IMG/VR virus record: IMGVR_UViG_3300024518_002752
Span: 1-49,218 of that record
Origin: a virus
DNA: 49,218 nucleotides
Strand: one strand, 5' to 3'
Shown here: in pieces, positions 1 through 49,218 of the stretch
How positions within the stretch are numbered: the first letter of the stretch is position 1
Layout: the number at the start of each line of letters is the position of its first letter
The notes under the pieces: generated by a model
Told to the model about the DNA's origin: nothing
The model's input: the letters and a program-made list of their open reading frames with translations, nothing else
The model's database searches: none
Program-made: the position numbers and the translations under genes

Positions 1-129
1 CTCGATGAGTTCCTCTGCTAGAACCTCGCAGTGACCAACCCGATCGCTAAGGATAAGGATCGACCTTCCCTCTGCAGCACACCTCGTAGCGATGTCCACG
101 ATGGTCTCGTTGCGGTCCTTGTCAAGGGT
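1..129. repeat. Left copy of the contig-end repeat
   Basis: Positions 1-126 are identical to 49090-49215. Position 127 is G here and T at 49216, and the last two bases agree again. The repeat lies inside the SF2 helicase gene and keeps its reading frame, so joining the two ends restores one uninterrupted gene. This is what a circular or circularly permuted genome gives when an assembler opens it at an arbitrary point. A true short terminal repeat is less likely because it would cut a gene. Confidence 0.9.
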
Positions 130-1194
130 CATCTCCGTCACGACGCGCCCGTACTCCTCGACCTCTCTGCGTGGCTTCCACATGGTGTCGATGAAGGAGA
201 ACTCGGGGACCATGATGAGGCCGTTGTGCTCCAGCGAGCGGTGGTCTATCTTCCAGATTTCTATGCCGAAGCTCCACCAAAGAAAGGGCGTCAATCCGTC
301 AGCCCGCTCAGGCGTAGCGGTGAGGCCGAACCGCAGCTGCGCAGGGATGGCGGTGAGCACAAAAGAAAAGGTCTGTGCTGGCGCATGATGGGCTTCGTCC
401 AGGATGACAACGCCGAACTGCTTGGCCCAATCGTATAGCTCTGTCCAGCGCATCTTGGTGAGAGTCTGCACCGTGGCTATCACCACGTCGCCGGCTTCCT
501 TCTTGCCCATGCCGTACACGCCAACGCTCGCGCCGGGAAGCCACTGCGCCAGCCTGCTCTTCCACTGCAGCACGAGGTCTCCAGTGTGAGCGAGGATGAG
601 AGTCTTGCGCTTGGCCGCGCCAATGATCCCCACGCCTATCGCCGTCTTGCCTGCACCGCAGGGAGCGCGGAGCACGCCGTGTCCATGCCTCATAGCTGCG
701 TCGATGCCATCCTGCTGGTAGCCACGGGGCGCGAAGCTGTCGGCCAAGCCTACGTCGATGGGGCTACCCTTCTGCCTTCGGTCCACGATGTCGAGCCAGA
801 AGCGATTCGTTTTGCAGAAGAGAGGAAGGATGATGCCGTCTCCCCAGGGATGGTCGAGGGGAAGACGATGGGCTGCGTACAGCCACTGGTCGGGCATCGG
901 AACACGCTTGCCTTTCTTGCGCAGGTTGTTGGCGGTAACCCAATCGGGGTTAACGATGCGGAACTCTTTTGCTATCTCAATCGCGTCCTCACTGTCAGGC
1001 TTGAAGTAAATCCCTCCGGCCTTGACGCACATCACATGCTTCATGCGGTCCTCCATGTATCGGTTAGATGCCATCACCCGCATCCAAAGCGGGCAGTCGT
1101 TGATGTAAAGCTGGTGCCACCTGTCGAGGGAGGAGTCGTAGTACCCGATGTACTTACGCGACTTCCCCATGAACCTTATGCCAAGGGTGCTCAC
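1..1194 (-). CDS. SF2 DNA helicase, N-terminal 398 residues (continues at the right end)
   Basis: This is the first part of a DEAH-type superfamily 2 helicase. Translation from the GTG at 1194 gives 398 codons with no stop before the window edge. Walker A APCGAGKT is at residues 177-184, motif II DEAH at 266-269 and motif III-like LTATP at 291-295. About 150 residues before the ATPase core are unrecognised. The GTG overlaps the TGA of the upstream primase-helicase gene (GTGA), so the two are translationally coupled. The gene finishes at 48748 through the end repeat, giving a protein of about 511 residues. Phage helicases of this class usually act in replication or recombination; the exact role here is inferred. 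Confidence 0.93.
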   Translation of the reverse strand, partial: MSTLGIRFMGKSRKYIGYYDSSLDRWHQLYINDCPLWMRVMASNRYMEDRMKHVMCVKAGGIYFKPDSEDAIEIAKEFRIVNPDWVTANNLRKKGKRVPMPDQWLYAAHRLPLDHPWGDGIILPLFCKTNRFWLDIVDRRQKGSPIDVGLADSFAPRGYQQDGIDAAMRHGHGVLRAPCGAGKTAIGVGIIGAAKRKTLILAHTGDLVLQWKSRLAQWLPGASVGVYGMGKKEAGDVVIATVQTLTKMRWTELYDWAKQFGVVILDEAHHAPAQTFSFVLTAIPAQLRFGLTATPERADGLTPFLWWSFGIEIWKIDHRSLEHNGLIMVPEFSFIDTMWKPRREVEEYGRVVTEMTLDKDRNETIVDIATRCAAEGRSILILSDRVGHCEVLAEELIE

Positions 1195-3266
1195 TCCCCC
1201 GTCTCTTCAAAGCCAACGGCAGCGCGAGCCCATACTCTTCTGCGGCGACCCTCCACGTACTCCCGGCGCTGCTCGAACCCTAGCCTGCGCAGCGTCTCGG
1301 CCACTCTCATCTGCTTGCCCTTGTCCATCTGATAGGGCTGAAGCTCGAGCCCCTCGGCCATCACTCGCTCGATGGTGAACTGGTCCTGTCCGATCGCTGA
1401 GGTCCACTTGGAGATCAACTCCTCCCACGCGTCGTTAACCTGAAAGGGTTGGTGTACATCGCGAAGCGCCTGCTCCTCTGCAGCGGTGAGGTGCCACCTT
1501 TCCCCCTTAGCGAAGGCATCGTAGGCCTCTGCCCACAGCATTCCCCTGAACTCGGTGAGCCACTTGCGGTCCACCCAATCTGTGCGCACCGGCCAGAACC
1601 TGCGCGAGCCTGTACTGTCGGTGAGGAATCCCTCCTCGTTGGTCGAGGCAGCGAACACAACGTGGCGCGGAACCACCTCAGCCTTTGTCTTGTAGGGCTC
1701 GCGGTAGGTGTCGGAGCTGGCGGTGAGGAAGGCTTTGATCTGGCTGTGCGCCCGGCCACGAAAGGAGTCGAGCTCGGCTATCTCGTATATCCAAGCCTTG
1801 CGTATCTGTTGGAAAGCATCCTTGCTGAAGTCGAGCGGGGTGTCAGAGAAGTACTCGTCGCCTGCCAAAACTCTGAGCCCTGTGCTCTTGCCTGCCCCCT
1901 GGGGGCCCACAAGGACGAGCGTCGCGTCGGCTTGGCATCCCGGCCTCATGCATCGAGCGACTGCCTGGATGAGCCACTTGCGCCCCAGTATCCTCGTGAT
2001 GGCTGTGTCGTCCGACGAGAAGCCCTTCACCAGCCACTCGTCCACTCGCTTCTCTCCGTCCCATACCAGTCCTCCCAACCACTCCTGCAGAGGGTTGCGC
2101 ACCCGCTCTGCCGCGTGCATCTCCACAGTTTGCCGGACCACGTTCGTGGCCCAGACCTTTCCGTAAACCCTGTCGAGCCAAACGGCAAGCTTGGTATCTT
2201 CCACGTCAGTCCATCGAACGGCGGCGTCGAGCATCACGTCGCCGTTGAATCCGTTCTTCCAGATGCGATCGTTCCACCGCGTGTCGTGCTCAAGGACGTA
2301 GGCGAGGTTGCTGGGGGTAGCCTTGGGTCTGCCGGTTGGCATCCCTCTTACGGTGTCCTGCTCAACGATGGTGAGCACCGCCTCCTCTGGTCCCCCTTCC
2401 TCTCTGCCGCCGGGTAGCTGGGTAGCGTTGGCGAAAGGAAAGAACTGGGTGAACGGACTGCGAGCGTGGCCGTGGCTCTTGGACATGCAGCATAGGAGCA
2501 CGCCGTCTTTGCATCGACGCAGGAACGCGGACCCCAGAGACGAGCCCTCTTTGAACGGGCACGCCCCCTTGATCTTGTCGCCTCTCTTGTGCTTGAGCCC
2601 CCACTCTTTTATCTGAAGGTGCTCCCCTTCCATGTTGATGAACTCGTGGTCCTCTTCCTGCTCGGGAGCTATCTCTTGTTTGCCCCCACGCAAGATAAGG
2701 TCCACGTCAACGGGAGGCTCGTCGCCTTCGTAGTAGCCGCTCCAGTGGTAGTTGTCCCTGAACTCGGGAGCAGGCGCAGGCAAGTACCACATGCGGGCAG
2801 CGTCTTTGCACGCGGGGTCTGGGATGAGACCAGCGTCTTCGCTGTAGCGCATCGCCCACTTGATGAGGGTCTTGAACTCGCGCACGGTGACGGGCCGAGA
2901 GAGGCAGACTACCGCTCGCGTCCTGTCCTCCCCCGGCTTGTTTGACCATGTGGTGTGCGTAACCATGAGGTAGTTTCCCCACACCGCCTCAACGTCCTCG
3001 ACAGCTGCGCCCTCATCGAAGTCCAGGCACAGGCAGTAGATCTTATCGACGTTCTCGTTGGAGCGTACCGTCCCCTTCTTGAGGGTGAGGGGTGACCACA
3101 GTGGCAGCTGCGCCTTGTCGGAGTAGTTGATTCCTTTCGCGGCCACCTTGTCGAGCCACTTGAGTTCGATGTAGCCCTCGACGAACTCGTCCCAACTCAT
3201 CTCACGGACGGCCCATGGCAGGTTCTTGTAGAGGTTCTTATAGAGGGTTATTTTTATTGGGGTCAC
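1191..3266 (-). CDS. Primase-helicase: AEP-like N-terminus plus VapE/D5-type ATPase
   Basis: The protein is 691 aa from a GTG start at 3266, chosen because GGAGAC lies eight bases upstream and rusA ends 17 bases before; no ATG fits. Residues 79-86 (LCLDFDEG) give a D-x-D pair typical of archaeo-eukaryotic primase folds, and residues about 236-267 carry several Cys and His that may bind zinc. The C-terminal half is a VapE-family (PF05272-like) P-loop ATPase: Walker A GPQGAGKST at 454-462, acidic IYEIAELD at 493-500, FAASTNE at 538-544 and TGSRRFWPV at 552-560. It probably primes and unwinds phage DNA for a host polymerase, since no polymerase gene is visible. The ATPase call is firm; the primase call is by motif only. 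Confidence 0.88.
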   Translation of the reverse strand: MTPIKITLYKNLYKNLPWAVREMSWDEFVEGYIELKWLDKVAAKGINYSDKAQLPLWSPLTLKKGTVRSNENVDKIYCLCLDFDEGAAVEDVEAVWGNYLMVTHTTWSNKPGEDRTRAVVCLSRPVTVREFKTLIKWAMRYSEDAGLIPDPACKDAARMWYLPAPAPEFRDNYHWSGYYEGDEPPVDVDLILRGGKQEIAPEQEEDHEFINMEGEHLQIKEWGLKHKRGDKIKGACPFKEGSSLGSAFLRRCKDGVLLCCMSKSHGHARSPFTQFFPFANATQLPGGREEGGPEEAVLTIVEQDTVRGMPTGRPKATPSNLAYVLEHDTRWNDRIWKNGFNGDVMLDAAVRWTDVEDTKLAVWLDRVYGKVWATNVVRQTVEMHAAERVRNPLQEWLGGLVWDGEKRVDEWLVKGFSSDDTAITRILGRKWLIQAVARCMRPGCQADATLVLVGPQGAGKSTGLRVLAGDEYFSDTPLDFSKDAFQQIRKAWIYEIAELDSFRGRAHSQIKAFLTASSDTYREPYKTKAEVVPRHVVFAASTNEEGFLTDSTGSRRFWPVRTDWVDRKWLTEFRGMLWAEAYDAFAKGERWHLTAAEEQALRDVHQPFQVNDAWEELISKWTSAIGQDQFTIERVMAEGLELQPYQMDKGKQMRVAETLRRLGFEQRREYVEGRRRRVWARAAVGFEETGE

Positions 3267-3283
3267 GGGGGTCTCCAGGTTGG

Positions 3284-3709
3284 TTAGGTTAGGGGGGAAA
3301 GGGTAATCTCCACGGACGGTCCCTCCTGCATGGAGGAGTAGAACTTCGAGGCTGAGATGCGAACGACGCACGAGTCGTCCCTCAAGACGCCTGCCATCGT
3401 GAGACAATCCATCGCTGACTTAACTATGTTGTCTAGGTCAGGCTTGGAGGTGCATGGTAGTCTTAACGGGCTATCACGTTTTCGGCATAACCTCTTGGGC
3501 CGGTGCATGACTGCGACCACGTCGATCGAACACGGCTCGTCGAGGGGCGCGTCCTTCCAGCAGGACCGAGCGAGCATCGCAGCTGCGCGTTCCCACTCGG
3601 CGCTCCCTTTGGGTGAGTACATCTTGATGTGCCCTCCCCGAAGAGTAGCTCGCGGCCTGCCCTTTCCTACGGGAGGTCCAGGGATGACGCACTCAAACGT
3701 CCAGCCCAT
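3284..3709 (-). CDS. rusA: RusA-family Holliday junction resolvase
   Basis: A 141-aa protein, the usual length for RusA. The catalytic signature KPDLDNIVKSAMD lies at residues 89-101, with D91 and D93, followed by DD at 111-112 and K97. These match the Asp triad and Lys of the family. RusA dimers cut four-way DNA junctions symmetrically; in phages this resolves branched replication and recombination intermediates before packaging. The start overlaps the end of the XRE regulator gene by 17 bases. It is followed by the primase-helicase, so regulator, resolvase, primase and helicase form one leftward replication operon. Confidence 0.93.
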   Translation of the reverse strand: MGWTFECVIPGPPVGKGRPRATLRGGHIKMYSPKGSAEWERAAAMLARSCWKDAPLDEPCSIDVVAVMHRPKRLCRKRDSPLRLPCTSKPDLDNIVKSAMDCLTMAGVLRDDSCVVRISASKFYSSMQEGPSVEITLSPLT

Positions 3710-3905
3710 GCACCACCTCCATCACCACCTTGGCATCCCAGCCAAAGAGCCCGACGAGTTTAGAGAACTGGGTTAAGTTCGGGATGCGCTGCTGGTTCTC
3801 CCACATCGAAACCGATGCGCGATTGCTGTCCACCCGCTCACCTAACTCCTCCTGGGTCATTCTGTTTCGCTTGCGTGATAGCATGATGTAGTCTGCCAAT
3901 GTCAT
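3693..3905 (-). CDS. XRE/Cro-type HTH transcriptional regulator
   Basis: A 70-aa protein that is almost entirely a helix-turn-helix domain of the XRE family (about residues 5-58, including MTQEELGERV and the recognition-helix stretch NRASVSMWE). AAGGAGG sits directly upstream of the ATG. It is the first gene of the leftward replication operon and faces the rightward recombination operon across a 156-base divergent promoter region, which is where Cro/CI-like proteins normally bind. With no integrase in the window, a control switch between early transcripts is more likely than classical lysogeny. The operator is suggested below. Confidence 0.85.
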   Translation of the reverse strand: MTLADYIMLSRKRNRMTQEELGERVDSNRASVSMWENQQRIPNLTQFSKLVGLFGWDAKVVMEVVHGLDV

Positions 3906-3923
3906 TCGTGCCTCCTTACAATC

Positions 3924-3937
3924 TTATGGTATCATAA
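3924..3937. promoter_or_regulatory. Candidate operator for the XRE regulator
   Basis: Inverted repeat TTATG-GTAT-CATAA, with 5-bp half-sites and a 4-bp spacer, lies 19 bases upstream of the XRE gene and 9 bases from the -35 box of the divergent rightward promoter. Small XRE proteins commonly bind short palindromes like this and repress their own transcript. Binding here would cover the leftward promoter region. The assignment is positional only. Confidence 0.4.
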
Positions 3938-3945
3938 AAAAACAT

Positions 3946-3975
3946 TTGCAACAACAAGAAGAATGTGTATATAAT
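3946..3975 (+). promoter_or_regulatory. Sigma70-like promoter of the recombination operon
   Basis: TTGCAA at 3946-3951 and TATAAT at 3970-3975 are separated by 18 bases. Initiation near 3982 would give an 80-base leader before the ATG at 4062. The -10 matches consensus perfectly and the -35 matches at four of six positions. Confidence 0.6.
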
Positions 3976-3980
3976 AAAGT

Positions 3981-4009
3981 GAAGACAGGGTGTCAGCCCA
4001 ACCGTCTTC
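3981..4009 (+). other. Hairpin at the start of the recombination-operon leader
   Basis: GAAGAC at 3981-3986 pairs with GTCTTC at 4004-4009, and GGG/CCC inside can extend the helix. It lies at or just after the predicted transcription start, where a 5' hairpin could stabilise the mRNA. Downstream the leader holds CCTAAACCAAACC just before the ribosome binding site, a motif shared with other early operons. Confidence 0.45.
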
Positions 4010-4061
4010 CTCGGCCTAGAGATTGGCAGAGATTGAAACCTAAACCAAACCAGGAAAGAAA

Positions 4062-4262
4062 ATGAACCAAAACAGACTTGGCTCTATACATGAAAGGCTC
4101 TTGCATTTAATCCGCTACCTTGTGGAGGAACAAAACTTCACCGCCATCCAGGTCGTGGCTATCCTTGAGAAGCCATGGCACTGGCAAGACGAAGCAGATG
4201 CCATCTGGGACAACAGGAATCTGCAGTCCCTTATCGAAGGAGAAGACCATGTTAACGCTTGA
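4062..4262 (+). CDS. Hypothetical protein, first gene of recombination operon
   Basis: A 66-aa protein with no domain I recognise. AGGAAAG precedes the ATG at 4062. It is predicted mostly helical and slightly acidic, with three Trp residues near the C-terminus (including WHWQ and IWDN). It overlaps the start of the exonuclease gene by 14 bases, so translation is probably coupled. As first gene of an early recombination operon it could be an accessory to the exonuclease/annealing pair; this is inference from position. Confidence 0.7.
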   Translation: MNQNRLGSIHERLLHLIRYLVEEQNFTAIQVVAILEKPWHWQDEADAIWDNRNLQSLIEGEDHVNA

Positions 4263-5253
4263 ACAACTACAACGTCGTCAGTCTTGTCTCACGGCCAGCT
4301 CGGTAGCTTCGGTGCTAGGCGTCAGTAAGTGGAGTACTGGCTTTGATGTCTACGCCAGCAAGACAAAGCCTCTTGAGGTAGACGAGCCTAGCCCTGCGCA
4401 GCTGCGTGGCCACATCTTTGAAGCAGCCATCATTGACTTCTTCGAGCGTGAACTGAGAGCAGTGAACCCAGACTTGGAGTTTGAGCTTGTCTTCCCTTCG
4501 GAACAGGAGACTCCCTTCACTCTAGAGGACTGGCGCGGGGCAACCCCTGACTGTCTGCTGGTGCTCGATGACGAGGTCATCCTCATCGACGCTAAGACTC
4601 AGCGCGAACGCAGAGACTGGGGCGACACCAACTTCAACTACAAGGGGCTTGAGACTGGTACTCGTGAGACTACCATCCCTCTCGACTACGACTGCCAGAT
4701 GCGTTGGAGCATGCCTATCGTGCAGGACAGGATGGACAAACCTTGTCATCGAAGCCTGCTCGTTGTCTTCTTTACGTTGACCGATACCTTCGAGGTCTTC
4801 AGCGTAGACCGCAACGCCTGCGTTGAAGATCAGATGGTGGAGAACTGTCGCAACTGGTGGTGGAAGCACATCGTTGCAGGGGTAGAGCCTGAGCTTGACC
4901 ACTCCACCTCAGCCTGCGCAGCTGTAAAGGAACGCTTCCCTCCGCGTGCAGACGGCTCTCCTTCGGGTGAACTACGTCACGATGACGGCACTGGCAAGAC
5001 GATGGTCGAGCAGATCAAGGCTATCAAGAAGCAGAAGAAGATGATTGAGGAGGAGCTCAAGACTTTGGAGAACCGACTCAAGACATACATCGGAGACGAT
5101 GATGGCATCATTGGCGACGGCTTCAAGGCAACCTGGAAACCACAGAAGGGCCGAGCAGCCATCGACATGAAGCGCCTGAAGACAGACCACCCCGAGATTA
5201 TTTCAACCTACACCAAACAAGAAGACTTCTACAAAGTTCTTCGCATTCGCTAA
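4249..5253 (+). CDS. YqaJ-type viral recombinase exonuclease
   Basis: A 334-aa protein; the ATG at 4249 follows AAGGAGAAG. The N-terminal two thirds is a PD-(D/E)XK nuclease of the YqaJ/lambda-Exo family: opening LTASSVASVLGVS at 14-26, E58 in HIFEAA, D101 in TPD, D114 and K116 in IDAK, and Q150 in the YDCQ helix. Residues about 253-282 form a Lys/Glu-rich coiled coil, a common tail in phage YqaJ proteins. It should degrade one strand from double-strand ends to expose single strands. The next gene looks like the matching annealing protein, the standard two-component phage recombination arrangement. Confidence 0.9.
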   Translation: MLTLEQLQRRQSCLTASSVASVLGVSKWSTGFDVYASKTKPLEVDEPSPAQLRGHIFEAAIIDFFERELRAVNPDLEFELVFPSEQETPFTLEDWRGATPDCLLVLDDEVILIDAKTQRERRDWGDTNFNYKGLETGTRETTIPLDYDCQMRWSMPIVQDRMDKPCHRSLLVVFFTLTDTFEVFSVDRNACVEDQMVENCRNWWWKHIVAGVEPELDHSTSACAAVKERFPPRADGSPSGELRHDDGTGKTMVEQIKAIKKQKKMIEEELKTLENRLKTYIGDDDGIIGDGFKATWKPQKGRAAIDMKRLKTDHPEIISTYTKQEDFYKVLRIR

Positions 5254-5263
5254 GGAGATCATT

Positions 5264-5974
5264 ATGTCAGCTATTATTAAAGGTGTCGTAAACATTCACG
5301 GTAACGACTACTTCACGGTGGCACGCCGAGTCTTTGACTTTCGTCAGCAGCATCCAGCCTCAGACGGCTGGGGAATCCAGACGGAGATCATCTCCATCGA
5401 CGCTGACCGTGTAGTCATGAAGGCATCTATCGTTTCCCCCACGGGTCAAGTGGTAGGAACAGGCTTTGCCGAAGAGGTAAGGAGTTCCTCTAAGATCAAT
5501 CGCACGTCAGCTCTTGAGAACTGTGAGACCAGTTGCATCGGTCGCGCAGTCTTCGCAGCTACAGCGGTCGGCTTTGAGGGCAGCACTCAATACGCCTCTG
5601 CAGACGAGGTGGTTAATGCTGTAGCCCAGCAAAACGCCGCGCCTACAGTGGAGTCGCTGACTAGTAGGACGCAAGGGCTTCGCGCTGCTCCTGCTCCCAC
5701 CAACGGCTCTGCTCCTGCATGCCCGAAGTGCGGCGATGAGATGTGGGACAACAGCGACAAGCGCCGAGCAGGAGGCAAGGCTCCCGCGTACAAGTGCAAG
5801 AAGAACAAGTGGGACAGCAAGACCAAGAAGAGCGTGGGTTGCGAAGGCATTGTTTGGGATGCCGTCGCGACAGCTGTTCCCTTCCAGCCTGAAAGGGATG
5901 ACGAAGTCACCGTGCGTGATATAATCGAGCCCGATCGGTTTGAAGACTACGAGGCGGAAGAGATTCCTTTCTAG
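5264..5974 (+). CDS. Probable ssDNA-annealing/recombination protein with zinc ribbon and SSB-like C-terminal tip
   Basis: A 236-aa protein. Residues 1-115 carry the TGFAEE...INRTSALENCETSCIGRA pattern that I associate with Rad52/Erf/DdrA-like phage annealing proteins; this identification is by pattern, not search. Residues 153-193 form a Cys4 zinc ribbon (C153, C156, C178, C193). The last residues, EDYEAEEIPF, closely resemble the acidic tip that ends bacterial SSB (DDDIPF in E. coli) and recruits host repair proteins. It follows the YqaJ exonuclease by ten bases with AAGGAG before the ATG, as expected for an exonuclease-annealase pair. The exact annealing family is uncertain. Confidence 0.72.
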   Translation: MSAIIKGVVNIHGNDYFTVARRVFDFRQQHPASDGWGIQTEIISIDADRVVMKASIVSPTGQVVGTGFAEEVRSSSKINRTSALENCETSCIGRAVFAATAVGFEGSTQYASADEVVNAVAQQNAAPTVESLTSRTQGLRAAPAPTNGSAPACPKCGDEMWDNSDKRRAGGKAPAYKCKKNKWDSKTKKSVGCEGIVWDAVATAVPFQPERDDEVTVRDIIEPDRFEDYEAEEIPF

Positions 5975-5994
5975 GGGTCCAGCGGGGGACACCT

Positions 5995-6033
5995 GGCGCA
6001 GCCGTTACTCCATGAACGGTTGCGCCTTTCTTT
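5995..6033 (+). terminator. Rho-independent terminator of the recombination operon
   Basis: GGCGCAGCCGTT (5995-6006) pairs with AACGGTTGCGCC (6015-6026) with one G-T wobble, loop of eight, followed by TTTCTTT. It stands 21 bases after the annealing-protein stop. The leftward late operon ends at 6032, so the hairpin separates converging transcripts, but only the plus-strand RNA has the U-run. Confidence 0.9.
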
Positions 6034-6259
6034 ATCCGGACGCCTTCATCAAGGCCTGAAGCATCGGGCCACCAGCACCACCGGCTAACGCTGCGCCGCC
6101 AACAAGGAAGAACATCTTTGTGATCTGCGCTTGGATATTCATGCATGTCTTCTCGATGTCAGCCACGTTGGAACGGAGCTCGATGATGGACTCTACCTGC
6201 TTGTCGCTACGCTCGCGCAAGTAGCGCAACTCATCTAGTAGAAAATCATTTGTCGCCAT
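6032..6259 (-). CDS. XhlA-like membrane protein, last late gene
   Basis: A 75-aa protein with an N-terminal heptad-like helix (about residues 5-45, many Leu, Glu and Arg) and one C-terminal hydrophobic segment (FFLVGGAALAGGAGG region, about 50-66). This is the layout of XhlA-type lysis accessory proteins. The ATG at 6259 is preferred over 6280 because GGGAG lies upstream. It overlaps the M15 lysin gene by 14 bases, and lysin plus membrane partner ending the late operon fits a lysis cassette. A role in membrane disruption is inferred from architecture and position. Confidence 0.6.
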   Translation of the reverse strand: MATNDFLLDELRYLRERSDKQVESIIELRSNVADIEKTCMNIQAQITKMFFLVGGAALAGGAGGPMLQALMKASG

Positions 6260-6701
6260 CGTCGTGCCGCTCCCATGCAACGTAGCTGCCGTCTTTCTTC
6301 TTTAATAATAACTGACGCCGATTCTTTTTGCGAGTCGTGTGGCTGATGTGGATGTGACCCGTGGTCTCTTTGTACCAGATGGCCTGGTCTACAGGCCAAT
6401 CCATTCCGGTCATTCTTACTATGTAATCCCACACGTCATAGGTGGGTTGGTCAGGGCAATAAAAATCACAGGCCTCTGCGATAACGTGCTGGCTTGAGGG
6501 GGATCCCCCCACCTCCTGGTTTACCTCGGGGCACCTGTAGCCTGACGTAATAGTGACGGGACCAAAGCGGTCTCGGATGGGCTGCAGGATAGCTGTGCAT
6601 AGAGCTGCAACCCTTGGGACGTAGTCCTTTGGCAGCACGTTGGTGAGCGCGGTGCTGGTCACCTCGAACTCTTCGCTGTTGAAGTTGGGGGTGACCTTCA
6701 C
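6246..6701 (-). CDS. Peptidase M15-family endolysin
   Basis: A 151-aa protein. SGYRCPEVN at residues 53-61 and SSQHVIAEACDF at 69-80 match the M15 zinc-peptidase pattern SxHxxGxAxD, with H72 and D79 as metal ligands; the usual Gly is Ala75 here. The second half is HIHIS at 116-120, with H118 the probable third ligand. Such enzymes cut peptide cross-links in peptidoglycan and serve as phage lysins. It starts inside the end of the 1001-aa gene (ATGA overlap). No signal peptide is seen, so export would need a holin. Confidence 0.88.
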   Translation of the reverse strand: MKVTPNFNSEEFEVTSTALTNVLPKDYVPRVAALCTAILQPIRDRFGPVTITSGYRCPEVNQEVGGSPSSQHVIAEACDFYCPDQPTYDVWDYIVRMTGMDWPVDQAIWYKETTGHIHISHTTRKKNRRQLLLKKKDGSYVAWERHDDGDK

Positions 6702-9700
6702 CCTCCTTCCTCCTGCTTGCCGATGCGTGCTTTTTGTTTTGCGTCGTAGGTGTAGAATCCTCTAAGCGTGCGCCTGACTTCGTTCTCCCACTTCTTCTTC
6801 TTGTTCTTCTGTGCTGGGGTGAGTTTGTCCTCGGCCAACTCCGGACTTTGAAGTAGTTCTACCATCTGGATGAGGTCAACCACCGTAAGCCTCTCCTTGC
6901 CCACCATTTCGCGAAATCTCTTAGACTCGTCCCCGTCCTGGATATAGTTGTCAAAGTCCTCATACGCGGCCTTGGCAACGACGTCCCTAGTGAGCTCTGT
7001 GTCCCTCTCATCAAGCAACTCTTCGAGCAGAGCCCCCATCGGTTTAGGCGTAGTTTCCTCTCCCTCCCCGCTATAGAATGGGTTGCTGTATCCTGGCAAA
7101 TATTTGAGAGAGGGAGCCATTCCGAACTCTGTACTGAGCCCGTCGTACATCGCGGTCCTTTCCTTTTTGTCCTGGTGGCGGTTCCACAACGTGACGCCCC
7201 CAGCGACTGTTCCAGTCCCGGCCACTCCCACTCCCGCCACCGCCCTGGTACGTGGACCGATTCGTCGTTTTTTAAACGCTCGACCGAGAATATCACGGGC
7301 CGTAAGAGCTTCTTCCGCTGCATCAGCGGCACTCTGGGGAAGGTCGCGCCCTGGCTTGAGCGCTCTTACCTCACTCGCATAAAGCTGTACCTTGTTCCCA
7401 TCAGCATCCTTGATGGTGAGGACGTCCCCCTTCTTTGTCTTCTGCACCCTGATGACAGTGGAGACGTCGTCTGGGTTGAACATCCCCTCGGAGTTTCTAA
7501 AGTTGACAACTGTCTTCTCTTTTATCTCACCAACTCCTACTTCCTCGAAGTCCGTTGAGTCGTACTTGCCAGCCGCACGACGTTTGTCGGCCCGCTTCGT
7601 AGCCGCAGCAGCAGCTGCAGCTTTATCCGCAGCTGCCTTCGTCGCTGCCGCGTCGGGGACGTCGGCCTTAGCCTTGGGCCAGTCGGGCTCGCGCCCAGGC
7701 ATCAACAGCGAACCTGGGGCGGAGGCCACATCATCGGAAACAGGGGCGTCCTCCCAGTCGGGAAAGGGTTCCTCGGTCTCCGGGGTGTGCTTGGCGGCGA
7801 CCCGTTCCCTCTCTCGCTTGACCCTAGCTGCCATGGCTTCTCTGACGAGGTCATCTACACTCTTGCCCTCGGCCGCAGGCTTCGGCCGTCTGCCTTGTTC
7901 CAAGTGAGCAGCGGCTCCTTGCTCGAATGACGCAAGTTCGTCGCTGCGTCTAGGACGAGGAGGAAGGTCCGCAGCCGGTGTTACGTCAGGAGGAGCCTGT
8001 CCTGCAGGACCTTGGAGCTGAGGGCGCCCTCCGAGATCCGGCTCGATTACGCTAGTTACAGTAGCTTGTCGCGCTGGCTCTTCCGTGAACTGTTTAGCCG
8101 AAACCGCTAGGGATCTTTCCTTGGGGGACATCGTCGCCAGGCTCGCATCGTCTGGCACAGCCAGACCTGTCTCTTTTGGCTTCGTCACTGCCGGCTCGGT
8201 GGAGGTGCGCCCCACCAAAGGCTGTCTGGTAGGACTGCCGGGGCGCCGGGACACAGGCGTCTCGCCTCGAGCAGAGGCCCGCTCCGCCGCCGCAACTTCT
8301 CTATCGGCCTCCCTCGCCTGCTGCTCTAACCAAGCGGTGTTGTCTTTAGTTGCCTTCTGGCGCGCCGCTCCGGCCTTTTTGATGGCGGCCATGTTATCCG
8401 TGGCAGCGTCCTGCGCTTCCTCGATTTTGTTAAGTCTAGTTTCCTCCCCCCTTTTCATCACCCCCGCTATCCTGTCTTTCTCTTCCTGAATAGCATCAGC
8501 CGCCGCTTTGTTACGCAGCTCCTTGATATCCAACGTCGCGTCCGTCCCAAGTGCGCGTGCTTCCTCTATGTCGCGCTGGTCAAGTACTTTCTCCTTGCCG
8601 GCGCGGATGCGCGCTCCTTTCTCCCCCAGAGTTCCTGCACCCTCAAGAGGGTTCGCCGCCTCCCACTCTTCCGTGAAGGGGTGGTCATCTATGTATTTTT
8701 GGTCCTCCGCCCGCACGGCATCCCAGTTTTTCTCCCCCACTTTGTCAAAGCCTTTCGTCACTTCGGTGGGGTCAGCGCCATTCGGCACCGCCAGTTCCTC
8801 GTGGAGATTCTGCATAGCCTCGCGCCGCGCCCTCGTAGGGTCGGACGGGTTGTTCCTGAGCGCCCTCCTCATAGCTGCACCCACGCGGCCGGGAATCTTA
8901 AGGAGATCTCCCAGCGGAAGGAAGGCTATGATAGCAGTCGCAGGGGCTGACCAGCCGGCTTCTCCTCTGGAGAACTTCTCCGTCTCGTTGGCAAGGTAGG
9001 CTAGGTCATACGCCTGGGCCACGCCTGGAGGCATAAGAGCCTCGGCTATAGACTGCGCGACGGCCTTCTCTACTCCCCATCCCGGCTTCTGATACTCAAC
9101 TATCTCATCTTCGGAAGTAAGGTATTCGCCAGTAGGGGAGATGTAGCGATCGGCCTCCTCGACGTACATCGACGGCTCCCCTGGTCTCATGACGCTAGCA
9201 CCGTGGCCTACCACAGGATCCCTTTTAAGGCTCTCGATCTTCTCCAGTTCTTGTGCGTCTTTCTCCAACTTGTCCACGGAAAAGTCTTTAGGAGGCATCT
9301 CGTCCAGTGGTGGCAGCTGCGCTATTTGTTCCGCAGTCTCCTCCTCCGGTGTTGGGTTCAAATGCTTCCAGTCGCTGCGAGCCTGTCCTTGCGCCTGCTC
9401 GAACTCTTCTATTGAAAGAGGCTGATAGCCAGGGTCGTCCTGGTCTTTATTGATCCAGTCGAACTCTCCCTGAAGGTCTCGCCGCTCCTCGTCGCTGAGC
9501 TCTCGAACCGCTTGGTCGAAAGAGACGTCCGTAAAGAGATCTCCAAGGTTTGTGGACTCCGCTGCCTGTTTGTACAGCGCCATGCGCTCTTGCTTCTCAG
9601 GGTAGCTCAACTCCGCGAAGCCCTCTTCTAGCATCCCAGGCGGGAGAGTGAACTGTTTAGCCACCCGCTTCCTATTCTTAGCGATCTCAGCAGTCGTTGC

Positions 9701-9703
9701 CAT
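6698..9703 (-). CDS. Large late protein, probable virion or ejection protein
   Basis: A 1001-aa protein of unknown family. It is rich in Ala, Glu, Lys and Arg with long stretches expected to be helical or coiled (about 370-500 and 650-720), Pro-rich linkers between about 500 and 660, and two hydrophobic stretches: one near 215-260 and a Gly/Val/Ala-rich one near residue 800 (AGVGVAGTGTVAGG). It lies between candidate holin genes and the lysin at the end of the late operon. Length and composition resemble podoviral internal proteins that cross the envelope during DNA entry, but nothing in the sequence proves it. Confidence 0.65.
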   Translation of the reverse strand: MATTAEIAKNRKRVAKQFTLPPGMLEEGFAELSYPEKQERMALYKQAAESTNLGDLFTDVSFDQAVRELSDEERRDLQGEFDWINKDQDDPGYQPLSIEEFEQAQGQARSDWKHLNPTPEEETAEQIAQLPPLDEMPPKDFSVDKLEKDAQELEKIESLKRDPVVGHGASVMRPGEPSMYVEEADRYISPTGEYLTSEDEIVEYQKPGWGVEKAVAQSIAEALMPPGVAQAYDLAYLANETEKFSRGEAGWSAPATAIIAFLPLGDLLKIPGRVGAAMRRALRNNPSDPTRARREAMQNLHEELAVPNGADPTEVTKGFDKVGEKNWDAVRAEDQKYIDDHPFTEEWEAANPLEGAGTLGEKGARIRAGKEKVLDQRDIEEARALGTDATLDIKELRNKAAADAIQEEKDRIAGVMKRGEETRLNKIEEAQDAATDNMAAIKKAGAARQKATKDNTAWLEQQAREADREVAAAERASARGETPVSRRPGSPTRQPLVGRTSTEPAVTKPKETGLAVPDDASLATMSPKERSLAVSAKQFTEEPARQATVTSVIEPDLGGRPQLQGPAGQAPPDVTPAADLPPRPRRSDELASFEQGAAAHLEQGRRPKPAAEGKSVDDLVREAMAARVKRERERVAAKHTPETEEPFPDWEDAPVSDDVASAPGSLLMPGREPDWPKAKADVPDAAATKAAADKAAAAAAATKRADKRRAAGKYDSTDFEEVGVGEIKEKTVVNFRNSEGMFNPDDVSTVIRVQKTKKGDVLTIKDADGNKVQLYASEVRALKPGRDLPQSAADAAEEALTARDILGRAFKKRRIGPRTRAVAGVGVAGTGTVAGGVTLWNRHQDKKERTAMYDGLSTEFGMAPSLKYLPGYSNPFYSGEGEETTPKPMGALLEELLDERDTELTRDVVAKAAYEDFDNYIQDGDESKRFREMVGKERLTVVDLIQMVELLQSPELAEDKLTPAQKNKKKKWENEVRRTLRGFYTYDAKQKARIGKQEEGG

Positions 9704-10061
9704 CGTCTTTCTCCTGGCGCTTGCGTACTCGCTTCGCCCGCTTGCGCAGTCTTGCTGCTCGTTTATCGTGCCCGTTCTTCTCAGCTCTCTCAGCCCGCGC
9801 TAGTATCTTATCAGGGCTAGGCTTAAGAAGAGGCATCAGAGCGCGCAGAAAGGCCTCTATGGCAGGCCCATCGCCTCGCTCTAGGCTCGCGCCTAGTGGT
9901 CCCCCTATAAGGGCTCCTAGAGGCAATAGCGCATCGATGCTGTCAGCGAGTAGTTCAAGGCCTCGGTCGGGCTCGATGCCTTCCTTCTCCACGAACTCCT
10001 CGACAGCGTCCACCGCTACCGATTCGATCTCTTTTTTAATCTCTTCCGGTAGGCTACTCAC
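9687..10061 (-). CDS. Hypothetical late protein with basic tail
   Basis: A 124-aa protein. The N-terminus is acidic and helical, the middle (about 45-80) is moderately hydrophobic with a Gly/Leu stretch (LPLGALIGGPLGA), and the last 35 residues are dense in Arg and Lys. It overlaps the preceding holin-like gene by eight bases and the 1001-aa gene by 17. A membrane-active or DNA-contacting virion role is possible; I do not recognise the family. Confidence 0.65.
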   Translation of the reverse strand: MSSLPEEIKKEIESVAVDAVEEFVEKEGIEPDRGLELLADSIDALLPLGALIGGPLGASLERGDGPAIEAFLRALMPLLKPSPDKILARAERAEKNGHDKRAARLRKRAKRVRKRQEKDDGNDC

Positions 10062-10266
10062 CTTCGACCGCCTCGGCTATGGCAGTCCCTGCCTTCCAAG
10101 CCTCTCCAAAATCGACCAGGCCCTGAGCACCAACCAAGCCCAAGACCATCTTAACGATAGCGCCCAGTGCCGCCTCGTCCATGGGGGAGCCTGCCAAGTT
10201 AGCGGCGACTACCAAGGTGATAGCGCCGACAGTTAGTAACAGTTTTCTAGATAGGAACTTTTCCAT
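10054..10266 (-). CDS. Small membrane protein, holin candidate
   Basis: A 70-aa protein with two hydrophobic segments (about residues 8-27, LLLTVGAITLVVAANLAG, and 34-53, ALGAIVKMVLGLVGAQG), a short positive N-terminus (MEKFLSRK) and an acidic C-terminus. The ATG at 10266 overlaps the TAA of the upstream gene (TAATG). Size and topology fit small two-segment holins, and the lysin lies in the same operon, though 3.4 kb downstream with two genes between. It could instead be a virion membrane protein. Confidence 0.55.
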   Translation of the reverse strand: MEKFLSRKLLLTVGAITLVVAANLAGSPMDEAALGAIVKMVLGLVGAQGLVDFGEAWKAGTAIAEAVEGE

Positions 10267-10730
10267 TATGGCACCAAGGGTTCGATTGTTAATTGGAAGG
10301 TTGTGTCTGGATTGGGAACGTTGGTAGACCACGCTAGGTATAGAGTTCCGGTTCGAGAACCGGGCGACGAGGGAGTAAGCTGGAAAGGAATCCCCTGGTT
10401 CCCACGCGCGCCGGTACCTTGGGAATTCTCGAGGTATCGTCCGATTAAATCGATGGGAGGCTGCGTCTGTGCGTCGTGTAGACTTATTAAGTCTAGCTCA
10501 CCCCCGGCAGGATCCAATGTTGAGGCAGTAAAAGGGCCTTCGCTGAGAGCGAAGGTAATATTCACCACCAATGGCACCCCGAGCCTTTCTGTAGTGAAAC
10601 GAATCCGTCGAACCATTCCCCTCAGAGGAACTCCCGTTAACTCAAAGGACTCCGGATTTCTCCCTGCGGTTTGAGGGAGGACCTGTTCTATTCGAAAATA
10701 AACTCTCTCGGCTGCACTAGGGGAGGCCAT
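10266..10730 (-). CDS. Virion-type protein, copy 2 of a tandem duplicated pair
   Basis: A 154-aa protein starting MASPSAAERVYFRIEQ. It is clearly related to the neighbouring 152-aa protein at 10740-11198: both start MASP(S/T)AA-RVY-R-E, share a central G(V/L)-RRIR block, carry GIPFQLTP near residue 120 and end QLTIE-L-P. The low charge and alternating hydrophobic pattern suggest a beta-sandwich. Position among structural genes suggests a decoration or fibre-like protein. AGGA lies upstream of the ATG. Confidence 0.7.
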   Translation of the reverse strand: MASPSAAERVYFRIEQVLPQTAGRNPESFELTGVPLRGMVRRIRFTTERLGVPLVVNITFALSEGPFTASTLDPAGGELDLISLHDAQTQPPIDLIGRYLENSQGTGARGNQGIPFQLTPSSPGSRTGTLYLAWSTNVPNPDTTFQLTIEPLVP

Positions 10731-10739
10731 GAAAAAATC

Positions 10740-11198
10740 CTATGGGAATAACGCTTCAATAGTTAACTGAATGACTAAAGTCTCGGTAAATTCTGTGGGG
10801 GCATAACCTATCCACATGCTTCCTAGCCGGTAATCCGTTTCGTAAGGTGTGAGTTGGAAGGGGATTCCCTCGCTGCCTGCCGCCAAATCTCCCTCTGCGT
10901 TGGCCAGCCCATCGGCAATGAGGTCTTGGGGCGTAGTCCCCATCGAAGTGGGGTGAACAGTAATGATGTCTAGGTTGCCACCGACAGGAATAGCCCCGAC
11001 TAACTGGGACTCGGAGAGAGTGAAACGAGCCGTTGAGGTAACGACTGGGTCCACTAGCCGGATGCGTCGGATAAGCCCCTTGATGGGGAGGTCTCTCACC
11101 TCCACTACCCGTATGGGCACCGCAGGTTCCACCTCTGGAAAGGGCAACTCCTTCTCTAACCTATAGTAAACCCTCTGCGCTGCCGTGGGCGATGCCAT
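10740..11198 (-). CDS. Virion-type protein, copy 1 of a tandem duplicated pair
   Basis: A 152-aa paralogue of the next gene, with the same N-terminal signature (MASPTAAQRVYYRLEK), GIPFQLTP block and QLTIEALFP end. GGAGAATACA precedes the ATG. The copies have diverged strongly in the middle, so the duplication is old or under diversifying selection. The 131-aa protein upstream shares only an RMRRLR-like patch and may be a more distant member. Function unknown; probably surface-exposed virion protein. Confidence 0.7.
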   Translation of the reverse strand: MASPTAAQRVYYRLEKELPFPEVEPAVPIRVVEVRDLPIKGLIRRIRLVDPVVTSTARFTLSESQLVGAIPVGGNLDIITVHPTSMGTTPQDLIADGLANAEGDLAAGSEGIPFQLTPYETDYRLGSMWIGYAPTEFTETLVIQLTIEALFP

Positions 11199-11211
11199 TG
11201 TATTCTCCTAG

Positions 11212-11607
11212 CTACGACGAACAAGATTCAAAGTCTACACTAAAATCAACCGTATCTACTGCAGGGGCTACTGAGTCCGTCATGACAGCCACGTAGAGAA
11301 CAGGAATGGTCTGGCCTGTAGGTCCTGGGACCATGTTGGCGATACAATACTTTGGACCGCCTACCGAGATGGGGGTTGCTGTAAGAGGAATGTTCTCAAC
11401 TACCGGAAGACCGGTGGTTACGCCTGGCTGCTCGCGCAGTTGGATAGCCACCTGAGTACCTATTCCTGACGTAATGATTGCCCTCAGTCGCCTCATGCGG
11501 CAGTTCCGTGGAACATTTATGACCGTCTCCGTCCAGCCTGCATCGTTAACGTCGATCGCCGTCCCCGTTGCCCGCATCAAAACTGGAACAATCTGTTCCC
11601 TTCCCAT
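11212..11607 (-). CDS. Hypothetical beta-rich late protein
   Basis: A 131-aa protein with AAGGAG upstream. Few charged residues, many Val, Thr, Ile and Pro, and no long helices, consistent with a beta-sandwich virion protein. Residues about 36-46 (CRMRRLRAIIT) recall the RRIR block of the two downstream paralogues, so it may be a distant third member. Family unknown. Confidence 0.65.
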   Translation of the reverse strand: MGREQIVPVLMRATGTAIDVNDAGWTETVINVPRNCRMRRLRAIITSGIGTQVAIQLREQPGVTTGLPVVENIPLTATPISVGGPKYCIANMVPGPTGQTIPVLYVAVMTDSVAPAVDTVDFSVDFESCSS

Positions 11608-11617
11608 TAGATTCTCC

Positions 11618-12034
11618 TTACATAACTATGTGTACAAAGTCGAAGTGGATCACTCCATCGTCAACTACAGTGCCCACTCTGCGTGGGAGCATACCATCTT
11701 TAACCTCAAAGCAGTAGCCGCCTTCCTCTCCTAGAAAAACATGAAGACCTTGAGGGTTCTCAGGCCATGCAAGCGTTTCTAGCTTTGGAACGATGCGCCA
11801 CGGCTGAATCCACAGAGCTCGACAGTCCGGTGCTCCTGTCCGAGCGACGAAGAGCTGACACCTGGAGCGCGAGGGATCACGCGCATCTGCCTTGCATACA
11901 ATGGCGACATCTCCGGTATAACCGCAAATGCACAGGATGTCGTTCATCTCAACTTCGCCTTTCGCGATAGCTCTGATGGTTTCATAAGGGTTGCTGTCTT
12001 TAATCGGGATTACACCCGGTGCTATTCTAGCCAT
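11618..12034 (-). CDS. Hypothetical late protein
   Basis: A 138-aa protein beginning MARIAPGVIPIKDSN. It contains five Cys (near residues 35, 37, 47, 59 and 70) plus one late Cys, and two Trp near the centre. The ATG overlaps the TAA of the 1893-aa gene (TAATG), so it is translated in step with the ejection proteins. I see no known domain; a small structural or assembly role is inferred from context. Confidence 0.65.
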   Translation of the reverse strand: MARIAPGVIPIKDSNPYETIRAIAKGEVEMNDILCICGYTGDVAIVCKADARDPSRSRCQLFVARTGAPDCRALWIQPWRIVPKLETLAWPENPQGLHVFLGEEGGYCFEVKDGMLPRRVGTVVDDGVIHFDFVHIVM

Positions 12035-15000
12035 TACTTCTTCTCCTGCTTTTTACGTTTCTGATATGCTTTCCATTCCAACTGCCTGACTCTGTCTAAC
12101 TCTGCCTTTAAGGCCTTCTCTAGAGATAGCTTACGCTCCCGCACAGCAAAGGACAAGTCGCGCTCTGGCTGCTGGTAGCGCGGAGCCACTCCCATAAGCT
12201 TCGTCATCATGAATAACATGCCGGCTGGCGCGCTCTCTTGCCAGTAGGGATTTTCGGCGCCAGCCCAGTATTGAGGCAGCTGCGTCCCTAGTAGCGGCAG
12301 CACTCTTAGAAACTGAAGTACCATCATGTCGTTGCCGTCCACATACGCCCTGCCTTTTTCGTCTCGGTTAATGCCCAAGAAGTTTAGTTGCTGCAGCCCT
12401 TCAGACTCGCCTGCCCTCAGATAGGCGCGTCCACCGCCGACGTACTGGGAGCCTCCGATGAACTCCTTCATGGAGTGCTCGAAACCTGTCGCAAGGCCGG
12501 GCACTAGCATGGCTCCTACAGGATCTAAGACGAGCTTGCTGAAGTTGTCAGCAGGCACGTCTGCGCCTACAAGGCTCCCCCCCGTCATGAGCATCAGTTG
12601 TGCAAACCCGAGCCACATATTGCCCATGTCGAGTGGCGTGAGTGGGGGAAGCAATATCTTCTGGTAGGTAAAGTCGTAGCCGTGGTCCTTGAGCCATTCT
12701 TTTACGCCTTCGCTACTGATGCGCGAAGCGTACAGAGTGGGGCGCGCCTGCTGCCACCAGAAGGGAACGTCCCGCAACATGGCGTCGTACTTCTCCTCTG
12801 CGGTTAGTGCATCCCACTCCTCACCAGCTCCCTCAAAATGGTAGGTGGCCGACTCAGCCATCTCTGTCATCTTCTGCATTTGCCTTACGCGGCGCAGTGT
12901 GTTCGAGGTTCCCGACAGGGCGTCGAAGGAAGACCTGAGAAACTGCTGGGTGGCTAGCCTATAGAAACGCCAGAAGGTGAAGGCTCGGGCAACCGTTTTT
13001 GTCTCAGCGGCGGTCAGCGGCGCCTTCCAGTCGTAGAGCGCATCGAGCACTCCCTTCTTTGCCTGCGGGCGCGTAGCTCCCTTGGAAAGTAAGTCCAGAT
13101 ATAGAGCTGCTCTCTGGCGCTGCTGGACGAAGGTCGCGTGTTTAGCTAGCATCTCCTGCTGGGTCTTGAGCGCCTTCTTAATCCCTCCCGGCTCGACCCC
13201 TACCTTGGCCCATAACGGAAGCGCCTTGTCGAAGTTGGCAGTCTCTTCTCTGAGTCCCTTGAGCAGGGTCTCTGCGACGAAGGTGTCTAGCACTCCGTCC
13301 TCTGCCATCATTCTGCGTAGGTCGTCCACCTTAACAGCGGTGCCGTCGCCCAGGCGGATGATAGTTCCCGCAGGCGCGTTGAAGACCTTGTTGAGTTGCG
13401 GATTTACCAGAGCGTTAAGCATGGAACCTAAAAATGGACGCCCCTCAAGTCGCTCGGAAATTTCTAGGATAGCGTTCTGAATCTCTCTACCGAAAGGAAA
13501 GTTGGTGGGCAGGTTCTGAAAGGACAGTCGCGCAGCTGTACTCAGGCCATGTTCCATCCATATCTGGGCGAAGTCTCCGAAGATATTGTTTACCCAATAC
13601 CTTGGGTTAGGAATGAGAAGGCCTGTTGTTATCGATGTTCTTAGCATCTGAAAGAAGGTAAGCAGAGCGTTGCCAACTGCGCCGATAGGGGTGTTGGGCG
13701 CCCTCTGAACTACAGCTGAGAGGTCCTTGACTATCTTCCCAGAGAGATTGTCTATCTCCTTGTAAAGAGCGGTAGGAGCAAAGATAGCCTCGCCGCCGGG
13801 CGTTTTAGACATCTTCACTAGGTCAGCTACCGCCGTCCCGAGACCCTCCAGGTCCTGCTGGTTGCGGTTAAGGAGAGGGCGTCCGAACTCGGAAAACTTT
13901 TTAAAGAGTCCCTTGATGTCCTTTACGTCTTCAAAGTTTCCAGAAATCAGATTGTTGAAGTCGTCGGCCAGACCTTCAGGCATAGGCCTCCAGGCCCTAG
14001 CTGCCATCTGAGCGGCCTTATCCATGGTAGCTCCGTGCAGAACTCCCTGTGTGGCAAAGTGCCAGGCTTTATCGGGGTTGTCCAGTTTAGTTCCTACTCC
14101 CACCTTGCGGCTAGTAAACCGACCCATCTCCGTCATGAGGGCGTCGAAGTCGATGCGCCCTGCCTTCACCATTTCAGAGATGAGCTCCGCAGCCTTTTGT
14201 TCAAGTTGGAACGCTACCTTATTGGAGATGGTCCGAGCGTTTGGAAGCCACGCCCTAGCGATGGCCTTTAGCGCTTTAGGGGAGCGGTAGATCTCCGAGA
14301 CGTCTTCTCCCTTTCCGAGCCCCTTAGCGACAGCCTCGTCTACCCATTCAGCGCCGCCCTCCACCGCGTTCTTGGTGACTGGGTCTCCCAGGATATGTCT
14401 AAAGGACTGCTTCACAAGGCTCATGGGGCCTGTGTTGAGCATAGTGTTTTTGAAGTTCCCTCCGCGCAGCGCAAGAGAGCCGGTGTCCTGTAGGTACTTA
14501 AGAGACTGAGCCTTAAGCTCGGCGCCGCGTAGGCCTTTAATAAACAGGGAGTACTCCTGCTGAGTAGCTCCAGCGACCTCGAGCGCCTGCTTAAAAAGGC
14601 CTCGCATGGCAGACGTAGAGTTTCCGAATTTGCGATAGGCCGGGTCAACGCTCTTTCTTAGGGTACGCCCTAGCTGGCGGATGTCGTAGCCTAGCGACTG
14701 AGCGCTTGGATATTTCGAGGGATCCCAGAAAGGAAGGTCTGAGGGCTCAAGCTTCTCTGCCTCTGCAAAGACTCGCTTTGAGGGGCGCTTTCCTTTAACG
14801 ACAGACTTCGCTGCTAGGTAGAGGTTATGCCCTACCACTGCATCTTCTGGAATGTAGTTGGCTACCTTCACGTCGAGCTTATCGAGACCGCTCCGTAGAA
14901 CAACCTGCTCGTCCATCGTGATGTGGCCTGACGGTCTTTGCATCAACTCTACGAAGCTCCGGTCCGTTGCGGAGGTTCCGCTTAAGGCGTCGTCCATGAA

Positions 15001-17715
15001 CTCGGTTACAACTTCCTCACCATACTTCTGATTGAGTGATGATTTAAAAGCGTCCGGGTTGAAAAACCTCTCGCCTCTAGTAGCTGTAGTTGCCGGACGT
15101 GTAGCCTTTGAGATGGACTTCACGAGAGGATTGATGGTGGAGTCTACCTTGGCGACGTCCTGCAGGTTGTCGGCCATGACTTTAATGCTGTCAGACAGCT
15201 CTTTAGCTACCCTCTTGAAGTCGGCCCCTCCTCTTTGAAGAGCCTCTGACCGGGCCGCGTCTATCTTCTTGAGGTAGCTTTCTCCCATGACAGCTTCGGT
15301 GCCTGCATCTAGTAGCGCCTCCTCAGCTGCGGTGTAGGCCTTTACGGCGCCCCCTTTTCCCGAGTGCATCTTGAGCGCCCTCATAGCCTTGAGAATATCT
15401 TTTGCTCTTTCAACCTGCATGTAGAGCGGGGCTAACTCGCTTACAGCGTTGGTAGCCTTTCTCTGTGCCTTGAATACCTTTAGGCGACTTAGAAGGTATT
15501 GGTTGGCGTCTGCCTGAAGCATCTTACTTGACGTCAAAAACTCCTTGAGCTTCTCTGGAAGAGCTGCCCTGAAGAGTTTCTTTTTGCCTTTCAGCCCTCC
15601 AGCCTTCTCAAGGGCGTCGTCCATTACCCGGATGAACTCGCCCACAGGGAAGTCATCCACCAGTTTTTTGATCTCTGCCAGGGGCTCTTCGTAGCCACCG
15701 TAGCGCTTTCCTTCCGATACCAACCTTTCAAGCAGGGCGTCGTGTTTTGCTAGCGCCTTTGCGGGAGCTGCTTTAGCGGCTTCAAGAGTCTTCTTCTGAG
15801 ATGCGGGGCCTCCTAGTTTTGCGTAGCGTTTGCGAAGGTACAAAAGCAACTTCTGCTTGTCCCCAACCGAGGCCGTTTCCTCCGATAGAGTGTCCCAAAA
15901 CTTGGCGTCCACCTTGGGAACCATGTCCATGAGGATCCCTTCGGCCTGAGCGAGCTCCTCCCTAAGCAGGTCCATCTTCGCGCCCTTTGCGTCGAACGCT
16001 GCCCGCTCAGTGCGATACGCCTTCTCAGCTACGCCCTCTCTGGACTTTAGCCGCCGGCTTAACTCGGTAGCCTTGGCGTACTGGTTGTCCAGTTTAGCCA
16101 CGCGCTTTCTCGCTCGCTCCACGCCTGCAGACACGGAGTTCCCCTCGAGCCCCTTTGTGAACTCCTGAGTCTTAAGCATCGCCTCGAAGACGTAGAAGTT
16201 GTCGGGGTCGTTCCTAGCTAGGTTGTCCATGAACTCGGTAACGTAGCGCTCCGAGATGTCGGTGGGATCCATCTTTAAAACAGGCCCAAGGAGCTTTCGC
16301 GAAGCCAAAAGCCGGTTGGCGTCTGCCCCCACCCCCAAGAGCTTCCCTAGCTTAAGGAACTTAGCTCCTCCCTTAACTGTCTTGCCTGCCGGTCCTAGTA
16401 GTAGAGTTAGGTCAGGGTCCAGCAAAAGGAGCGGAATCATAGCAGCCACGCCTATCGCAACCTCGGGGGCTCCACTTCGGATCTGCTCGCGCTCTAAAAA
16501 ACGTGGGGTAAGAAACCTAGCTATATTTCCAAAGTCGTCGGTGATGTCGTAGCCTTCACGAATAATCCTGATATGCTCTGGCGTCCCCCATCCTCCTGCG
16601 CGAATAGCGGCGCCCACCGCAGTAGAGAGCGCGATGTTAGCCAGGTACTCCAAACGGCTCTGCCCTTCGAGCTGCTTGTGATGCTGGTTCCATGCTTGAT
16701 CGTGAGCAGCTGCACCTGCAATAATGGCTCTTGCAGGGGCTGTTATGCCTCCACCGTAGTACCACGGGTTGTCGATTATCTCTTCAGTTGTTCCTTCCGG
16801 ATCGCTATCAACGAAGATCACTCCGATGCCCTTGGACATAATCCGGCCCACTAGGTCTTCCGCTTTTTTAAAGGAGCGCTGCCGTATCTTTTCCTTCGCC
16901 TCTGCGGTAAGGTGCTGCCCCTTTGAACGCGCCTTAATGTCTGCTTGTGAGGAGTAATGCTGCTGGAGCTTTACCCTGGCCCCATAAACATCGAAGCCGA
17001 TCTCTCCGCCCACTGTGCGAAACAGAGGAATAGAGACGTTGCCAGACCGTCTGTCAGTGAAGGCCTTCTTCGTTTCGTTGTCCAGGTCTATCCCCGCCAG
17101 GACCCCCTCTGCAGTTCCGGCCGACAGTACAGACCTTCCCTTTCTCATCCTTCTCTGCAAGGGGTCCTCTCCTACGATTCGGTCGTAGCTGTAGTCGTGA
17201 ACTTTCCCCTGCATGTCCCTGAAGGAGCCTTCATACACCTCTGTACCTTGATCTTCCCTTGGTTTCAGGTGAAACATGGAGTTGAGGCCGGCGTCCCTTG
17301 AGGACATGCGCTTGTAGATTTTCGTTGCAAAGCGCTCGGGAGGAACCACACCAAAGCGTTTCTGTACTTCAAAGAATGAGATCCGGTTTACGTTGTCGTC
17401 GTCGTCTGGGACATCGCCCTTCTCAACCCCTTGGAAGAAAGTCTGGTAGTCGTAGTCCGTTTCGTTTTTCGTGTTGTAGTTCTTAAGCAGAAGGTCCTGA
17501 AGATGGGCCTTGTCCTTGGCTATCTTCTTGACCTCGTACCTCTTGACGGCCTCCTGGGGTGGCGCTTCTGCAGCTGCGCGTTGAGCCTTGACTGCCTTTC
17601 CCCTTGCTATCGCCTTCTTCTTCCACTCCTTATAGGCTAAGGTAGGATCTTCCTTGACTTCCGGAGCCTCAGCTTCGGGTTCCTCAGTGGTTTGCGCTGG
17701 GGCTTCTTCTGCCAC
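12034..17715 (-). CDS. Giant internal virion (ejection-type) protein, 1893 aa
   Basis: The largest gene in the window. It starts with GTG at 17715, overlapping the TAG of the 617-aa gene (TAGTG). The N-terminus is charged and low-complexity (Glu, Pro, Ala, Lys), the middle is long and Ala/Lys/Leu-rich, and several hydrophobic stretches occur near residues about 310-325 and 425-440 and in the C-terminal quarter. Two neighbouring giant proteins before the lysis genes match the internal core proteins of podoviruses, which leave the capsid first and bridge the envelope. I cannot see a transglycosylase or peptidase motif. Very long, mostly helical proteins of this sort are rarely conserved in sequence. 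Confidence 0.75.
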   Translation of the reverse strand: MAEEAPAQTTEEPEAEAPEVKEDPTLAYKEWKKKAIARGKAVKAQRAAAEAPPQEAVKRYEVKKIAKDKAHLQDLLLKNYNTKNETDYDYQTFFQGVEKGDVPDDDDNVNRISFFEVQKRFGVVPPERFATKIYKRMSSRDAGLNSMFHLKPREDQGTEVYEGSFRDMQGKVHDYSYDRIVGEDPLQRRMRKGRSVLSAGTAEGVLAGIDLDNETKKAFTDRRSGNVSIPLFRTVGGEIGFDVYGARVKLQQHYSSQADIKARSKGQHLTAEAKEKIRQRSFKKAEDLVGRIMSKGIGVIFVDSDPEGTTEEIIDNPWYYGGGITAPARAIIAGAAAHDQAWNQHHKQLEGQSRLEYLANIALSTAVGAAIRAGGWGTPEHIRIIREGYDITDDFGNIARFLTPRFLEREQIRSGAPEVAIGVAAMIPLLLLDPDLTLLLGPAGKTVKGGAKFLKLGKLLGVGADANRLLASRKLLGPVLKMDPTDISERYVTEFMDNLARNDPDNFYVFEAMLKTQEFTKGLEGNSVSAGVERARKRVAKLDNQYAKATELSRRLKSREGVAEKAYRTERAAFDAKGAKMDLLREELAQAEGILMDMVPKVDAKFWDTLSEETASVGDKQKLLLYLRKRYAKLGGPASQKKTLEAAKAAPAKALAKHDALLERLVSEGKRYGGYEEPLAEIKKLVDDFPVGEFIRVMDDALEKAGGLKGKKKLFRAALPEKLKEFLTSSKMLQADANQYLLSRLKVFKAQRKATNAVSELAPLYMQVERAKDILKAMRALKMHSGKGGAVKAYTAAEEALLDAGTEAVMGESYLKKIDAARSEALQRGGADFKRVAKELSDSIKVMADNLQDVAKVDSTINPLVKSISKATRPATTATRGERFFNPDAFKSSLNQKYGEEVVTEFMDDALSGTSATDRSFVELMQRPSGHITMDEQVVLRSGLDKLDVKVANYIPEDAVVGHNLYLAAKSVVKGKRPSKRVFAEAEKLEPSDLPFWDPSKYPSAQSLGYDIRQLGRTLRKSVDPAYRKFGNSTSAMRGLFKQALEVAGATQQEYSLFIKGLRGAELKAQSLKYLQDTGSLALRGGNFKNTMLNTGPMSLVKQSFRHILGDPVTKNAVEGGAEWVDEAVAKGLGKGEDVSEIYRSPKALKAIARAWLPNARTISNKVAFQLEQKAAELISEMVKAGRIDFDALMTEMGRFTSRKVGVGTKLDNPDKAWHFATQGVLHGATMDKAAQMAARAWRPMPEGLADDFNNLISGNFEDVKDIKGLFKKFSEFGRPLLNRNQQDLEGLGTAVADLVKMSKTPGGEAIFAPTALYKEIDNLSGKIVKDLSAVVQRAPNTPIGAVGNALLTFFQMLRTSITTGLLIPNPRYWVNNIFGDFAQIWMEHGLSTAARLSFQNLPTNFPFGREIQNAILEISERLEGRPFLGSMLNALVNPQLNKVFNAPAGTIIRLGDGTAVKVDDLRRMMAEDGVLDTFVAETLLKGLREETANFDKALPLWAKVGVEPGGIKKALKTQQEMLAKHATFVQQRQRAALYLDLLSKGATRPQAKKGVLDALYDWKAPLTAAETKTVARAFTFWRFYRLATQQFLRSSFDALSGTSNTLRRVRQMQKMTEMAESATYHFEGAGEEWDALTAEEKYDAMLRDVPFWWQQARPTLYASRISSEGVKEWLKDHGYDFTYQKILLPPLTPLDMGNMWLGFAQLMLMTGGSLVGADVPADNFSKLVLDPVGAMLVPGLATGFEHSMKEFIGGSQYVGGGRAYLRAGESEGLQQLNFLGINRDEKGRAYVDGNDMMVLQFLRVLPLLGTQLPQYWAGAENPYWQESAPAGMLFMMTKLMGVAPRYQQPERDLSFAVRERKLSLEKALKAELDRVRQLEWKAYQKRKKQEKK

Positions 17716-19568
17716 TACTGGACCCCGATGCCTGCGCGCTCACGAATCTGAGCCTCTAGCTCTTGTGGGTCTATTTGCTCTCCCTTTTTCAACCTAGCGA
17801 GGATGGCCTGGATCTTCGCCTGCGGCCCTGTGAGGCCTGGAATCTCGCCGGAGTTCGGAAGCGTTGGTTCCAGCGTGCTTTTAGCTATCTGCTTGGCCTG
17901 CTTGGACCCTCTCTGTTGCCGCTGCTTCCATAGCTTTACAGCTGGGGACTTGTTGGCTGCGGCCTTTAGCGTAGCCCCTTCGGATGTAGGGCCAGTAGGG
18001 AGCTCCTGCTCGGCACCCACACCGGGCTCCGGAGCTTGAGCGACGCCCTTTGTTCCTCTTAGGTTTACGCCTGCATAAGGGTTAGGGTGTTCTTCCTGCG
18101 CTCGTTTCCAATTGTCAAAGGGGTCCATGGTGTGTGGGGGTTCGTCCAACTCCGCTGCAGGCTCTTCAGGGCGTTTTTTCTCTTCAGGGGCTGTGACAAA
18201 AGTCTCCTCACCCTCGGTCACCACCTGGGTCTCGGGCTCGGGAGCCAGAGGTCTAATTCTATCAACCAGAATCCCAAAGGTGCGGCCTGCGCTCGTTAGC
18301 TCCTCTAGCGTCTTAGATGAAACCCCAGGAGCGTCAGCAGCATCTTCGATATAGGCGAGAGCCTCGGAATAGATTCGTAGCGCTTCTGCGTAGTCCACGT
18401 CGTCGGACGACGCTCGTTTCCGGAGGTCAGCCCTGTAGGCCTTCACTGCCTCTGGGCTACTTAAGTCAGGTACGTTCTGTGCATCGTAGAGAGCCTCGTC
18501 AAGCTCGATCCCCCTTTGCACGCGACCTTCTTTTATATCGACCCCACGCTGCCTTTTTGCCTCTTTTTTCTCCTTGCTGGTAGGCTTGTCCTCTTCTACT
18601 TCGCCACGCTGACGAAGCAGAAAGTTCATAAGCTTGCGGTCATTGTCGAACCCGTACATCTCTTTTAGGAACTGAAACTCCTCAGTCCTAGCCGCGTCTG
18701 CAAGGATCTCAGAGATGGTTTGCGTCCCCTCTATCTGGCGACGGGTCTCCTTCATGATATTAGTTTCGAGCGGGATGGCTTCGACAGCTGCATCAAGAGC
18801 CGCGTCTTCTCCACCCGCAGGAGTGGTTCCAGTACCAAGGCCTACGATTGATCCGAGGACACCTCCGTAGGTTATCCCAGGCAGCGTTGCTAACTCGCTC
18901 TCCACTTCCGCCAGGCGCAGACGGGCCTCCCTCTTGTCCGCGTCCTCAACTGTCCTAGCTCGGTCGATGCGTTTGAAATCGTCTCTGAAGCTAGCGCCAC
19001 GGGAGGTGGTGCTTCCTAGCTTTTCCCTGAATTCAGCTTCCGACTCTGGCAGCAGAGCGGCCAGTTGGGAGATAATCTTACCCTTATCTGCATCCTTCGG
19101 AACGCCGTCAAGCACCCCCCTGAGAGCCTCGTGGAGGAGTTCGCTATCTGCGGTCAACTGCCCCTGGTCTACCATCTGGTTTCGCAGGGTATCAAAGTCG
19201 CGTTTAGCGTAGTAGTTCATGTCGCCCCACAGGACGTCTCTGAGCTCCCTTGCATCTAGCCTGATGTTGGCGTCCCTTCTTGCAGCCGCTGAGTTTGCGC
19301 TGGAGCCAAAGGTTGCGAGAGCTCGCATGTAGGCGATCTTAAGAGCCTGATTCGCGTCTGCAGAGGCCTCTATGTCGCCTGCCTTGAGAGCTGCGCGAGA
19401 TGCTATCTGAGCGTCCTTAAGCTGGGCCAGTTGCGTCTTGAGAGCATCGCCGGCCATCTCAGCTTGGCCCTGGTGAGCGGAGCCGAGAATGATACCGCGC
19501 TGCATGTTGCCGCGAGCGTTACGATACTTCTCCGTTAGAACCTCGAGCGCACTTCTTTCTTCTGCCAT
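17715..19568 (-). CDS. Internal virion-type protein, 617 aa
   Basis: A helical, Ala/Glu/Arg-rich protein with repeated charged segments (for example about residues 325-360) and a Pro/Glu-rich linker near 465-545. AAGGAGATAG lies before the ATG at 19568. It sits between the LysM protein and the giant 1893-aa protein, each overlapping or nearly touching, so the three are probably made together and assembled inside the head. No enzymatic motif seen; function inferred from order and size. Confidence 0.7.
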   Translation of the reverse strand: MAEERSALEVLTEKYRNARGNMQRGIILGSAHQGQAEMAGDALKTQLAQLKDAQIASRAALKAGDIEASADANQALKIAYMRALATFGSSANSAAARRDANIRLDARELRDVLWGDMNYYAKRDFDTLRNQMVDQGQLTADSELLHEALRGVLDGVPKDADKGKIISQLAALLPESEAEFREKLGSTTSRGASFRDDFKRIDRARTVEDADKREARLRLAEVESELATLPGITYGGVLGSIVGLGTGTTPAGGEDAALDAAVEAIPLETNIMKETRRQIEGTQTISEILADAARTEEFQFLKEMYGFDNDRKLMNFLLRQRGEVEEDKPTSKEKKEAKRQRGVDIKEGRVQRGIELDEALYDAQNVPDLSSPEAVKAYRADLRKRASSDDVDYAEALRIYSEALAYIEDAADAPGVSSKTLEELTSAGRTFGILVDRIRPLAPEPETQVVTEGEETFVTAPEEKKRPEEPAAELDEPPHTMDPFDNWKRAQEEHPNPYAGVNLRGTKGVAQAPEPGVGAEQELPTGPTSEGATLKAAANKSPAVKLWKQRQQRGSKQAKQIAKSTLEPTLPNSGEIPGLTGPQAKIQAILARLKKGEQIDPQELEAQIRERAGIGVQ

Positions 19569-19571
19569 CTT

Positions 19572-20528
19572 CTATCTCCTTGGGAGGATTATTTCCTCGT
19601 CAACTATAAGGGCACCCTTTCTGCCTCTCAGGCCAGGGTTCACCTCAATAAGCTCTTCCATGGAAAAACCTGTTTCTTTCGCTATGTGAGATAGCCCCTG
19701 GTTTGCCTTGACCGTATAAGGCGGAGTTGAGGAAGCTGCCGCCAGTTCTTGGTCCGTTGGCTTGGGGAGATGAAGAGAGTCTCTAGCTCCTGCGTTCCTT
19801 TGTGCGCGGCCTGTCTGACGCCCTGCTCTCCCAGTCAGTAGCCCTGATTGTTTCAGGCTCATGGCGAGCGCAAGGTTGGCCTTGGGGTCGCCCTCGACGA
19901 ACTCAGGATGAGCGCTCAGTCGTTCTCCTGATTCGAGCTTGAGCCCTGAAAGGTCCGAAGAAACCCGGTTTCCGTAGTCCCCCTTTCCCTTTCCCTGGCT
20001 CAAAAGCTTCAGCCAGTTGGTTGTGTCCTCGGAAGCAGCAACTCGCGCCAGCTCGCCACCCATGGCCGGAAGGGTCTTCAGTAGAGCCGCCTGGGTCTGC
20101 GCGTTTCGGCGTTTAATGTCAGCCTGTTCGTCCTTTCTGAAAGCCTCGGTCTCCTTCATCTGGTCCGTGCGCTGCTTGGAGAAGACCTCAGCTGATGTAT
20201 CGAGCGCTCCCTGCTGGGCTGACTCTACTTCTTTTAGCCTCTCTCCAGCTGCGTACCCTGACCAGCCGGTTCCTGCACTCGCAGGAAGCTGATTGGTAAG
20301 TCCACTCTGGGTGACTGCTAGACTCTCAGAAAGCGCTTTCTGCCGGCCTCCCTGACTAGGACCTTGACGAGCGCCTCTCTCTAGCGCTTTTAATCTGTCC
20401 TTACTCTTTTTGTTTGCCACCGCGTTTACTGCTGCTGTGCCAACTGCGGTAAGGCCCTTAACGCCTGCGCCGACCAGTGAAGCGGGACCAGCGAGAGAAC
20501 CCAAAGAAGAAGTTGGAATATAAGGCAT
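19572..20528 (-). CDS. LysM-domain virion protein
   Basis: A 318-aa protein. Residues about 271-318 form a LysM repeat: YTVKANQGLSHIAKETGFS, then a second helix (MEELIEVNPGL) and the closing strand with IILP. LysM binds N-acetylglucosamine in peptidoglycan. The N-terminus (about 8-40) is Gly/Ala/Val-rich and could insert into membrane; the middle is charged and helical. The ATG at 20528 is preferred to the GTG at 20531, with GGAG upstream. Because it lies next to the two giant internal proteins rather than the lysin, it probably anchors the ejection machinery to the wall at DNA entry. LysM confidence is high, role is inference. Confidence 0.83.
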   Translation of the reverse strand: MPYIPTSSLGSLAGPASLVGAGVKGLTAVGTAAVNAVANKKSKDRLKALERGARQGPSQGGRQKALSESLAVTQSGLTNQLPASAGTGWSGYAAGERLKEVESAQQGALDTSAEVFSKQRTDQMKETEAFRKDEQADIKRRNAQTQAALLKTLPAMGGELARVAASEDTTNWLKLLSQGKGKGDYGNRVSSDLSGLKLESGERLSAHPEFVEGDPKANLALAMSLKQSGLLTGRAGRQTGRAQRNAGARDSLHLPKPTDQELAAASSTPPYTVKANQGLSHIAKETGFSMEELIEVNPGLRGRKGALIVDEEIILPRR

Positions 20529-20530
20529 CA

Positions 20531-20977
20531 CTAATCTCCTAGAATATCGCCAAAAAGTATGTTCTTGTTCGCTGCTCTTTCCTTCTCAGCTTTAGCTGGG
20601 TCGTTTTCTTTTCCGTGTTGAGCCTCGGCCTCTCTGCCTTCTTCAAGAGACTGCTCTGCTGTCAGCGGGCCGGGCCGCGATGCCTGGGCTGCTGCCTCAA
20701 GTTTCTTTGTGTCCGCGTCGGCTCTTTTATCCTGTCCTGCTTTAACGAGTGCCTGCACTTGCTTTTCAGTCCAGCCATTGGGAACATAAAACCCCCCTTC
20801 TCCGGTGACGGGGTTTTGGAATCCTGGGTGAGGTCCCTTCTCCTCCTCGTAAGCTTTCCTGTACTCCTCCAGAGTCCTTGGCTTGGCGGCAGTTTGGGGC
20901 CTATTCTGGTTCGCTACAGCAGTCTGAACAGTTGCCTGTTTGTCGGCATCCTTAAAAATTTCACCCAAGTCAGCCAT
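20531..20977 (-). CDS. Hypothetical charged late protein
   Basis: A 148-aa, highly charged, Ala/Glu/Lys/Gln-rich protein likely to be mainly helical or disordered. One Gly/Pro/aromatic segment (about residues 48-72, including GGFYVPNGWTEKQ) stands out as a possible folded motif. It precedes the LysM ejection gene with the stop touching the next start. No family recognised. Confidence 0.65.
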   Translation of the reverse strand: MADLGEIFKDADKQATVQTAVANQNRPQTAAKPRTLEEYRKAYEEEKGPHPGFQNPVTGEGGFYVPNGWTEKQVQALVKAGQDKRADADTKKLEAAAQASRPGPLTAEQSLEEGREAEAQHGKENDPAKAEKERAANKNILFGDILGD

Positions 20978-20986
20978 AACGACTCC

Positions 20987-21847
20987 CTAACTCTTAAATA
21001 TAATATACCGCATTGACCTAGTGAGCACGCGGGTCTGGTAGATTGACTCCGTCCCAGGGGAGATGGATCCGTCGTTAGACTGATTAGCGTTTCCTGCGAA
21101 CACGGTTCTTAGACCAGCAGAATACCAGCCTGCCCCTGTCAGTGTAACTAGCTTATGCCCCGTCCACGATCTGCAAAACATAGCGTTGTAAAGGCACGAG
21201 TCTCCCCACGGGGGGAAGCGATTCTCCTCAGCAGGAAGCGTTCCGTCGTCACGGATAAACCCCGGCGGACACTTCCGGTTGCCTACAGAATCGAGGATCT
21301 GCTCGGTTGAGTTGGCCGAGTCGGTGTAAAACATCTGCATCTTAGTGACGTTGGCCTGAATATTATGGTTAGTAGGCACGGGGACCAGAGGAGCTTCGAG
21401 ATACCCGTCGTTAAACCAAATGACATTCCACTGGAGAAGAACCTTGGCGTTGTCGTAAGGGCAGTAGTATTCGATGTTAGCCCCCGGTATGGGCTCGTAG
21501 TACTGCACTAGGTCGGAGTCAGGGAGCCACCGCCGGTTGGCAACAGGAACGTCGTAGAGTTTTTCAAGGGAAGCGAATAGTTCCCAGAAGTAATCAAGGT
21601 TGGCCGTCGAGCCGACTGCCCCGCTAGTGGATAGAGCTCCGCGCTGGATGTGGTACTTCTTAAAGGTCTGGTTAGTGGCCTGCTCGAGGTTCCTTTCGTC
21701 TAGGTTTCCGTTAATGACCTCAAGCGAGACGCCGCTCGCAGCTGTAGGAAAGTACCAGTTGTCCTCGATGTCCGTCCCAGTGGGAGTCCCCCCGGCCCCT
21801 AAAGTTCCCGCGCCTGGAGGGTGAACGTAGTTTGCTATTTGTACCAT
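20987..21847 (-). CDS. Virion structural protein, beta-rich (286 aa)
   Basis: One of three consecutive proteins of similar size (282, 328, 286 aa) with few charges and many aromatic, Asn, Gly and Pro residues. Each has an N-terminal helix-forming segment of the LN-QNF type (here LDERNLEQATNQTFKKYHIQRGA, about residues 50-72) followed by a beta-rich body. This resembles head or tail fibre-like proteins with a trimeric attachment. The start overlaps the upstream stop (TAATG). Exact role unknown. Confidence 0.65.
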   Translation of the reverse strand: MVQIANYVHPPGAGTLGAGGTPTGTDIEDNWYFPTAASGVSLEVINGNLDERNLEQATNQTFKKYHIQRGALSTSGAVGSTANLDYFWELFASLEKLYDVPVANRRWLPDSDLVQYYEPIPGANIEYYCPYDNAKVLLQWNVIWFNDGYLEAPLVPVPTNHNIQANVTKMQMFYTDSANSTEQILDSVGNRKCPPGFIRDDGTLPAEENRFPPWGDSCLYNAMFCRSWTGHKLVTLTGAGWYSAGLRTVFAGNANQSNDGSISPGTESIYQTRVLTRSMRYIIFKS

Positions 21848-22833
21848 TAGCCGCTCCTCATTTTACATCTTGGCATTAAAACAGAAAGGTTGGCGTTACT
21901 GATAGCGCAGTACACCGTTGTCTCAACAGGAGTAGCCGTTCCGTCAGATCCGGTGCAGGCGATAAGAGAAAGAACCCCCCTTACCCGGTCGATCCTATCG
22001 ATGTTGTACTGCACACCATTGCTGTCATAGGCCCCCTGAAGATCATTGGCTGTAATGGCGCACCTTATGGCGACATCCCTGTAGCTAGGGACGATACTGG
22101 TAGAGGCCTGGTCTGCTGGGGGGTTGTTCTTATCCAGCGTCTGGACCCCTATCCTTCTTTCCGTTCTGCGCAAGCGCCGAGCTGGCGCAGGAGTGTTCCC
22201 GTTACGATCGTAGACGTGATGCCAGGTAAGGTTGTCGGCATCTCGCATTTGAATCGCGAAGGCTACCCCGTTTGCCATAAACCACTCCGTTTCTGTCATG
22301 GCATTGCCTTGGGGCCAGTTCTGGCCTACCCAGTCGAAAGCTACGCGCTCCACATGGACATTCATCAGAACAATAAGGACTGGATTGACGAAGTCGTTCA
22401 GATCTGTAGGGGGAAATCTTACTTCTAGAGGGGTAAAAGGGGCAACCCCGCTCTCCACCACAGGCTCCCAGACCCCGTCGTCTGGCATGGCTTCCTGTTG
22501 GCCAATTGGGTTAAAGCCGATAGCTGTGTTGAGTTGGTTGTAGTAGTAAGAATCTCCGTTGATGAAATCTCCCGGCGCTGTACCCTCGTCTGAGGTAACG
22601 CCGTACCCGCAGACCTCTGGAAGAGAGCTCGACTTGTTGGCCAACTCGAACTCTGTGGTTGCAGAGAAGGACAAGAAGGAAGGCAGATGGCCGTCGTTCA
22701 AGCACCCCTTAGCCAGAGCTGACGCGACCTCTAGGTCGTTGATCGCATCTTGCGCTGCGTCGAACCTCTGCTTTAGATTGGAGGCTGTAAACGGATCTTC
22801 TTCATCAAAGAAGTCGTAAATCATCTTGGGCAT
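21847..22833 (-). CDS. Virion structural protein, beta-rich (328 aa)
   Basis: Opens with a helical segment (FTASNLKQRFDAAQDAINDLE, residues about 15-36 region) comparable to the attachment helix in its neighbours, then a mixed beta body rich in Asn, Asp, Pro and Trp. GGAGATAAG precedes the ATG. One base separates it from the preceding gene. Likely an oligomeric surface or tail-associated protein; not recognised by family. Confidence 0.65.
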   Translation of the reverse strand: MPKMIYDFFDEEDPFTASNLKQRFDAAQDAINDLEVASALAKGCLNDGHLPSFLSFSATTEFELANKSSSLPEVCGYGVTSDEGTAPGDFINGDSYYYNQLNTAIGFNPIGQQEAMPDDGVWEPVVESGVAPFTPLEVRFPPTDLNDFVNPVLIVLMNVHVERVAFDWVGQNWPQGNAMTETEWFMANGVAFAIQMRDADNLTWHHVYDRNGNTPAPARRLRRTERRIGVQTLDKNNPPADQASTSIVPSYRDVAIRCAITANDLQGAYDSNGVQYNIDRIDRVRGVLSLIACTGSDGTATPVETTVYCAISNANLSVLMPRCKMRSG

Positions 22834-22834
22834 C

Positions 22835-23683
22835 TTATCTCCCCAGAAACAAAATAATAAGTTCGCGAGAGCCGATTGCGTGCTTGGCAGGCAGTCCCCT
22901 CACATTACACTTTATCTCGACAGTAAGCCTGCCAGGGGGCACAGGCTGAATGGTCTCTACGCAGACTGGATATCCCTCGAAAGGAGTGTAGGTTCCAGCA
23001 CCGCGTGCCGCAAAAAAGCTAGCCGCTGCCTCTCCGGCTGGGGAACTGACGCGCTGACCTGCCCTGGTGTTAGATTCGTCTCCGGAGCCCCACATCGTCT
23101 CAGTAATCATGGCTCCATTTATGAAGACAGCGAATTGGATCCCGCGACCGCTATAGTCAATACTTACTCCCTGAAGGCTACACATTACCCAGATAGTCGT
23201 GGACTCATCCAGTGTGGTCTCGTAGCGAAGAGGGTGCGGATCAGCTCCAGGGAAGACGGATTGGTCTATCGTATCAGAGCCCACTACTGTCCATAGGTCG
23301 GCGTTAGGTGGCGACCATCCTCCGATCCAGCCAGCAATGGTCGCCTCTTTGAAGTTTCCTGATACCCAAGACAGGTAGTCGTTCACGCCGTTGTAGGCAG
23401 GAGTTAGGCAGGCGCCTGTTGTCATAGGAGTGAACCCCACCACCACCAGGCCTGCAGTTCTAACTACCTCCCATACGTCGTCCTCGACGTGGGTAGTAGG
23501 AACATACCCATCGGCAGCAAATGGAGCGGCGAAGTTTACTCGCCTGACGGCTCCCTCTTTAAAGTTCTGCTCGTTCAATCTGCCTTGACACTCCTCCACT
23601 ACAGGAAGAAATCCGTCGTTGAGGCCATCGATGGCTACGACTTCGTCAGGCCGAGTGTGTCCTTTTGGGTATCTCCAACTCAT
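22835..23683 (-). CDS. Virion structural protein, beta-rich (282 aa)
   Basis: The N-terminus has an RLNEQNFKEGAVRR segment (about residues 34-48), a short helix common at the base of trimeric phage fibres and head fibres, and the rest looks beta-rich with few Lys and many Gly, Val, Thr and aromatic residues. It overlaps the 770-aa gene by four bases (ATGA). With the next two genes it forms a set of architecturally similar proteins, possibly alternative receptor-binding or decoration subunits. Confidence 0.65.
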   Translation of the reverse strand: MSWRYPKGHTRPDEVVAIDGLNDGFLPVVEECQGRLNEQNFKEGAVRRVNFAAPFAADGYVPTTHVEDDVWEVVRTAGLVVVGFTPMTTGACLTPAYNGVNDYLSWVSGNFKEATIAGWIGGWSPPNADLWTVVGSDTIDQSVFPGADPHPLRYETTLDESTTIWVMCSLQGVSIDYSGRGIQFAVFINGAMITETMWGSGDESNTRAGQRVSSPAGEAAASFFAARGAGTYTPFEGYPVCVETIQPVPPGRLTVEIKCNVRGLPAKHAIGSRELIILFLGR

Positions 23684-25992
23684 GGTTGAATCCTCGCTCC
23701 ACCCGAAGGCTTGAGTTGATAGTCGAAGGAAATGCCGATGAACTCTGCGTCAGGACCCGAAGCTACGCTTACTTTAAAAACTTCGCAGCTCGGAATGAAG
23801 ATAGCCGCCCGGCTCCAGTAGGGGCGCCTCTTGCGGATCGTCGTGTCTGTAGAATCGAGCACGGCAGAACCCCAGAAAGGAGGGGGGTCACTTACTGGGT
23901 AAAGGTCCAGGACTGCCTGCTCGACCTCGGACTTTCTCCAGTCTCGGTACAGAGTCACCTTCACCTGTTCGTCGGCGGTCTCTCTAAACCAGAAGTAGAC
24001 TGTAAAGGGTGACTTTTTTGTATAATCGTTTTCATTTAAGAGCCATGCCGTCTCGACAAGTGCAGTGTAGGGGCTACCGGCGTAGGCGTTCTTAGATACA
24101 TGGTGGTCAAGAACGTATGCGCTATAAGGGGCCGTGGGGTGCTCTGTCCCCGCAGAGCCCACTACGATATTCATCTTGCGGTGATCTTGGGTGATGCATG
24201 CACTCGCAACCGCCACGTCCGTCCGTCTACGCCAGCCTACGTTTGGTCCTTGGGCGTCGTATAGCCAACACACATCATTTTCTAGGGCCGCGTCCATAGC
24301 AACCCAGCACCTGTACTCACCAGAGGTGGGGTCGAAGACAGCTGTGGCCCTCCCCTCAAGAGCCCGATTGATATACTTGAGATCAGGACGAATCTCTTCG
24401 GAGAAGTAGTTGACTGACCCTCCCTCGTAAGCGTAAAAGCCGTCGATGCCTAGCCAAATAACTGTCCCGTTCTTCGTCATTGCAATCGAGCTCGGCGCCA
24501 CGCACCCCGCGTGACTGGCAATCTTCTGAAAGGCGAAGCCGGTCGCAGCCGAGGTGTCAGTCATAAGGAAGGTCGAGTACCTCGTAAAGACAAGGAGACC
24601 CCCAGGAACTGCAAACATCCCGGTTATCTCTTTACCTTCAGCATCAGGGTAAATAAAATCGTCTCGCGATAGAGTGCCCCATCTTCCCGGCAGAGACCAC
24701 CTTACGATCCCATTGTCAGCCACGTCGTTAGCGAAAAACATTCTACCAAAAGCCATTCGGCAAAGCCTGAACCTCTGCATAGGGACGAGATCTGGGGCTT
24801 GCTCCAGCAGCCATGCGTCGGGAGTGTTGTCCGGATACATCGTTGTTCTGTTATCAGGGATGGTGGCGAAGGCAAAAACCCCAGGCGACGCATTGTTGGG
24901 AACCACATAAAGATTGGAGTCTCCGGAGTTGTAAACGTCCTTCGTTCTAAAGAGCAGCCGACCAATGGTTTTGCGCGGCCCTGTAGTAATAGAGTCCCAA
25001 AGAACCTGTTTCTGAAGACGTTCAGGAGAGACCGTCCTCGCATCATCGGGAGGGTTTCCGTAAGTATCCCCGCCGATCGGCTTAAGGCCTGACTGCTCGG
25101 TGAACGCAACCAAGTCGCTTCGTCCCGATAGAGCCGAGATATTGCCCCACTTGTCAACGTATGCCACAGCTGTCTGGTAGGCAGACCCTAGCAGCGCCCC
25201 TGGCATCGTGCCCTCTTTCTGAAAGTCGTAGCCTGCTGACTTTGAGATATTGGGATCTACGGTAGGGTCATTGGCTGGGTCATATCTGCCGTCCGTGGAC
25301 TGAGTGAAGATCGTGCCCATCCGCCCCCGGCCAAAGACCTCATGCATCTGCGTTCCACCGTCCCACTTATCGAAGATGTTCGCGTCGTGGGCATAGTCGC
25401 CAGTATTGTTTCGACCTGTCGTAACCCCAATGGGGGACTGCCATCCGATAGATGTGGGACCGTACCCTTGAGGGCCTCCAGGCACCTCGTAGTACCCAAG
25501 GGTCTCCAACTCCAGGTCGGTGTCCAGAAACAGCGCCTGAGCGGTGTCCTGGGGTATGATAACTACTCCGTTGGGTGTAGACTCGAACTGTGTAGGAAAG
25601 CTCTTCGGTTTGTTAGCGTCGGCATTAGGGTAGGTCTTGCTCAGGGCCACGAACTCCCGAGTGGGGCCGTTGAGGATATAGACCTGTGATCGACCTGTTC
25701 CAGCAGGCGGAAAGACGTTTCCGCTACTTCCCACTACCAGAAGCATGTCCATTTGGCCCTGTAGAAGTCTTGCATGAAAGACTCCATCGATAGTCTCCCA
25801 TTGGGGCTGCGCATCCCCACCGATGTAAGCAGGCACCACAGGCACCGGCCCAATCACCTTAGTAAGCGTAGCCTCGGGCGTTTCCCTAAAGTTCTCAAGA
25901 ACACTGCCCGTCTGGTCGGGGGTAAAGATCTTCCCCGACTCAGCCCTTAAAAGGAGTGGACCCTGCGTCCTGCGAACTCTGGGGTCCGACAT
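23680..25992 (-). CDS. Large virion protein, possible tail-tube/stabilisation protein (770 aa)
   Basis: A 770-aa beta-rich protein with many Gly, Pro, Tyr and Trp residues spread in short repeats, suggestive of a propeller or beta-domain architecture. Two genes downstream of the adaptor-like protein, it occupies the slot held in podoviruses by the tubular or DNA-stabilisation protein below the adaptor. The identification is by position and size; no signature motif is visible. The ATG follows a short gap after the 94-aa gene. Confidence 0.6.
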   Translation of the reverse strand: MSDPRVRRTQGPLLLRAESGKIFTPDQTGSVLENFRETPEATLTKVIGPVPVVPAYIGGDAQPQWETIDGVFHARLLQGQMDMLLVVGSSGNVFPPAGTGRSQVYILNGPTREFVALSKTYPNADANKPKSFPTQFESTPNGVVIIPQDTAQALFLDTDLELETLGYYEVPGGPQGYGPTSIGWQSPIGVTTGRNNTGDYAHDANIFDKWDGGTQMHEVFGRGRMGTIFTQSTDGRYDPANDPTVDPNISKSAGYDFQKEGTMPGALLGSAYQTAVAYVDKWGNISALSGRSDLVAFTEQSGLKPIGGDTYGNPPDDARTVSPERLQKQVLWDSITTGPRKTIGRLLFRTKDVYNSGDSNLYVVPNNASPGVFAFATIPDNRTTMYPDNTPDAWLLEQAPDLVPMQRFRLCRMAFGRMFFANDVADNGIVRWSLPGRWGTLSRDDFIYPDAEGKEITGMFAVPGGLLVFTRYSTFLMTDTSAATGFAFQKIASHAGCVAPSSIAMTKNGTVIWLGIDGFYAYEGGSVNYFSEEIRPDLKYINRALEGRATAVFDPTSGEYRCWVAMDAALENDVCWLYDAQGPNVGWRRRTDVAVASACITQDHRKMNIVVGSAGTEHPTAPYSAYVLDHHVSKNAYAGSPYTALVETAWLLNENDYTKKSPFTVYFWFRETADEQVKVTLYRDWRKSEVEQAVLDLYPVSDPPPFWGSAVLDSTDTTIRKRRPYWSRAAIFIPSCEVFKVSVASGPDAEFIGISFDYQLKPSGGARIQP

Positions 25993-25995
25993 TGG

Positions 25996-26280
25996 TTACT
26001 CCTTTTTCTTACGACGGATCTTCTTCTTGGTCTCAGGTTTGGCCTCTTCAGTCGCAGGCGTAGCCTTAACGGTTGCTGCAGTTGCTACGAGTTTCATCGT
26101 GTTGAAGGTCTCGCTGCCCTCCACAACAATCTCCCGAGCTAAACCAAACCGCTGAATCCAGCCCTTCGTTCCAGAGTGACCCTTGATCGTACAGGTTACG
26201 ATGCTCTGTTCAGTGCTTCCGTCTGGGCGCTTGAGTTCATACACTCCACCGCAAACTAAAGGTGTGTCGCTGCTTGCCAT
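25996..26280 (-). CDS. Small late protein with Lys/Arg-rich tail
   Basis: A 94-aa protein. Residues 1-70 look beta-rich (a compact fold with GGVYELKRPDGS and KGWIQRFG patches); the last 25 residues are Glu/Lys-rich, ending KKKIRRKKKE. AAGGAGAAGAAG precedes the ATG. It lies between the adaptor-like and 770-aa genes, so a small head-tail or DNA-contacting virion component is plausible. Not recognised. Confidence 0.65.
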   Translation of the reverse strand: MASSDTPLVCGGVYELKRPDGSTEQSIVTCTIKGHSGTKGWIQRFGLAREIVVEGSETFNTMKLVATAATVKATPATEEAKPETKKKIRRKKKE

Positions 26281-26290
26281 CTTCTTCTCC

Positions 26291-28561
26291 TTAATCGGTG
26301 GCTGTATTCCACCACTGCCTATAACGTATGCTTGAACGGTAACCGGGCGAGGCCCGTGATAACCTTTTTAACACAGGAACAGCAGAAGGTCTCAAATCAC
26401 CGTATCTCTTCGATAAAGTCAGGAGGTTTCTCTCGTACCTTCCTTTGGCGTAGCCCATCATTGAAGCGTTGCCCTCGGATTCATAAAGAAGCTGCAGAGC
26501 TCGATCTACTAGGATGTCACAGGCCTCTGCATGGATGTACGGAGCGTCCGCGTCGTTGGTAAGCTCAACGGGGCGACGGACGCACCTGACCTCAACCTCG
26601 TACTTTTTGTTAGGGACCGGATACATTCCTATCTGCATGTAGCCGTGGGTATCTCGGATGCGACGATGGTAGTCTGGGAGCAGCTGCCCATCGTCAACAA
26701 AGTAGCCCTCATTCAACTGGTCGATATGGACCTCAGACAAAAGATAAAAGCTATTGTCCTCTTCTATCTTATGCAGAATAGGACCTGCAGCTGTAGCTAC
26801 CCCTAGAGTTCCAGGGTTTGCAGCAGCTCCTAGCTGGTCATAGTTAGTGAAGTTTGTCGCTACCCGTCTACGGTACACACGAACAAACCATCCGCTCTTA
26901 TCTAAATGCATGCGGCTGAACGGGTTAGCCACATCTGGGTCTAAGGGGTTCGCTGGAGGGGAGCTGTTAGTGAGAAGCTTCCAGAAGAAGCCTTGGATGT
27001 ATTCAATGTTAGGCAGAGTCAGGCGTACTGCCTTGCCGTGCGTTCCCTGTTCGAGCCAGTTTGAGGGGCTTGTCTGTGCGGATACCGAGCTCGGAGCTGA
27101 CTCCCACCTTGGCTCGCGATACCTTTGCTTACCCCATTTGTCTGCCGCTCCCGTATAGTCCCATGCCTTGCCTAAAGTGTTGACCGGATCAATAGCGTTA
27201 AATCCCCAGTGATGGGGGCCTGGGTTTCTAAACCAAATGTCCCGAGCACCCCAGCAGTAAGTGATCTTATACTCAAAGGTTCCTGCAGGGTCAGGGCCCA
27301 CCCAGCCACGGTTTTCCCCACTATCACTCCACAACTCCACGTCCGGGGGAACGGCGGGGGCAGGCATTTGGTAGTGCTTGCGTCGATAAATGACCCGTGG
27401 GATACCCTTCGCTAGATCAGTGTGACGGTCAATGATGTTCTGGCGCTCTGCATCTTCTTGCCCGAGAACCTGAAGAGGCCAGGAGTTATTCGTCTTCCAA
27501 AGTCTCGTGCTGCGCACCTCTATGATGTCATCGGGAAGCGGATACTCTTCGGTATAGACCCGATAGTTAAAAGGACCTGGCCCAAAGTGGTCGGTGTCCC
27601 ACGGCATCCAGAAGGACATATACTTCTTTCCAGGGATTGCTGGGACGGCAGGAATCTCGTCAGCCCCTCCTCCGAAGAAGGTGAACGCAGAAGGGGCTGG
27701 CTGAGTAGGAGAGGACACCTCAACCGCGTTGGGCACTTGCTGCCCGACAAAGCCAACCGTCATGGTGTTCCCGATAGCTCCAGGGACTACAGCTGTAAGG
27801 TTGACAATATTTCCTCCTGGTGGATAGCTTGCGCTACATAGACCGATAAAACTTCCAGCAGGATCGTTAAATCCCCCTGTTACTATCGGAGCGGATGGTC
27901 CAATAGGAGGCTGAAGAGGGTCAAGTGCCCCAGGACCATTGATATAGGCAGCTACCTGAGTCGGTAACAACGCATCAAAAAAGGTATCCGTAGGGTAAGG
28001 CAGCCCTTGCGGGTCACAAAGAAGATCACCTCCTTGAGGTTGCCCGCTGTTTAGCGTGATAGCGTCGCCTGGGGAGGTCCCGGCAAGCCCCCCTCCCAGA
28101 GTGTCGTTGACTTCGACAAAAGCTCTCGCGGCTACCGCTGGAACAGCAGGAACTTCTGGGGTGTCAGGATCCTGCCATACTGTCCGTATAATGTTACGGT
28201 GCCATACGCCGCTTGCGTCCTGGATTCCGATAACGCGACCATCCCATGTTCTGTCGGTAGGCCAATCCAACTGACTGGTCGCTCCTGCGTTGGTCTGAAA
28301 CACTACCCAAGAGTTAGGGAAGGGAACAGCTGGGTCAGGGTTGGTAGCGAATGTAATAGTGTCAACAGTTGTGACAGCTAAAGCGTCTGGCTCCGTGGCG
28401 AAGCGCACAATATCCTCGAAGAAAAGGAAAGGCGCCTCGAGCGCGATAAGGTTGTAGGCCCTATTGATGAACTTGTTCATGCGTTCGTCAGCTGCAGGGC
28501 TCGTCTTAGGCCCCCAGTCAGCCTGGGCGTACATTGCGTCTCTGATATTCTTAAGGTTCAT
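26291..28561 (-). CDS. Probable head-tail adaptor / tail tubular protein (756 aa)
   Basis: The N-terminus (MNLKNIRDAMYAQADWGP, then a helix with FINRAYNLIALEAPFLFFED, residues about 30-50) and the C-terminus (about 690-730, HAEACDILVDRALQLLYESEG) have the helical pattern of podoviral adaptor proteins of the gp4/T7 gp11 type. Between them lies a very large beta-rich insertion, about 550 residues, containing Pro-Ala-Val linkers (PEVPAVPAV near 130, EIPAVPAIPG near 305). Adaptors are normally 150-250 aa, so the insertion is unusual and may be displayed on the outside. Capsid-to-tail position supports the call. Confidence 0.62.
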   Translation of the reverse strand: MNLKNIRDAMYAQADWGPKTSPAADERMNKFINRAYNLIALEAPFLFFEDIVRFATEPDALAVTTVDTITFATNPDPAVPFPNSWVVFQTNAGATSQLDWPTDRTWDGRVIGIQDASGVWHRNIIRTVWQDPDTPEVPAVPAVAARAFVEVNDTLGGGLAGTSPGDAITLNSGQPQGGDLLCDPQGLPYPTDTFFDALLPTQVAAYINGPGALDPLQPPIGPSAPIVTGGFNDPAGSFIGLCSASYPPGGNIVNLTAVVPGAIGNTMTVGFVGQQVPNAVEVSSPTQPAPSAFTFFGGGADEIPAVPAIPGKKYMSFWMPWDTDHFGPGPFNYRVYTEEYPLPDDIIEVRSTRLWKTNNSWPLQVLGQEDAERQNIIDRHTDLAKGIPRVIYRRKHYQMPAPAVPPDVELWSDSGENRGWVGPDPAGTFEYKITYCWGARDIWFRNPGPHHWGFNAIDPVNTLGKAWDYTGAADKWGKQRYREPRWESAPSSVSAQTSPSNWLEQGTHGKAVRLTLPNIEYIQGFFWKLLTNSSPPANPLDPDVANPFSRMHLDKSGWFVRVYRRRVATNFTNYDQLGAAANPGTLGVATAAGPILHKIEEDNSFYLLSEVHIDQLNEGYFVDDGQLLPDYHRRIRDTHGYMQIGMYPVPNKKYEVEVRCVRRPVELTNDADAPYIHAEACDILVDRALQLLYESEGNASMMGYAKGRYERNLLTLSKRYGDLRPSAVPVLKRLSRASPGYRSSIRYRQWWNTATD

Positions 28562-28585
28562 AAGCTGCCCCGTCTATAAGGACGC

Positions 28586-28765
28586 CTAAACCGCCCTGGA
28601 CCTCTCCAGTATATCAGCAACCTCTTCTTCTGTCTTAGCAGCTGCAAGATCTCGCAGCAATTTAGCGTCTGCCACTGTAGCTTCCTTCTCTCCTTTTGCA
28701 GGCTTTTCCGAAAGTGCGTTGTGTGCAACTCCGTTTCTGAGCTCTGCTAGAGGGTCGTCAGCCAC
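28586..28765 (-). CDS. Small helical late protein (59 aa)
   Basis: A GTG-started ORF of 59 codons filling the otherwise empty gap between the third decoration-like gene and the adaptor-like gene. It begins VADDPLAELRNGVAHNALSE and continues as a Lys/Glu/Ala-rich helix (EEEVADILERSRAV end). The start lies three bases after the upstream TAG on the transcribed strand; the ribosome binding site is weak (GGGA). Its position, coding-like composition and fit within the operon support a real gene. Function unknown. Confidence 0.6.
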   Translation of the reverse strand: MADDPLAELRNGVAHNALSEKPAKGEKEATVADAKLLRDLAAAKTEEEVADILERSRAV

Positions 28766-28768
28766 CGT

Positions 28769-29470
28769 CTATCCCATGCAGTTGATATAGACAGTATTGA
28801 GGTAGGCGTCTGTGAGGGGAGGAACAGCGCTGGGTAGGAAATCATCAACGACGATACCGAATCCGCCCTCTACGGGGGTAATGCCGCCTGCTGCGAGTGC
28901 CGCACACCGCCCATCGTTCGATGCGGCGTCCGCTATCAGAATCTGCCCCCCAAGAACAGCGACGGCGTTGTTATTAAAAAGCGCCTTGCCTACTCCCTTT
29001 TTTAGTATGAAGCCGTAGTGGCCCTCGGGGATATCGAACTGAGGAAGCCCTACGATATTGGTTGCCGTAGCTAAGGTTCCATCCATAAATCCCACCACAA
29101 ATGGGGCAGCAGCCTTACGGGGATTAGCGCCTGCAGTAAAGGGTTGGCCGCTGTCCCAATATAAATGAACGCACCAGCCTCCAACAGAAAAACCGCCAAA
29201 TGCCGGGGCTGCAGCGCGGGAGCCGTTACGAACATACACCCACGTCTGTGGAACTTGCCCAAGGTCTGCTGTGAGGACTTCTTCTTCAGGCGTAGCAGAC
29301 ATGCCGGTCGCCCAACTTGGGAAATTGCCGTCCGGAATCTGCGTCCCTGGGACTGTGATCTCGTAGCCTAGTGGGTAGACCTGCTCCGCACTAACCATCT
29401 TAGAGATGTCGTTAATGGTGGATAGTTCTAGCTTTCCCCGACGCTGTCGTCCTACTACTAGCGATGACAT
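28769..29470 (-). CDS. Decoration-like virion protein, paralogue 3 (233 aa)
   Basis: Third of three related proteins downstream of the capsid gene. Shared landmarks are QTWVYVRNG near residue 75, NIVGLPQFDIPEGHYGFILKKGV near 138-160 and an end in INCMG. Gly, Val and Ala dominate, with few charges, as in capsid-stabilising or head-fibre proteins. GGGAGG lies eight bases before the ATG. Roles as cement or head-surface display proteins are inferred from location and abundance of the family near MCP genes. Confidence 0.7.
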   Translation of the reverse strand: MSSLVVGRQRRGKLELSTINDISKMVSAEQVYPLGYEITVPGTQIPDGNFPSWATGMSATPEEEVLTADLGQVPQTWVYVRNGSRAAAPAFGGFSVGGWCVHLYWDSGQPFTAGANPRKAAAPFVVGFMDGTLATATNIVGLPQFDIPEGHYGFILKKGVGKALFNNNAVAVLGGQILIADAASNDGRCAALAAGGITPVEGGFGIVVDDFLPSAVPPLTDAYLNTVYINCMG

Positions 29471-29483
29471 AGCGCCTCCCGAT

Positions 29484-30068
29484 TTATCCTACGCAGTTGA
29501 TCCGGAAAATGGATGGTGCAGCAGCCTTGATGGTAAGCCCGATGATACAGGCCATTTGGTTCACCATCTCATTAGTCAGGGCTCCGGCATTTGGCTGTGT
29601 GTAGTCGCCTGCGGCCCCCGATGTAAGGCGCGAAGTGATAAGAGGGTGAGCGTCTGAAACTCCTCCTGCGTCAACAGTAAGGATGCCGGTGACCCCTTCG
29701 CGCAGGATAAATCCATACTCGCCGTCTGCGATGTCGTACTGAGCTACCCCGATAATATTTTGGGCGACCATACCACTGTCCGTGAAGAGCGCTGATTCTT
29801 GTAGCTGACCTACATAATCATCCGAGAGGTCGTCCCTTTCGATGACGTTCCCAGCTTGGATCCCTCCAACCTGATTCACCTTGATATAAATCCAGGTCTG
29901 GTGACCTTCGTTCGCGTTTGCTGTGCTGGTGCCATCGGTATCAATACCGGGAACGCTCTGCCAAAGATAGCCCAGAGACAGAAGCTGAGTCGGCCCTGTC
30001 ACCTTGGTGGGATCCATGGTGTCGCGTCCGTTCAGGACGAACTTTCTATGTAGACCGCTGAGATTCAT
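29484..30068 (-). CDS. Decoration-like virion protein, paralogue 2 (194 aa)
   Basis: The start at 30068 (MNLSGLHRKF) is preferred because GGAGGG precedes it; upstream codons in frame have no ribosome site. It shares QTWIYIKVNQ, IIGVAQYDIADGEYGFILREGV and the terminal RINCVG with its two neighbours. Sequence suggests a small beta-barrel repeated as a surface subunit. Probable capsid-associated protein. Confidence 0.7.
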   Translation of the reverse strand: MNLSGLHRKFVLNGRDTMDPTKVTGPTQLLSLGYLWQSVPGIDTDGTSTANANEGHQTWIYIKVNQVGGIQAGNVIERDDLSDDYVGQLQESALFTDSGMVAQNIIGVAQYDIADGEYGFILREGVTGILTVDAGGVSDAHPLITSRLTSGAAGDYTQPNAGALTNEMVNQMACIIGLTIKAAAPSIFRINCVG

Positions 30069-30148
30069 CGTTCCCTCCGAAATCTTCCAGAGGGAAGGCG
30101 CGCCCAAAAGGGATGGGAGACGCACCCTCCCGAGGAAGGATGTTTAAG

Positions 30149-30676
30149 TTAGCCTGTGCAGTGGATCATGGCAGTGCCTGGGTTGCCTGCTCCACCTTGG
30201 ACGAGACAGAGACCAAAAGACTCGGTCCCGACTGCGACAGTGCCTGCCTCTCCGGCAGCGACGGGAGTGATGCCAAGATTAACAGCCATGGTGCCGGAGT
30301 CTGTGACAGTGCAGATCCCGCTACGCTGAATAAATCCATAGCTGCCAAGAGCGATGGCGTGTTGAGCCGCGCCTACGACCCTATCCACAGCTACAGCCCC
30401 GGTGGAGGGAATGACGCCATCCGGAGGAACGGGCGGAGTAACCACGGAGTCTGGGTTACCGTAGTTTCCGTTGTTGCCTGACGCGGAATCCTGACGGATG
30501 CAGACAGCGCCTGCTGTGAGAGCAACGCCAGCCCTGACGTAAATCCAAGTCTTCTCACCCTGAGCGCTCAGGCCCTGGCTTGAAGACGCCGGTTCGTTGT
30601 GAATGAATCCTAAAGGTGCTTGTGCATCGGTGGTTACCGTCGTGACGGCAATACCCATTCCAGTTCCAGCAGACAT
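30149..30676 (-). CDS. Decoration-like virion protein, paralogue 1 (175 aa)
   Basis: Directly follows the major capsid gene, with AAGGAGATAAG before the ATG. It contains KTWIYVRAGVALTAGAV, VVGAAQHAIALGSYGFIQRSG and the terminal IHCTG, the same order of blocks as in the next two genes. It is the shortest and least charged of the three. Placement next to MCP fits a head decoration protein; expansion to three copies may allow mixed or switchable surface composition. Confidence 0.72.
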   Translation of the reverse strand: MSAGTGMGIAVTTVTTDAQAPLGFIHNEPASSSQGLSAQGEKTWIYVRAGVALTAGAVCIRQDSASGNNGNYGNPDSVVTPPVPPDGVIPSTGAVAVDRVVGAAQHAIALGSYGFIQRSGICTVTDSGTMAVNLGITPVAAGEAGTVAVGTESFGLCLVQGGAGNPGTAMIHCTG

Positions 30677-30702
30677 GTCTTATCTCCTTATATCTTAGCG
30701 GT

Positions 30703-31839
30703 TTATGGTACAGCGCCACCAGTGACAGCGCCATTGGCACGCAACTGGTTGGTGTTGAGGCCCATGTTGAGGACGATTTCATAACGGAAGAGATCTTGCT
30801 CGGGGATCCGGAATGGTCCGCGTACAGAAAAATCACCTTTCGTTTCGCGAGAGGCGTCTCCGCCCATCGTGTAAGCAAACCAACTATTGGTGTTGACGAA
30901 GTAAATGACACCGTCATTTGCTGGGCCAGCCATGCCACCTTGATTCCAAGCAGTGCTTGTAATGTCGATGGAGTCTTCAAGGTAGAAGTCAGCCTCGAGG
31001 AACTTGACGCCGCGTCGAATCATCTTCGGAGCTCGGTCACCACCGGCTGTCGTATCAGTAACGATACGGACTTGCTCATCCAAGCTATCGAGGTAGTTCA
31101 AGTACGAACCCTCGTCACCCAGCATTAGGTCGCAAGCACCCAGGGTTTTCATCTGACGACTGCAAGCGAAGAAGACTTCGCGCATGAAGTTACGCCCGTT
31201 AGCAGCTGCGAAGCCTGCAGCTGGGATGTCAGCGAACTGGTTGTACCAGCCTGCCGTCGTTCCCGATTGAAGTCCGTAGCGGTTGTCGCTAAGGCCAAGA
31301 CCGCCGGCCTCTTGAGCTGCCCGTGTGCCGAACTGGATTGCTCCCGAGCGCGCTGCGCCGTTGGGGCTATAGGTAGTGGCGCCGTTCAGAGTAGCGAAGC
31401 CGCCAACTCCTGCGCCTGTACCTTGAGCAACCTGCACTGCAATGCGTTCGTGGAAGTCAGCCAGTGCCAACTCAGGATAGTGTTGGATGATGCGGGCGAG
31501 GTCCATCTCGCCGTTGGCTTCAGCCAGGTCCTTACCCGGAACATCGAACGCGTAAATCAAGCGAGGAGCGTAGGTGTCACCACGAACCGCGTTCTGATTA
31601 CGTCCACCAGCGATGACCTCGGAACCGGTAACTACTTGAGTTACCTGGCCGGGACCACCCGTAACAACCGCGAACTCACGAAAAGGTCCGGTTGCGACAC
31701 TTCGACTCAGGTTGCCCTTAAGGACAACACGCTCAAGAATCGGGTGCCATGTGGTGAAGAGTTCTGAATAAGAAGGCATCAACTCTTGCAAGCATGATGC
31801 TAGTACGTCAGGACTGATACCTGTTCCAACAGTTGGCAT
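30703..31839 (-). CDS. Major capsid protein (HK97-fold type)
   Basis: A 378-aa protein with a very strong ribosome site (AAAGGAGA) before the ATG, as expected for the most abundant virion protein. It follows the scaffold-like gene and precedes decoration-like genes, the normal head-module order. Composition (Gly, Ala, Asn, Thr) and length suit an HK97-fold shell subunit; patches such as FREFAVVTGG, LARIIQHYPELALADFHERIAVQVA (spine-helix-like) and the C-terminal FRIPEQDLFRYEIVLNMGL fit P-loop and A-domain elements. Fold assignment is by context and pattern. Confidence 0.82.
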   Translation of the reverse strand: MPTVGTGISPDVLASCLQELMPSYSELFTTWHPILERVVLKGNLSRSVATGPFREFAVVTGGPGQVTQVVTGSEVIAGGRNQNAVRGDTYAPRLIYAFDVPGKDLAEANGEMDLARIIQHYPELALADFHERIAVQVAQGTGAGVGGFATLNGATTYSPNGAARSGAIQFGTRAAQEAGGLGLSDNRYGLQSGTTAGWYNQFADIPAAGFAAANGRNFMREVFFACSRQMKTLGACDLMLGDEGSYLNYLDSLDEQVRIVTDTTAGGDRAPKMIRRGVKFLEADFYLEDSIDITSTAWNQGGMAGPANDGVIYFVNTNSWFAYTMGGDASRETKGDFSVRGPFRIPEQDLFRYEIVLNMGLNTNQLRANGAVTGGAVP

Positions 31840-31860
31840 TTTCTAGTCTCCTTTCAAGAT

Positions 31861-32724
31861 CTATCTGGAGCCCTTAAGTGCCCTGCGGGCGACTAAGAGT
31901 CGTTTATCGTCTAAGCTCGTCGTGTTTTCAATTTCCATCAGTTCCTGATGGGGTGACGAACTTGCGGTGGCTCCAGAAGTAATCTTCGCGCCTGGACGCG
32001 GGGCCGCTTTCGGCCGAGGCCTAACTGCGGTTTCTGCCAACCTGAGTGCATATGAATCTGGGACGCCGTCAGCTTTCGCTTTCTGCCCTATTACCTTAGC
32101 TTCGGGTCCTAATTTTAGCAAGGCCACTGCAGACTGGGGGTCCCAGTCAGCTTCGATAAGGTCAGTTAGCTCCTTACTTTTAGCGTCATCTTCAAAATAT
32201 TCTTTATGCTCTTCCATAAATTGCGCGGCGTACTTTTGTGCGTCATCTTCCACAATTTGGTCGATCTGCTTGCGATATGAGGAGTACTCATTGAAGAGAT
32301 CGTCGTACTGTTTCTGGTGGCCTGTGATCTCTTTTCCAAGATCAGCGATGCGGGGATCCTCCTCGCCTACCATAAGAGCGTCGTTCAGGCGCTCCATCTC
32401 GGCCATCTTAGCCTCATAGGCTCCTACCTTGTCGGTGTAGCGAGACTCGAATCTAGTTCCAAGTGGCCGGTACAGCTCGGGAAGGTCTGAGACCTCTCCG
32501 CCCCATTCGTCGAAGTTAAAGTCTGGAAGCACCGGCTCCGTTGGTTCAGGCGCAGCCTCGGGGACTGGCGCTGATGCCGCTTCACTGACTTCTGCTTCCT
32601 GGGTAGAGGAAGAAGCCGCTTCCGCGATCCCCTCTGTTGAGGCGCCGTCATCTACGGCAGGAGAAGAAGTTTCGGCGTTTCCCGCAGAAGCGACCTCTTC
32701 TGTAGCTGACGTTTCATTATTCAT
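31861..32724 (-). CDS. Putative scaffolding protein
   Basis: A 287-aa, strongly acidic, mostly helical protein located just before the capsid gene, which is the canonical scaffold position. Residues 1-85 are low-complexity Ser/Ala/Glu/Pro; about 100-200 form a long charged helix or coil; the C-terminus (about 230-287) turns basic (RPRPKAAPRPGAKI, RRALKGSR), as is usual for the capsid-binding end of scaffolds. The ATG overlaps the upstream TAG/TAA region by one base. Function inferred from order and composition. Confidence 0.75.
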   Translation of the reverse strand: MNNETSATEEVASAGNAETSSPAVDDGASTEGIAEAASSSTQEAEVSEAASAPVPEAAPEPTEPVLPDFNFDEWGGEVSDLPELYRPLGTRFESRYTDKVGAYEAKMAEMERLNDALMVGEEDPRIADLGKEITGHQKQYDDLFNEYSSYRKQIDQIVEDDAQKYAAQFMEEHKEYFEDDAKSKELTDLIEADWDPQSAVALLKLGPEAKVIGQKAKADGVPDSYALRLAETAVRPRPKAAPRPGAKITSGATASSSPHQELMEIENTTSLDDKRLLVARRALKGSR

Positions 32725-33161
32725 TAGCTTGGACCGCGCATGCCGTTACGAGCTGCGGCTAGGCGGATAACACTAAGCTGTGGGGCCTCTCGGCCAATCC
32801 CGAGTTCTTCTTTTATTTGTTCGTGAGTTACGGTCTCTCCGCCATCCTTCTTGCGGATCTCCCAACCATTCTCTTCTAGAAGCTCTAGCATATGGGGACC
32901 GTCCCTAGACTCTGTCGCAAGGTGGTCCGCCATTTCCTCCTCGGAGTAGTCTTTACCTGCATGCGTCTTAGAGTCGTCATCTTTGTGCCCTGTGAAGTCT
33001 TCTTCTCCTGGCATCGTCTTCGACTTTGAATCTTCATGGGCCTCGAAATCCTCGTCGCCCTTTCGGGTATCGGACTTCATGCCTTTCTTTTTTGTGTAGT
33101 CCTTCTCGCCCTTATCGTCGCGGGAGTCTTCGTCTTTTCCCATTCCCCAATCTTTTTCCAT
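32724..33161 (-). CDS. Highly charged hypothetical head-module protein
   Basis: A 145-aa protein. Residues 1-80 are almost wholly Asp, Glu, Lys, Gly and Ser with degenerate repeats of about 20 residues centred on (D/E)DF or DY (GDEDFEAHEDSK, GEEDFTGHKDDD, GKDYSEEE). Residues about 80-145 look folded. Such a charged repeat suggests an extended, disordered arm. It precedes the scaffold gene and may assist assembly; I do not recognise it. GGAGCATACT precedes the ATG. Confidence 0.65.
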   Translation of the reverse strand: MEKDWGMGKDEDSRDDKGEKDYTKKKGMKSDTRKGDEDFEAHEDSKSKTMPGEEDFTGHKDDDSKTHAGKDYSEEEMADHLATESRDGPHMLELLEENGWEIRKKDGGETVTHEQIKEELGIGREAPQLSVIRLAAARNGMRGPS

Positions 33162-33189
33162 AGTATGCTCCTTACTATTTATTACAGTA

Positions 33190-33588
33190 TCACTTTTGTC
33201 CCGTCAAACGAGCCTGCTCTATTTTTTCTTTTTTTCTTTGTTGTCCGCGATCTTTATGATCCCTGTATCCTAGCTTCTTAGCTACCTTATCAGCCTTCTC
33301 ATGGACCTCGGTATAGAACTCTTGATAAGAGGCGTCGTTTTTGTCGAGCACTTGAACGTCGGGGTGCGCCTCCTTGTACTCCCTCCATTGGGAGTTGGAG
33401 GTGAACTCCTTGCCCAGTTGCTTGATCTTGAGTGGCTTGGACGGCATAGGGCCAACAGTACGAACGGGAGAGATAATGACACGAGCAGGCGCATGGCAAT
33501 AGGAACACGTTGGGGTTTCAGATAAGGTGAAGAAGACATCGACTAAAAACCTCTGGCACGGCTCACATTCTAAATCGTATAGCGGCAT
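33190..33588 (-). CDS. FmdB-like zinc-ribbon protein in the head operon
   Basis: A 132-aa protein starting MPLYDLECEPCQRF. Two CxxC knuckles (C8-C11 and C28-C31) with the MPLYDLECE start match the FmdB/CxxC_CxxC_SSSS small zinc-ribbon family; the remaining 100 residues are charged and helical. The ATG overlaps the TAA of the 171-aa gene (TAATG), with GGAGG upstream. FmdB-like proteins are usually annotated as putative regulators but none is well understood in phages. In this position, between portal and scaffold, it may be an assembly factor. Confidence 0.75.
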   Translation of the reverse strand: MPLYDLECEPCQRFLVDVFFTLSETPTCSYCHAPARVIISPVRTVGPMPSKPLKIKQLGKEFTSNSQWREYKEAHPDVQVLDKNDASYQEFYTEVHEKADKVAKKLGYRDHKDRGQQRKKEKIEQARLTGQK

Positions 33589-34103
33589 TATGAATCCTCC
33601 ACCGCGTGCCAGTCCCAACCATCCTCTTCCCTCACTACTTCCCACTCGTACCCGTCTTCGTCCTTAAAATAGATTCGATCAGGAACACCATCTCGGTGGC
33701 TCTGTGTCGTCTTCAATAGTTTTAACTTGTCTACGTTTATTCCTGCCATCTCGTTAGCTAAGGAACTAGCAGCCTCAGACACTGCGTCACTGGTACGGGG
33801 GTCCCACTTGAACTTATCTGCGGCCCACTCGATGGACTTTTCGAGGTCGCCTGCCATATCTTTACCTGGGGGTAACGAAATAACGGGTCTTTTCTCCTTC
33901 CACCAGGGGTCTTCCGCAGTCGGCGCAGGCTGTTTAGGTGCATGTTTTTTAGCTACCTCCATCCTCTTTTGCTCGATGGACTTAGGAGCAGCCTTTGACA
34001 AAGGCTCCTCTTTCTTCTTCTCCTCTTTCTTCTTCTCTTCTTTCTTCGGCTCTTCGTTCAAAGATCCGTGCAGTCCACGAAACGGTTGCTGAGGAAACTC
34101 CAT
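33588..34103 (-). CDS. Hypothetical protein after the portal gene
   Basis: A 171-aa protein. The first 55 residues are Lys/Glu-rich (a KKEEKKKEEKKKEE run near 19-32) and probably form a charged helix, followed by a Pro-rich linker and a more ordered C-terminal half with an acidic and aromatic end (DGYEWEVVREEDGWDWHAVE). It overlaps the portal stop by one base. Not recognised; likely part of the head assembly module. Confidence 0.65.
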   Translation of the reverse strand: MEFPQQPFRGLHGSLNEEPKKEEKKKEEKKKEEPLSKAAPKSIEQKRMEVAKKHAPKQPAPTAEDPWWKEKRPVISLPPGKDMAGDLEKSIEWAADKFKWDPRTSDAVSEAASSLANEMAGINVDKLKLLKTTQSHRDGVPDRIYFKDEDGYEWEVVREEDGWDWHAVEDS

Positions 34104-35917
34104 TACTGACCTCGCATGATGTTGGGGATCTGAGCTCCTGCACCGCCTGCTTCAATCGGCAGTGGCGGAGGCTCAAGACCTGGAGGCATGGCTCCGCTCG
34201 TTGGCATATCCACCGGAGCGTCTGCGCCTGCTGCTGCTGGAGCCGCTGCCTCCATGGCACCTGGCATCTGCTGTGCTGCTTGTTGCGCTTGAGCCATCTG
34301 GGCCTGCTGTTGCTGAACTTCCTCGGGAGTGACTAGGATGTCCCTCATATTGAGCAAGTCGAGAAGCTTGGTGATGAGTCGGTTCTTGTCAACTACGGCA
34401 GACTGAGACAAGACAGGAAGGAAGTTCTGAAGGTTACGCAGCTGCGTAAGCCTGTTGTTCTCAGCGGGAGAATAAGGCACAGCCTCGTAGTCGTAGTCCA
34501 GAGGGTTACCCTGGATCTCTTCACCCATAGTCTCCTGGGTAAAGTTCAACACCTCCTGAGTCTCGATGAGACGAATACTGAGTTCCTTAGCAGGGTCCAG
34601 AAACTCCTGATAAAGACCAGTGGTGTACTTCCCAAGGTCGCCAACCATGTCATTCACAGCCTTAATGCGGCGCCCATTTCTAGTGCGCGTAGCTGTGTCG
34701 GCTAACGCAACCTCCGTAGCAACATCCGTAACGCCCACAACTCCACGAGAGTACTGAGGAACTCCCAAGACAAACTCGATGGTCTGTGTGGCCCGGTCAC
34801 GCATCGCCCCAAAACTTGGGGTGAGCCCTGGCTGGGGAGTTGAACCAAACAAGTCGCGCATAGGAACATCGGCTTTACCCCGAACAGCTACGACAGAACC
34901 GGGCTCCGTGGCGTCCCGCACAGCTGTCATAATAGACTCCGGGTCATCCACAAGAGCCGACTGAAGAAGAGTGACGGGGATAGAAGACTGCGCGTGCCAT
35001 AACTCCAGCGTATCGAGCTCGTTGAGTCTCTGCTGCAGACTAGAGATAAGAGCGATGTCCGACAGACCGCCGAGGTCTTTCATATTGTCGTTGAAGCTTA
35101 GAATAGAAAAGGGGTTACGCACGTTCGCGTAGGGCAGCTCACCTGAAAACAAAGGCTCATCGATGCCGCTTAGAAGATGATAGTACTTGTTGTTCTCAAA
35201 ATCGTAGAACTCATAGACGGTAACCCAACTAAAGACATCCTTAGATGCCTCGTTCAGTAAGCTACTGCTCCCACTTAGGTCCCTAAGCCATGCTGGGTAG
35301 CCTCCGAAGCTAGCGTCCTTAGATGCTGTCTTACTGTAGAAGCCACCTTTCTTGCCTGACTTCTTAATGCGGTTCTTGAACTCGGTCTTAGTGAGCACCG
35401 TAACCTCAATGAGGTAGCGGATGTCCTGCCAGTGACGGGCTGACATATCAAAAAAGATATACCGAGGGTCCACTACTTGATACTCGACAGCCTCTCTCGC
35501 GAAGCTCCAGACTGTCTTAAGGAAGCTCCTGCCACAGATAGCTGTGCTAACGGCCAACTTCCAAATACTCTGATGGAGCTTCTGCCGGTAGAAGCTGTCG
35601 TTGATGAGAGCTTCGCGAAACCTCGCGGCCTCAGAGTTCTCGCTTCTGCGCGCCGAGACACTCACCTTGGGGTTGGTGGGGCATATATTGGCTACCATCG
35701 TGTCGATGTATGCGTAAGGATAGTTCGTCTCGAAGTTGACCTCGTCGTCGTCAATGCCTGTCTCTGCGACGAAGGCTCCGGTTGGAGCGTCAAAGTTCTT
35801 CTCCCAGTACTGCCCAACATACCACCTACGCCAGGCGTCCCACATTTGGCGCTCGCCCCCGGCTTTGCCCTGGTGCGTAGTGATGATTCCCTGCAGTTGC
35901 TGGTGCGTTAGGCCCAT
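34103..35917 (-). CDS. Portal protein
   Basis: A 604-aa protein in the place and size range of podoviral portals, between large terminase and the scaffold-capsid genes. The N-terminus (about 20-45, many Trp and Tyr: MWDAWRRWYVGQYWEKNF) and NYPYAYIDTMVANICPTNPKVSV near 65-87 are typical of the portal wing, and a long helix with ATEVALADTATRTRNGRRIKAVNDMVGDLGKY occurs near 405-440. The last 80 residues are Gln/Ala/Pro-rich and Met-rich, fitting a flexible barrel or tail. It forms the dodecameric vertex through which DNA is packaged. Confidence 0.82.
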   Translation of the reverse strand: MGLTHQQLQGIITTHQGKAGGERQMWDAWRRWYVGQYWEKNFDAPTGAFVAETGIDDDEVNFETNYPYAYIDTMVANICPTNPKVSVSARRSENSEAARFREALINDSFYRQKLHQSIWKLAVSTAICGRSFLKTVWSFAREAVEYQVVDPRYIFFDMSARHWQDIRYLIEVTVLTKTEFKNRIKKSGKKGGFYSKTASKDASFGGYPAWLRDLSGSSSLLNEASKDVFSWVTVYEFYDFENNKYYHLLSGIDEPLFSGELPYANVRNPFSILSFNDNMKDLGGLSDIALISSLQQRLNELDTLELWHAQSSIPVTLLQSALVDDPESIMTAVRDATEPGSVVAVRGKADVPMRDLFGSTPQPGLTPSFGAMRDRATQTIEFVLGVPQYSRGVVGVTDVATEVALADTATRTRNGRRIKAVNDMVGDLGKYTTGLYQEFLDPAKELSIRLIETQEVLNFTQETMGEEIQGNPLDYDYEAVPYSPAENNRLTQLRNLQNFLPVLSQSAVVDKNRLITKLLDLLNMRDILVTPEEVQQQQAQMAQAQQAAQQMPGAMEAAAPAAAGADAPVDMPTSGAMPPGLEPPPLPIEAGGAGAQIPNIMRGQ

Positions 35918-36180
35918 TAGTCTTCCTTTTTCTTATTCTCTTTCGCGATTTTTCCCATGTTCAGCGCGAACTGAGCCTGCTTGATGGTCTCCTCGTCGAA
36001 GTCCTTCTTGTTGGCAAGAACGTGCTTGGCATACTCTTGGACGTTGTCATAGCCTGCCTTCTTAGCCTTGGCGGTGAACGCACCTTTAGTGCCCTTCTCT
36101 TCCATCTTCTTATCTGCCTTCTGGAGCCACTTCTTGGCAGCGCCGTCGCGGAGTTTCTTAAGCTTGTCACCGTCAACCAT
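35917..36180 (-). CDS. Small basic helical protein between terminase and portal
   Basis: An 87-aa Lys-rich helical protein (about 22 Lys) with GAGGAAGA before the ATG. Its start lies inside the terminase gene end (8-base overlap) and its end touches the portal start. The composition (KLKKLRDGAAKKWLQKADKK at about 6-25) suggests nucleic-acid contact or a coiled coil. Possibly a packaging accessory; family unknown. Confidence 0.68.
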   Translation of the reverse strand: MVDGDKLKKLRDGAAKKWLQKADKKMEEKGTKGAFTAKAKKAGYDNVQEYAKHVLANKKDFDEETIKQAQFALNMGKIAKENKKKED

Positions 36181-37864
36181 TCTTCCTCCTCGTCGCCCGT
36201 CGGACAGAGCGGTATTTTCTTTTAGTGCCAGTAGTTCTCTTGCGGTCTCGCTCTTTCTTCCTATAGGCCTGTAGCTGGTCCCACGTCAAATCCTTAAACA
36301 TTACGACGTTACTGTCAGTGGGAGTCTCAGTGTTTCTACTGCGGGAAGGTAAACGCCGTGCTCCCACTATAGCCATCTGCAGCGCAGAAATCTTGTCCCA
36401 GTGATGACGAGACCTGCGCTTGGCACCTATCTGGCCCTTCAGCATTTCAGAGACCACCGTCGTTTCGGTGCGCTTGTCATGCCTGTAAGAACACAGCTGC
36501 GAAAAAGTGTCGTCGTCGTTAATGACGAGCTCCTCCATTAGAGCATCTTGCAACCAACCCACCATCTCCTCGAGCTTCTTGCCTGTCGAAGTGAGCCCCG
36601 CCTTGTAAGGCTTCTCGTAATACAGGTTGCTATACTCAGCCTGCTTGGAAAGGGCTATCGTTGCAGCTCCAACACCGTTGCTTTCGATGACTACAAGCGC
36701 ACGGTTGTACCTTTCCGCTACTTCAAGCATCTTGCGCGTGAAATCGATGGGGTCACTATGGTCGGCAAAGCAGGCGACCTGCGTCCAATCGCCCTCATAG
36801 ACCTTGAGAACCTGAAAGGCGGCATGATCTCGGGCCGCATGACCAGCAGGATCAACCCCTACAACGTACATCGCTCCAGGCTCCGGAGATTCATACTCCA
36901 AATAAGGAGGAGACCACTTCTCCATCTTGCGCTTGCGGTGCTTCTCCAACATCGACTCACGGAAGATGGCGCGAGCCGTGGTAATCCAGCAGCTCACATC
37001 GTCGAAAGGATAAAACACCCTGAACAACTCAGGGTCACGCCTGATCTGTACGTCTGTGTTCATGACGAAACGCCTGAAAGCTAGGTTCTCCCTCGTTAAA
37101 CCCAAGTCTCCGTAGCGATGCATGAGGCTTACTTCCTCGTTTGTCATGCGCTCGCCCTTGTGCCAGGGCCTTACATTGAGCTTGCCGTCCCAAAAAGGAA
37201 AGAAAGCGTACACCCACCGACCGTTTCCACGCTTGGCATCCATGCATTGGTCGTGCCACCAGTCTCCAGCGTGCAGCGGAGTAGACTCAAGCAGCATTAA
37301 ACTATGATCTCGGTTAATCATCGAAGGATATATCAAGGAAAACTGACCCTCAGGGTCGCTCCAGAATGGCAGCTCCGACCCATGGAAGGAATCAGGGCTC
37401 TGGCCGATACCCACCGACCCACTCTCGCCGCTCATGACGCGCATCTTGCCGCCAATCTTATCGTCGAAGGACAGTTGACGTACCTCCCTAGTGGCAGCTG
37501 TCTTAGTGCGTAGAGCGTCAGGCCACCTCGTATGCGTATAGTGAACCCGCTTGTGCAAATACTCAGCGCGCTCTCTCGTGTCAGCAATACAGACATGGTC
37601 CATGCCTGGGGTATACGCTGTCTTTGCGTAAGCCACGAGTTCCGAAGTCAGGCTCTTGCCTCCCTGGCGATAACCCAGCAGCACTAACCACTTCGTCTGA
37701 CCATCCTTCGTCTTAGGAGGGTTCCCATAGTAAGACAAAATAGTGGACTGCAGACTCTGCGTGATCCTAAAAGGATCGTAAGAAACTGGCATACCAGTCG
37801 CCTGATCTTGAATCTGACCATACGCCCGTAACAGAGCACCAGGACTCGGCTTGCCCTTAGCCAA
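36173..37864 (-). CDS. terL: Terminase large subunit
   Basis: A 563-aa protein. Walker A GYRQGGKS at residues 64-71 and the SELPFW segment at 163-168 mark the packaging ATPase. The C-terminal RNase-H-like nuclease shows D338 (VGVDPAGH), E394 (VIESNGVGA) and D490 (HHWDKISAL). It pumps DNA into the prohead and cuts concatemers. The start is TTG at 37864, three bases after the upstream TGA, with a GGGGG run upstream; no suitable ATG precedes Walker A except M25. The last 35 residues are extremely Arg/Lys-rich. Confidence 0.93.
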   Translation of the reverse strand: MAKGKPSPGALLRAYGQIQDQATGMPVSYDPFRITQSLQSTILSYYGNPPKTKDGQTKWLVLLGYRQGGKSLTSELVAYAKTAYTPGMDHVCIADTRERAEYLHKRVHYTHTRWPDALRTKTAATREVRQLSFDDKIGGKMRVMSGESGSVGIGQSPDSFHGSELPFWSDPEGQFSLIYPSMINRDHSLMLLESTPLHAGDWWHDQCMDAKRGNGRWVYAFFPFWDGKLNVRPWHKGERMTNEEVSLMHRYGDLGLTRENLAFRRFVMNTDVQIRRDPELFRVFYPFDDVSCWITTARAIFRESMLEKHRKRKMEKWSPPYLEYESPEPGAMYVVGVDPAGHAARDHAAFQVLKVYEGDWTQVACFADHSDPIDFTRKMLEVAERYNRALVVIESNGVGAATIALSKQAEYSNLYYEKPYKAGLTSTGKKLEEMVGWLQDALMEELVINDDDTFSQLCSYRHDKRTETTVVSEMLKGQIGAKRRSRHHWDKISALQMAIVGARRLPSRSRNTETPTDSNVVMFKDLTWDQLQAYRKKERDRKRTTGTKRKYRSVRRATRRKNG

Positions 37865-37865
37865 C

Positions 37866-38240
37866 TCAGGCCCCCGCTACAGCTAGGTCGATGACCTCAG
37901 TCTCCGTATACGCAGCCTCCAACACAGGAGCCTCCTCCTGTACAGCAATCAAGGCGTTTAGTAAATCCGAATACGCCTCGCCTGGCGTGCCGCTTGCCGT
38001 GTTCTTCGCAGCCAATGCCGTCATCATAATCTCAGCCCACCGCGCAGCTGCGTCAGCTACGCACGGTGCAATGTTGCCACACAAAACCTCAACCATTACA
38101 CGCTGAGAAAAAGCCACAAGATCATCGTAGTTTCTAACTGGGTTTTCCGAAAAGACCTTGCCTAGAACGGCGCGGCTCTCAGGCGTAACCTTGTCCAGCC
38201 ACTCAATATAAGTGTCCGGATCGAACTTAGATCTTCCCAT
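37866..38240 (-). CDS. Putative terminase small subunit
   Basis: A 124-aa helical protein immediately before terL, the usual place and size for a small terminase subunit, which recognises the packaging start site. I do not see a clear helix-turn-helix; the central region (about 35-75) is helical with Cys54 and Cys60, and the C-terminus is acidic and hydrophobic. The TGA is followed after one base by the TTG of terL. Call by position. Confidence 0.5.
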   Translation of the reverse strand: MGRSKFDPDTYIEWLDKVTPESRAVLGKVFSENPVRNYDDLVAFSQRVMVEVLCGNIAPCVADAAARWAEIMMTALAAKNTASGTPGEAYSDLLNALIAVQEEAPVLEAAYTETEVIDLAVAGA

Positions 38241-38248
38241 GCCTGCTC

Positions 38249-39046
38249 CTAATCCCGTGACTCACACACAATAACATACCCGCCAATCTGACGATGGCCA
38301 ACGCGCCTGGGAAAGACGCCTCCGTGAGCAGCCTTCCTAAACAATGGAGACCCCATAATACGCTTCAAGTCACGACGCCCAAGCATTAAAGGATTACCAG
38401 CCAATGCCATCTGCAATCTAAGGCGCTCCAACAACGTCTCGTTCATACCAAGCGTAGGAGCAAACACGCCGAAGTCTAGATTCATTAGCCACAGCTGAAC
38501 ACAAGGCTCCGTCAACATTCGCTCCACAGCCCTTACCATGTGGTGGACAACAGCCTGCTCACCAACCCCAACCGTCTCCTTGATCTCCTGAATAGATAAT
38601 CCACAGGCATAAGAAACCAAAGTCGCCACGTCATGCCCATACCACCACTCGTCGCCTAAACGACAGCCTGACTGGATGGCGTTAGCCACCTCCCAAGGCG
38701 TAGGAACGTTAATGCCCCAAGCCTCCTCGACCTCATCGGGCCAGCTGCGCGGTGCTCGAAACGAACGAGAAGAACTCAGCCAGTCGCCAATAGCTGTCGT
38801 TGACTTTAACCAATCCAAAAACTCCTCGTCGCGATGCTCCCGTGGGCCGCTATACCACCACAAACGCTCGCAGCGCAGATGCTCAGATGCACATAGCAAA
38901 CTCACACGGTTGAAAAGACGACGCGAAATCAACCGACCGTCACCAGGATCATGCGAAACAATATGAACAAGCAAGTCAGCTCGACGCTCACGCTTGCGCG
39001 CACGCCCCGCTAATGAACCTAAGCAGCCGCCTGTTCTAAACTCCAT
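38249..39046 (-). CDS. Hypothetical DNA-binding-like protein, first late gene
   Basis: A 265-aa protein rich in Arg and Trp. Residues about 148-175 (SYACGLSIQEIKETVGVGEQ and following helix) look like a helix-turn-helix of the sigma-4 or small-terminase kind. It is the first gene of the late operon, directly before the putative small terminase and terL. It could be the true DNA-recognising packaging subunit or a late regulator. The start at 39046 has only ACGAGG very close upstream. Confidence 0.6.
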   Translation of the reverse strand: MEFRTGGCLGSLAGRARKRERRADLLVHIVSHDPGDGRLISRRLFNRVSLLCASEHLRCERLWWYSGPREHRDEEFLDWLKSTTAIGDWLSSSRSFRAPRSWPDEVEEAWGINVPTPWEVANAIQSGCRLGDEWWYGHDVATLVSYACGLSIQEIKETVGVGEQAVVHHMVRAVERMLTEPCVQLWLMNLDFGVFAPTLGMNETLLERLRLQMALAGNPLMLGRRDLKRIMGSPLFRKAAHGGVFPRRVGHRQIGGYVIVCESRD

Positions 39047-39486
39047 CCTCGTACACTAGCATGTGTAACGAAATCGTGAAATGAAACACCGGAAATTTGG
39101 TAAAGGGTTCGAGGGGGGCACCAATAATATATAGAGACCGTGCCGAAAGGGGGGAAGCACTTTGCCGCAGGCTCGAGCTCTGGGAGAGCCAAGGCCTGGA
39201 GTAGTGTCTATGCTGCCACGGTTCTAACAACGTATTGAGCGGAAGGACAAGGTCCTTCTTCGCGAAGAAGAACAGAGGGTGAAGCATGAACGCCTTATAG
39301 ATCTGCACGATATAGGGTGAACACCTTTAGGTGTGAACGCCTTACTGTGGTCGGAGAGAGCGAACGAAGTGAGCGAGCTCCCGTTGTGGATCCAACGATA
39401 GTGGATCCAACGATAGTGGATCCAACGATAACGGATCCAACGATAACGGATCCGACGTGGTGATCGGATCCGTCTCGGTTTCATGT
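39047..39486. other. Intergenic region upstream of the late operon, dense in symmetric elements
   Basis: This 440-base stretch has no convincing gene. It holds TACAC-ATGCTA-GTGTA just before the late start, an AT-rich TATATATTAT block (minus strand, 39123-39132) as the only -10-like sequence, the perfect palindrome CTTCTTCGCGAAGAAG at 39255-39270, AAGGAC-AAG-GTCCTT at 39243-39257, two copies of TGAACGCCTTA (39287, 39334), ACACCT-TT-AGGTGT at 39321-39334 and the 15-bp repeat array. Location beside the terminase genes makes a late-promoter/packaging-site role plausible. Confidence 0.55.
39386..39472. repeat. 15-bp tandem repeat array centred on GGATCC
   Basis: Three identical units GTGGATCCAACGATA (39386-39430), a fourth beginning AC (39431-39445), a degenerate fifth (39446-39460) and a final CGGATCCG (39465-39472). 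GGATCC recurs at 39388, 39403, 39418, 39433, 39448 and 39466. Each unit contains a 6-bp palindrome, so the array gives symmetric sites on one to two turns of the helix. It could be iteron-like, a packaging recognition site or an operator. It also encodes pentapeptide repeats in two minus-strand frames, but these lack a ribosome site. Confidence 0.85.
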
Positions 39487-39579
39487 CTACAGCATGTAAC
39501 TGTAAATGAGATGTGCCAGCGTGCACGACAGCCACAACACGGCGGCAAGGGTGATCGCTTCGATCACTGTTGCAGTCAT
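39487..39579 (-). CDS. 30-aa single-span membrane micro-ORF
   Basis: ATG at 39577-39579 overlaps the TGA of the GP88-family gene (ATGA), so it can be translated by coupling. The product is 30 aa, starting MTATVIEAITLAAVLW and ending LIYSYML, with one membrane-spanning segment. The hairpin GTGATCG-CTT-CGATCAC (39551-39567) lies inside it and may act on the message end. Small membrane peptides are common early phage products, but this one is too short to prove from one sequence. Confidence 0.5.
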   Translation of the reverse strand: MTATVIEAITLAAVLWLSCTLAHLIYSYML

Positions 39580-40412
39580 GCTACGGCCCGCAATTGTGCG
39601 GGCGTTGGCTTCCGTGTTCCGTGGTAGGCAAGGCCAATTCGCTGCTCGCCTGCGATGGTCGCGATCTCTCCGTCAACCTCGTCATTGGCGTTTATGTAGC
39701 CTGCATCTTTCAAGGCCTTGACCGATTCAAAGATCCGCGCATGGGGCTTGTCGTCGTCGATCAAGTCGTCGCGCTTTCCTCCATAGGACCGGACGATCCG
39801 AAGGTTGGCCGGGGCCGTGGTGTGGTCAGGGAAGATCGTGTGACTCTTCGTGTAGCAATAAAACAGGATATCGGGGTTCATACGGGCGACGATCAGCCAT
39901 GCGTAGGCGTACCAGTCAGCAAAGAAGTCGCCGCTATCGTGTAGCCTTACAAGCCCGAACGAGCGCCCTAACCTCTTGACCATGCCGTCTAGTGCCTTGA
40001 TAACCCCATTACTATAAGCACCGTTCAAGCGTAACAGGGTTTGATGATTGACTACCCTTGGCGCTTGGCTCGTTGACATGCCGTAACGCCCCTGCATCGC
40101 ATAACAGAGAGCAAGGCAGGCACCGGCACCGATGCAAACCTTGAACGATTCACCACGTAGCGTGTAGCCCCCCGCTGGTAGGTTAAACGCTGCGATGTTG
40201 TGGCCTCTCAAGGGAAAGCCGATTTGACTGCTAAACTCCTGCAGCCCGATCGCCTTGATCGCCTTGCCCGTCATTTTCAGTTTCGCGTTACTCTTTGACA
40301 AGGTGAGCAGCGCGGCCAGTTTTGCGGGGTCATTGCCTGCGAGCGCCAGCCGCTGATCGACGGCGCGATCGGTCTTGCCTTGTGTGGCCTTGCTTCGGAT
40401 AGCGCCGTTCAT
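39576..40412 (-). CDS. GP88-family protein
   Basis: A 278-aa protein with the pattern of the Gene product 88 family (PF17338-like) known from mycobacteriophages: FNLPAG at residues 77-82, three Cys (93, 99, 103) in CIGAGACLALCYAMQGRY, RLHDSGDFF at 156-164 and FYCYTKSH at 184-191. The conserved Cys and HDSGDFF suggest a metal- or nucleotide-binding enzyme, but no reaction is established. The ATG at 40412 overlaps the preceding TGA and follows AAGGCGG. It lies in a short leftward operon away from the head genes. Confidence 0.85.
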   Translation of the reverse strand: MNGAIRSKATQGKTDRAVDQRLALAGNDPAKLAALLTLSKSNAKLKMTGKAIKAIGLQEFSSQIGFPLRGHNIAAFNLPAGGYTLRGESFKVCIGAGACLALCYAMQGRYGMSTSQAPRVVNHQTLLRLNGAYSNGVIKALDGMVKRLGRSFGLVRLHDSGDFFADWYAYAWLIVARMNPDILFYCYTKSHTIFPDHTTAPANLRIVRSYGGKRDDLIDDDKPHARIFESVKALKDAGYINANDEVDGEIATIAGEQRIGLAYHGTRKPTPAQLRAVA

Positions 40413-40654
40413 TGCGCACCGCCTTGCTTGCGTGACTGGTAGCACCCGTTGCCTAGGCTATGGTGTGTGGCGTTAGTCCATCGCTCGCGGGGTTGCTGCA
40501 CCTCTATCTCTTGAGTGCTCTCGCGATAGGTGCGGACCATGTAGGGGCCGTCGTCGGCCGTTGTCACGGCTTCGACTTGTGCGGCTCTATCTTGCGCAGC
40601 CATGATGGCGGCGGCGTTTTTGAATATGCGGGCGGTTGTGATGTTGGCGCTCAT
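40409..40654 (-). CDS. Hypothetical early protein
   Basis: An 81-aa polar protein with no domain I recognise. It is coupled by ATGA overlaps to both neighbours (start at 40654 on the upstream TGA, stop shared with the GP88-family start). The N-terminus is helical and Ala-rich, the C-terminus polar with Gln, Arg and His. Tight coupling supports its being a real gene. Confidence 0.7.
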   Translation of the reverse strand: MSANITTARIFKNAAAIMAAQDRAAQVEAVTTADDGPYMVRTYRESTQEIEVQQPRERWTNATHHSLGNGCYQSRKQGGAQ

Positions 40655-40869
40655 GATCCCACCTTCACATGCTCAATAGTCAAGCACCCGGCTTCAGCTA
40701 CCAGTTCGATCGCGGAGGCCTCGGACAAACCCAAAAACACCCACGTATCAATTTCTTGGTTCATGACAGCGCATTCCGCCTGTACTCTCGGATCCCAAGA
40801 ACCATGGATAGCGGTCTTTGGGTGATAGTTTCGGCGCGCAAATTCTCTACACTCTTTGTCTGATGGCAT
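40651..40869 (-). CDS. Hypothetical early protein, first gene of leftward operon
   Basis: A 72-aa protein starting MPSDKECREFARRN. The ATG at 40869 is preferred over an in-frame start at 40971 because GGAG lies 8-11 bases upstream and the longer version would cross the promoter and the AACCAAACC motif. It has a C-terminal VKVGS. Family unknown. It is first in the transcript that also makes the GP88-family protein. Confidence 0.68.
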   Translation of the reverse strand: MPSDKECREFARRNYHPKTAIHGSWDPRVQAECAVMNQEIDTWVFLGLSEASAIELVAEAGCLTIEHVKVGS

Positions 40870-40942
40870 CTTCTGATCTCCATGTGGTTTGGTTTGGTTA
40901 CAGGATGGAACTCCCATCTGCATATACTCTTTAGCCGGTCCT

Positions 40943-40982
40943 GATACGACTATCACTATCGAAGTTGTCAAGGAAATGTCAA
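40943..40982 (-). promoter_or_regulatory. Candidate leftward early promoter with repeated TTGACA boxes
   Basis: On the minus strand, TTGACA occurs at 40982-40977 and 40971-40966, with TATC/ATAGTG-like -10 candidates 16-19 bases further on. A third TTGACA lies in the palindrome 41005-40994. The -10s are weak, so regulation by a bound factor is likely. The start would lie about 65-80 bases before the 40869 gene. Confidence 0.4.
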
Positions 40983-40993
40983 GAGATTTAGTG

Positions 40994-41005
40994 TTGACGT
41001 GTCAA
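40994..41005. promoter_or_regulatory. TTGACRYGTCAA-type site, imperfect copy
   Basis: TTGACGTGTCAA, one of three related 12-bp dyads (others perfect: 41163-41174 TTGACATGTCAA and 41300-41311 TTGACGCGTCAA). This copy lies directly upstream of the leftward promoter, and its minus-strand left half is itself a TTGACA box. Probably a protein-binding operator. Confidence 0.5.
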
Positions 41006-41162
41006 TAGAAAACTCGCTGATATTGTAGGTTCTAAGGGCATAACTGTCCTAGCGCGATCCGAGTACTAGTACACGTCCAGAGGGTCAAATCCCTTGTAGG
41101 CCCCTCTAAGGGCTCGTAATGTGTATGTTCGTTTTTGTGGGTGTTCAGCTTTATGGTAGGGG

Positions 41163-41319
41163 TTGACATGTCAAGGGCCAGGTCCGGGCTGAGATAATAT
41201 ATACTAAAATAGTATATGATATTTATACTAAAACAGGATTCAAACTTATACTAAAATAGTATACGTTCATTATACTAAAATAGTATATGTGAAAAACTCT
41301 TGACGCGTCAAGGGCCAGG
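41163..41319. repeat. Two 20-bp direct repeats carrying perfect palindromes, flanking the AT-rich array
   Basis: TTGACATGTCAAGGGCCAGG at 41163-41182 and TTGACGCGTCAAGGGCCAGG at 41300-41319 differ only at the two centre bases. Each starts with a perfect 12-bp palindrome. They lie 137 bp apart on either side of the phased TATACTAAAATAGTATA copies, giving a symmetric block that resembles a replication origin or a major operator region. Confidence 0.85.
41200..41287. repeat. Phased array of TATACTAAAATAGTATA dyads
   Basis: The 17-bp sequence occurs identically at 41200-41216, 41247-41263 and 41271-41287, with a half-copy (TATACTAAAACAGG) at 41224. Starts are 24, 23 and 24 bp apart, so the sites recur about every 2.25 helix turns. 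Each is an inverted repeat TATACTA-AAA-TAGTATA. The whole stretch is very AT-rich, as expected for a DNA-unwinding element or array of operators. Confidence 0.85.
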
Positions 41320-41382
41320 CTCAGGTGATGGATGAGCTCTGCCCTGTGGGCCTGGACACGTCAAGACTTGAAGGTTTGACAA

Positions 41383-41406
41383 GGTCACGAGGTCACGAGG
41401 CCACGA
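41383..41406. repeat. Three 8-bp tandem repeats (GGTCACGA)
   Basis: GGTCACGA, GGTCACGA, GGCCACGA in direct succession, between the dyad array and the long inverted repeat. May be part of the same control region or slippage; no function seen. Confidence 0.75.
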
Positions 41407-41541
41407 GCCTAGCCATAAGCAGGTGCAGATCAGTAGGTAATGACCGGCGAATGCGTAGGTATTTTTCTAGGACCGGCCTCAAAAGTTTGATGTCCCAAAA
41501 GGTCGGGCAAGGAAAGGGCAGGGGGGAGGGGAGCTTTGGGG

Positions 41542-41653
41542 ATGGGACAACCGGGACATCTAAAAGCCCTACTCTTTCTATATACTGTAATTCTAATTTC
41601 TCCTAATTTACCCTTACTCTTTGTTACTGTTTTAGATGTCCCGGTTGTCCCAT
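41542..41653. repeat. Perfect 24-bp inverted repeat with 64-nt loop
   Basis: Arms 41542-41565 and 41630-41653 are exact reverse complements over 24 bases (starting ATGGGACAACCGGGAC). The 64-base loop is AT-rich with pyrimidine runs on the plus strand and repeats TACTCTTT near each end. A run of G (GGGGGGAGGGG) lies just before the left arm, and a third partial copy, GATGTCCC, sits at 41489-41496. No ORF crosses it convincingly. A cruciform-forming origin element or stable non-coding RNA is possible. Confidence 0.9.
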
Positions 41654-41762
41654 AAAGGAAAGACAAAGATCAATGGAGACTTTCTGAGCAGGACGACCTA
41701 GCGGACAGCATCAGGCCAGCACCCCATTCACAACCACATGTGCAAATAAATATACGAACTTG

Positions 41763-41792
41763 TTGACACACGGATCGGAACCGTAGTACAAT
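41763..41792 (+). promoter_or_regulatory. Strong sigma70-like promoter of the rightward early operon
   Basis: TTGACA (41763-41768), 18-base spacer, TACAAT (41787-41792). Perfect -35 and five of six in the -10. Transcription from about 41799 would begin just before the structured leader and drive the 41954-48577 operon. Confidence 0.75.
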
Positions 41793-41802
41793 AAAAGTGG
41801 GA

Positions 41803-41930
41803 GGTTGGTGAGTACATGACCTTGTTGCGGTAGAGGATCTGGTTTAGCGGCCACCCTCGCTCAACGGCCCGGAGTTGATCATCCGGGGTGACCGAAGCAA
41901 GGCCATGTACTGACGAGCCCCCACCAAACC
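41803..41930 (+). ncRNA. Structured 5' leader, candidate riboswitch or attenuator
   Basis: The leader folds into a closed multibranch shape: GGTTGGTG (41803-41810) with CACC-A-AACC (41922-41930), then a 14-bp stem 41811-41824 with 41898-41911 (one mismatch, A41819 opposite C41903), and inside it CCCGGA (41868-41873) with TCCGGG (41882-41887). The outer stem consumes the AACCAAAC motif just before the GGAG of the first gene, so folding could control access. I considered a tRNA-like fold but the arms do not fit. No known riboswitch recognised. Confidence 0.6.
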
Positions 41931-41953
41931 AAACCACCACATGGAGCAACGAC

Positions 41954-42610
41954 ATGAACGACTCAACCCTCATCACAATCTCGTGGGACACCACCACCGA
42001 GACTAATACCGTAGCTGCGCTTCGCGAGAAGTTTGCCAAGACCAATCTGTTCGACGACGGAGTGTGGTCAACGATGTCCACTTGGTCAACGTCACTAGAA
42101 AACTTGGCGCAAGTGTTAGAGCATATGCAGCCCGGTGAGGAGTGGACGTGCGACAACTGCACCGTCTCACTGGCAGAGGAAACCCAGCGCGACCCACTGG
42201 CTGACCCGCTCATTGAACTCATTGAAGAGGTACAGAGCGAGTCCTTCCAGTGGAACGAGGACGGCACCCTCAACAAGTACCCCGACGAGCAGATGGAGGA
42301 AAGCCTCACTCACCGCATCATTGTCAAGACAGGCGACACCTTCTACATCTGCGTACCCTCCGACTGGCTGGAGCTTGACTGGCGCGAGCACTACGACACA
42401 TGGTCTGACACCGCGCAGGCTCGCAAAGAGATTGCCGAACTCAGGGACGACAACATCCTGTGGGATCTCAGTCCGGGTTGCTTCGCCATCGACGCGAACA
42501 CCGGCATCGAAGACCTGTTCGGAACCGTCAACCATCTGTACACCATGGTTGACGAAGGCTTCCTCACGGCCCGCGCTGCGATGCTCGCCATCACGGGAGG
42601 TGCAGCATGA
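41954..42610 (+). CDS. Strongly acidic protein, first gene of rightward early operon
   Basis: A 218-aa protein; ATG at 41954 with GGAG at 41943. By my count 42 Asp/Glu against about 12 Lys/Arg, a net charge near -30, many of them in clusters (for example the Glu-rich stretch about 75-100). Such proteins at the head of early phage operons can be DNA mimics that block restriction or host DNA-binding proteins. C67-x2-C70 (CDNC) may bind metal. No family recognised; DNA mimicry is a guess from charge and place. Confidence 0.7.
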   Translation: MNDSTLITISWDTTTETNTVAALREKFAKTNLFDDGVWSTMSTWSTSLENLAQVLEHMQPGEEWTCDNCTVSLAEETQRDPLADPLIELIEEVQSESFQWNEDGTLNKYPDEQMEESLTHRIIVKTGDTFYICVPSDWLELDWREHYDTWSDTAQARKEIAELRDDNILWDLSPGCFAIDANTGIEDLFGTVNHLYTMVDEGFLTARAAMLAITGGAA

Positions 42611-42843
42611 ACGTCGTCATCGACATCGAACTCAAGCGCAACACAGGGTGCGGCGGCGGCGACGAGTACTACGGTCTCACCGTGGCAGGCCACGTCTGCA
42701 TGAAGCACGGGCCAGACGTGACCATCGACTACGTTGTGGAGGAGGGGACCGACAACGTCTTCGACCTCACTGTGACTGAAGATCAAGTGATGCTCGACGC
42801 TATCTACTCAGCCTTTCTAGCAGGGGAGGGCGACCGTGAGTAA
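42607..42843 (+). CDS. Hypothetical small acidic protein
   Basis: A 78-aa protein coupled by ATGA to the preceding acidic gene and overlapping the methyltransferase start by eight bases. It is acidic with a CGGGDEYYG patch near residue 15 and mixed beta-like pattern. Coupling to two neighbours supports reality; function unknown. Confidence 0.68.
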   Translation: MNVVIDIELKRNTGCGGGDEYYGLTVAGHVCMKHGPDVTIDYVVEEGTDNVFDLTVTEDQVMLDAIYSAFLAGEGDRE

Positions 42844-44176
42844 CATCATCTCTTTGTTCAGTGGTGTTGGTGGTTTGGACATCGGCGTGGAAGCGGCGAC
42901 AGGTCTTCGGGTTGGCCTTCAGGTGGAGGCCGACCCCTTCTGCCGCAGCGTGCTGGCCAAGCATTGGCCTGACGCGGAGCTTCACGATGACGTGCGAACC
43001 ATCGACTGGACAGGACGCAAGGCGGACCTGCTCATCGGTGGGTTCCCGTGTCAGGACGTGTCGCTTGCCAACCCAAGCCCCAACGGACTGGAAGGCAATC
43101 GCAGTGGCCTGTGGTTTGAGATGCTCAGGGCCATCGAAGAGGTCAGCCCCACCTACGTCTTCATCGAGAACGTTGTCGGGCTGCGCAAGCGCGGACTGTT
43201 GACTGTCCTCAAGGGACTGCGAGCAGCAGGCTATGACGCCGTCTGGTCACCGCTGTCGGCCAAGCAGGTGGGAGCACCGCATGTGCGTAACCGCATGTGG
43301 ATACTGGCTGCGAAGTCAGGTTGCTTCCAGAGTTTCGACGGACGCGCCCCCTTCGGAGGCACCCCATGTTCAGCATGGCTTCGGGGTAATGGGAGGGTTG
43401 AACCTTGGGAACGTGGAACCCGACGCACCACCGAGGCTGGAAACCCAACGCGCAAGCCACGCCTCAAGGCGCTGGGCAATGCCGTCGTTCCTGAGTGTGC
43501 GCGTCAAGCGTTCATCGGCCTCAACGATCACCTATTGCAACTTCCACCAACGAGCGTGGTGCGAGCGGCGGGCTACGATAGTCTTGAAGACCTCGTCGAG
43601 GTTCCCATGTCTGGCTTCATGTCCGGCGTGTTCACAGGCAAGGCCTCTCGCCTTGGTCCCAAGTCCAAGAAGCAGACGCCGATGTTCCCGACGCCATCAG
43701 CCAGCAGCTACGGCAGCAACCGAGGCGGAGCTGCGGGGCGCGTCGGTCCTGTCCGTCACTCACTCAACTCGATGGCGACCAGCGGCGACTGGCCTACGCC
43801 ACGAGCGAGGGACTACAAAGACTCAGGTAGCCTGCCACCATCACGCATCAACGATGCAGGTAAGGACACGCTGGGCCAGAGGGTCGCTCGCGCTGACCTG
43901 ATGTACCCTACGCCGACCGACCCGACGAAGGGAGGAGGAACGAGCAGGAGCGGTGCGCGTAAGAACGAGTGCCCGTCGCTGCATGGTATGGCGCGACACG
44001 GTGTCTGGCCTACGCCAACCGTCAAGGGAAACTACAACAAGGCAGGCCTCACGCAGAAGAGCGGCGATGGTCTGGCTACAGCAGTGCTCAAGGCAAAAGA
44101 CTGCGGGCCCCTCAACCCATCGTGGGTCGAGTTGCTCATGGGCTTTGACCTCGGACACACGGAGGTGCAATCATGA
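42836..44176 (+). CDS. C5-cytosine DNA methyltransferase with displaced recognition module
   Basis: A 446-aa protein from GTG at 42836 with GGGGAGGG upstream. Motif I LFSGVGGLD (7-15), motif IV GGFPCQDVS (68-76) with catalytic C72, motif VI ENV (111-113), motif VIII RNRMWIL (151-157) and motif X GNAVVP (214-219) are clear. Only about 55 residues separate VIII and X, where the target-recognition domain normally sits. The expected type of TRD material instead follows motif X: (F/W/Y)PTP at 284-287, 319-322, 357-360 and 391-394 and GPLNPSWVELLMGF at 424-437. It probably marks phage DNA against host restriction; no restriction partner is nearby. The order change is unusual for the family. Confidence 0.9.
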   Translation: MSNIISLFSGVGGLDIGVEAATGLRVGLQVEADPFCRSVLAKHWPDAELHDDVRTIDWTGRKADLLIGGFPCQDVSLANPSPNGLEGNRSGLWFEMLRAIEEVSPTYVFIENVVGLRKRGLLTVLKGLRAAGYDAVWSPLSAKQVGAPHVRNRMWILAAKSGCFQSFDGRAPFGGTPCSAWLRGNGRVEPWERGTRRTTEAGNPTRKPRLKALGNAVVPECARQAFIGLNDHLLQLPPTSVVRAAGYDSLEDLVEVPMSGFMSGVFTGKASRLGPKSKKQTPMFPTPSASSYGSNRGGAAGRVGPVRHSLNSMATSGDWPTPRARDYKDSGSLPPSRINDAGKDTLGQRVARADLMYPTPTDPTKGGGTSRSGARKNECPSLHGMARHGVWPTPTVKGNYNKAGLTQKSGDGLATAVLKAKDCGPLNPSWVELLMGFDLGHTEVQS

Positions 44177-44460
44177 GAGGACAACTTACATTCATTCTGG
44201 CCAAGTCAAAGAGGTGGCTGCACTTCTGCGACGAGCTTCAGTTCGCAGGCGAGTCAACGTTGGCAGGCGGTGGCCGCGTCAAGTTCAAGGAAGGGGTCAT
44301 GCATGACCTCTGGTTTCCTGTGCATGGTGAACTGTTTCAATGCGTCGAGGACATCTTGAGGCAGAACGGAGTAGCCCACAACGTGGTGTCCATGGGCAAG
44401 ACCGCCATCGCTGATACATGGGAGGTCACCTACAACTGTCGCCAGCGAGGGGCAGCATGA
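44173..44460 (+). CDS. Hypothetical early protein
   Basis: A 95-aa protein, coupled by ATGA to the methyltransferase before and to the XF1762-family gene after. It has a hydrophobic beta-like start (RGQLTFILAKSKRWLHFCDEL) and a CVEDILRQNG helix. No domain recognised. Confidence 0.68.
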   Translation: MRGQLTFILAKSKRWLHFCDELQFAGESTLAGGGRVKFKEGVMHDLWFPVHGELFQCVEDILRQNGVAHNVVSMGKTAIADTWEVTYNCRQRGAA

Positions 44461-45272
44461 TCTGTCCATGCTGCGAGACAGACCTCGCCTTCGACTCGCC
44501 TGCGTACATGGCGCTGGACGTAGCTGTGCGGGAGCAGGAGGCGTTCGTCTCCTACCTCCCGTGCTGCGCGTGGCTCGCGGAGCAAGTCTCCTCAGAGGGC
44601 TACGCCAGCGTCATGGGTAGGACCATCGAGCAAGTGGTGACTGACCTCACCGGCTACGAAGTGCTTGAGGTCACCGACATCGACGGCGTGATGGTCTGCC
44701 GCCTAGAGATCTACAGCCCCACTGTCGTGACGGGTCAGCCCGATGAGCACGGCAGGCGCAAGGGCAAGTCGCCCAAGGGAACGCAGTCGTGGATGTTCGC
44801 CAAGGTCGATGAGCACCACCGTCATCACCCGGCTCCGACAGGATGGAAGTACGGGGTAGCTATCTACAACGGGCCAGTGATGGTGGGTGTTGCCATCGTC
44901 GGCAGGCCAGTGGCTCGTGCTCTTCAGGCAGCGCAGCCCAACACGCTTGAGGTCACTCGCGTCTGCACCTTCGGGGTTTCGCAGCTTCGGCAGAACGCAA
45001 GCAGCAAGCTCTACTCAGCGTGCGCCGTGCAGGCCAGAGCCATGGGCTACCGCAGGCTGGTGACCTACACGCTGCACGAAGTAGAGAGCGGGGCGAGTCT
45101 GGTCGCCTCGGGATGGACGGCTACGTTCACCACTCCCAACGGGCGCAAGCGCTCATGGAACTGCAAGACCAGACCACGAGAAGACAAGGCTCCGACAGGA
45201 CCGAAGGTCAGGTGGGAGAAGGGACTGAACAAGACCGAGCGCAAGCGGGTCGCGGCGCAGGTGCAGGGGTGA
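44457..45272 (+). CDS. XF1762-family protein (GNAT-like) with N-terminal Cys motif
   Basis: A 271-aa protein from ATG 44457. The block VMVGVAIVGRPVARALQAAQ, then LEVTRVCTFG, N-ASSKLYSACAVQARAMGYRRLVTYTLHEVESGASLVASGW (about 141-220) is the signature of the XF1762 family found in phages and mobile elements, whose helix-strand order resembles an acetyltransferase fold. The N-terminus has MICPCC and a later CC (36-37), a possible zinc site. The C-terminus is very basic. No substrate known. Confidence 0.82.
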   Translation: MICPCCETDLAFDSPAYMALDVAVREQEAFVSYLPCCAWLAEQVSSEGYASVMGRTIEQVVTDLTGYEVLEVTDIDGVMVCRLEIYSPTVVTGQPDEHGRRKGKSPKGTQSWMFAKVDEHHRHHPAPTGWKYGVAIYNGPVMVGVAIVGRPVARALQAAQPNTLEVTRVCTFGVSQLRQNASSKLYSACAVQARAMGYRRLVTYTLHEVESGASLVASGWTATFTTPNGRKRSWNCKTRPREDKAPTGPKVRWEKGLNKTERKRVAAQVQG

Positions 45273-45350
45273 CCCAGCCGAGCTCCGTTTTGGCAGCTGC
45301 GGAATTAACCCGCAGATGCACCGAGCTTAGATTAACCAAAGGAAGTGAAG

Positions 45351-45617
45351 ATGAAACCCAAACCAGAAACCAAAGCCTATCTCATACACGTCTCCTATCT
45401 AGGAGCAGACTGTGAGGTGGTAGTGAAACATGACCCTGTCAGTGGAGGACTGTCTGCCAGGATACACTCAACGCTTTACCGCTCGGACCTGCGTGGTCCT
45501 GAGAGGCAGCGGGTGTGCGAACTGGCCAAGAGCAAGTGGTGGAAGAGTTGGTACTCCGATGCGATGCTCGCCAACTTCGAGGAAGTTAGTTTAACAAAGG
45601 AGAAGAGAGATGAATAA
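45351..45617 (+). CDS. Hypothetical protein upstream of SSB
   Basis: An 88-aa protein; ATG at 45351 with AAGGAAG upstream and TTAACCAAA just before. A 6-bp hairpin CTGCGG/CCGCAG (45297-45315) lies in the gap before it. The end overlaps the SSB start by eight bases. Beta-like N-terminus, Lys/Trp-rich C-terminus. Function unknown; coupling to SSB suggests a replication-linked role. Confidence 0.7.
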   Translation: MKPKPETKAYLIHVSYLGADCEVVVKHDPVSGGLSARIHSTLYRSDLRGPERQRVCELAKSKWWKSWYSDAMLANFEEVSLTKEKRDE

Positions 45618-45939
45618 AGTACATTTGGTTGGGCGCTTAGGTGCTGACCCAGAACTGAAAGGAGAAGACGGAAGTGTGTGTCGCCTTCGACTTGCTACCG
45701 ACGAGCGGCGCAAGGTTGACGGGGAGTGGCAGACGGTTCCCGAATGGCACACCGTCATCGTCTTTGGCAATCAAGGCCGCAGCTGCGCGGAGCATCTAAA
45801 GAAGGGGCGCTTCATCGCGGTCATCGGAAGGCTCGCCACTAACAAGTGGGAGGACAAAAGCGGTAACACTCGGCACGATGTTCAAGTGCTAGCAAACGAA
45901 ATCGAATGGCTCGGAGGTGGTGACCATGGCGGCAATTAA
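45610..45939 (+). CDS. ssb: Single-stranded DNA-binding protein, OB fold, no acidic tip
   Basis: A 109-aa protein with the standard SSB start (MNKVHLVGRLGADPELK) and strand order: RLRLATDER, EWHTVIVFGNQGRSCAEHLKKGRFIAVIGRLATNKWEDKSGNTRHDVQVLANEIEWLGG. It covers the OB domain only; the C-terminus ends GGGDHGGN and lacks the acidic DDDIPF-type tip. It protects ssDNA during phage replication. Host protein recruitment through a tip would need to come from another protein, and the annealing protein carries one. Confidence 0.93.
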   Translation: MNKVHLVGRLGADPELKGEDGSVCRLRLATDERRKVDGEWQTVPEWHTVIVFGNQGRSCAEHLKKGRFIAVIGRLATNKWEDKSGNTRHDVQVLANEIEWLGGGDHGGN

Positions 45940-46267
45940 GATAGACATCAAAGCCATCGAACTACTCAAGGCTTATCAAGGTTGCACTACGTCTGCGCAA
46001 AAGCAGGCTCTCTGCGATAGCCTCGTGCAGTGTACTGCTGACTTAGCACTGGAACCCTTGTGGAAGAAGTGCCGAATGCAAGCCGGGCTCATGAAGTTTG
46101 AGCGTGAGAACCGTCGCTGTGTCTACCCAGACGGGAGACCTATCCCTCTCCTAGCATGGCGCGTCGAGGGAGAAGCAGAGCACACGGCGCACAAGGTTCT
46201 TGTTGACGAAGCCAAGCGGCTTTATAGTCGTGAAGTAACTAAGCTGGGGCTAACTCATGAACGATGA
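45926..46267 (+). CDS. Hypothetical protein after SSB
   Basis: A 113-aa protein; the ATG at 45926 follows GGAGG and is better than the GTG at 45917. It overlaps SSB by 14 bases. Four Cys are spaced through the first 55 residues. Helical and basic in the second half. Not recognised. Confidence 0.68.
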   Translation: MAAIKIDIKAIELLKAYQGCTTSAQKQALCDSLVQCTADLALEPLWKKCRMQAGLMKFERENRRCVYPDGRPIPLLAWRVEGEAEHTAHKVLVDEAKRLYSREVTKLGLTHER

Positions 46268-46586
46268 CGACGAAGTTGGCCTCTGGCTTTTGGACGGAGA
46301 GGGTCTCGAGAGGATGCTGTGTAGCAGCAGCGACTGCGACGTGGCTAAGAACATACTCCTGTCCGTTGCGGATCTGGATGGACTGCACACCGTGCGGTCT
46401 GCCATCCCACGCAATGGCATCTACCACTTGCTAGTGCAGGTAGAGGTGAGGCCGCTCGATGAAGAGACACCTGCCCCACCACCCATCTTGACTAACGTCT
46501 TGACTCCACTGCCTGTGGTGCTGGACAACAGCTGGGTAGGACCCAAGGCCATCGATGGCATCTCGCAGGTCTATCCCCTGTCATAA
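46257..46586 (+). CDS. Hypothetical acidic early protein
   Basis: A 109-aa protein overlapping its upstream neighbour by 11 bases. Asp/Glu-rich N-terminus (MNDDDEVG), a middle with two nearby Cys (CSSSDC), then a Pro-rich stretch (ETPAPPPIL) near residues 70-80. No fold recognised. Confidence 0.65.
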   Translation: MNDDDEVGLWLLDGEGLERMLCSSSDCDVAKNILLSVADLDGLHTVRSAIPRNGIYHLLVQVEVRPLDEETPAPPPILTNVLTPLPVVLDNSWVGPKAIDGISQVYPLS

Positions 46587-46670
46587 GCTTCGAGCTCCTC
46601 TCTGCAGTTTTAACTGGGGAGTTAAGTGTCGCGGGACAGCTGCGGGGAGGGGCTCACCCTTGGAGGAAGG

Positions 46671-46871
46671 ATGGCTAGAGTGCAACGCAAGATTCTGCAG
46701 GGCCGCATCATCGTGTGCAGCAGCTGCGGAAAGATAGCCAGAGGCAAGCAGCCAGGCTGCATAGCTAAGGGCTGGCTGAGTAAGTACATCAGCTACAACG
46801 ACAGCATCTACGGGTGCTCAGAAGAATGTTTTAACCAAGCGAAGGAGAAGAGAGATGTGGGTAATAAATGA
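46671..46871 (+). CDS. Small Cys-rich protein, probable zinc finger
   Basis: A 66-aa protein from ATG 46671 with GGAGGAAGG upstream. C16-x2-C19 and C49-x3-C53 probably bind one zinc; C30 lies between. The N-terminus is basic. Such small zinc proteins are frequent in early phage operons. The 84-base gap before it holds a CAGTT-TT-AACTG hairpin and no gene. Confidence 0.7.
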   Translation: MARVQRKILQGRIIVCSSCGKIARGKQPGCIAKGWLSKYISYNDSIYGCSEECFNQAKEKRDVGNK

Positions 46872-47031
46872 AAAGTATTACGAGTGCGAGGGCGATCCCC
46901 TTTCAGTCTTTGAGGTAGGCTACTACGTCCCCGGCGGGGCGATCACCCCCAAGTGGGTGGGCCTCTTCGAGTACAGCAAACTGGACTCAGCCGTAGACAT
47001 GGTTCACTACCTGAACGGGGGGAACAAATGA
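46855..47031 (+). CDS. Small protein (58 aa) with coupled ends
   Basis: ORF of 58 codons from ATG 46855 to TGA 47031, starting MWVINEKYYECEGDPLSV and ending YLNGGNK. GAAGGAGAAGAG is upstream, TTTTAACCAA precedes it, it overlaps the previous gene by 17 bases, and its TGA overlaps the next ATG (ATGA). Single-domain, acidic and aromatic. It fills the gap between two strong genes; function unknown. Confidence 0.72.
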   Translation: MWVINEKYYECEGDPLSVFEVGYYVPGGAITPKWVGLFEYSKLDSAVDMVHYLNGGNK

Positions 47032-48194
47032 AAGACCATGAATGGATGAAGTACAGCATAAGCCCATGGTTGTGGGAGATGTACCGCAGGTCAGATATGA
47101 GAGGGTGGTACTCCGAAATGCTGAACAATATAGGACGGGTGGGAGCGCATGCTATCTACCGTATTCACCGAGAAATGGTAGCGTCTGGGAAGGAAAGACA
47201 AGAGCACTGGAAGTCCCTAGCAGCTGCCACTGCAGAGGTGACTTACGCCGCATGGGCGTTTAGTGGAGAACACACTACTCTGCTAACGCTGCCGGTTATG
47301 AGGTCTCTGTGGAAGAAGCGCCTCGTCTCGAAGAAGGAGTTAGAAGAGCTTCCGCTTTCAGGGGTTGCGTTTGAAGTAGTTTTTCAACACCCAATCTCGG
47401 TATCGGGGGGCGACCGGGGAGGGGTTAGGTCTCCCACTGACAACAGAAAAGAGGGATGCCTCTGCACAGGAGGCGTGTTCCATGCGTGCCCTGTAGAGGG
47501 GTGGACCTTCATTCCCAACCTTCTCTACAACAAAGATAACGGACTCCTCCTCGGAGACACCCCATGTACAGCGGTACACTGCAACGGTGGTGAACACCAC
47601 GCCTTCCACTCGTGGAGAGAGGGGCGGCCAATCCTGGGATTCCACGGACACAACTCAGAGGTGAGGGGAGGCCCCCCCGCTTCGGGGAATACCATGCACG
47701 ACTACGCCCACGCAACCTACCTAAGAGTAGGGGCTACCGAGAACTACTCCCCCAATGCCCTCCTTCTCAATGCGCTAAGGGCTCTTCACGACAGGCGGGT
47801 AGCGTACACTGAACCCTTCCTTGCTTCTCCTCGCAAGAGAAAGAAAAGCTCGCGGCGCGTAAAGAATCCAGCTCGCCTCTCCATCCTGGTTCTCGGGCCA
47901 AAGGCTGAGTCGGTGTACCAGATTCGATCGAATCGAGTAGGAACCCATGAGCCCAGCACGCCACGCAAACCCATGTGCCGTCATCAGGTTCAGCCGCACA
48001 CCACCATCAAGTGGGTGCTCGCTCCTCGACCAGACGAAGAGGTCATCGAGCGGAGCATCCGCAGGTCTGCAGTAGTGGACGGCCAGACCATCCACACCTA
48101 TATCTATGCAGTGCGCAGGGCCCGCAAGGGATTCGCCCGTGGAGTCGGGGAGCCTGTGTTCACCCCCAAGCTCACCATCCTTCAAGGTTCATAG
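47028..48194 (+). CDS. Hypothetical protein, 388 aa
   Basis: A 388-aa protein of unknown family from ATG 47028 (coupled to the previous TGA). The N-terminal 100 residues look helical with Trp and Arg; the middle (about 120-220) is rich in Gly, His and Cys (for example a CLCTGGVFHACPVEGW patch) and might bind metal; residues about 270-290 are Lys/Arg-rich; the C-terminus is mixed with HTTIKWVLAPRP. No enzyme signature recognised. Confidence 0.62.
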   Translation: MKDHEWMKYSISPWLWEMYRRSDMRGWYSEMLNNIGRVGAHAIYRIHREMVASGKERQEHWKSLAAATAEVTYAAWAFSGEHTTLLTLPVMRSLWKKRLVSKKELEELPLSGVAFEVVFQHPISVSGGDRGGVRSPTDNRKEGCLCTGGVFHACPVEGWTFIPNLLYNKDNGLLLGDTPCTAVHCNGGEHHAFHSWREGRPILGFHGHNSEVRGGPPASGNTMHDYAHATYLRVGATENYSPNALLLNALRALHDRRVAYTEPFLASPRKRKKSSRRVKNPARLSILVLGPKAESVYQIRSNRVGTHEPSTPRKPMCRHQVQPHTTIKWVLAPRPDEEVIERSIRRSAVVDGQTIHTYIYAVRRARKGFARGVGEPVFTPKLTILQGS

Positions 48195-48383
48195 ATGCAG
48201 AAGATCATCACGCCACGGCAGGCCGATGTACTAAAGGAGCTAGCCTCCTCGTACACCGGAGTTCTATACCGACCCATCCACAGCCTCGAGCTCCTTCAAA
48301 AGAAGGGGCTCGTAGCTGGCGACAAGAAGAACGGATGGCGCCTGACGGACAGGGGACAGGCATGGTCCGCATTGTTTGGATAG
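48195..48383 (+). CDS. Small winged-helix-like protein
   Basis: A 62-aa protein starting right after the previous TAG. MQKIITPRQADVLKELASSY, then helix SLELLQKKGLV and the hairpin-like GWRLTDRGQAWSALFG is a typical small winged-helix DNA-binding pattern. It may be a minor regulator. Confidence in the fold is moderate. Confidence 0.6.
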   Translation: MQKIITPRQADVLKELASSYTGVLYRPIHSLELLQKKGLVAGDKKNGWRLTDRGQAWSALFG

Positions 48384-48577
48384 GCGAAGGCAAGCGGTGC
48401 CGCAAGCGAGGATGCCCTCACCAGATGAAGGGACACGTCAGCCAGGATGGGCTCTTCACCGAAGGCCCACAAGGAGGATGGTCCTGCGCAGCTGGGCACC
48501 AAGGTTGGATATGGCCCCGCGAATGTGATACCCTTGGAGGATGTCCCCCCATCACGATGGGTCCGTCGTTGCCTTGA
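48362..48577 (+). CDS. Small Cys/His-rich protein at end of rightward operon
   Basis: A 71-aa protein overlapping its neighbour by 22 bases, with AGGGGACAGG upstream. C13, C18, H20, C42, H46, C55 and C61 suggest a zinc-binding fold; several Trp and Gly. Last gene before the end terminator. Family unknown. Confidence 0.6.
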   Translation: MVRIVWIGEGKRCRKRGCPHQMKGHVSQDGLFTEGPQGGWSCAAGHQGWIWPRECDTLGGCPPITMGPSLP

Positions 48578-48636
48578 TAGTGACAGCCCTCCTGTGTGTC
48601 TGGCTGTACATCGACATACGCAGTGGCCCCAGATAG

Positions 48637-48665
48637 TTGCGCCTTTGTAACGATTAGAGTACAAT
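48637..48665 (+). promoter_or_regulatory. Candidate promoter of the small RNA
   Basis: TTGCGC (48637-48642), 17-base spacer, TACAAT (48660-48665). The -10 is identical to the strong promoter at 41787. A start near 48672 would place the RNA directly at its first hairpin. The -35 matches only three or four positions, so this is tentative. Confidence 0.45.
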
Positions 48666-48671
48666 TGATAT

Positions 48672-48748
48672 GAAGCAGCGCGTCTCCATGTGTAGCTTCG
48701 TTTGGTTAGGTTGTCCCGGTGGGTTGGTTACCTGCCGGGACGCTTTTC
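48672..48748 (+). ncRNA. Candidate small regulatory RNA with leader-complementary linker
   Basis: A roughly 77-nt transcript predicted between promoter 48637-48665 and terminator 48713-48748, in a gap with no gene on the plus strand. It folds as 5' hairpin GAAGC (48672-48676)/GCTTC (48695-48699), unpaired linker GTTTGGTTAGGTT (48700-48712), then the terminator hairpin: the usual shape of a base-pairing sRNA. The linker is complementary to sites next to the ribosome sites at 3280-3290, 4039-4050, 40892-40900 and 41927-41934. Interpretation is inference from structure and complementarity. Confidence 0.45.
48713..48748 (+). terminator. Terminator at the end of the rightward operon
   Basis: GTCCCGG (48713-48719) pairs with CCGGGAC (48735-48741), loop of 15, followed by GCTTTTC. 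It works in the plus direction only: on the minus strand, no U-run follows. It stands exactly where the leftward helicase gene ends, separating converging operons. Confidence 0.8.
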
Positions 48749-49218
48749 TATGCGGCCTGTATTCTCTGCATTCCAAGCCGACGATAGAGTCCTTCCCTCT
48801 TACGGGCCCCTCCTCGGAACGGCCCCCAACTGTCACGCAAGTCAAAGACCAGCGGCCCTCGCTTGCCGGGAGCCGGTCGCATGATGCGCCCCACCCTCTG
48901 CTCGACGCGTCCTAAACTGGAACTCGGCGTAGCCATGATGAGCGTGTCCAGGCGTGGGATGTCTAGGCCTTCGTCGGCAATGGTGGTGGCTGTGCATACG
49001 CTCAGCTCTCCTGCGTTCATCGCCTCGATGAGCACCGCCCTCCTCTTGCTCGATAGCTTACCCACCAGCGCAGCCGCCTTGATGCCGCGCTCGATGAGTT
49101 CCTCTGCTAGAACCTCGCAGTGACCAACCCGATCGCTAAGGATAAGGATCGACCTTCCCTCTGCAGCACACCTCGTAGCGATGTCCACGATGGTCTCGTT
49201 GCGGTCCTTGTCAAGTGT
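48748..49218 (-). CDS. SF2 DNA helicase, C-terminal part (residues 356-511)
   Basis: The C-terminal RecA-like domain of the helicase that begins at the left end. Motif IV-like ILSDRV is near residue 380, motif V CTATTIADEGLD at about 430-441, and motif VI QRVGRIMRP at about 462-470. It runs off the right edge upstream; the frame continues without a break from position 129 downward at the left end. The stop is TAG at 48748-48750. Positions 49216-49218 read ACA instead of ACC on the coding strand, both Thr. Confidence 0.93.
   Translation of the reverse strand, partial: TLDKDRNETIVDIATRCAAEGRSILILSDRVGHCEVLAEELIERGIKAAALVGKLSSKRRAVLIEAMNAGELSVCTATTIADEGLDIPRLDTLIMATPSSSLGRVEQRVGRIMRPAPGKRGPLVFDLRDSWGPFRGGARKREGLYRRLGMQRIQAA
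49090..49218. repeat. Right copy of the contig-end repeat
   Basis: Identical to 1-126 over 126 bases with T at 49216 against G at 127. See the left copy. The difference is a third-codon-position change in the helicase gene (both Thr), so both versions are coding-compatible. Confidence 0.9.

Follow-up and report, generated by a model that had tools for sequence, protein, structure and literature searches.

The window analysed here is a stretch of 49,218 nucleotides, positions 1 to 49,218 of the IMG/VR virus record IMGVR_UViG_3300024518_002752. It carries a recombination exonuclease gene, an annealase gene that starts 10 bases after the exonuclease gene ends, and an SSB gene (Table 1). A sequence-only reading of this DNA had claimed that the annealase ends almost like a bacterial SSB, and the window translation bears this out: the protein terminates as FEDYEAEEIPF, directly at the stop codon. 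The acidic tail of SSB (SSB-Ct, DDDIPF) normally recruits other DNA-repair proteins. The annealase has the features that define such a tail, with acidic residues and I/L/V-P-F at the extreme C-terminus after a flexible linker.

Table 1. Features of the window discussed in the text
Feature	Position	Strand	Evidence or remark
RecE/YqaJ-like recombination exonuclease, directly preceding the annealase	4249..5253	+	phrog_434, E 1e-50; Pfam YqaJ, 1.5e-6
Annealase, Rad52-fold, with SSB-like acidic tip, 236 aa	5264..5974	+	ATG start; phrog_11717, E 8e-29
Conserved annealase core, ~residues 9-115, motif INRTSALENCETSCIGRAV	5288..5608	+	alignments A1, A2, A5
Zinc-ribbon-like stretch between annealase core and tail, C153/C156/C178/C193	5720..5842	+	sequence; weak, sub-threshold Pfam zinc-ribbon matches
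Low-confidence, probably flexible linker, annealase residues 194-230	5843..5953	+	low pLDDT beyond residue 200
AEEIPF tip, acidic SSB-Ct-like ending of the annealase	5954..5971	+	SEDIPF in locus L002, FDSVPF in locus L003
SSB, OB domain only, without linker or tip, 109 aa	45610..45939	+	Pfam SSB (PF00436), E 7e-25; A8 alignment

The family to which the annealase belongs, phrog_11717, is unnamed and has no functional annotation. Neither Pfam nor NCBIfam returned a match to the curated annealase families (Rad52, RecT, Erf, Sak), and sequence searches of solved structures gave nothing useful, so a comparison of folds was needed and membership of the Rad52 superfamily is claimed by fold and not by a named sequence family. 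We modelled the annealase with AlphaFold from 70 aligned sequences of the window and the loci, and pLDDT was >90 across the core (~residues 20-100). The best Foldseek match to this model was yeast Mgm101 (probability 1.00, E 1.3e-3). With VIA-align, the best matches were human RAD52 rings (Z 8.7-8.8, 83-85 residues, rmsd 3.0), and we consider the fold evidence moderate because dsRBD chains trail RAD52 by less than 1 Z unit. A relative in MW202512, also located next to an exonuclease, is annotated as 'mgM101-like'. By predicted fold and gene context, the ORF is an annealase, and we infer the annealing activity.

For the C-terminal part of the annealase, a search of phage genomes found no source. 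The four-cysteine zinc-ribbon-like stretch is also present in L003, and the C-termini of L017 and L019 contain cysteines as well. In two other tipped annealases (L007:9995-10849 and L145:4304-4966), the C-terminal segment weakly matches Pfam QSregVF_b, with an FGKHKG motif.

The window SSB is the only PF00436 match in the whole record, and its residues 1-100 cover positions 1-103/104 of the model, which is nearly full length. It has the OB-fold domain of a bacterial-type SSB and lacks both the linker and the acidic C-terminal tip, ending EWLGGGDHGGN right after the OB domain. The absence of a tip on the phage SSB, also part of the sequence-only reading, withstood closer inspection: none of the three downstream frames contains a hidden tip past the stop, and no frameshift masking one was found. 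Two of the closest relatives of this SSB (L291 and L292) end in EEEENIPF and KFDDIPF. An ORF at 45917-46267 begins within the last codons of the SSB gene (overlap 45917-45939) and may relate to the missing tail.

To follow the tip among relatives, we used 251 loci with a complete annealase, retrieved from viral contigs and phage records, many of which are fragments. Most of these annealases are tipless, and 16 carry the tip. The tipped ones fall into ~5 groups: the window with L002, L003, and L004; L007; L086 with L145; L165; and the L103 type (n = 8). The tree of the annealase core needs 5 changes of tip state, of which well-supported branches force only 2. In the L103 clade, the annealase has the complete body of its tipless relatives followed by a proline-rich linker and the tip, together 30-40 residues; in this addition the linker drifts, whereas the tip stays conserved.

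When the annealase is tipless, the tip usually sits on a small protein nearby (~76-183 aa), often the product of the next gene. Read to the letter, the expectation that homologues would keep the tip on the annealase failed for most of them, yet the tip is mostly found on the nearby partner, as relocation predicts. A scan of genome contigs found tipless relatives, nearly all without a nearby tip, and a final scan with L003 as query added no tipped annealase. As a control we took P22-type Erf, a phage annealase of another family. None of the Erf proteins in the loci examined has a tip, and nearly all of these loci –many of them near-copies– have one tipped ORF nearby. These phages usually encode one tip-bearing protein close to the annealase, as in the family studied here, with the difference that its bearer is a small protein other than the annealase.

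We followed four partner families: canonical SSB, A3, a DUF736-like family (Y), and Z. The last three were called SSB-like from their architecture (small domain, linker, tip) and gene position instead of their fold, because the structure predicted for the small A3 partner was of too low quality to use (pLDDT 58, best VIA Z 2.5). When the profile of Y was compared with those of A3 and SSB, the alignments were limited to short stretches. Among the loci with an identifiable partner, 11 had the tip on the annealase only, 122 on the partner only, 19 on neither, and 0 on both. In other words, 122 of the 141 phages with a tipless annealase and an identifiable partner have a tipped partner, and the tipless partners of the 11 tipped annealases are orthologs of tipped partners. 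No SSB-like partner turned up for the annealases of L165 and L003.

Three partner families, unrelated to one another, show the swap: A3, Y, and that of the window's SSB. In A3, eight tipped annealases are followed by a tipless partner (ending GGGGSAW, ATQPWEV, or SSWTSLA), and 11 tipless annealases are followed by a homologous tipped one. In Y, the members of L007 and L145, where the annealase is tipped, stop just past the core domain, and 44 tipped copies adjoin tipless annealases. The 19 loci with the tip on neither protein include several near-misses of the regular expression by which the tip was scored (NDYPF, ESDIPFN, ELPFN), and the pelagiphage-type ones have a different ending.

In these pelagiphage-type relatives (L044:5972-6244, L099:3781-4050, L111:10518-10787, and L396:10518-10790), the annealase is tipless and the tail of the DUF736-like partner is F-x-P-x-x-LEA and not DDIPF. 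This conserved ending is perhaps another docking tip, suited to their hosts. Separately, a protein annotated as SSB (L043:7658-8095) contains LDDDIPF followed by 36 more residues, which places the tip inside the deposited ORF, maybe through an annotation or frame problem.

When annealases were clustered at 70% identity, the partner was tipless in 5 of 5 tipped cluster states and tipped in 23 of 36 tipless ones (Fisher p = 0.011), with the caveat that these clusters are not fully independent because two of the tipped ones (L259 and L195) share one clade. Well-supported branches gave 2 tree-aware independent pairs and the best tree gave 4, too few for significance; all pairs with differing partners went in the expected direction and none in the opposite one.

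In these comparisons of predicted proteins, the tip is carried by one of the two recombination proteins, and no locus seen has it on both. They show that the tip is present, that the partner is tipless where the annealase is tipped, and that the switch is recurrent. This pattern strongly supports the relocation from SSB to annealase proposed by the sequence-only reading, and in the unrooted tree that direction is the parsimonious one.

Acidic C-termini are common, and the tip could be a chance ending with no docking role. We regard this as very improbable. Outside annealases and partner proteins, ~10 of 11,984 ORFs of at least 60 aa carry such an ending (~1 in 1000), whereas among annealases it occurs exactly at the stop codon in ~5 separate groups out of 72 clusters. 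Among the ORFs of at least 40 aa in the 49 kb window, the annealase alone has an acidic [ILVMFY]P[FY] ending, and the full records of the window, L003 (37 kb), and L007 (48 kb) hold no second tip. A chance ending would also not be expected to exclude a tip on the partner, or to stay conserved while the linker next to it changes.

The annealase tip is a recurrent variation on a known recruiting device, new on an annealase. It resembles the bacterial SSB-Ct in that a protein associated with ssDNA carries, behind a flexible linker, a terminal acidic-hydrophobic peptide that ends in PF; it differs in that the bearer is a Rad52-fold annealase and the phage SSB has none. We found no description of an annealase with an SSB-type tip in the open-access literature searched. 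One counterpart is man-made: a PriB-SSBc chimera, in which the SSB linker and tip were put on another ssDNA-binding protein, stimulated PriA more than PriB did (PMC8509808). Since this graft boosts PriA above the level reached with PriB, a transplanted tip can plausibly work, and the transfer in the phages studied here would be a natural and recurrent one.

Because SSB tails contact annealases in other phages, a serious rival explanation is that the tip docks inside the annealase/SSB pair and needs no host protein. In HK620, the NDYPPF tail of the SSB is required for binding and stimulation of Sak4 (PMC5928155), and in 80-alpha, Sak uses its C-terminal domain and SSB its last 7 residues to coordinate with one another (PMC11846896). 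Both systems pair a phage annealase with a phage SSB and use an SSB-type acidic tail, but there the tail is on the SSB and contacts the annealase, whereas here it is on the annealase itself. Under this explanation, the SSB tail would load the annealase through the annealase C-terminal domain in phages with a tipped SSB. In swapped phages, the annealase tip would dock either on an adjacent subunit or on the SSB that lacks a tip, and control ring assembly or access to ssDNA. That the tip never leaves this gene pair agrees with it. However, a tail that serves to load the annealase onto SSB should be useless or self-inhibiting once it is on the annealase, and annealases carry the tip in ~5 separate groups with the host-like acidic-[ILV]-P-F ending kept. 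On balance, we find docking within the pair rather unlikely, though worth keeping in view.

The tip could also recruit an enzyme of the phage itself, for example the RecE/YqaJ-like exonuclease, in place of host factors. Coupling of exonuclease and annealase is known from the lambda Red pair, and the tight spacing of the two genes in the window would fit such coupling. We hold it to be improbable as the main role, given how closely the tip resembles the host-type SSB ending.

We therefore favour, as the probable explanation, that the annealase bears a relocated SSB-type docking tip read by SSB-Ct-type pockets, most likely those of host proteins. The tip would be displayed as a docking peptide from annealase-coated ssDNA and would bind the class of pockets that reads the SSB C-terminus. 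Because the ending keeps its host form, the likeliest targets would be host SSB-interacting proteins (RecO, PriA, RecQ, RecJ, and Exo I), possibly together with a phage enzyme. Docking of a host SSB-interacting protein on the annealase tip is plausible from its likeness to the host SSB tip, and resection, annealing, and replication restart would then be handed over from the annealase instead of the SSB. More tentatively, with somewhat less than even confidence, we suggest that the pair needs one SSB-type tip and that its transfer from SSB to annealase has been selected for repeatedly, so that the carrier would be interchangeable and the tip would not. The annealase would become the hub for host repair and replication proteins.

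SSB tips have been studied as a property of SSB, and these natural swaps separate the job of the tip from the coating of ssDNA. They thereby ask directly which target the tip has to contact when phage DNA recombines. Close relatives with the tip on the SSB or on the annealase are ready-made pairs for testing the recruitment of host repair proteins. Moreover, the host range of recombineering annealases probably depends on their contacts with SSB tails, and tip swaps may help in choosing annealases for recombineering.

Follow-up and report, generated by a model that had tools for sequence, protein, structure and literature searches.

Tandem 17-bp Dyads and a Neighboring Iteron Element in a VapE-Encoding Phage: A Putative Operator Beside a Candidate Replication Origin

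Introduction

The OR sites of phage lambda are 17 bp long and are separated by gaps of 6 and 7 bp (PMC6544977). The iterons of RepA_N systems are semi-palindromic direct repeats, the inverted halves of which converge on a poly-A tract (PMC7145576). The Rep helicases of SaPIs and Cch2 have been reported to bind iteron origins via their C-terminal domain, and SaPI origins are located directly downstream of rep (PMC7581432). Operators and origins can look alike by eye. Here, candidates for the two are told apart in a phage group without a close relative in the collection of phages searched. The DNA analyzed (the window) is an IMG/VR record of 49,218 bases, in which a sequence-only reading had pointed to a repeat block at 41163–41319. 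The region around this block probably bears a replication origin along with control functions, and the block itself is more likely the operator part than the origin.

Genome Organization

The first and last 129 bases of the window are identical (99%), and a helicase gene that is cut off by its right end resumes at its left end. These facts indicate that the window is a near-complete phage genome, either circular or terminally redundant. Terminase, portal, and tail genes are read leftward from around 40.9 kb, and early-type genes, which encode a methyltransferase, a Mom-like protein, and SSB, are read rightward from around 41.9 kb. The block had been placed between divergent early operons, but only its rightward side is of the early type. 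The replication cluster (XRE, RusA, VapE primase-helicase, and helicase) is read leftward across the record ends. Two of its genes are of particular relevance here:

1191–3407, minus strand: VapE-type primase-helicase with a winged-helix-like C-terminal segment, the proposed initiator for 41491–41653
3693–3905, minus strand: XRE (HTH_3) protein of 70 aa, a candidate binder of the 17-bp dyads

At the nucleotide level, searching the phage collection returned no match, and the terminase has only distant matches there (23–34% identity). The terminase family was not found in bacterial genome contigs. Back-translated patterns of the VapE protein retrieved no relatives, and the GP88 relatives obtained are distant ones. 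Rfam and tRNA searches found nothing, and neither a CI-type repressor nor a tyrosine integrase was found.

Several features lie outside the intergenic region. The first gene of the early operon (41955–42610) encodes a strikingly acidic protein with no family match, which might mimic DNA. The same operon includes, near its start, a DNA methyltransferase followed by a Mom-like DNA modification protein (42836–45272). A 15-bp tandem repeat, GTGGATCCAACGATA, is seen at 39371–39460 between the 265-aa ORF and the GP88 gene. Perfect copies of AACCAAACCA are present at 4043–4052 (plus strand), 40885–40899 (minus strand), and 41927–41936 (plus strand), and only just upstream of the likely ribosome-binding sites of operon-starting genes; behind them are the exonuclease region, a 106-aa ORF, and a 240-aa ORF. 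With at most one mismatch, this sequence has 17 matches versus 2.1 expected, and it is perhaps a shared 5' leader element.

Tandem Dyads at 41163–41319

The sequence TATACTAAAATAGTATA is present in three perfect copies and one degraded copy at 41200–41287, framed by TTGACNNGTCAAGGGCCAGG on both sides:

40994–41005, plus strand: third perfect TTGACNNGTCAA palindrome, outside the block
41163–41182, plus strand: left framing repeat TTGACATGTCAAGGGCCAGG, whose first 12 bp are palindromic (class 2 dyad)
41200–41216, plus strand: 17-bp dyad 1, perfect, TATACTA-AAA-TAGTATA
41224–41240, plus strand: dyad 2, degraded, TATACTAAAACAGGATT, with 3 mismatches and an intact left half
41247–41263, plus strand: 17-bp dyad 3, perfect
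41271–41287, plus strand: 17-bp dyad 4, perfect, overlapping the -10-like hexamer of the promoter-like site at 41282–41311
41282–41311, minus strand: leftward sigma-70-like promoter TTGACG-18-TATACT, a 10/12 consensus match, within dyads of both classes
41300–41319, plus strand: right framing repeat TTGACGCGTCAAGGGCCAGG, whose palindrome gives the -35-like hexamer of that same leftward site
41763–41792, plus strand: rightward sigma-70-like promoter TTGACA-18-TACAAT of the early operon, an 11/12 consensus match

With up to three mismatches, TATACTAAAATAGTATA has 7 matches versus 0.02 expected, and none of 100 shuffles reaches 7. No further site of this type is seen elsewhere in the genome, even if its center is left free. 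The repeats are thus real, and their coordinates and sequences had been given correctly. The two framing repeats are identical at 18 of 20 positions, and their core, TTGACNNGTCAA, is a perfect palindrome in its own right. All three of its perfect copies (0.02 expected) are in this gap, and a near copy is seen at 41353. The dyads are spaced by 24, 23, and 24 bp, which leaves gaps of 7, 6, and 7 bp. The description of the dyads as phased holds for this regular spacing but not for the helix face: at 10.5 bp per turn, their centers are at about 0, 103, 171, and 274 degrees. The AT-rich setting is confirmed, and the most AT-rich 60-mer of the genome (start at 41194, 50/60) is inside the dyad stretch.

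In the leftward promoter-like site, the -35 hexamer belongs to the TTGAC palindrome class and the -10 hexamer to the 17-bp dyad class. Promoter-like sites of this strength number 5 in the stretch versus 1.7 expected, and such a match alone does not prove a promoter. The size and spacing of the dyads resemble those of lambda OR, they overlap a leftward promoter-like site, and analogous dyads are found in a relative (L035, see below). For these three reasons we lean, with modest confidence, toward reading 41163–41319 as a complex operator within the phage's central control region, with the origin at the neighboring 41491–41653. The tandem 17-bp dyads would be bound by a small phage regulator in dimeric form, for which the 70-aa XRE protein is the strongest candidate. 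The TTGACNNGTCAA palindromes might be bound by a second regulator, or by the same regulator in another mode. The bound regulators would cover TTGACG-18-TATACT and control the leftward operon. We infer all of this binding and repression from the nucleotide sequence.

The XRE protein matches HTH_3 (E 9e-9). Its gene is about 11.6 kb from the dyads on the circular map, and its promoter region contains no TATACTA dyad. No recognized HTH is encoded by the genes adjoining the dyads. The XRE protein of a relative, G002, is 48% identical, yet 14-bp direct repeats instead of dyads are seen in the homologous gap there. The 265-aa protein (38249–39046) shows a weak match to sigma-70 region 4, is resembled only by two unnamed viral models, and has no solved-structure match. 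It is also kept in most terminase relatives, with or without dyads, and is therefore a weak candidate for the dyad binder.

The main rival to the operator reading is that the 17-bp dyads are palindromic iterons. An initiator of the RepA_N-like or another type would bind them as dimers and open the adjacent AT-rich DNA, and 41491–41653 would be a second part of the origin. The dyad block consists of semi-palindromic direct repeats converging on an A-tract, the form described for RepA_N iterons (PMC7145576), and the regular spacing of 23–24 bp suits iterons. The dyads also occupy the most AT-rich stretch of the genome, less than 200 bp from the other candidate origin. Against this, PF06970 (RepA_N) has no match in the genome up to E 10, a search that a diverged initiator would escape. 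Together with the evidence from relatives given below, this leaves the initiator reading as rather unlikely.

Each 17-bp dyad can also be folded as a 7-bp stem with a 3-nt loop, and such tandem palindromes could have another structural role, either as a centromere-like partition site or as hairpin promoters read from single-stranded DNA. The single-stranded folding of the block is only modestly better than that of shuffles (z -1.9), partition proteins were not recognized among the genes scanned, and no virion RNA polymerase was recognized among the proteins scanned. We regard a structural role as very improbable.

An Iteron Element at 41491–41653

The sequence-only reading offered an iteron origin or a complex operator for the block. 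The operator alternative fits the dyads better, and the element that matches the candidate origins of relatives, 41491–41653, lies outside the block, about 200 bases away from it:

41491–41496, minus strand: TGTCCC, possibly half of an outer left iteron, spaced like the outer iterons of relatives
41544–41561, plus strand: left inner iteron pair GGGACAACC GGGACATCT with a 9-bp period, in the arm 41542–41565
41566–41629, no strand: AT-rich core between the iteron arms, 64 bp, 67% AT, the proposed unwinding element
41634–41651, minus strand: right inner iteron pair, inverted, in the arm 41630–41653

The arms form a 24-bp perfect inverted repeat flanking the 64-bp core, and each is made of tandem 9-bp units, GGGACAACC GGGACATCT. 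Across the whole window, scanning revealed no second inverted pair of such strength at such spacing. The core corresponds to the third most AT-rich 60-mer of the genome (41575, 45/60); the dyad stretch is more AT-rich than this core. Relatives and other VapE phages share the plan of this element, and the window itself encodes a VapE helicase. Based on these facts, 41491–41653 appears to be the best origin candidate of the region. The GC-skew analysis that had been suggested as a check gives a minimum at 39056. This minimum tracks gene orientation, and therefore GC skew is no guide to the origin here.

The VapE protein of the window matches PF05272 (E 8e-70) and is related to PDB 7pds, annotated as "similar to D. 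nodosus vapE" (E 1.7e-37). In a four-sequence structure model that is poor as a whole (pLDDT 49), the best-predicted part is the C-terminal segment, residues 660–730 (pLDDT about 75–83), where helices and a beta hairpin follow one another in a winged-helix-like order. In our preferred reading, the VapE-type helicase would bind the inverted GGGACAACC pairs via its C-terminal domain, melt the 64-bp AT-rich core, and load itself. Iteron binding, melting, and replication at this site are what we infer from the layout of the DNA.

The Homologous Gap in Terminase Relatives

A terminase profile gave 52 loci, including nine already obtained with a single protein. In about nine relatives (L212, L213, L216, L218, L222, L225, L226, L229, and L230), iterons with a TTACA core are found in the homologous gap, and most of the same plan is present in L223. 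In this plan, the AT-rich core is bracketed by two inner inverted pairs of opposite orientation, and each pair has an outer group beyond it: (<<)(>>)core(<<)(>>). A D5_N/DUF5906 primase-helicase is the large gene beside the gap in the relatives checked (L212 and L225). L035 has GGCCTAACC units in the same plan, and L237 has GTAGAC repeats along with a D5_N/DUF5906-type protein. The gap of G002 contains its 14-bp direct repeats, not the iteron plan, and several terminase loci have nothing recognizable in the gap. Judged from these gaps, the iteron plan is common within the group but not universal. The roughly ten relatives with TTACA iterons manage without dyads of the 17-bp type in the gap, which argues against the dyads as initiator iterons.

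The terminase of L035 is 75% identical to that of the window. At the same position of its gap, L035 has dyads, GTATCANNNNTGATAC and TGACANNNTGTCA, which are unrelated in sequence to those of the window and are also placed on leftward promoter-like hexamers. Since the counts at 3 mismatches are weak (5 versus 2.5 expected, and 29 versus 33), it is their clustering and perfect copies that support the L035 dyads. A search of IMG/VR with the 17-mer of the window, another check that had been proposed, gave 27 single matches, none with a second copy, and thus no family signal.

The window and L035 share the order of their elements, at similar distances: dyads of classes 1 and 2, a GC-rich stretch, and iterons around the AT core. 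This conserved order would suit a combined function, in which a repressor bound to the dyads would additionally prevent or permit initiation at the neighboring iterons, for instance through its control of transcription close to the origin; the block would then be both an operator and the regulatory part of the origin. However, the promoter-like site in the dyads faces away from the core, so that its transcript would not cross the core, and the arrangement is seen in two phages only. Such a combined function seems improbable. A bolder proposal, which we consider unlikely though less so than the combined function, is that dyads and iterons make up a compound origin. A palindromic-iteron module, served by an unrecognized initiator or regulator, would be joined to a module for the self-loading VapE helicase, and the recognition sequences of both modules would be exchanged between one phage and the next without a change in geometry.

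Other repeats are seen in the gaps of these phages. The array of the relative G002 in the homologous gap has a 14-bp period (GTCGCGTATCCAAA and CGCGTATTGGTTGT; L250:15190–15300). Dyads of 15–21 bp are present in distant relatives (L237:1886–1931, L240:5586–5635, and L236:2498–2981), as pairs at 26–28-bp spacing or at both ends of the gap.

Iterons Behind VapE in Other Phages

L090 is related to the window only via a 34%-identical VapE segment. Its GGGACA iterons follow the plan described above and are located behind vapE, at a distance of a few hundred bases. Beside this iteron element, tandem copies of CGCGTATGTTCAATAT are seen (L090:13985–14045). L090 was the single match of the last viral scan, the spacing window of which left out the spacing of the present phage, and it therefore tells little about the frequency of the plan. 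In Marinobacter phage PS3 and Paenibacillus phage Bob, iterons with a 9- to 11-bp period, including inverted groups, are found in the gap directly behind vapE. The repeats directly behind vapE are weaker in Streptococcus phage Javan100, and Pseudomonas phage Haddon has no gap there. The clear initiator-type protein of the present phage is VapE, whose relatives adjoin short iterons with a period of about 9 bp. This again speaks against a separate initiator on the dyads, and an operator remains our preferred reading of them.

By itself, GGGACAACCGGGACA is found in at least 120 stretches of viral contigs, which is near chance by a rough estimate. Further copies nearby number 99, versus 19 for the reversed pattern, and only this excess indicates that part of them are real iterons. 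In most of the clustered records no VapE was seen, many of these records being fragments, and several encode an AAA_25 helicase-primase; GGGACAACCGGGACA was thus rejected as a VapE-specific iteron. Clustered GGGACA iterons are also seen in GC-rich phages (L104:4654–4850, L106:6539–6700, and L147:187–340), and several phages with GGGACA clusters have a helicase-primase of the AAA_25/Toprim family in place of VapE. Similar iterons may accompany different helicases.

Discussion

The comparison suggests a rule for origins that is independent of the iteron sequence itself: inverted pairs of iterons with a period of about 9 bp around an AT-rich core, in phages with VapE/D5 primase-helicases. The rule predicts origins in PS3 and Bob and, more weakly, in Javan100.

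The dyad block resembles lambda OR/OL, the sites of CI and Cro, in having tandem 17-bp dyads with 6–7-bp gaps (PMC6544977); lambda OR/OL overlap a promoter between divergent units, and the dyads here overlap a promoter-like site between divergent units. Unlike OR/OL, its dyads are AT-rich and perfectly identical, and a second class of palindromes is interleaved with them. The candidate XRE gene is not adjacent, and the CI-type repressor and the tyrosine integrase are missing from the genes recognized. The block is also similar to the iterons of RepA_N plasmids and PLEs, where direct repeats that are themselves inverted repeats converge on an A-tract (PMC7145576), although no RepA_N protein was detected in this genome. 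With its short iterons, AT-rich core, and VapE-type helicase, 41491–41653 resembles the origins of self-loading initiators of the D5/VapE type, such as SaPI Rep and Cch2 of SCCmec. Unlike in SaPIs, the origin candidate is not directly downstream of the helicase gene: on the circular map, about 8.6 kb separate it from vapE. The mirrored arrangement with a 9-bp period is a pattern of this phage group, different from the SaPI Rep and Cch2 origins. The operator candidate would thus be grouped with the operators of the tandem-dyad kind, and the origin candidate with the iteron origins at which helicases load themselves.

Follow-up and report, generated by a model that had tools for sequence, protein, structure and literature searches.

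Does the short interval that separates two convergent operons of this virus encode a small RNA acting on the early messages of the same phage? The window in which we asked this question is the whole viral contig, 49,218 nt in length. Its ends overlap by 129 bases (1-129 and 49090-49218, with a single mismatch near the end), and the genome is therefore complete or nearly so; the overlap, together with a helicase gene that is split across the contig ends, indicates a genome that is circularly permuted, circular or terminally redundant. When the ends are joined, the helicase frame can be read leftward from about 1206, across the junction, to a stop codon at 48748, and the leftward operon has the order rusA, primase, helicase. 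The locus of interest lies between the end of this operon and the end of the rightward early operon (near 48638). No phage similar to that of the window was found in an annotated phage collection. Two further features belong to the early region: a small helix-turn-helix gene (HTH_3, Pfam) in the 3693-3946 region, divergent from the recombination promoter at 3946 and likely a repressor of the early switch, and (T)ATACTAAAATAGTATA repeats at 41196-41290, in the gap separating the divergent early operons, which are possibly replication origin iterons or operator sites.

An earlier note, made from the DNA sequence alone, had described a promoter, a hairpin, an unpaired linker and a terminator in this interval, and all coordinates of this arrangement check out (Table 1). 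In its sequence signals the locus thus has what characterises a small RNA gene, namely its own promoter and an intrinsic terminator around a short, non-coding, structured RNA. The predicted transcription start is at or adjoining the first base of the 5' hairpin (48670), and the far end of the terminator coincides with the stop codon of the helicase gene, which converges on the locus. The RNA gene folds with -39.9 kcal/mol (z = -6.45 against shuffles), and the fold is strand-specific (-37.4 kcal/mol on the plus strand and -24.1 kcal/mol on the minus strand; -12.7 and -6.4 kcal/mol for the 5' hairpin alone), because several G-U pairs of the plus strand would be A-C mismatches on the minus strand. 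Sites of the promoter class TTGN3-N16-18-TANAAT are rare: both strands of the window together contain four. One belongs to the RNA gene, two serve the recombination operon (3946) and the rightward operon (41763), and the fourth is at 11224 (minus strand); simulated sequence has about 1.15 per window and about 0.001 per 109-nt gap. The weak points of the signals are the -35 element, which reads just TTGCGC, and the short T run of the terminator (TTTTCT), which leaves the predicted RNA with a short U tail (CUUUUCU). A small protein starting from the ATG at 48670 was considered and rejected: it has no Shine-Dalgarno sequence, and its frame runs antisense through the helicase gene.

Table 1. Elements of the putative RNA gene and its proposed target sites; energies are net of self-structure, and counts give the random genome segments that pair as well.
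Feature	Position	Strand	Details
Putative compact RNA gene	48637-48748	+	sigma-70 promoter, hairpin, G/U-rich linker, intrinsic terminator
Promoter TTGCGC-17-TACAAT	48637-48665	+	read directly from the sequence
5' hairpin	48670-48701	+	CUCC loop (48684-48687); many G-U pairs in the inner stem
Second anti-leader block, TCTCCATGTG	48683-48692	+	hairpin loop and 3' arm
G/U-rich linker GTTTGGTTAGGTT (as RNA GUUUGGUUAGGUU), first anti-leader block	48700-48712	+	
Intrinsic terminator	48712-48748	+	stem of 12-13 bp, then CTTTTCT
Proposed target, leftward early leader AACCAAACCAAACCACATGGAGA	40877-40899	-	ATG of leftward early gene at 40869; -14.0 kcal/mol; 11/1500
Proposed target, rightward early leader ACCAAACCAAACCACCACATGGAG	41923-41946	+	ATG of rightward early operon at 41954; -14.4 kcal/mol; 9/1500
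Proposed target, recombination leader AACCTAAACCAAACC before AGGAAAG	4037-4051	+	ATG of recombination operon (RecE-like) at 4062; -13.4 kcal/mol; 14/1500
Weaker proposed target, AACCTAACCAACCTGGAGAC before primase	3264-3290	-	GTG of primase at 3266; 11 bp with the linker at 3280-3290
Possible fifth target, TTTAACCAAGCGAAG	46830-46844	+	directly before the Shine-Dalgarno sequence of the ORF at 46855; -14.4 kcal/mol

The linker is complementary to the AACCAAAC of the early leaders. Pairing with the primase, leftward, rightward and recombination leaders had been noticed before, and all of these sites were confirmed; AACCAAAC is present seven times, with 1.0 occurrence expected. The complementarity extends beyond the linker to a second block that the earlier note had missed: TCTCCATGTG is complementary to CACATGGAGA, the Shine-Dalgarno part located downstream of AACCAAAC in both the left and the right leader. 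The match is exact in the left leader (40877-40886, minus strand) and covers 9 of 10 positions in the right leader (41938-41946), where the leader block reads CACATGGAG; the recombination leader is without the CACATGGAG block. Both blocks are ordered such that one RNA could pair with both parts of a single leader, and this ordered complementarity spans about 24 nt of the left leader. Read in antisense, 48672-48712 is a near copy of an early leader that carries an inserted stretch building the plus-strand hairpin. Alignment scores of this antisense sequence are 16.2 for the left, 13.6 for the right, 12.0 for the primase and 10.5 for the recombination leader; in sum they give 52.3, whereas the best of 20,000 dinucleotide shuffles scored 42.6 and, leaving aside the leaders themselves, the best 41-mer of the genome scored 41.5. 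As is typical of trans-acting base-pairing small RNAs, the complementarity is imperfect, above chance and directed at the ribosome-binding regions of several separately encoded mRNAs.

Interaction energies single out the linker less clearly. Net of self-structure, the left, right and recombination leaders rank in the top 1% when compared to random genome segments; for this analysis we chose gene starts by visual inspection of the ORF table, with the right start set at 41955 instead of 41954, an offset that had no effect on the result. The primase site is weaker (-9.3 kcal/mol net of self-structure, with 63 of 1500 random segments as good); it overlaps the end and the stop codon of rusA, and the start of the primase is the GTG listed in Table 1, not the TTG of the long ORF. 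The possible fifth site, also missed earlier, forms 15 consecutive pairs (G-U included) with 48696-48710 and is the best among 46 other gene starts and the sole one that matches the energies of the leaders; with about 50 leaders to choose from, a stretch of 15 pairs in one of them could plausibly arise by chance. Raw duplex energies, calculated without self-structure, do not single out the leaders, as G+C-rich windows win. When the letters of the linker were shuffled, 7 of 240 sequences reached the energy sum of the four leaders and 27 of 240 reached the number of strong targets. The linker itself barely beats its shuffled versions: it is modestly special by hybridisation energy, and energy alone would not establish the case.

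Relatives were sought with the helicase, the primase, the 413-aa ORF at 46953, RecE, the terminase and the capsid; the searches returned short contigs (L015-L024 among them) and distant proteins, none spanning the RNA locus, and an exact pattern for both anti-leader blocks had no match in viral contigs. The recombination leader is unchanged in an 86% relative (L024). In L019, which has a 75% identical terminase, TAACCAAACCAAACAGGAG and TAACCAAACAGGAG precede two early genes, and this kind of leader also stands before an operon-internal gene.

The leader motif has a wide distribution: AACCAAACCAAAC is found directly before a Shine-Dalgarno sequence and ATG in many unrelated phages (L019, L025-L103), some of which, such as L067 and L050, have several copies per genome. 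Of 68 distinct sites in which GGAG closely follows it, 48 have an ATG at a distance of 3-12 bases, compared to 20% for any GGAG. The unrelated phages with AACCAAACCAAAC leaders are without an equally long anti-leader; in 17 of these phage contigs, every anti-leader match of 14 bases, the one length to which this statement applies, was compatible with the complement of a leader. Because AACCAAACCAAAC is common by the ribosome-binding sites of unrelated phages that have no equally long anti-leader, it probably enhances translation by itself, as an unstructured C/A-rich stretch like those described for GcvB targets (PMC3879156). A leader that is common without an RNA partner is generally independent of the RNA, and this weakens the idea of the earlier note without removing it. 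That note had itself named a leader motif conserved in relatives that lack the linker as evidence against its proposal; the distribution of AACCAAACCAAAC comes close to this, yet the phages concerned are not relatives. A hairpin regularly preceding AACCAAAC leaders was not clearly enriched (18%, compared to 12% in controls).

Elements resembling the linker and terminator are also found elsewhere. In several unrelated phage groups (L031 at 4557-4597, L049 at 9114-9154, L123, L134 and L168; L119 and L142; L110; L122 and L155), a strong intrinsic terminator directly follows GTTTGGTTTGGTT, and GTTTGGTTWGGTT precedes terminators in these same groups. In L049, the GTTTGGTTTGGTT-terminator element lies between co-directional genes. 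The CACATGGAG block is absent from the GTTTGGTTWGGTT-terminator elements of these other phages, and no AACCAAAC leaders were seen in the available stretches of L031 and L049; the elements are probably unrelated to the RNA gene.

We propose, with a probability of roughly 0.55, that 48637-48748 is the gene for an antisense small RNA, about 78-80 nt long, with which the phage acts on its own early leaders in a manner similar to GcvB and c4 RNA. A trans-acting antisense RNA appears to fit the anatomy, the strand and the complementarity better than any rival and is partly supported by them; a further point in its support is that the promoter of the RNA gene is in the same rare class as the promoters of two target operons. 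From the sequence we infer transcription of the RNA, its pairing in the cell, repression and timing as follows. The RNA would be made from the early sigma-70 promoter, with a 5' hairpin that presents an anti-Shine-Dalgarno CUCC loop and with the G/U-rich linker single-stranded before the terminator. The linker would first capture the C/A-rich enhancer AACCAAAC in an early leader; the hairpin, weakened by its G-U pairs, would then open, and its 3' arm would pair over CACATGGAGA in the left and right leaders and mask the ribosome-binding site. As an outcome, three early operons (leftward, rightward and recombination) would be translated less, all at the same time, which is probably a form of negative feedback or of early shut-off while template copies rise. 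The coordinated translational control suggested by the earlier note is therefore retained in so far as anatomy, strand and complementarity speak for it; the widespread leader motif, the weak energy of the linker alone and the weak primase site speak against it.

The chief rival assigns the meaning to the minus strand: the locus could be an early leader (AACCTAACCAAAC...ACATGGAGA), displaced or left as a relic, behind the helicase stop, with the next gene lost and the plus-strand complementarity a by-product. In its favour, 48672-48712 read in antisense reproduces the left leader almost in full and, within the leftward operon, comes directly after the stop of the helicase (48748), and the 75% relative L019 has the same kind of leader before its operon-internal gene. 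However, GGAG on the minus strand is not followed by a start codon at a workable distance, and the plausible genes there are on the plus strand; promoter, U-tract terminator and G-U pairs are all plus-strand features, and the leader copy contains an inserted stretch that forms the plus-strand hairpin. We consider a relic leader unlikely. Less probable still is that the locus is just the 3' end of the rightward early operon, either a plain terminator with a stabilising hairpin or a promoterless small RNA derived from the 3'-UTR, with the complementarity to the operon's own leader acting in cis or through such a 3'-UTR-derived RNA. The last rightward ORF stops a short way upstream, at about 48638, and under any reading the terminator also serves this operon, but a promoter of the rare early class is present exactly where a self-contained RNA would need one, and an anti-leader of 24 nt is not expected in a plain terminator. 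Coincidence, a G/U-rich linker by a terminator matched by a common C/A-rich phage leader, is very improbable: GTTTGGTTTGGTT also precedes terminators in several unrelated phage groups, G/U-rich shuffles pair almost equally well by energy and C/A-rich leaders are common, but the second block, against CACATGGAGA, is in order with the linker and none of the 20,000 shuffles did as well.

How does the antisense RNA that we favour compare with known systems? The pairing region of GcvB is G/U-rich. C/A-rich stretches before the Shine-Dalgarno sequence are translation enhancers that are silenced by this small RNA (PMC3879156). Like GcvB of enteric bacteria, the phage RNA has a predicted G/U-rich unpaired stretch directed against C/A-rich enhancers (ACA-containing in GcvB targets) upstream of the Shine-Dalgarno sequence of multiple mRNAs; unlike GcvB, it would be much shorter (about 78 nt) and phage-encoded, it would target the phage's own early mRNAs and it has a second block against the Shine-Dalgarno sequence itself. 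The resemblance is in mode only: an Rfam scan of the window found no family at gathering score, the covariance models of GcvB and c4 were unmatched, and without a match to GcvB there is no sign of homology. The c4 RNA of phages P1 and P7 is structured, has loop segments complementary to sequence surrounding a ribosome-binding site, and blocks translation of a phage gene (PMC12197685). It is thus also a structured phage RNA against a ribosome-binding site, but has one target (ant) and functions in immunity control, whereas the RNA proposed here would have a separate promoter and several target operons. The short RNAs sar (P22), OOP and aQ (lambda) are likewise antisense to phage mRNAs (PMC12197685), but each acts on one gene, whereas the targets proposed here are several operons elsewhere on the genome. 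VpdS (VP882) and PreS (lambda) are trans-acting phage small RNAs, both of which bind Hfq, and PreS targets host dnaN (PMC12197685), whereas the proposed targets here are the early leaders of the phage. Given these six phage RNAs, the impression of the earlier note that phage small RNAs of this general kind are undescribed does not hold.

Antisense RNAs are already known from phages; the novelty here would be a single leader-derived RNA for several separate early operons of the same phage, and searches of open-licence papers found no such case. The RNA probably originated as an inverted copy of a leader. A more tentative extension, to which we give slightly less than even odds, is that the anti-leader RNA is an inverted copy of the shared leader, with the linker facing the enhancer and the loop facing the Shine-Dalgarno sequence, and that any operon with this leader would come under the same circuit. 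If true, one small RNA against the leader they share would coordinate separate early operons post-transcriptionally, a compact substitute for control by repressor proteins. It would also suggest leader inversion as a route by which such RNAs arise, and it would be a reason to look for matching anti-leader RNAs in the many phages with AACCAAAC leaders.
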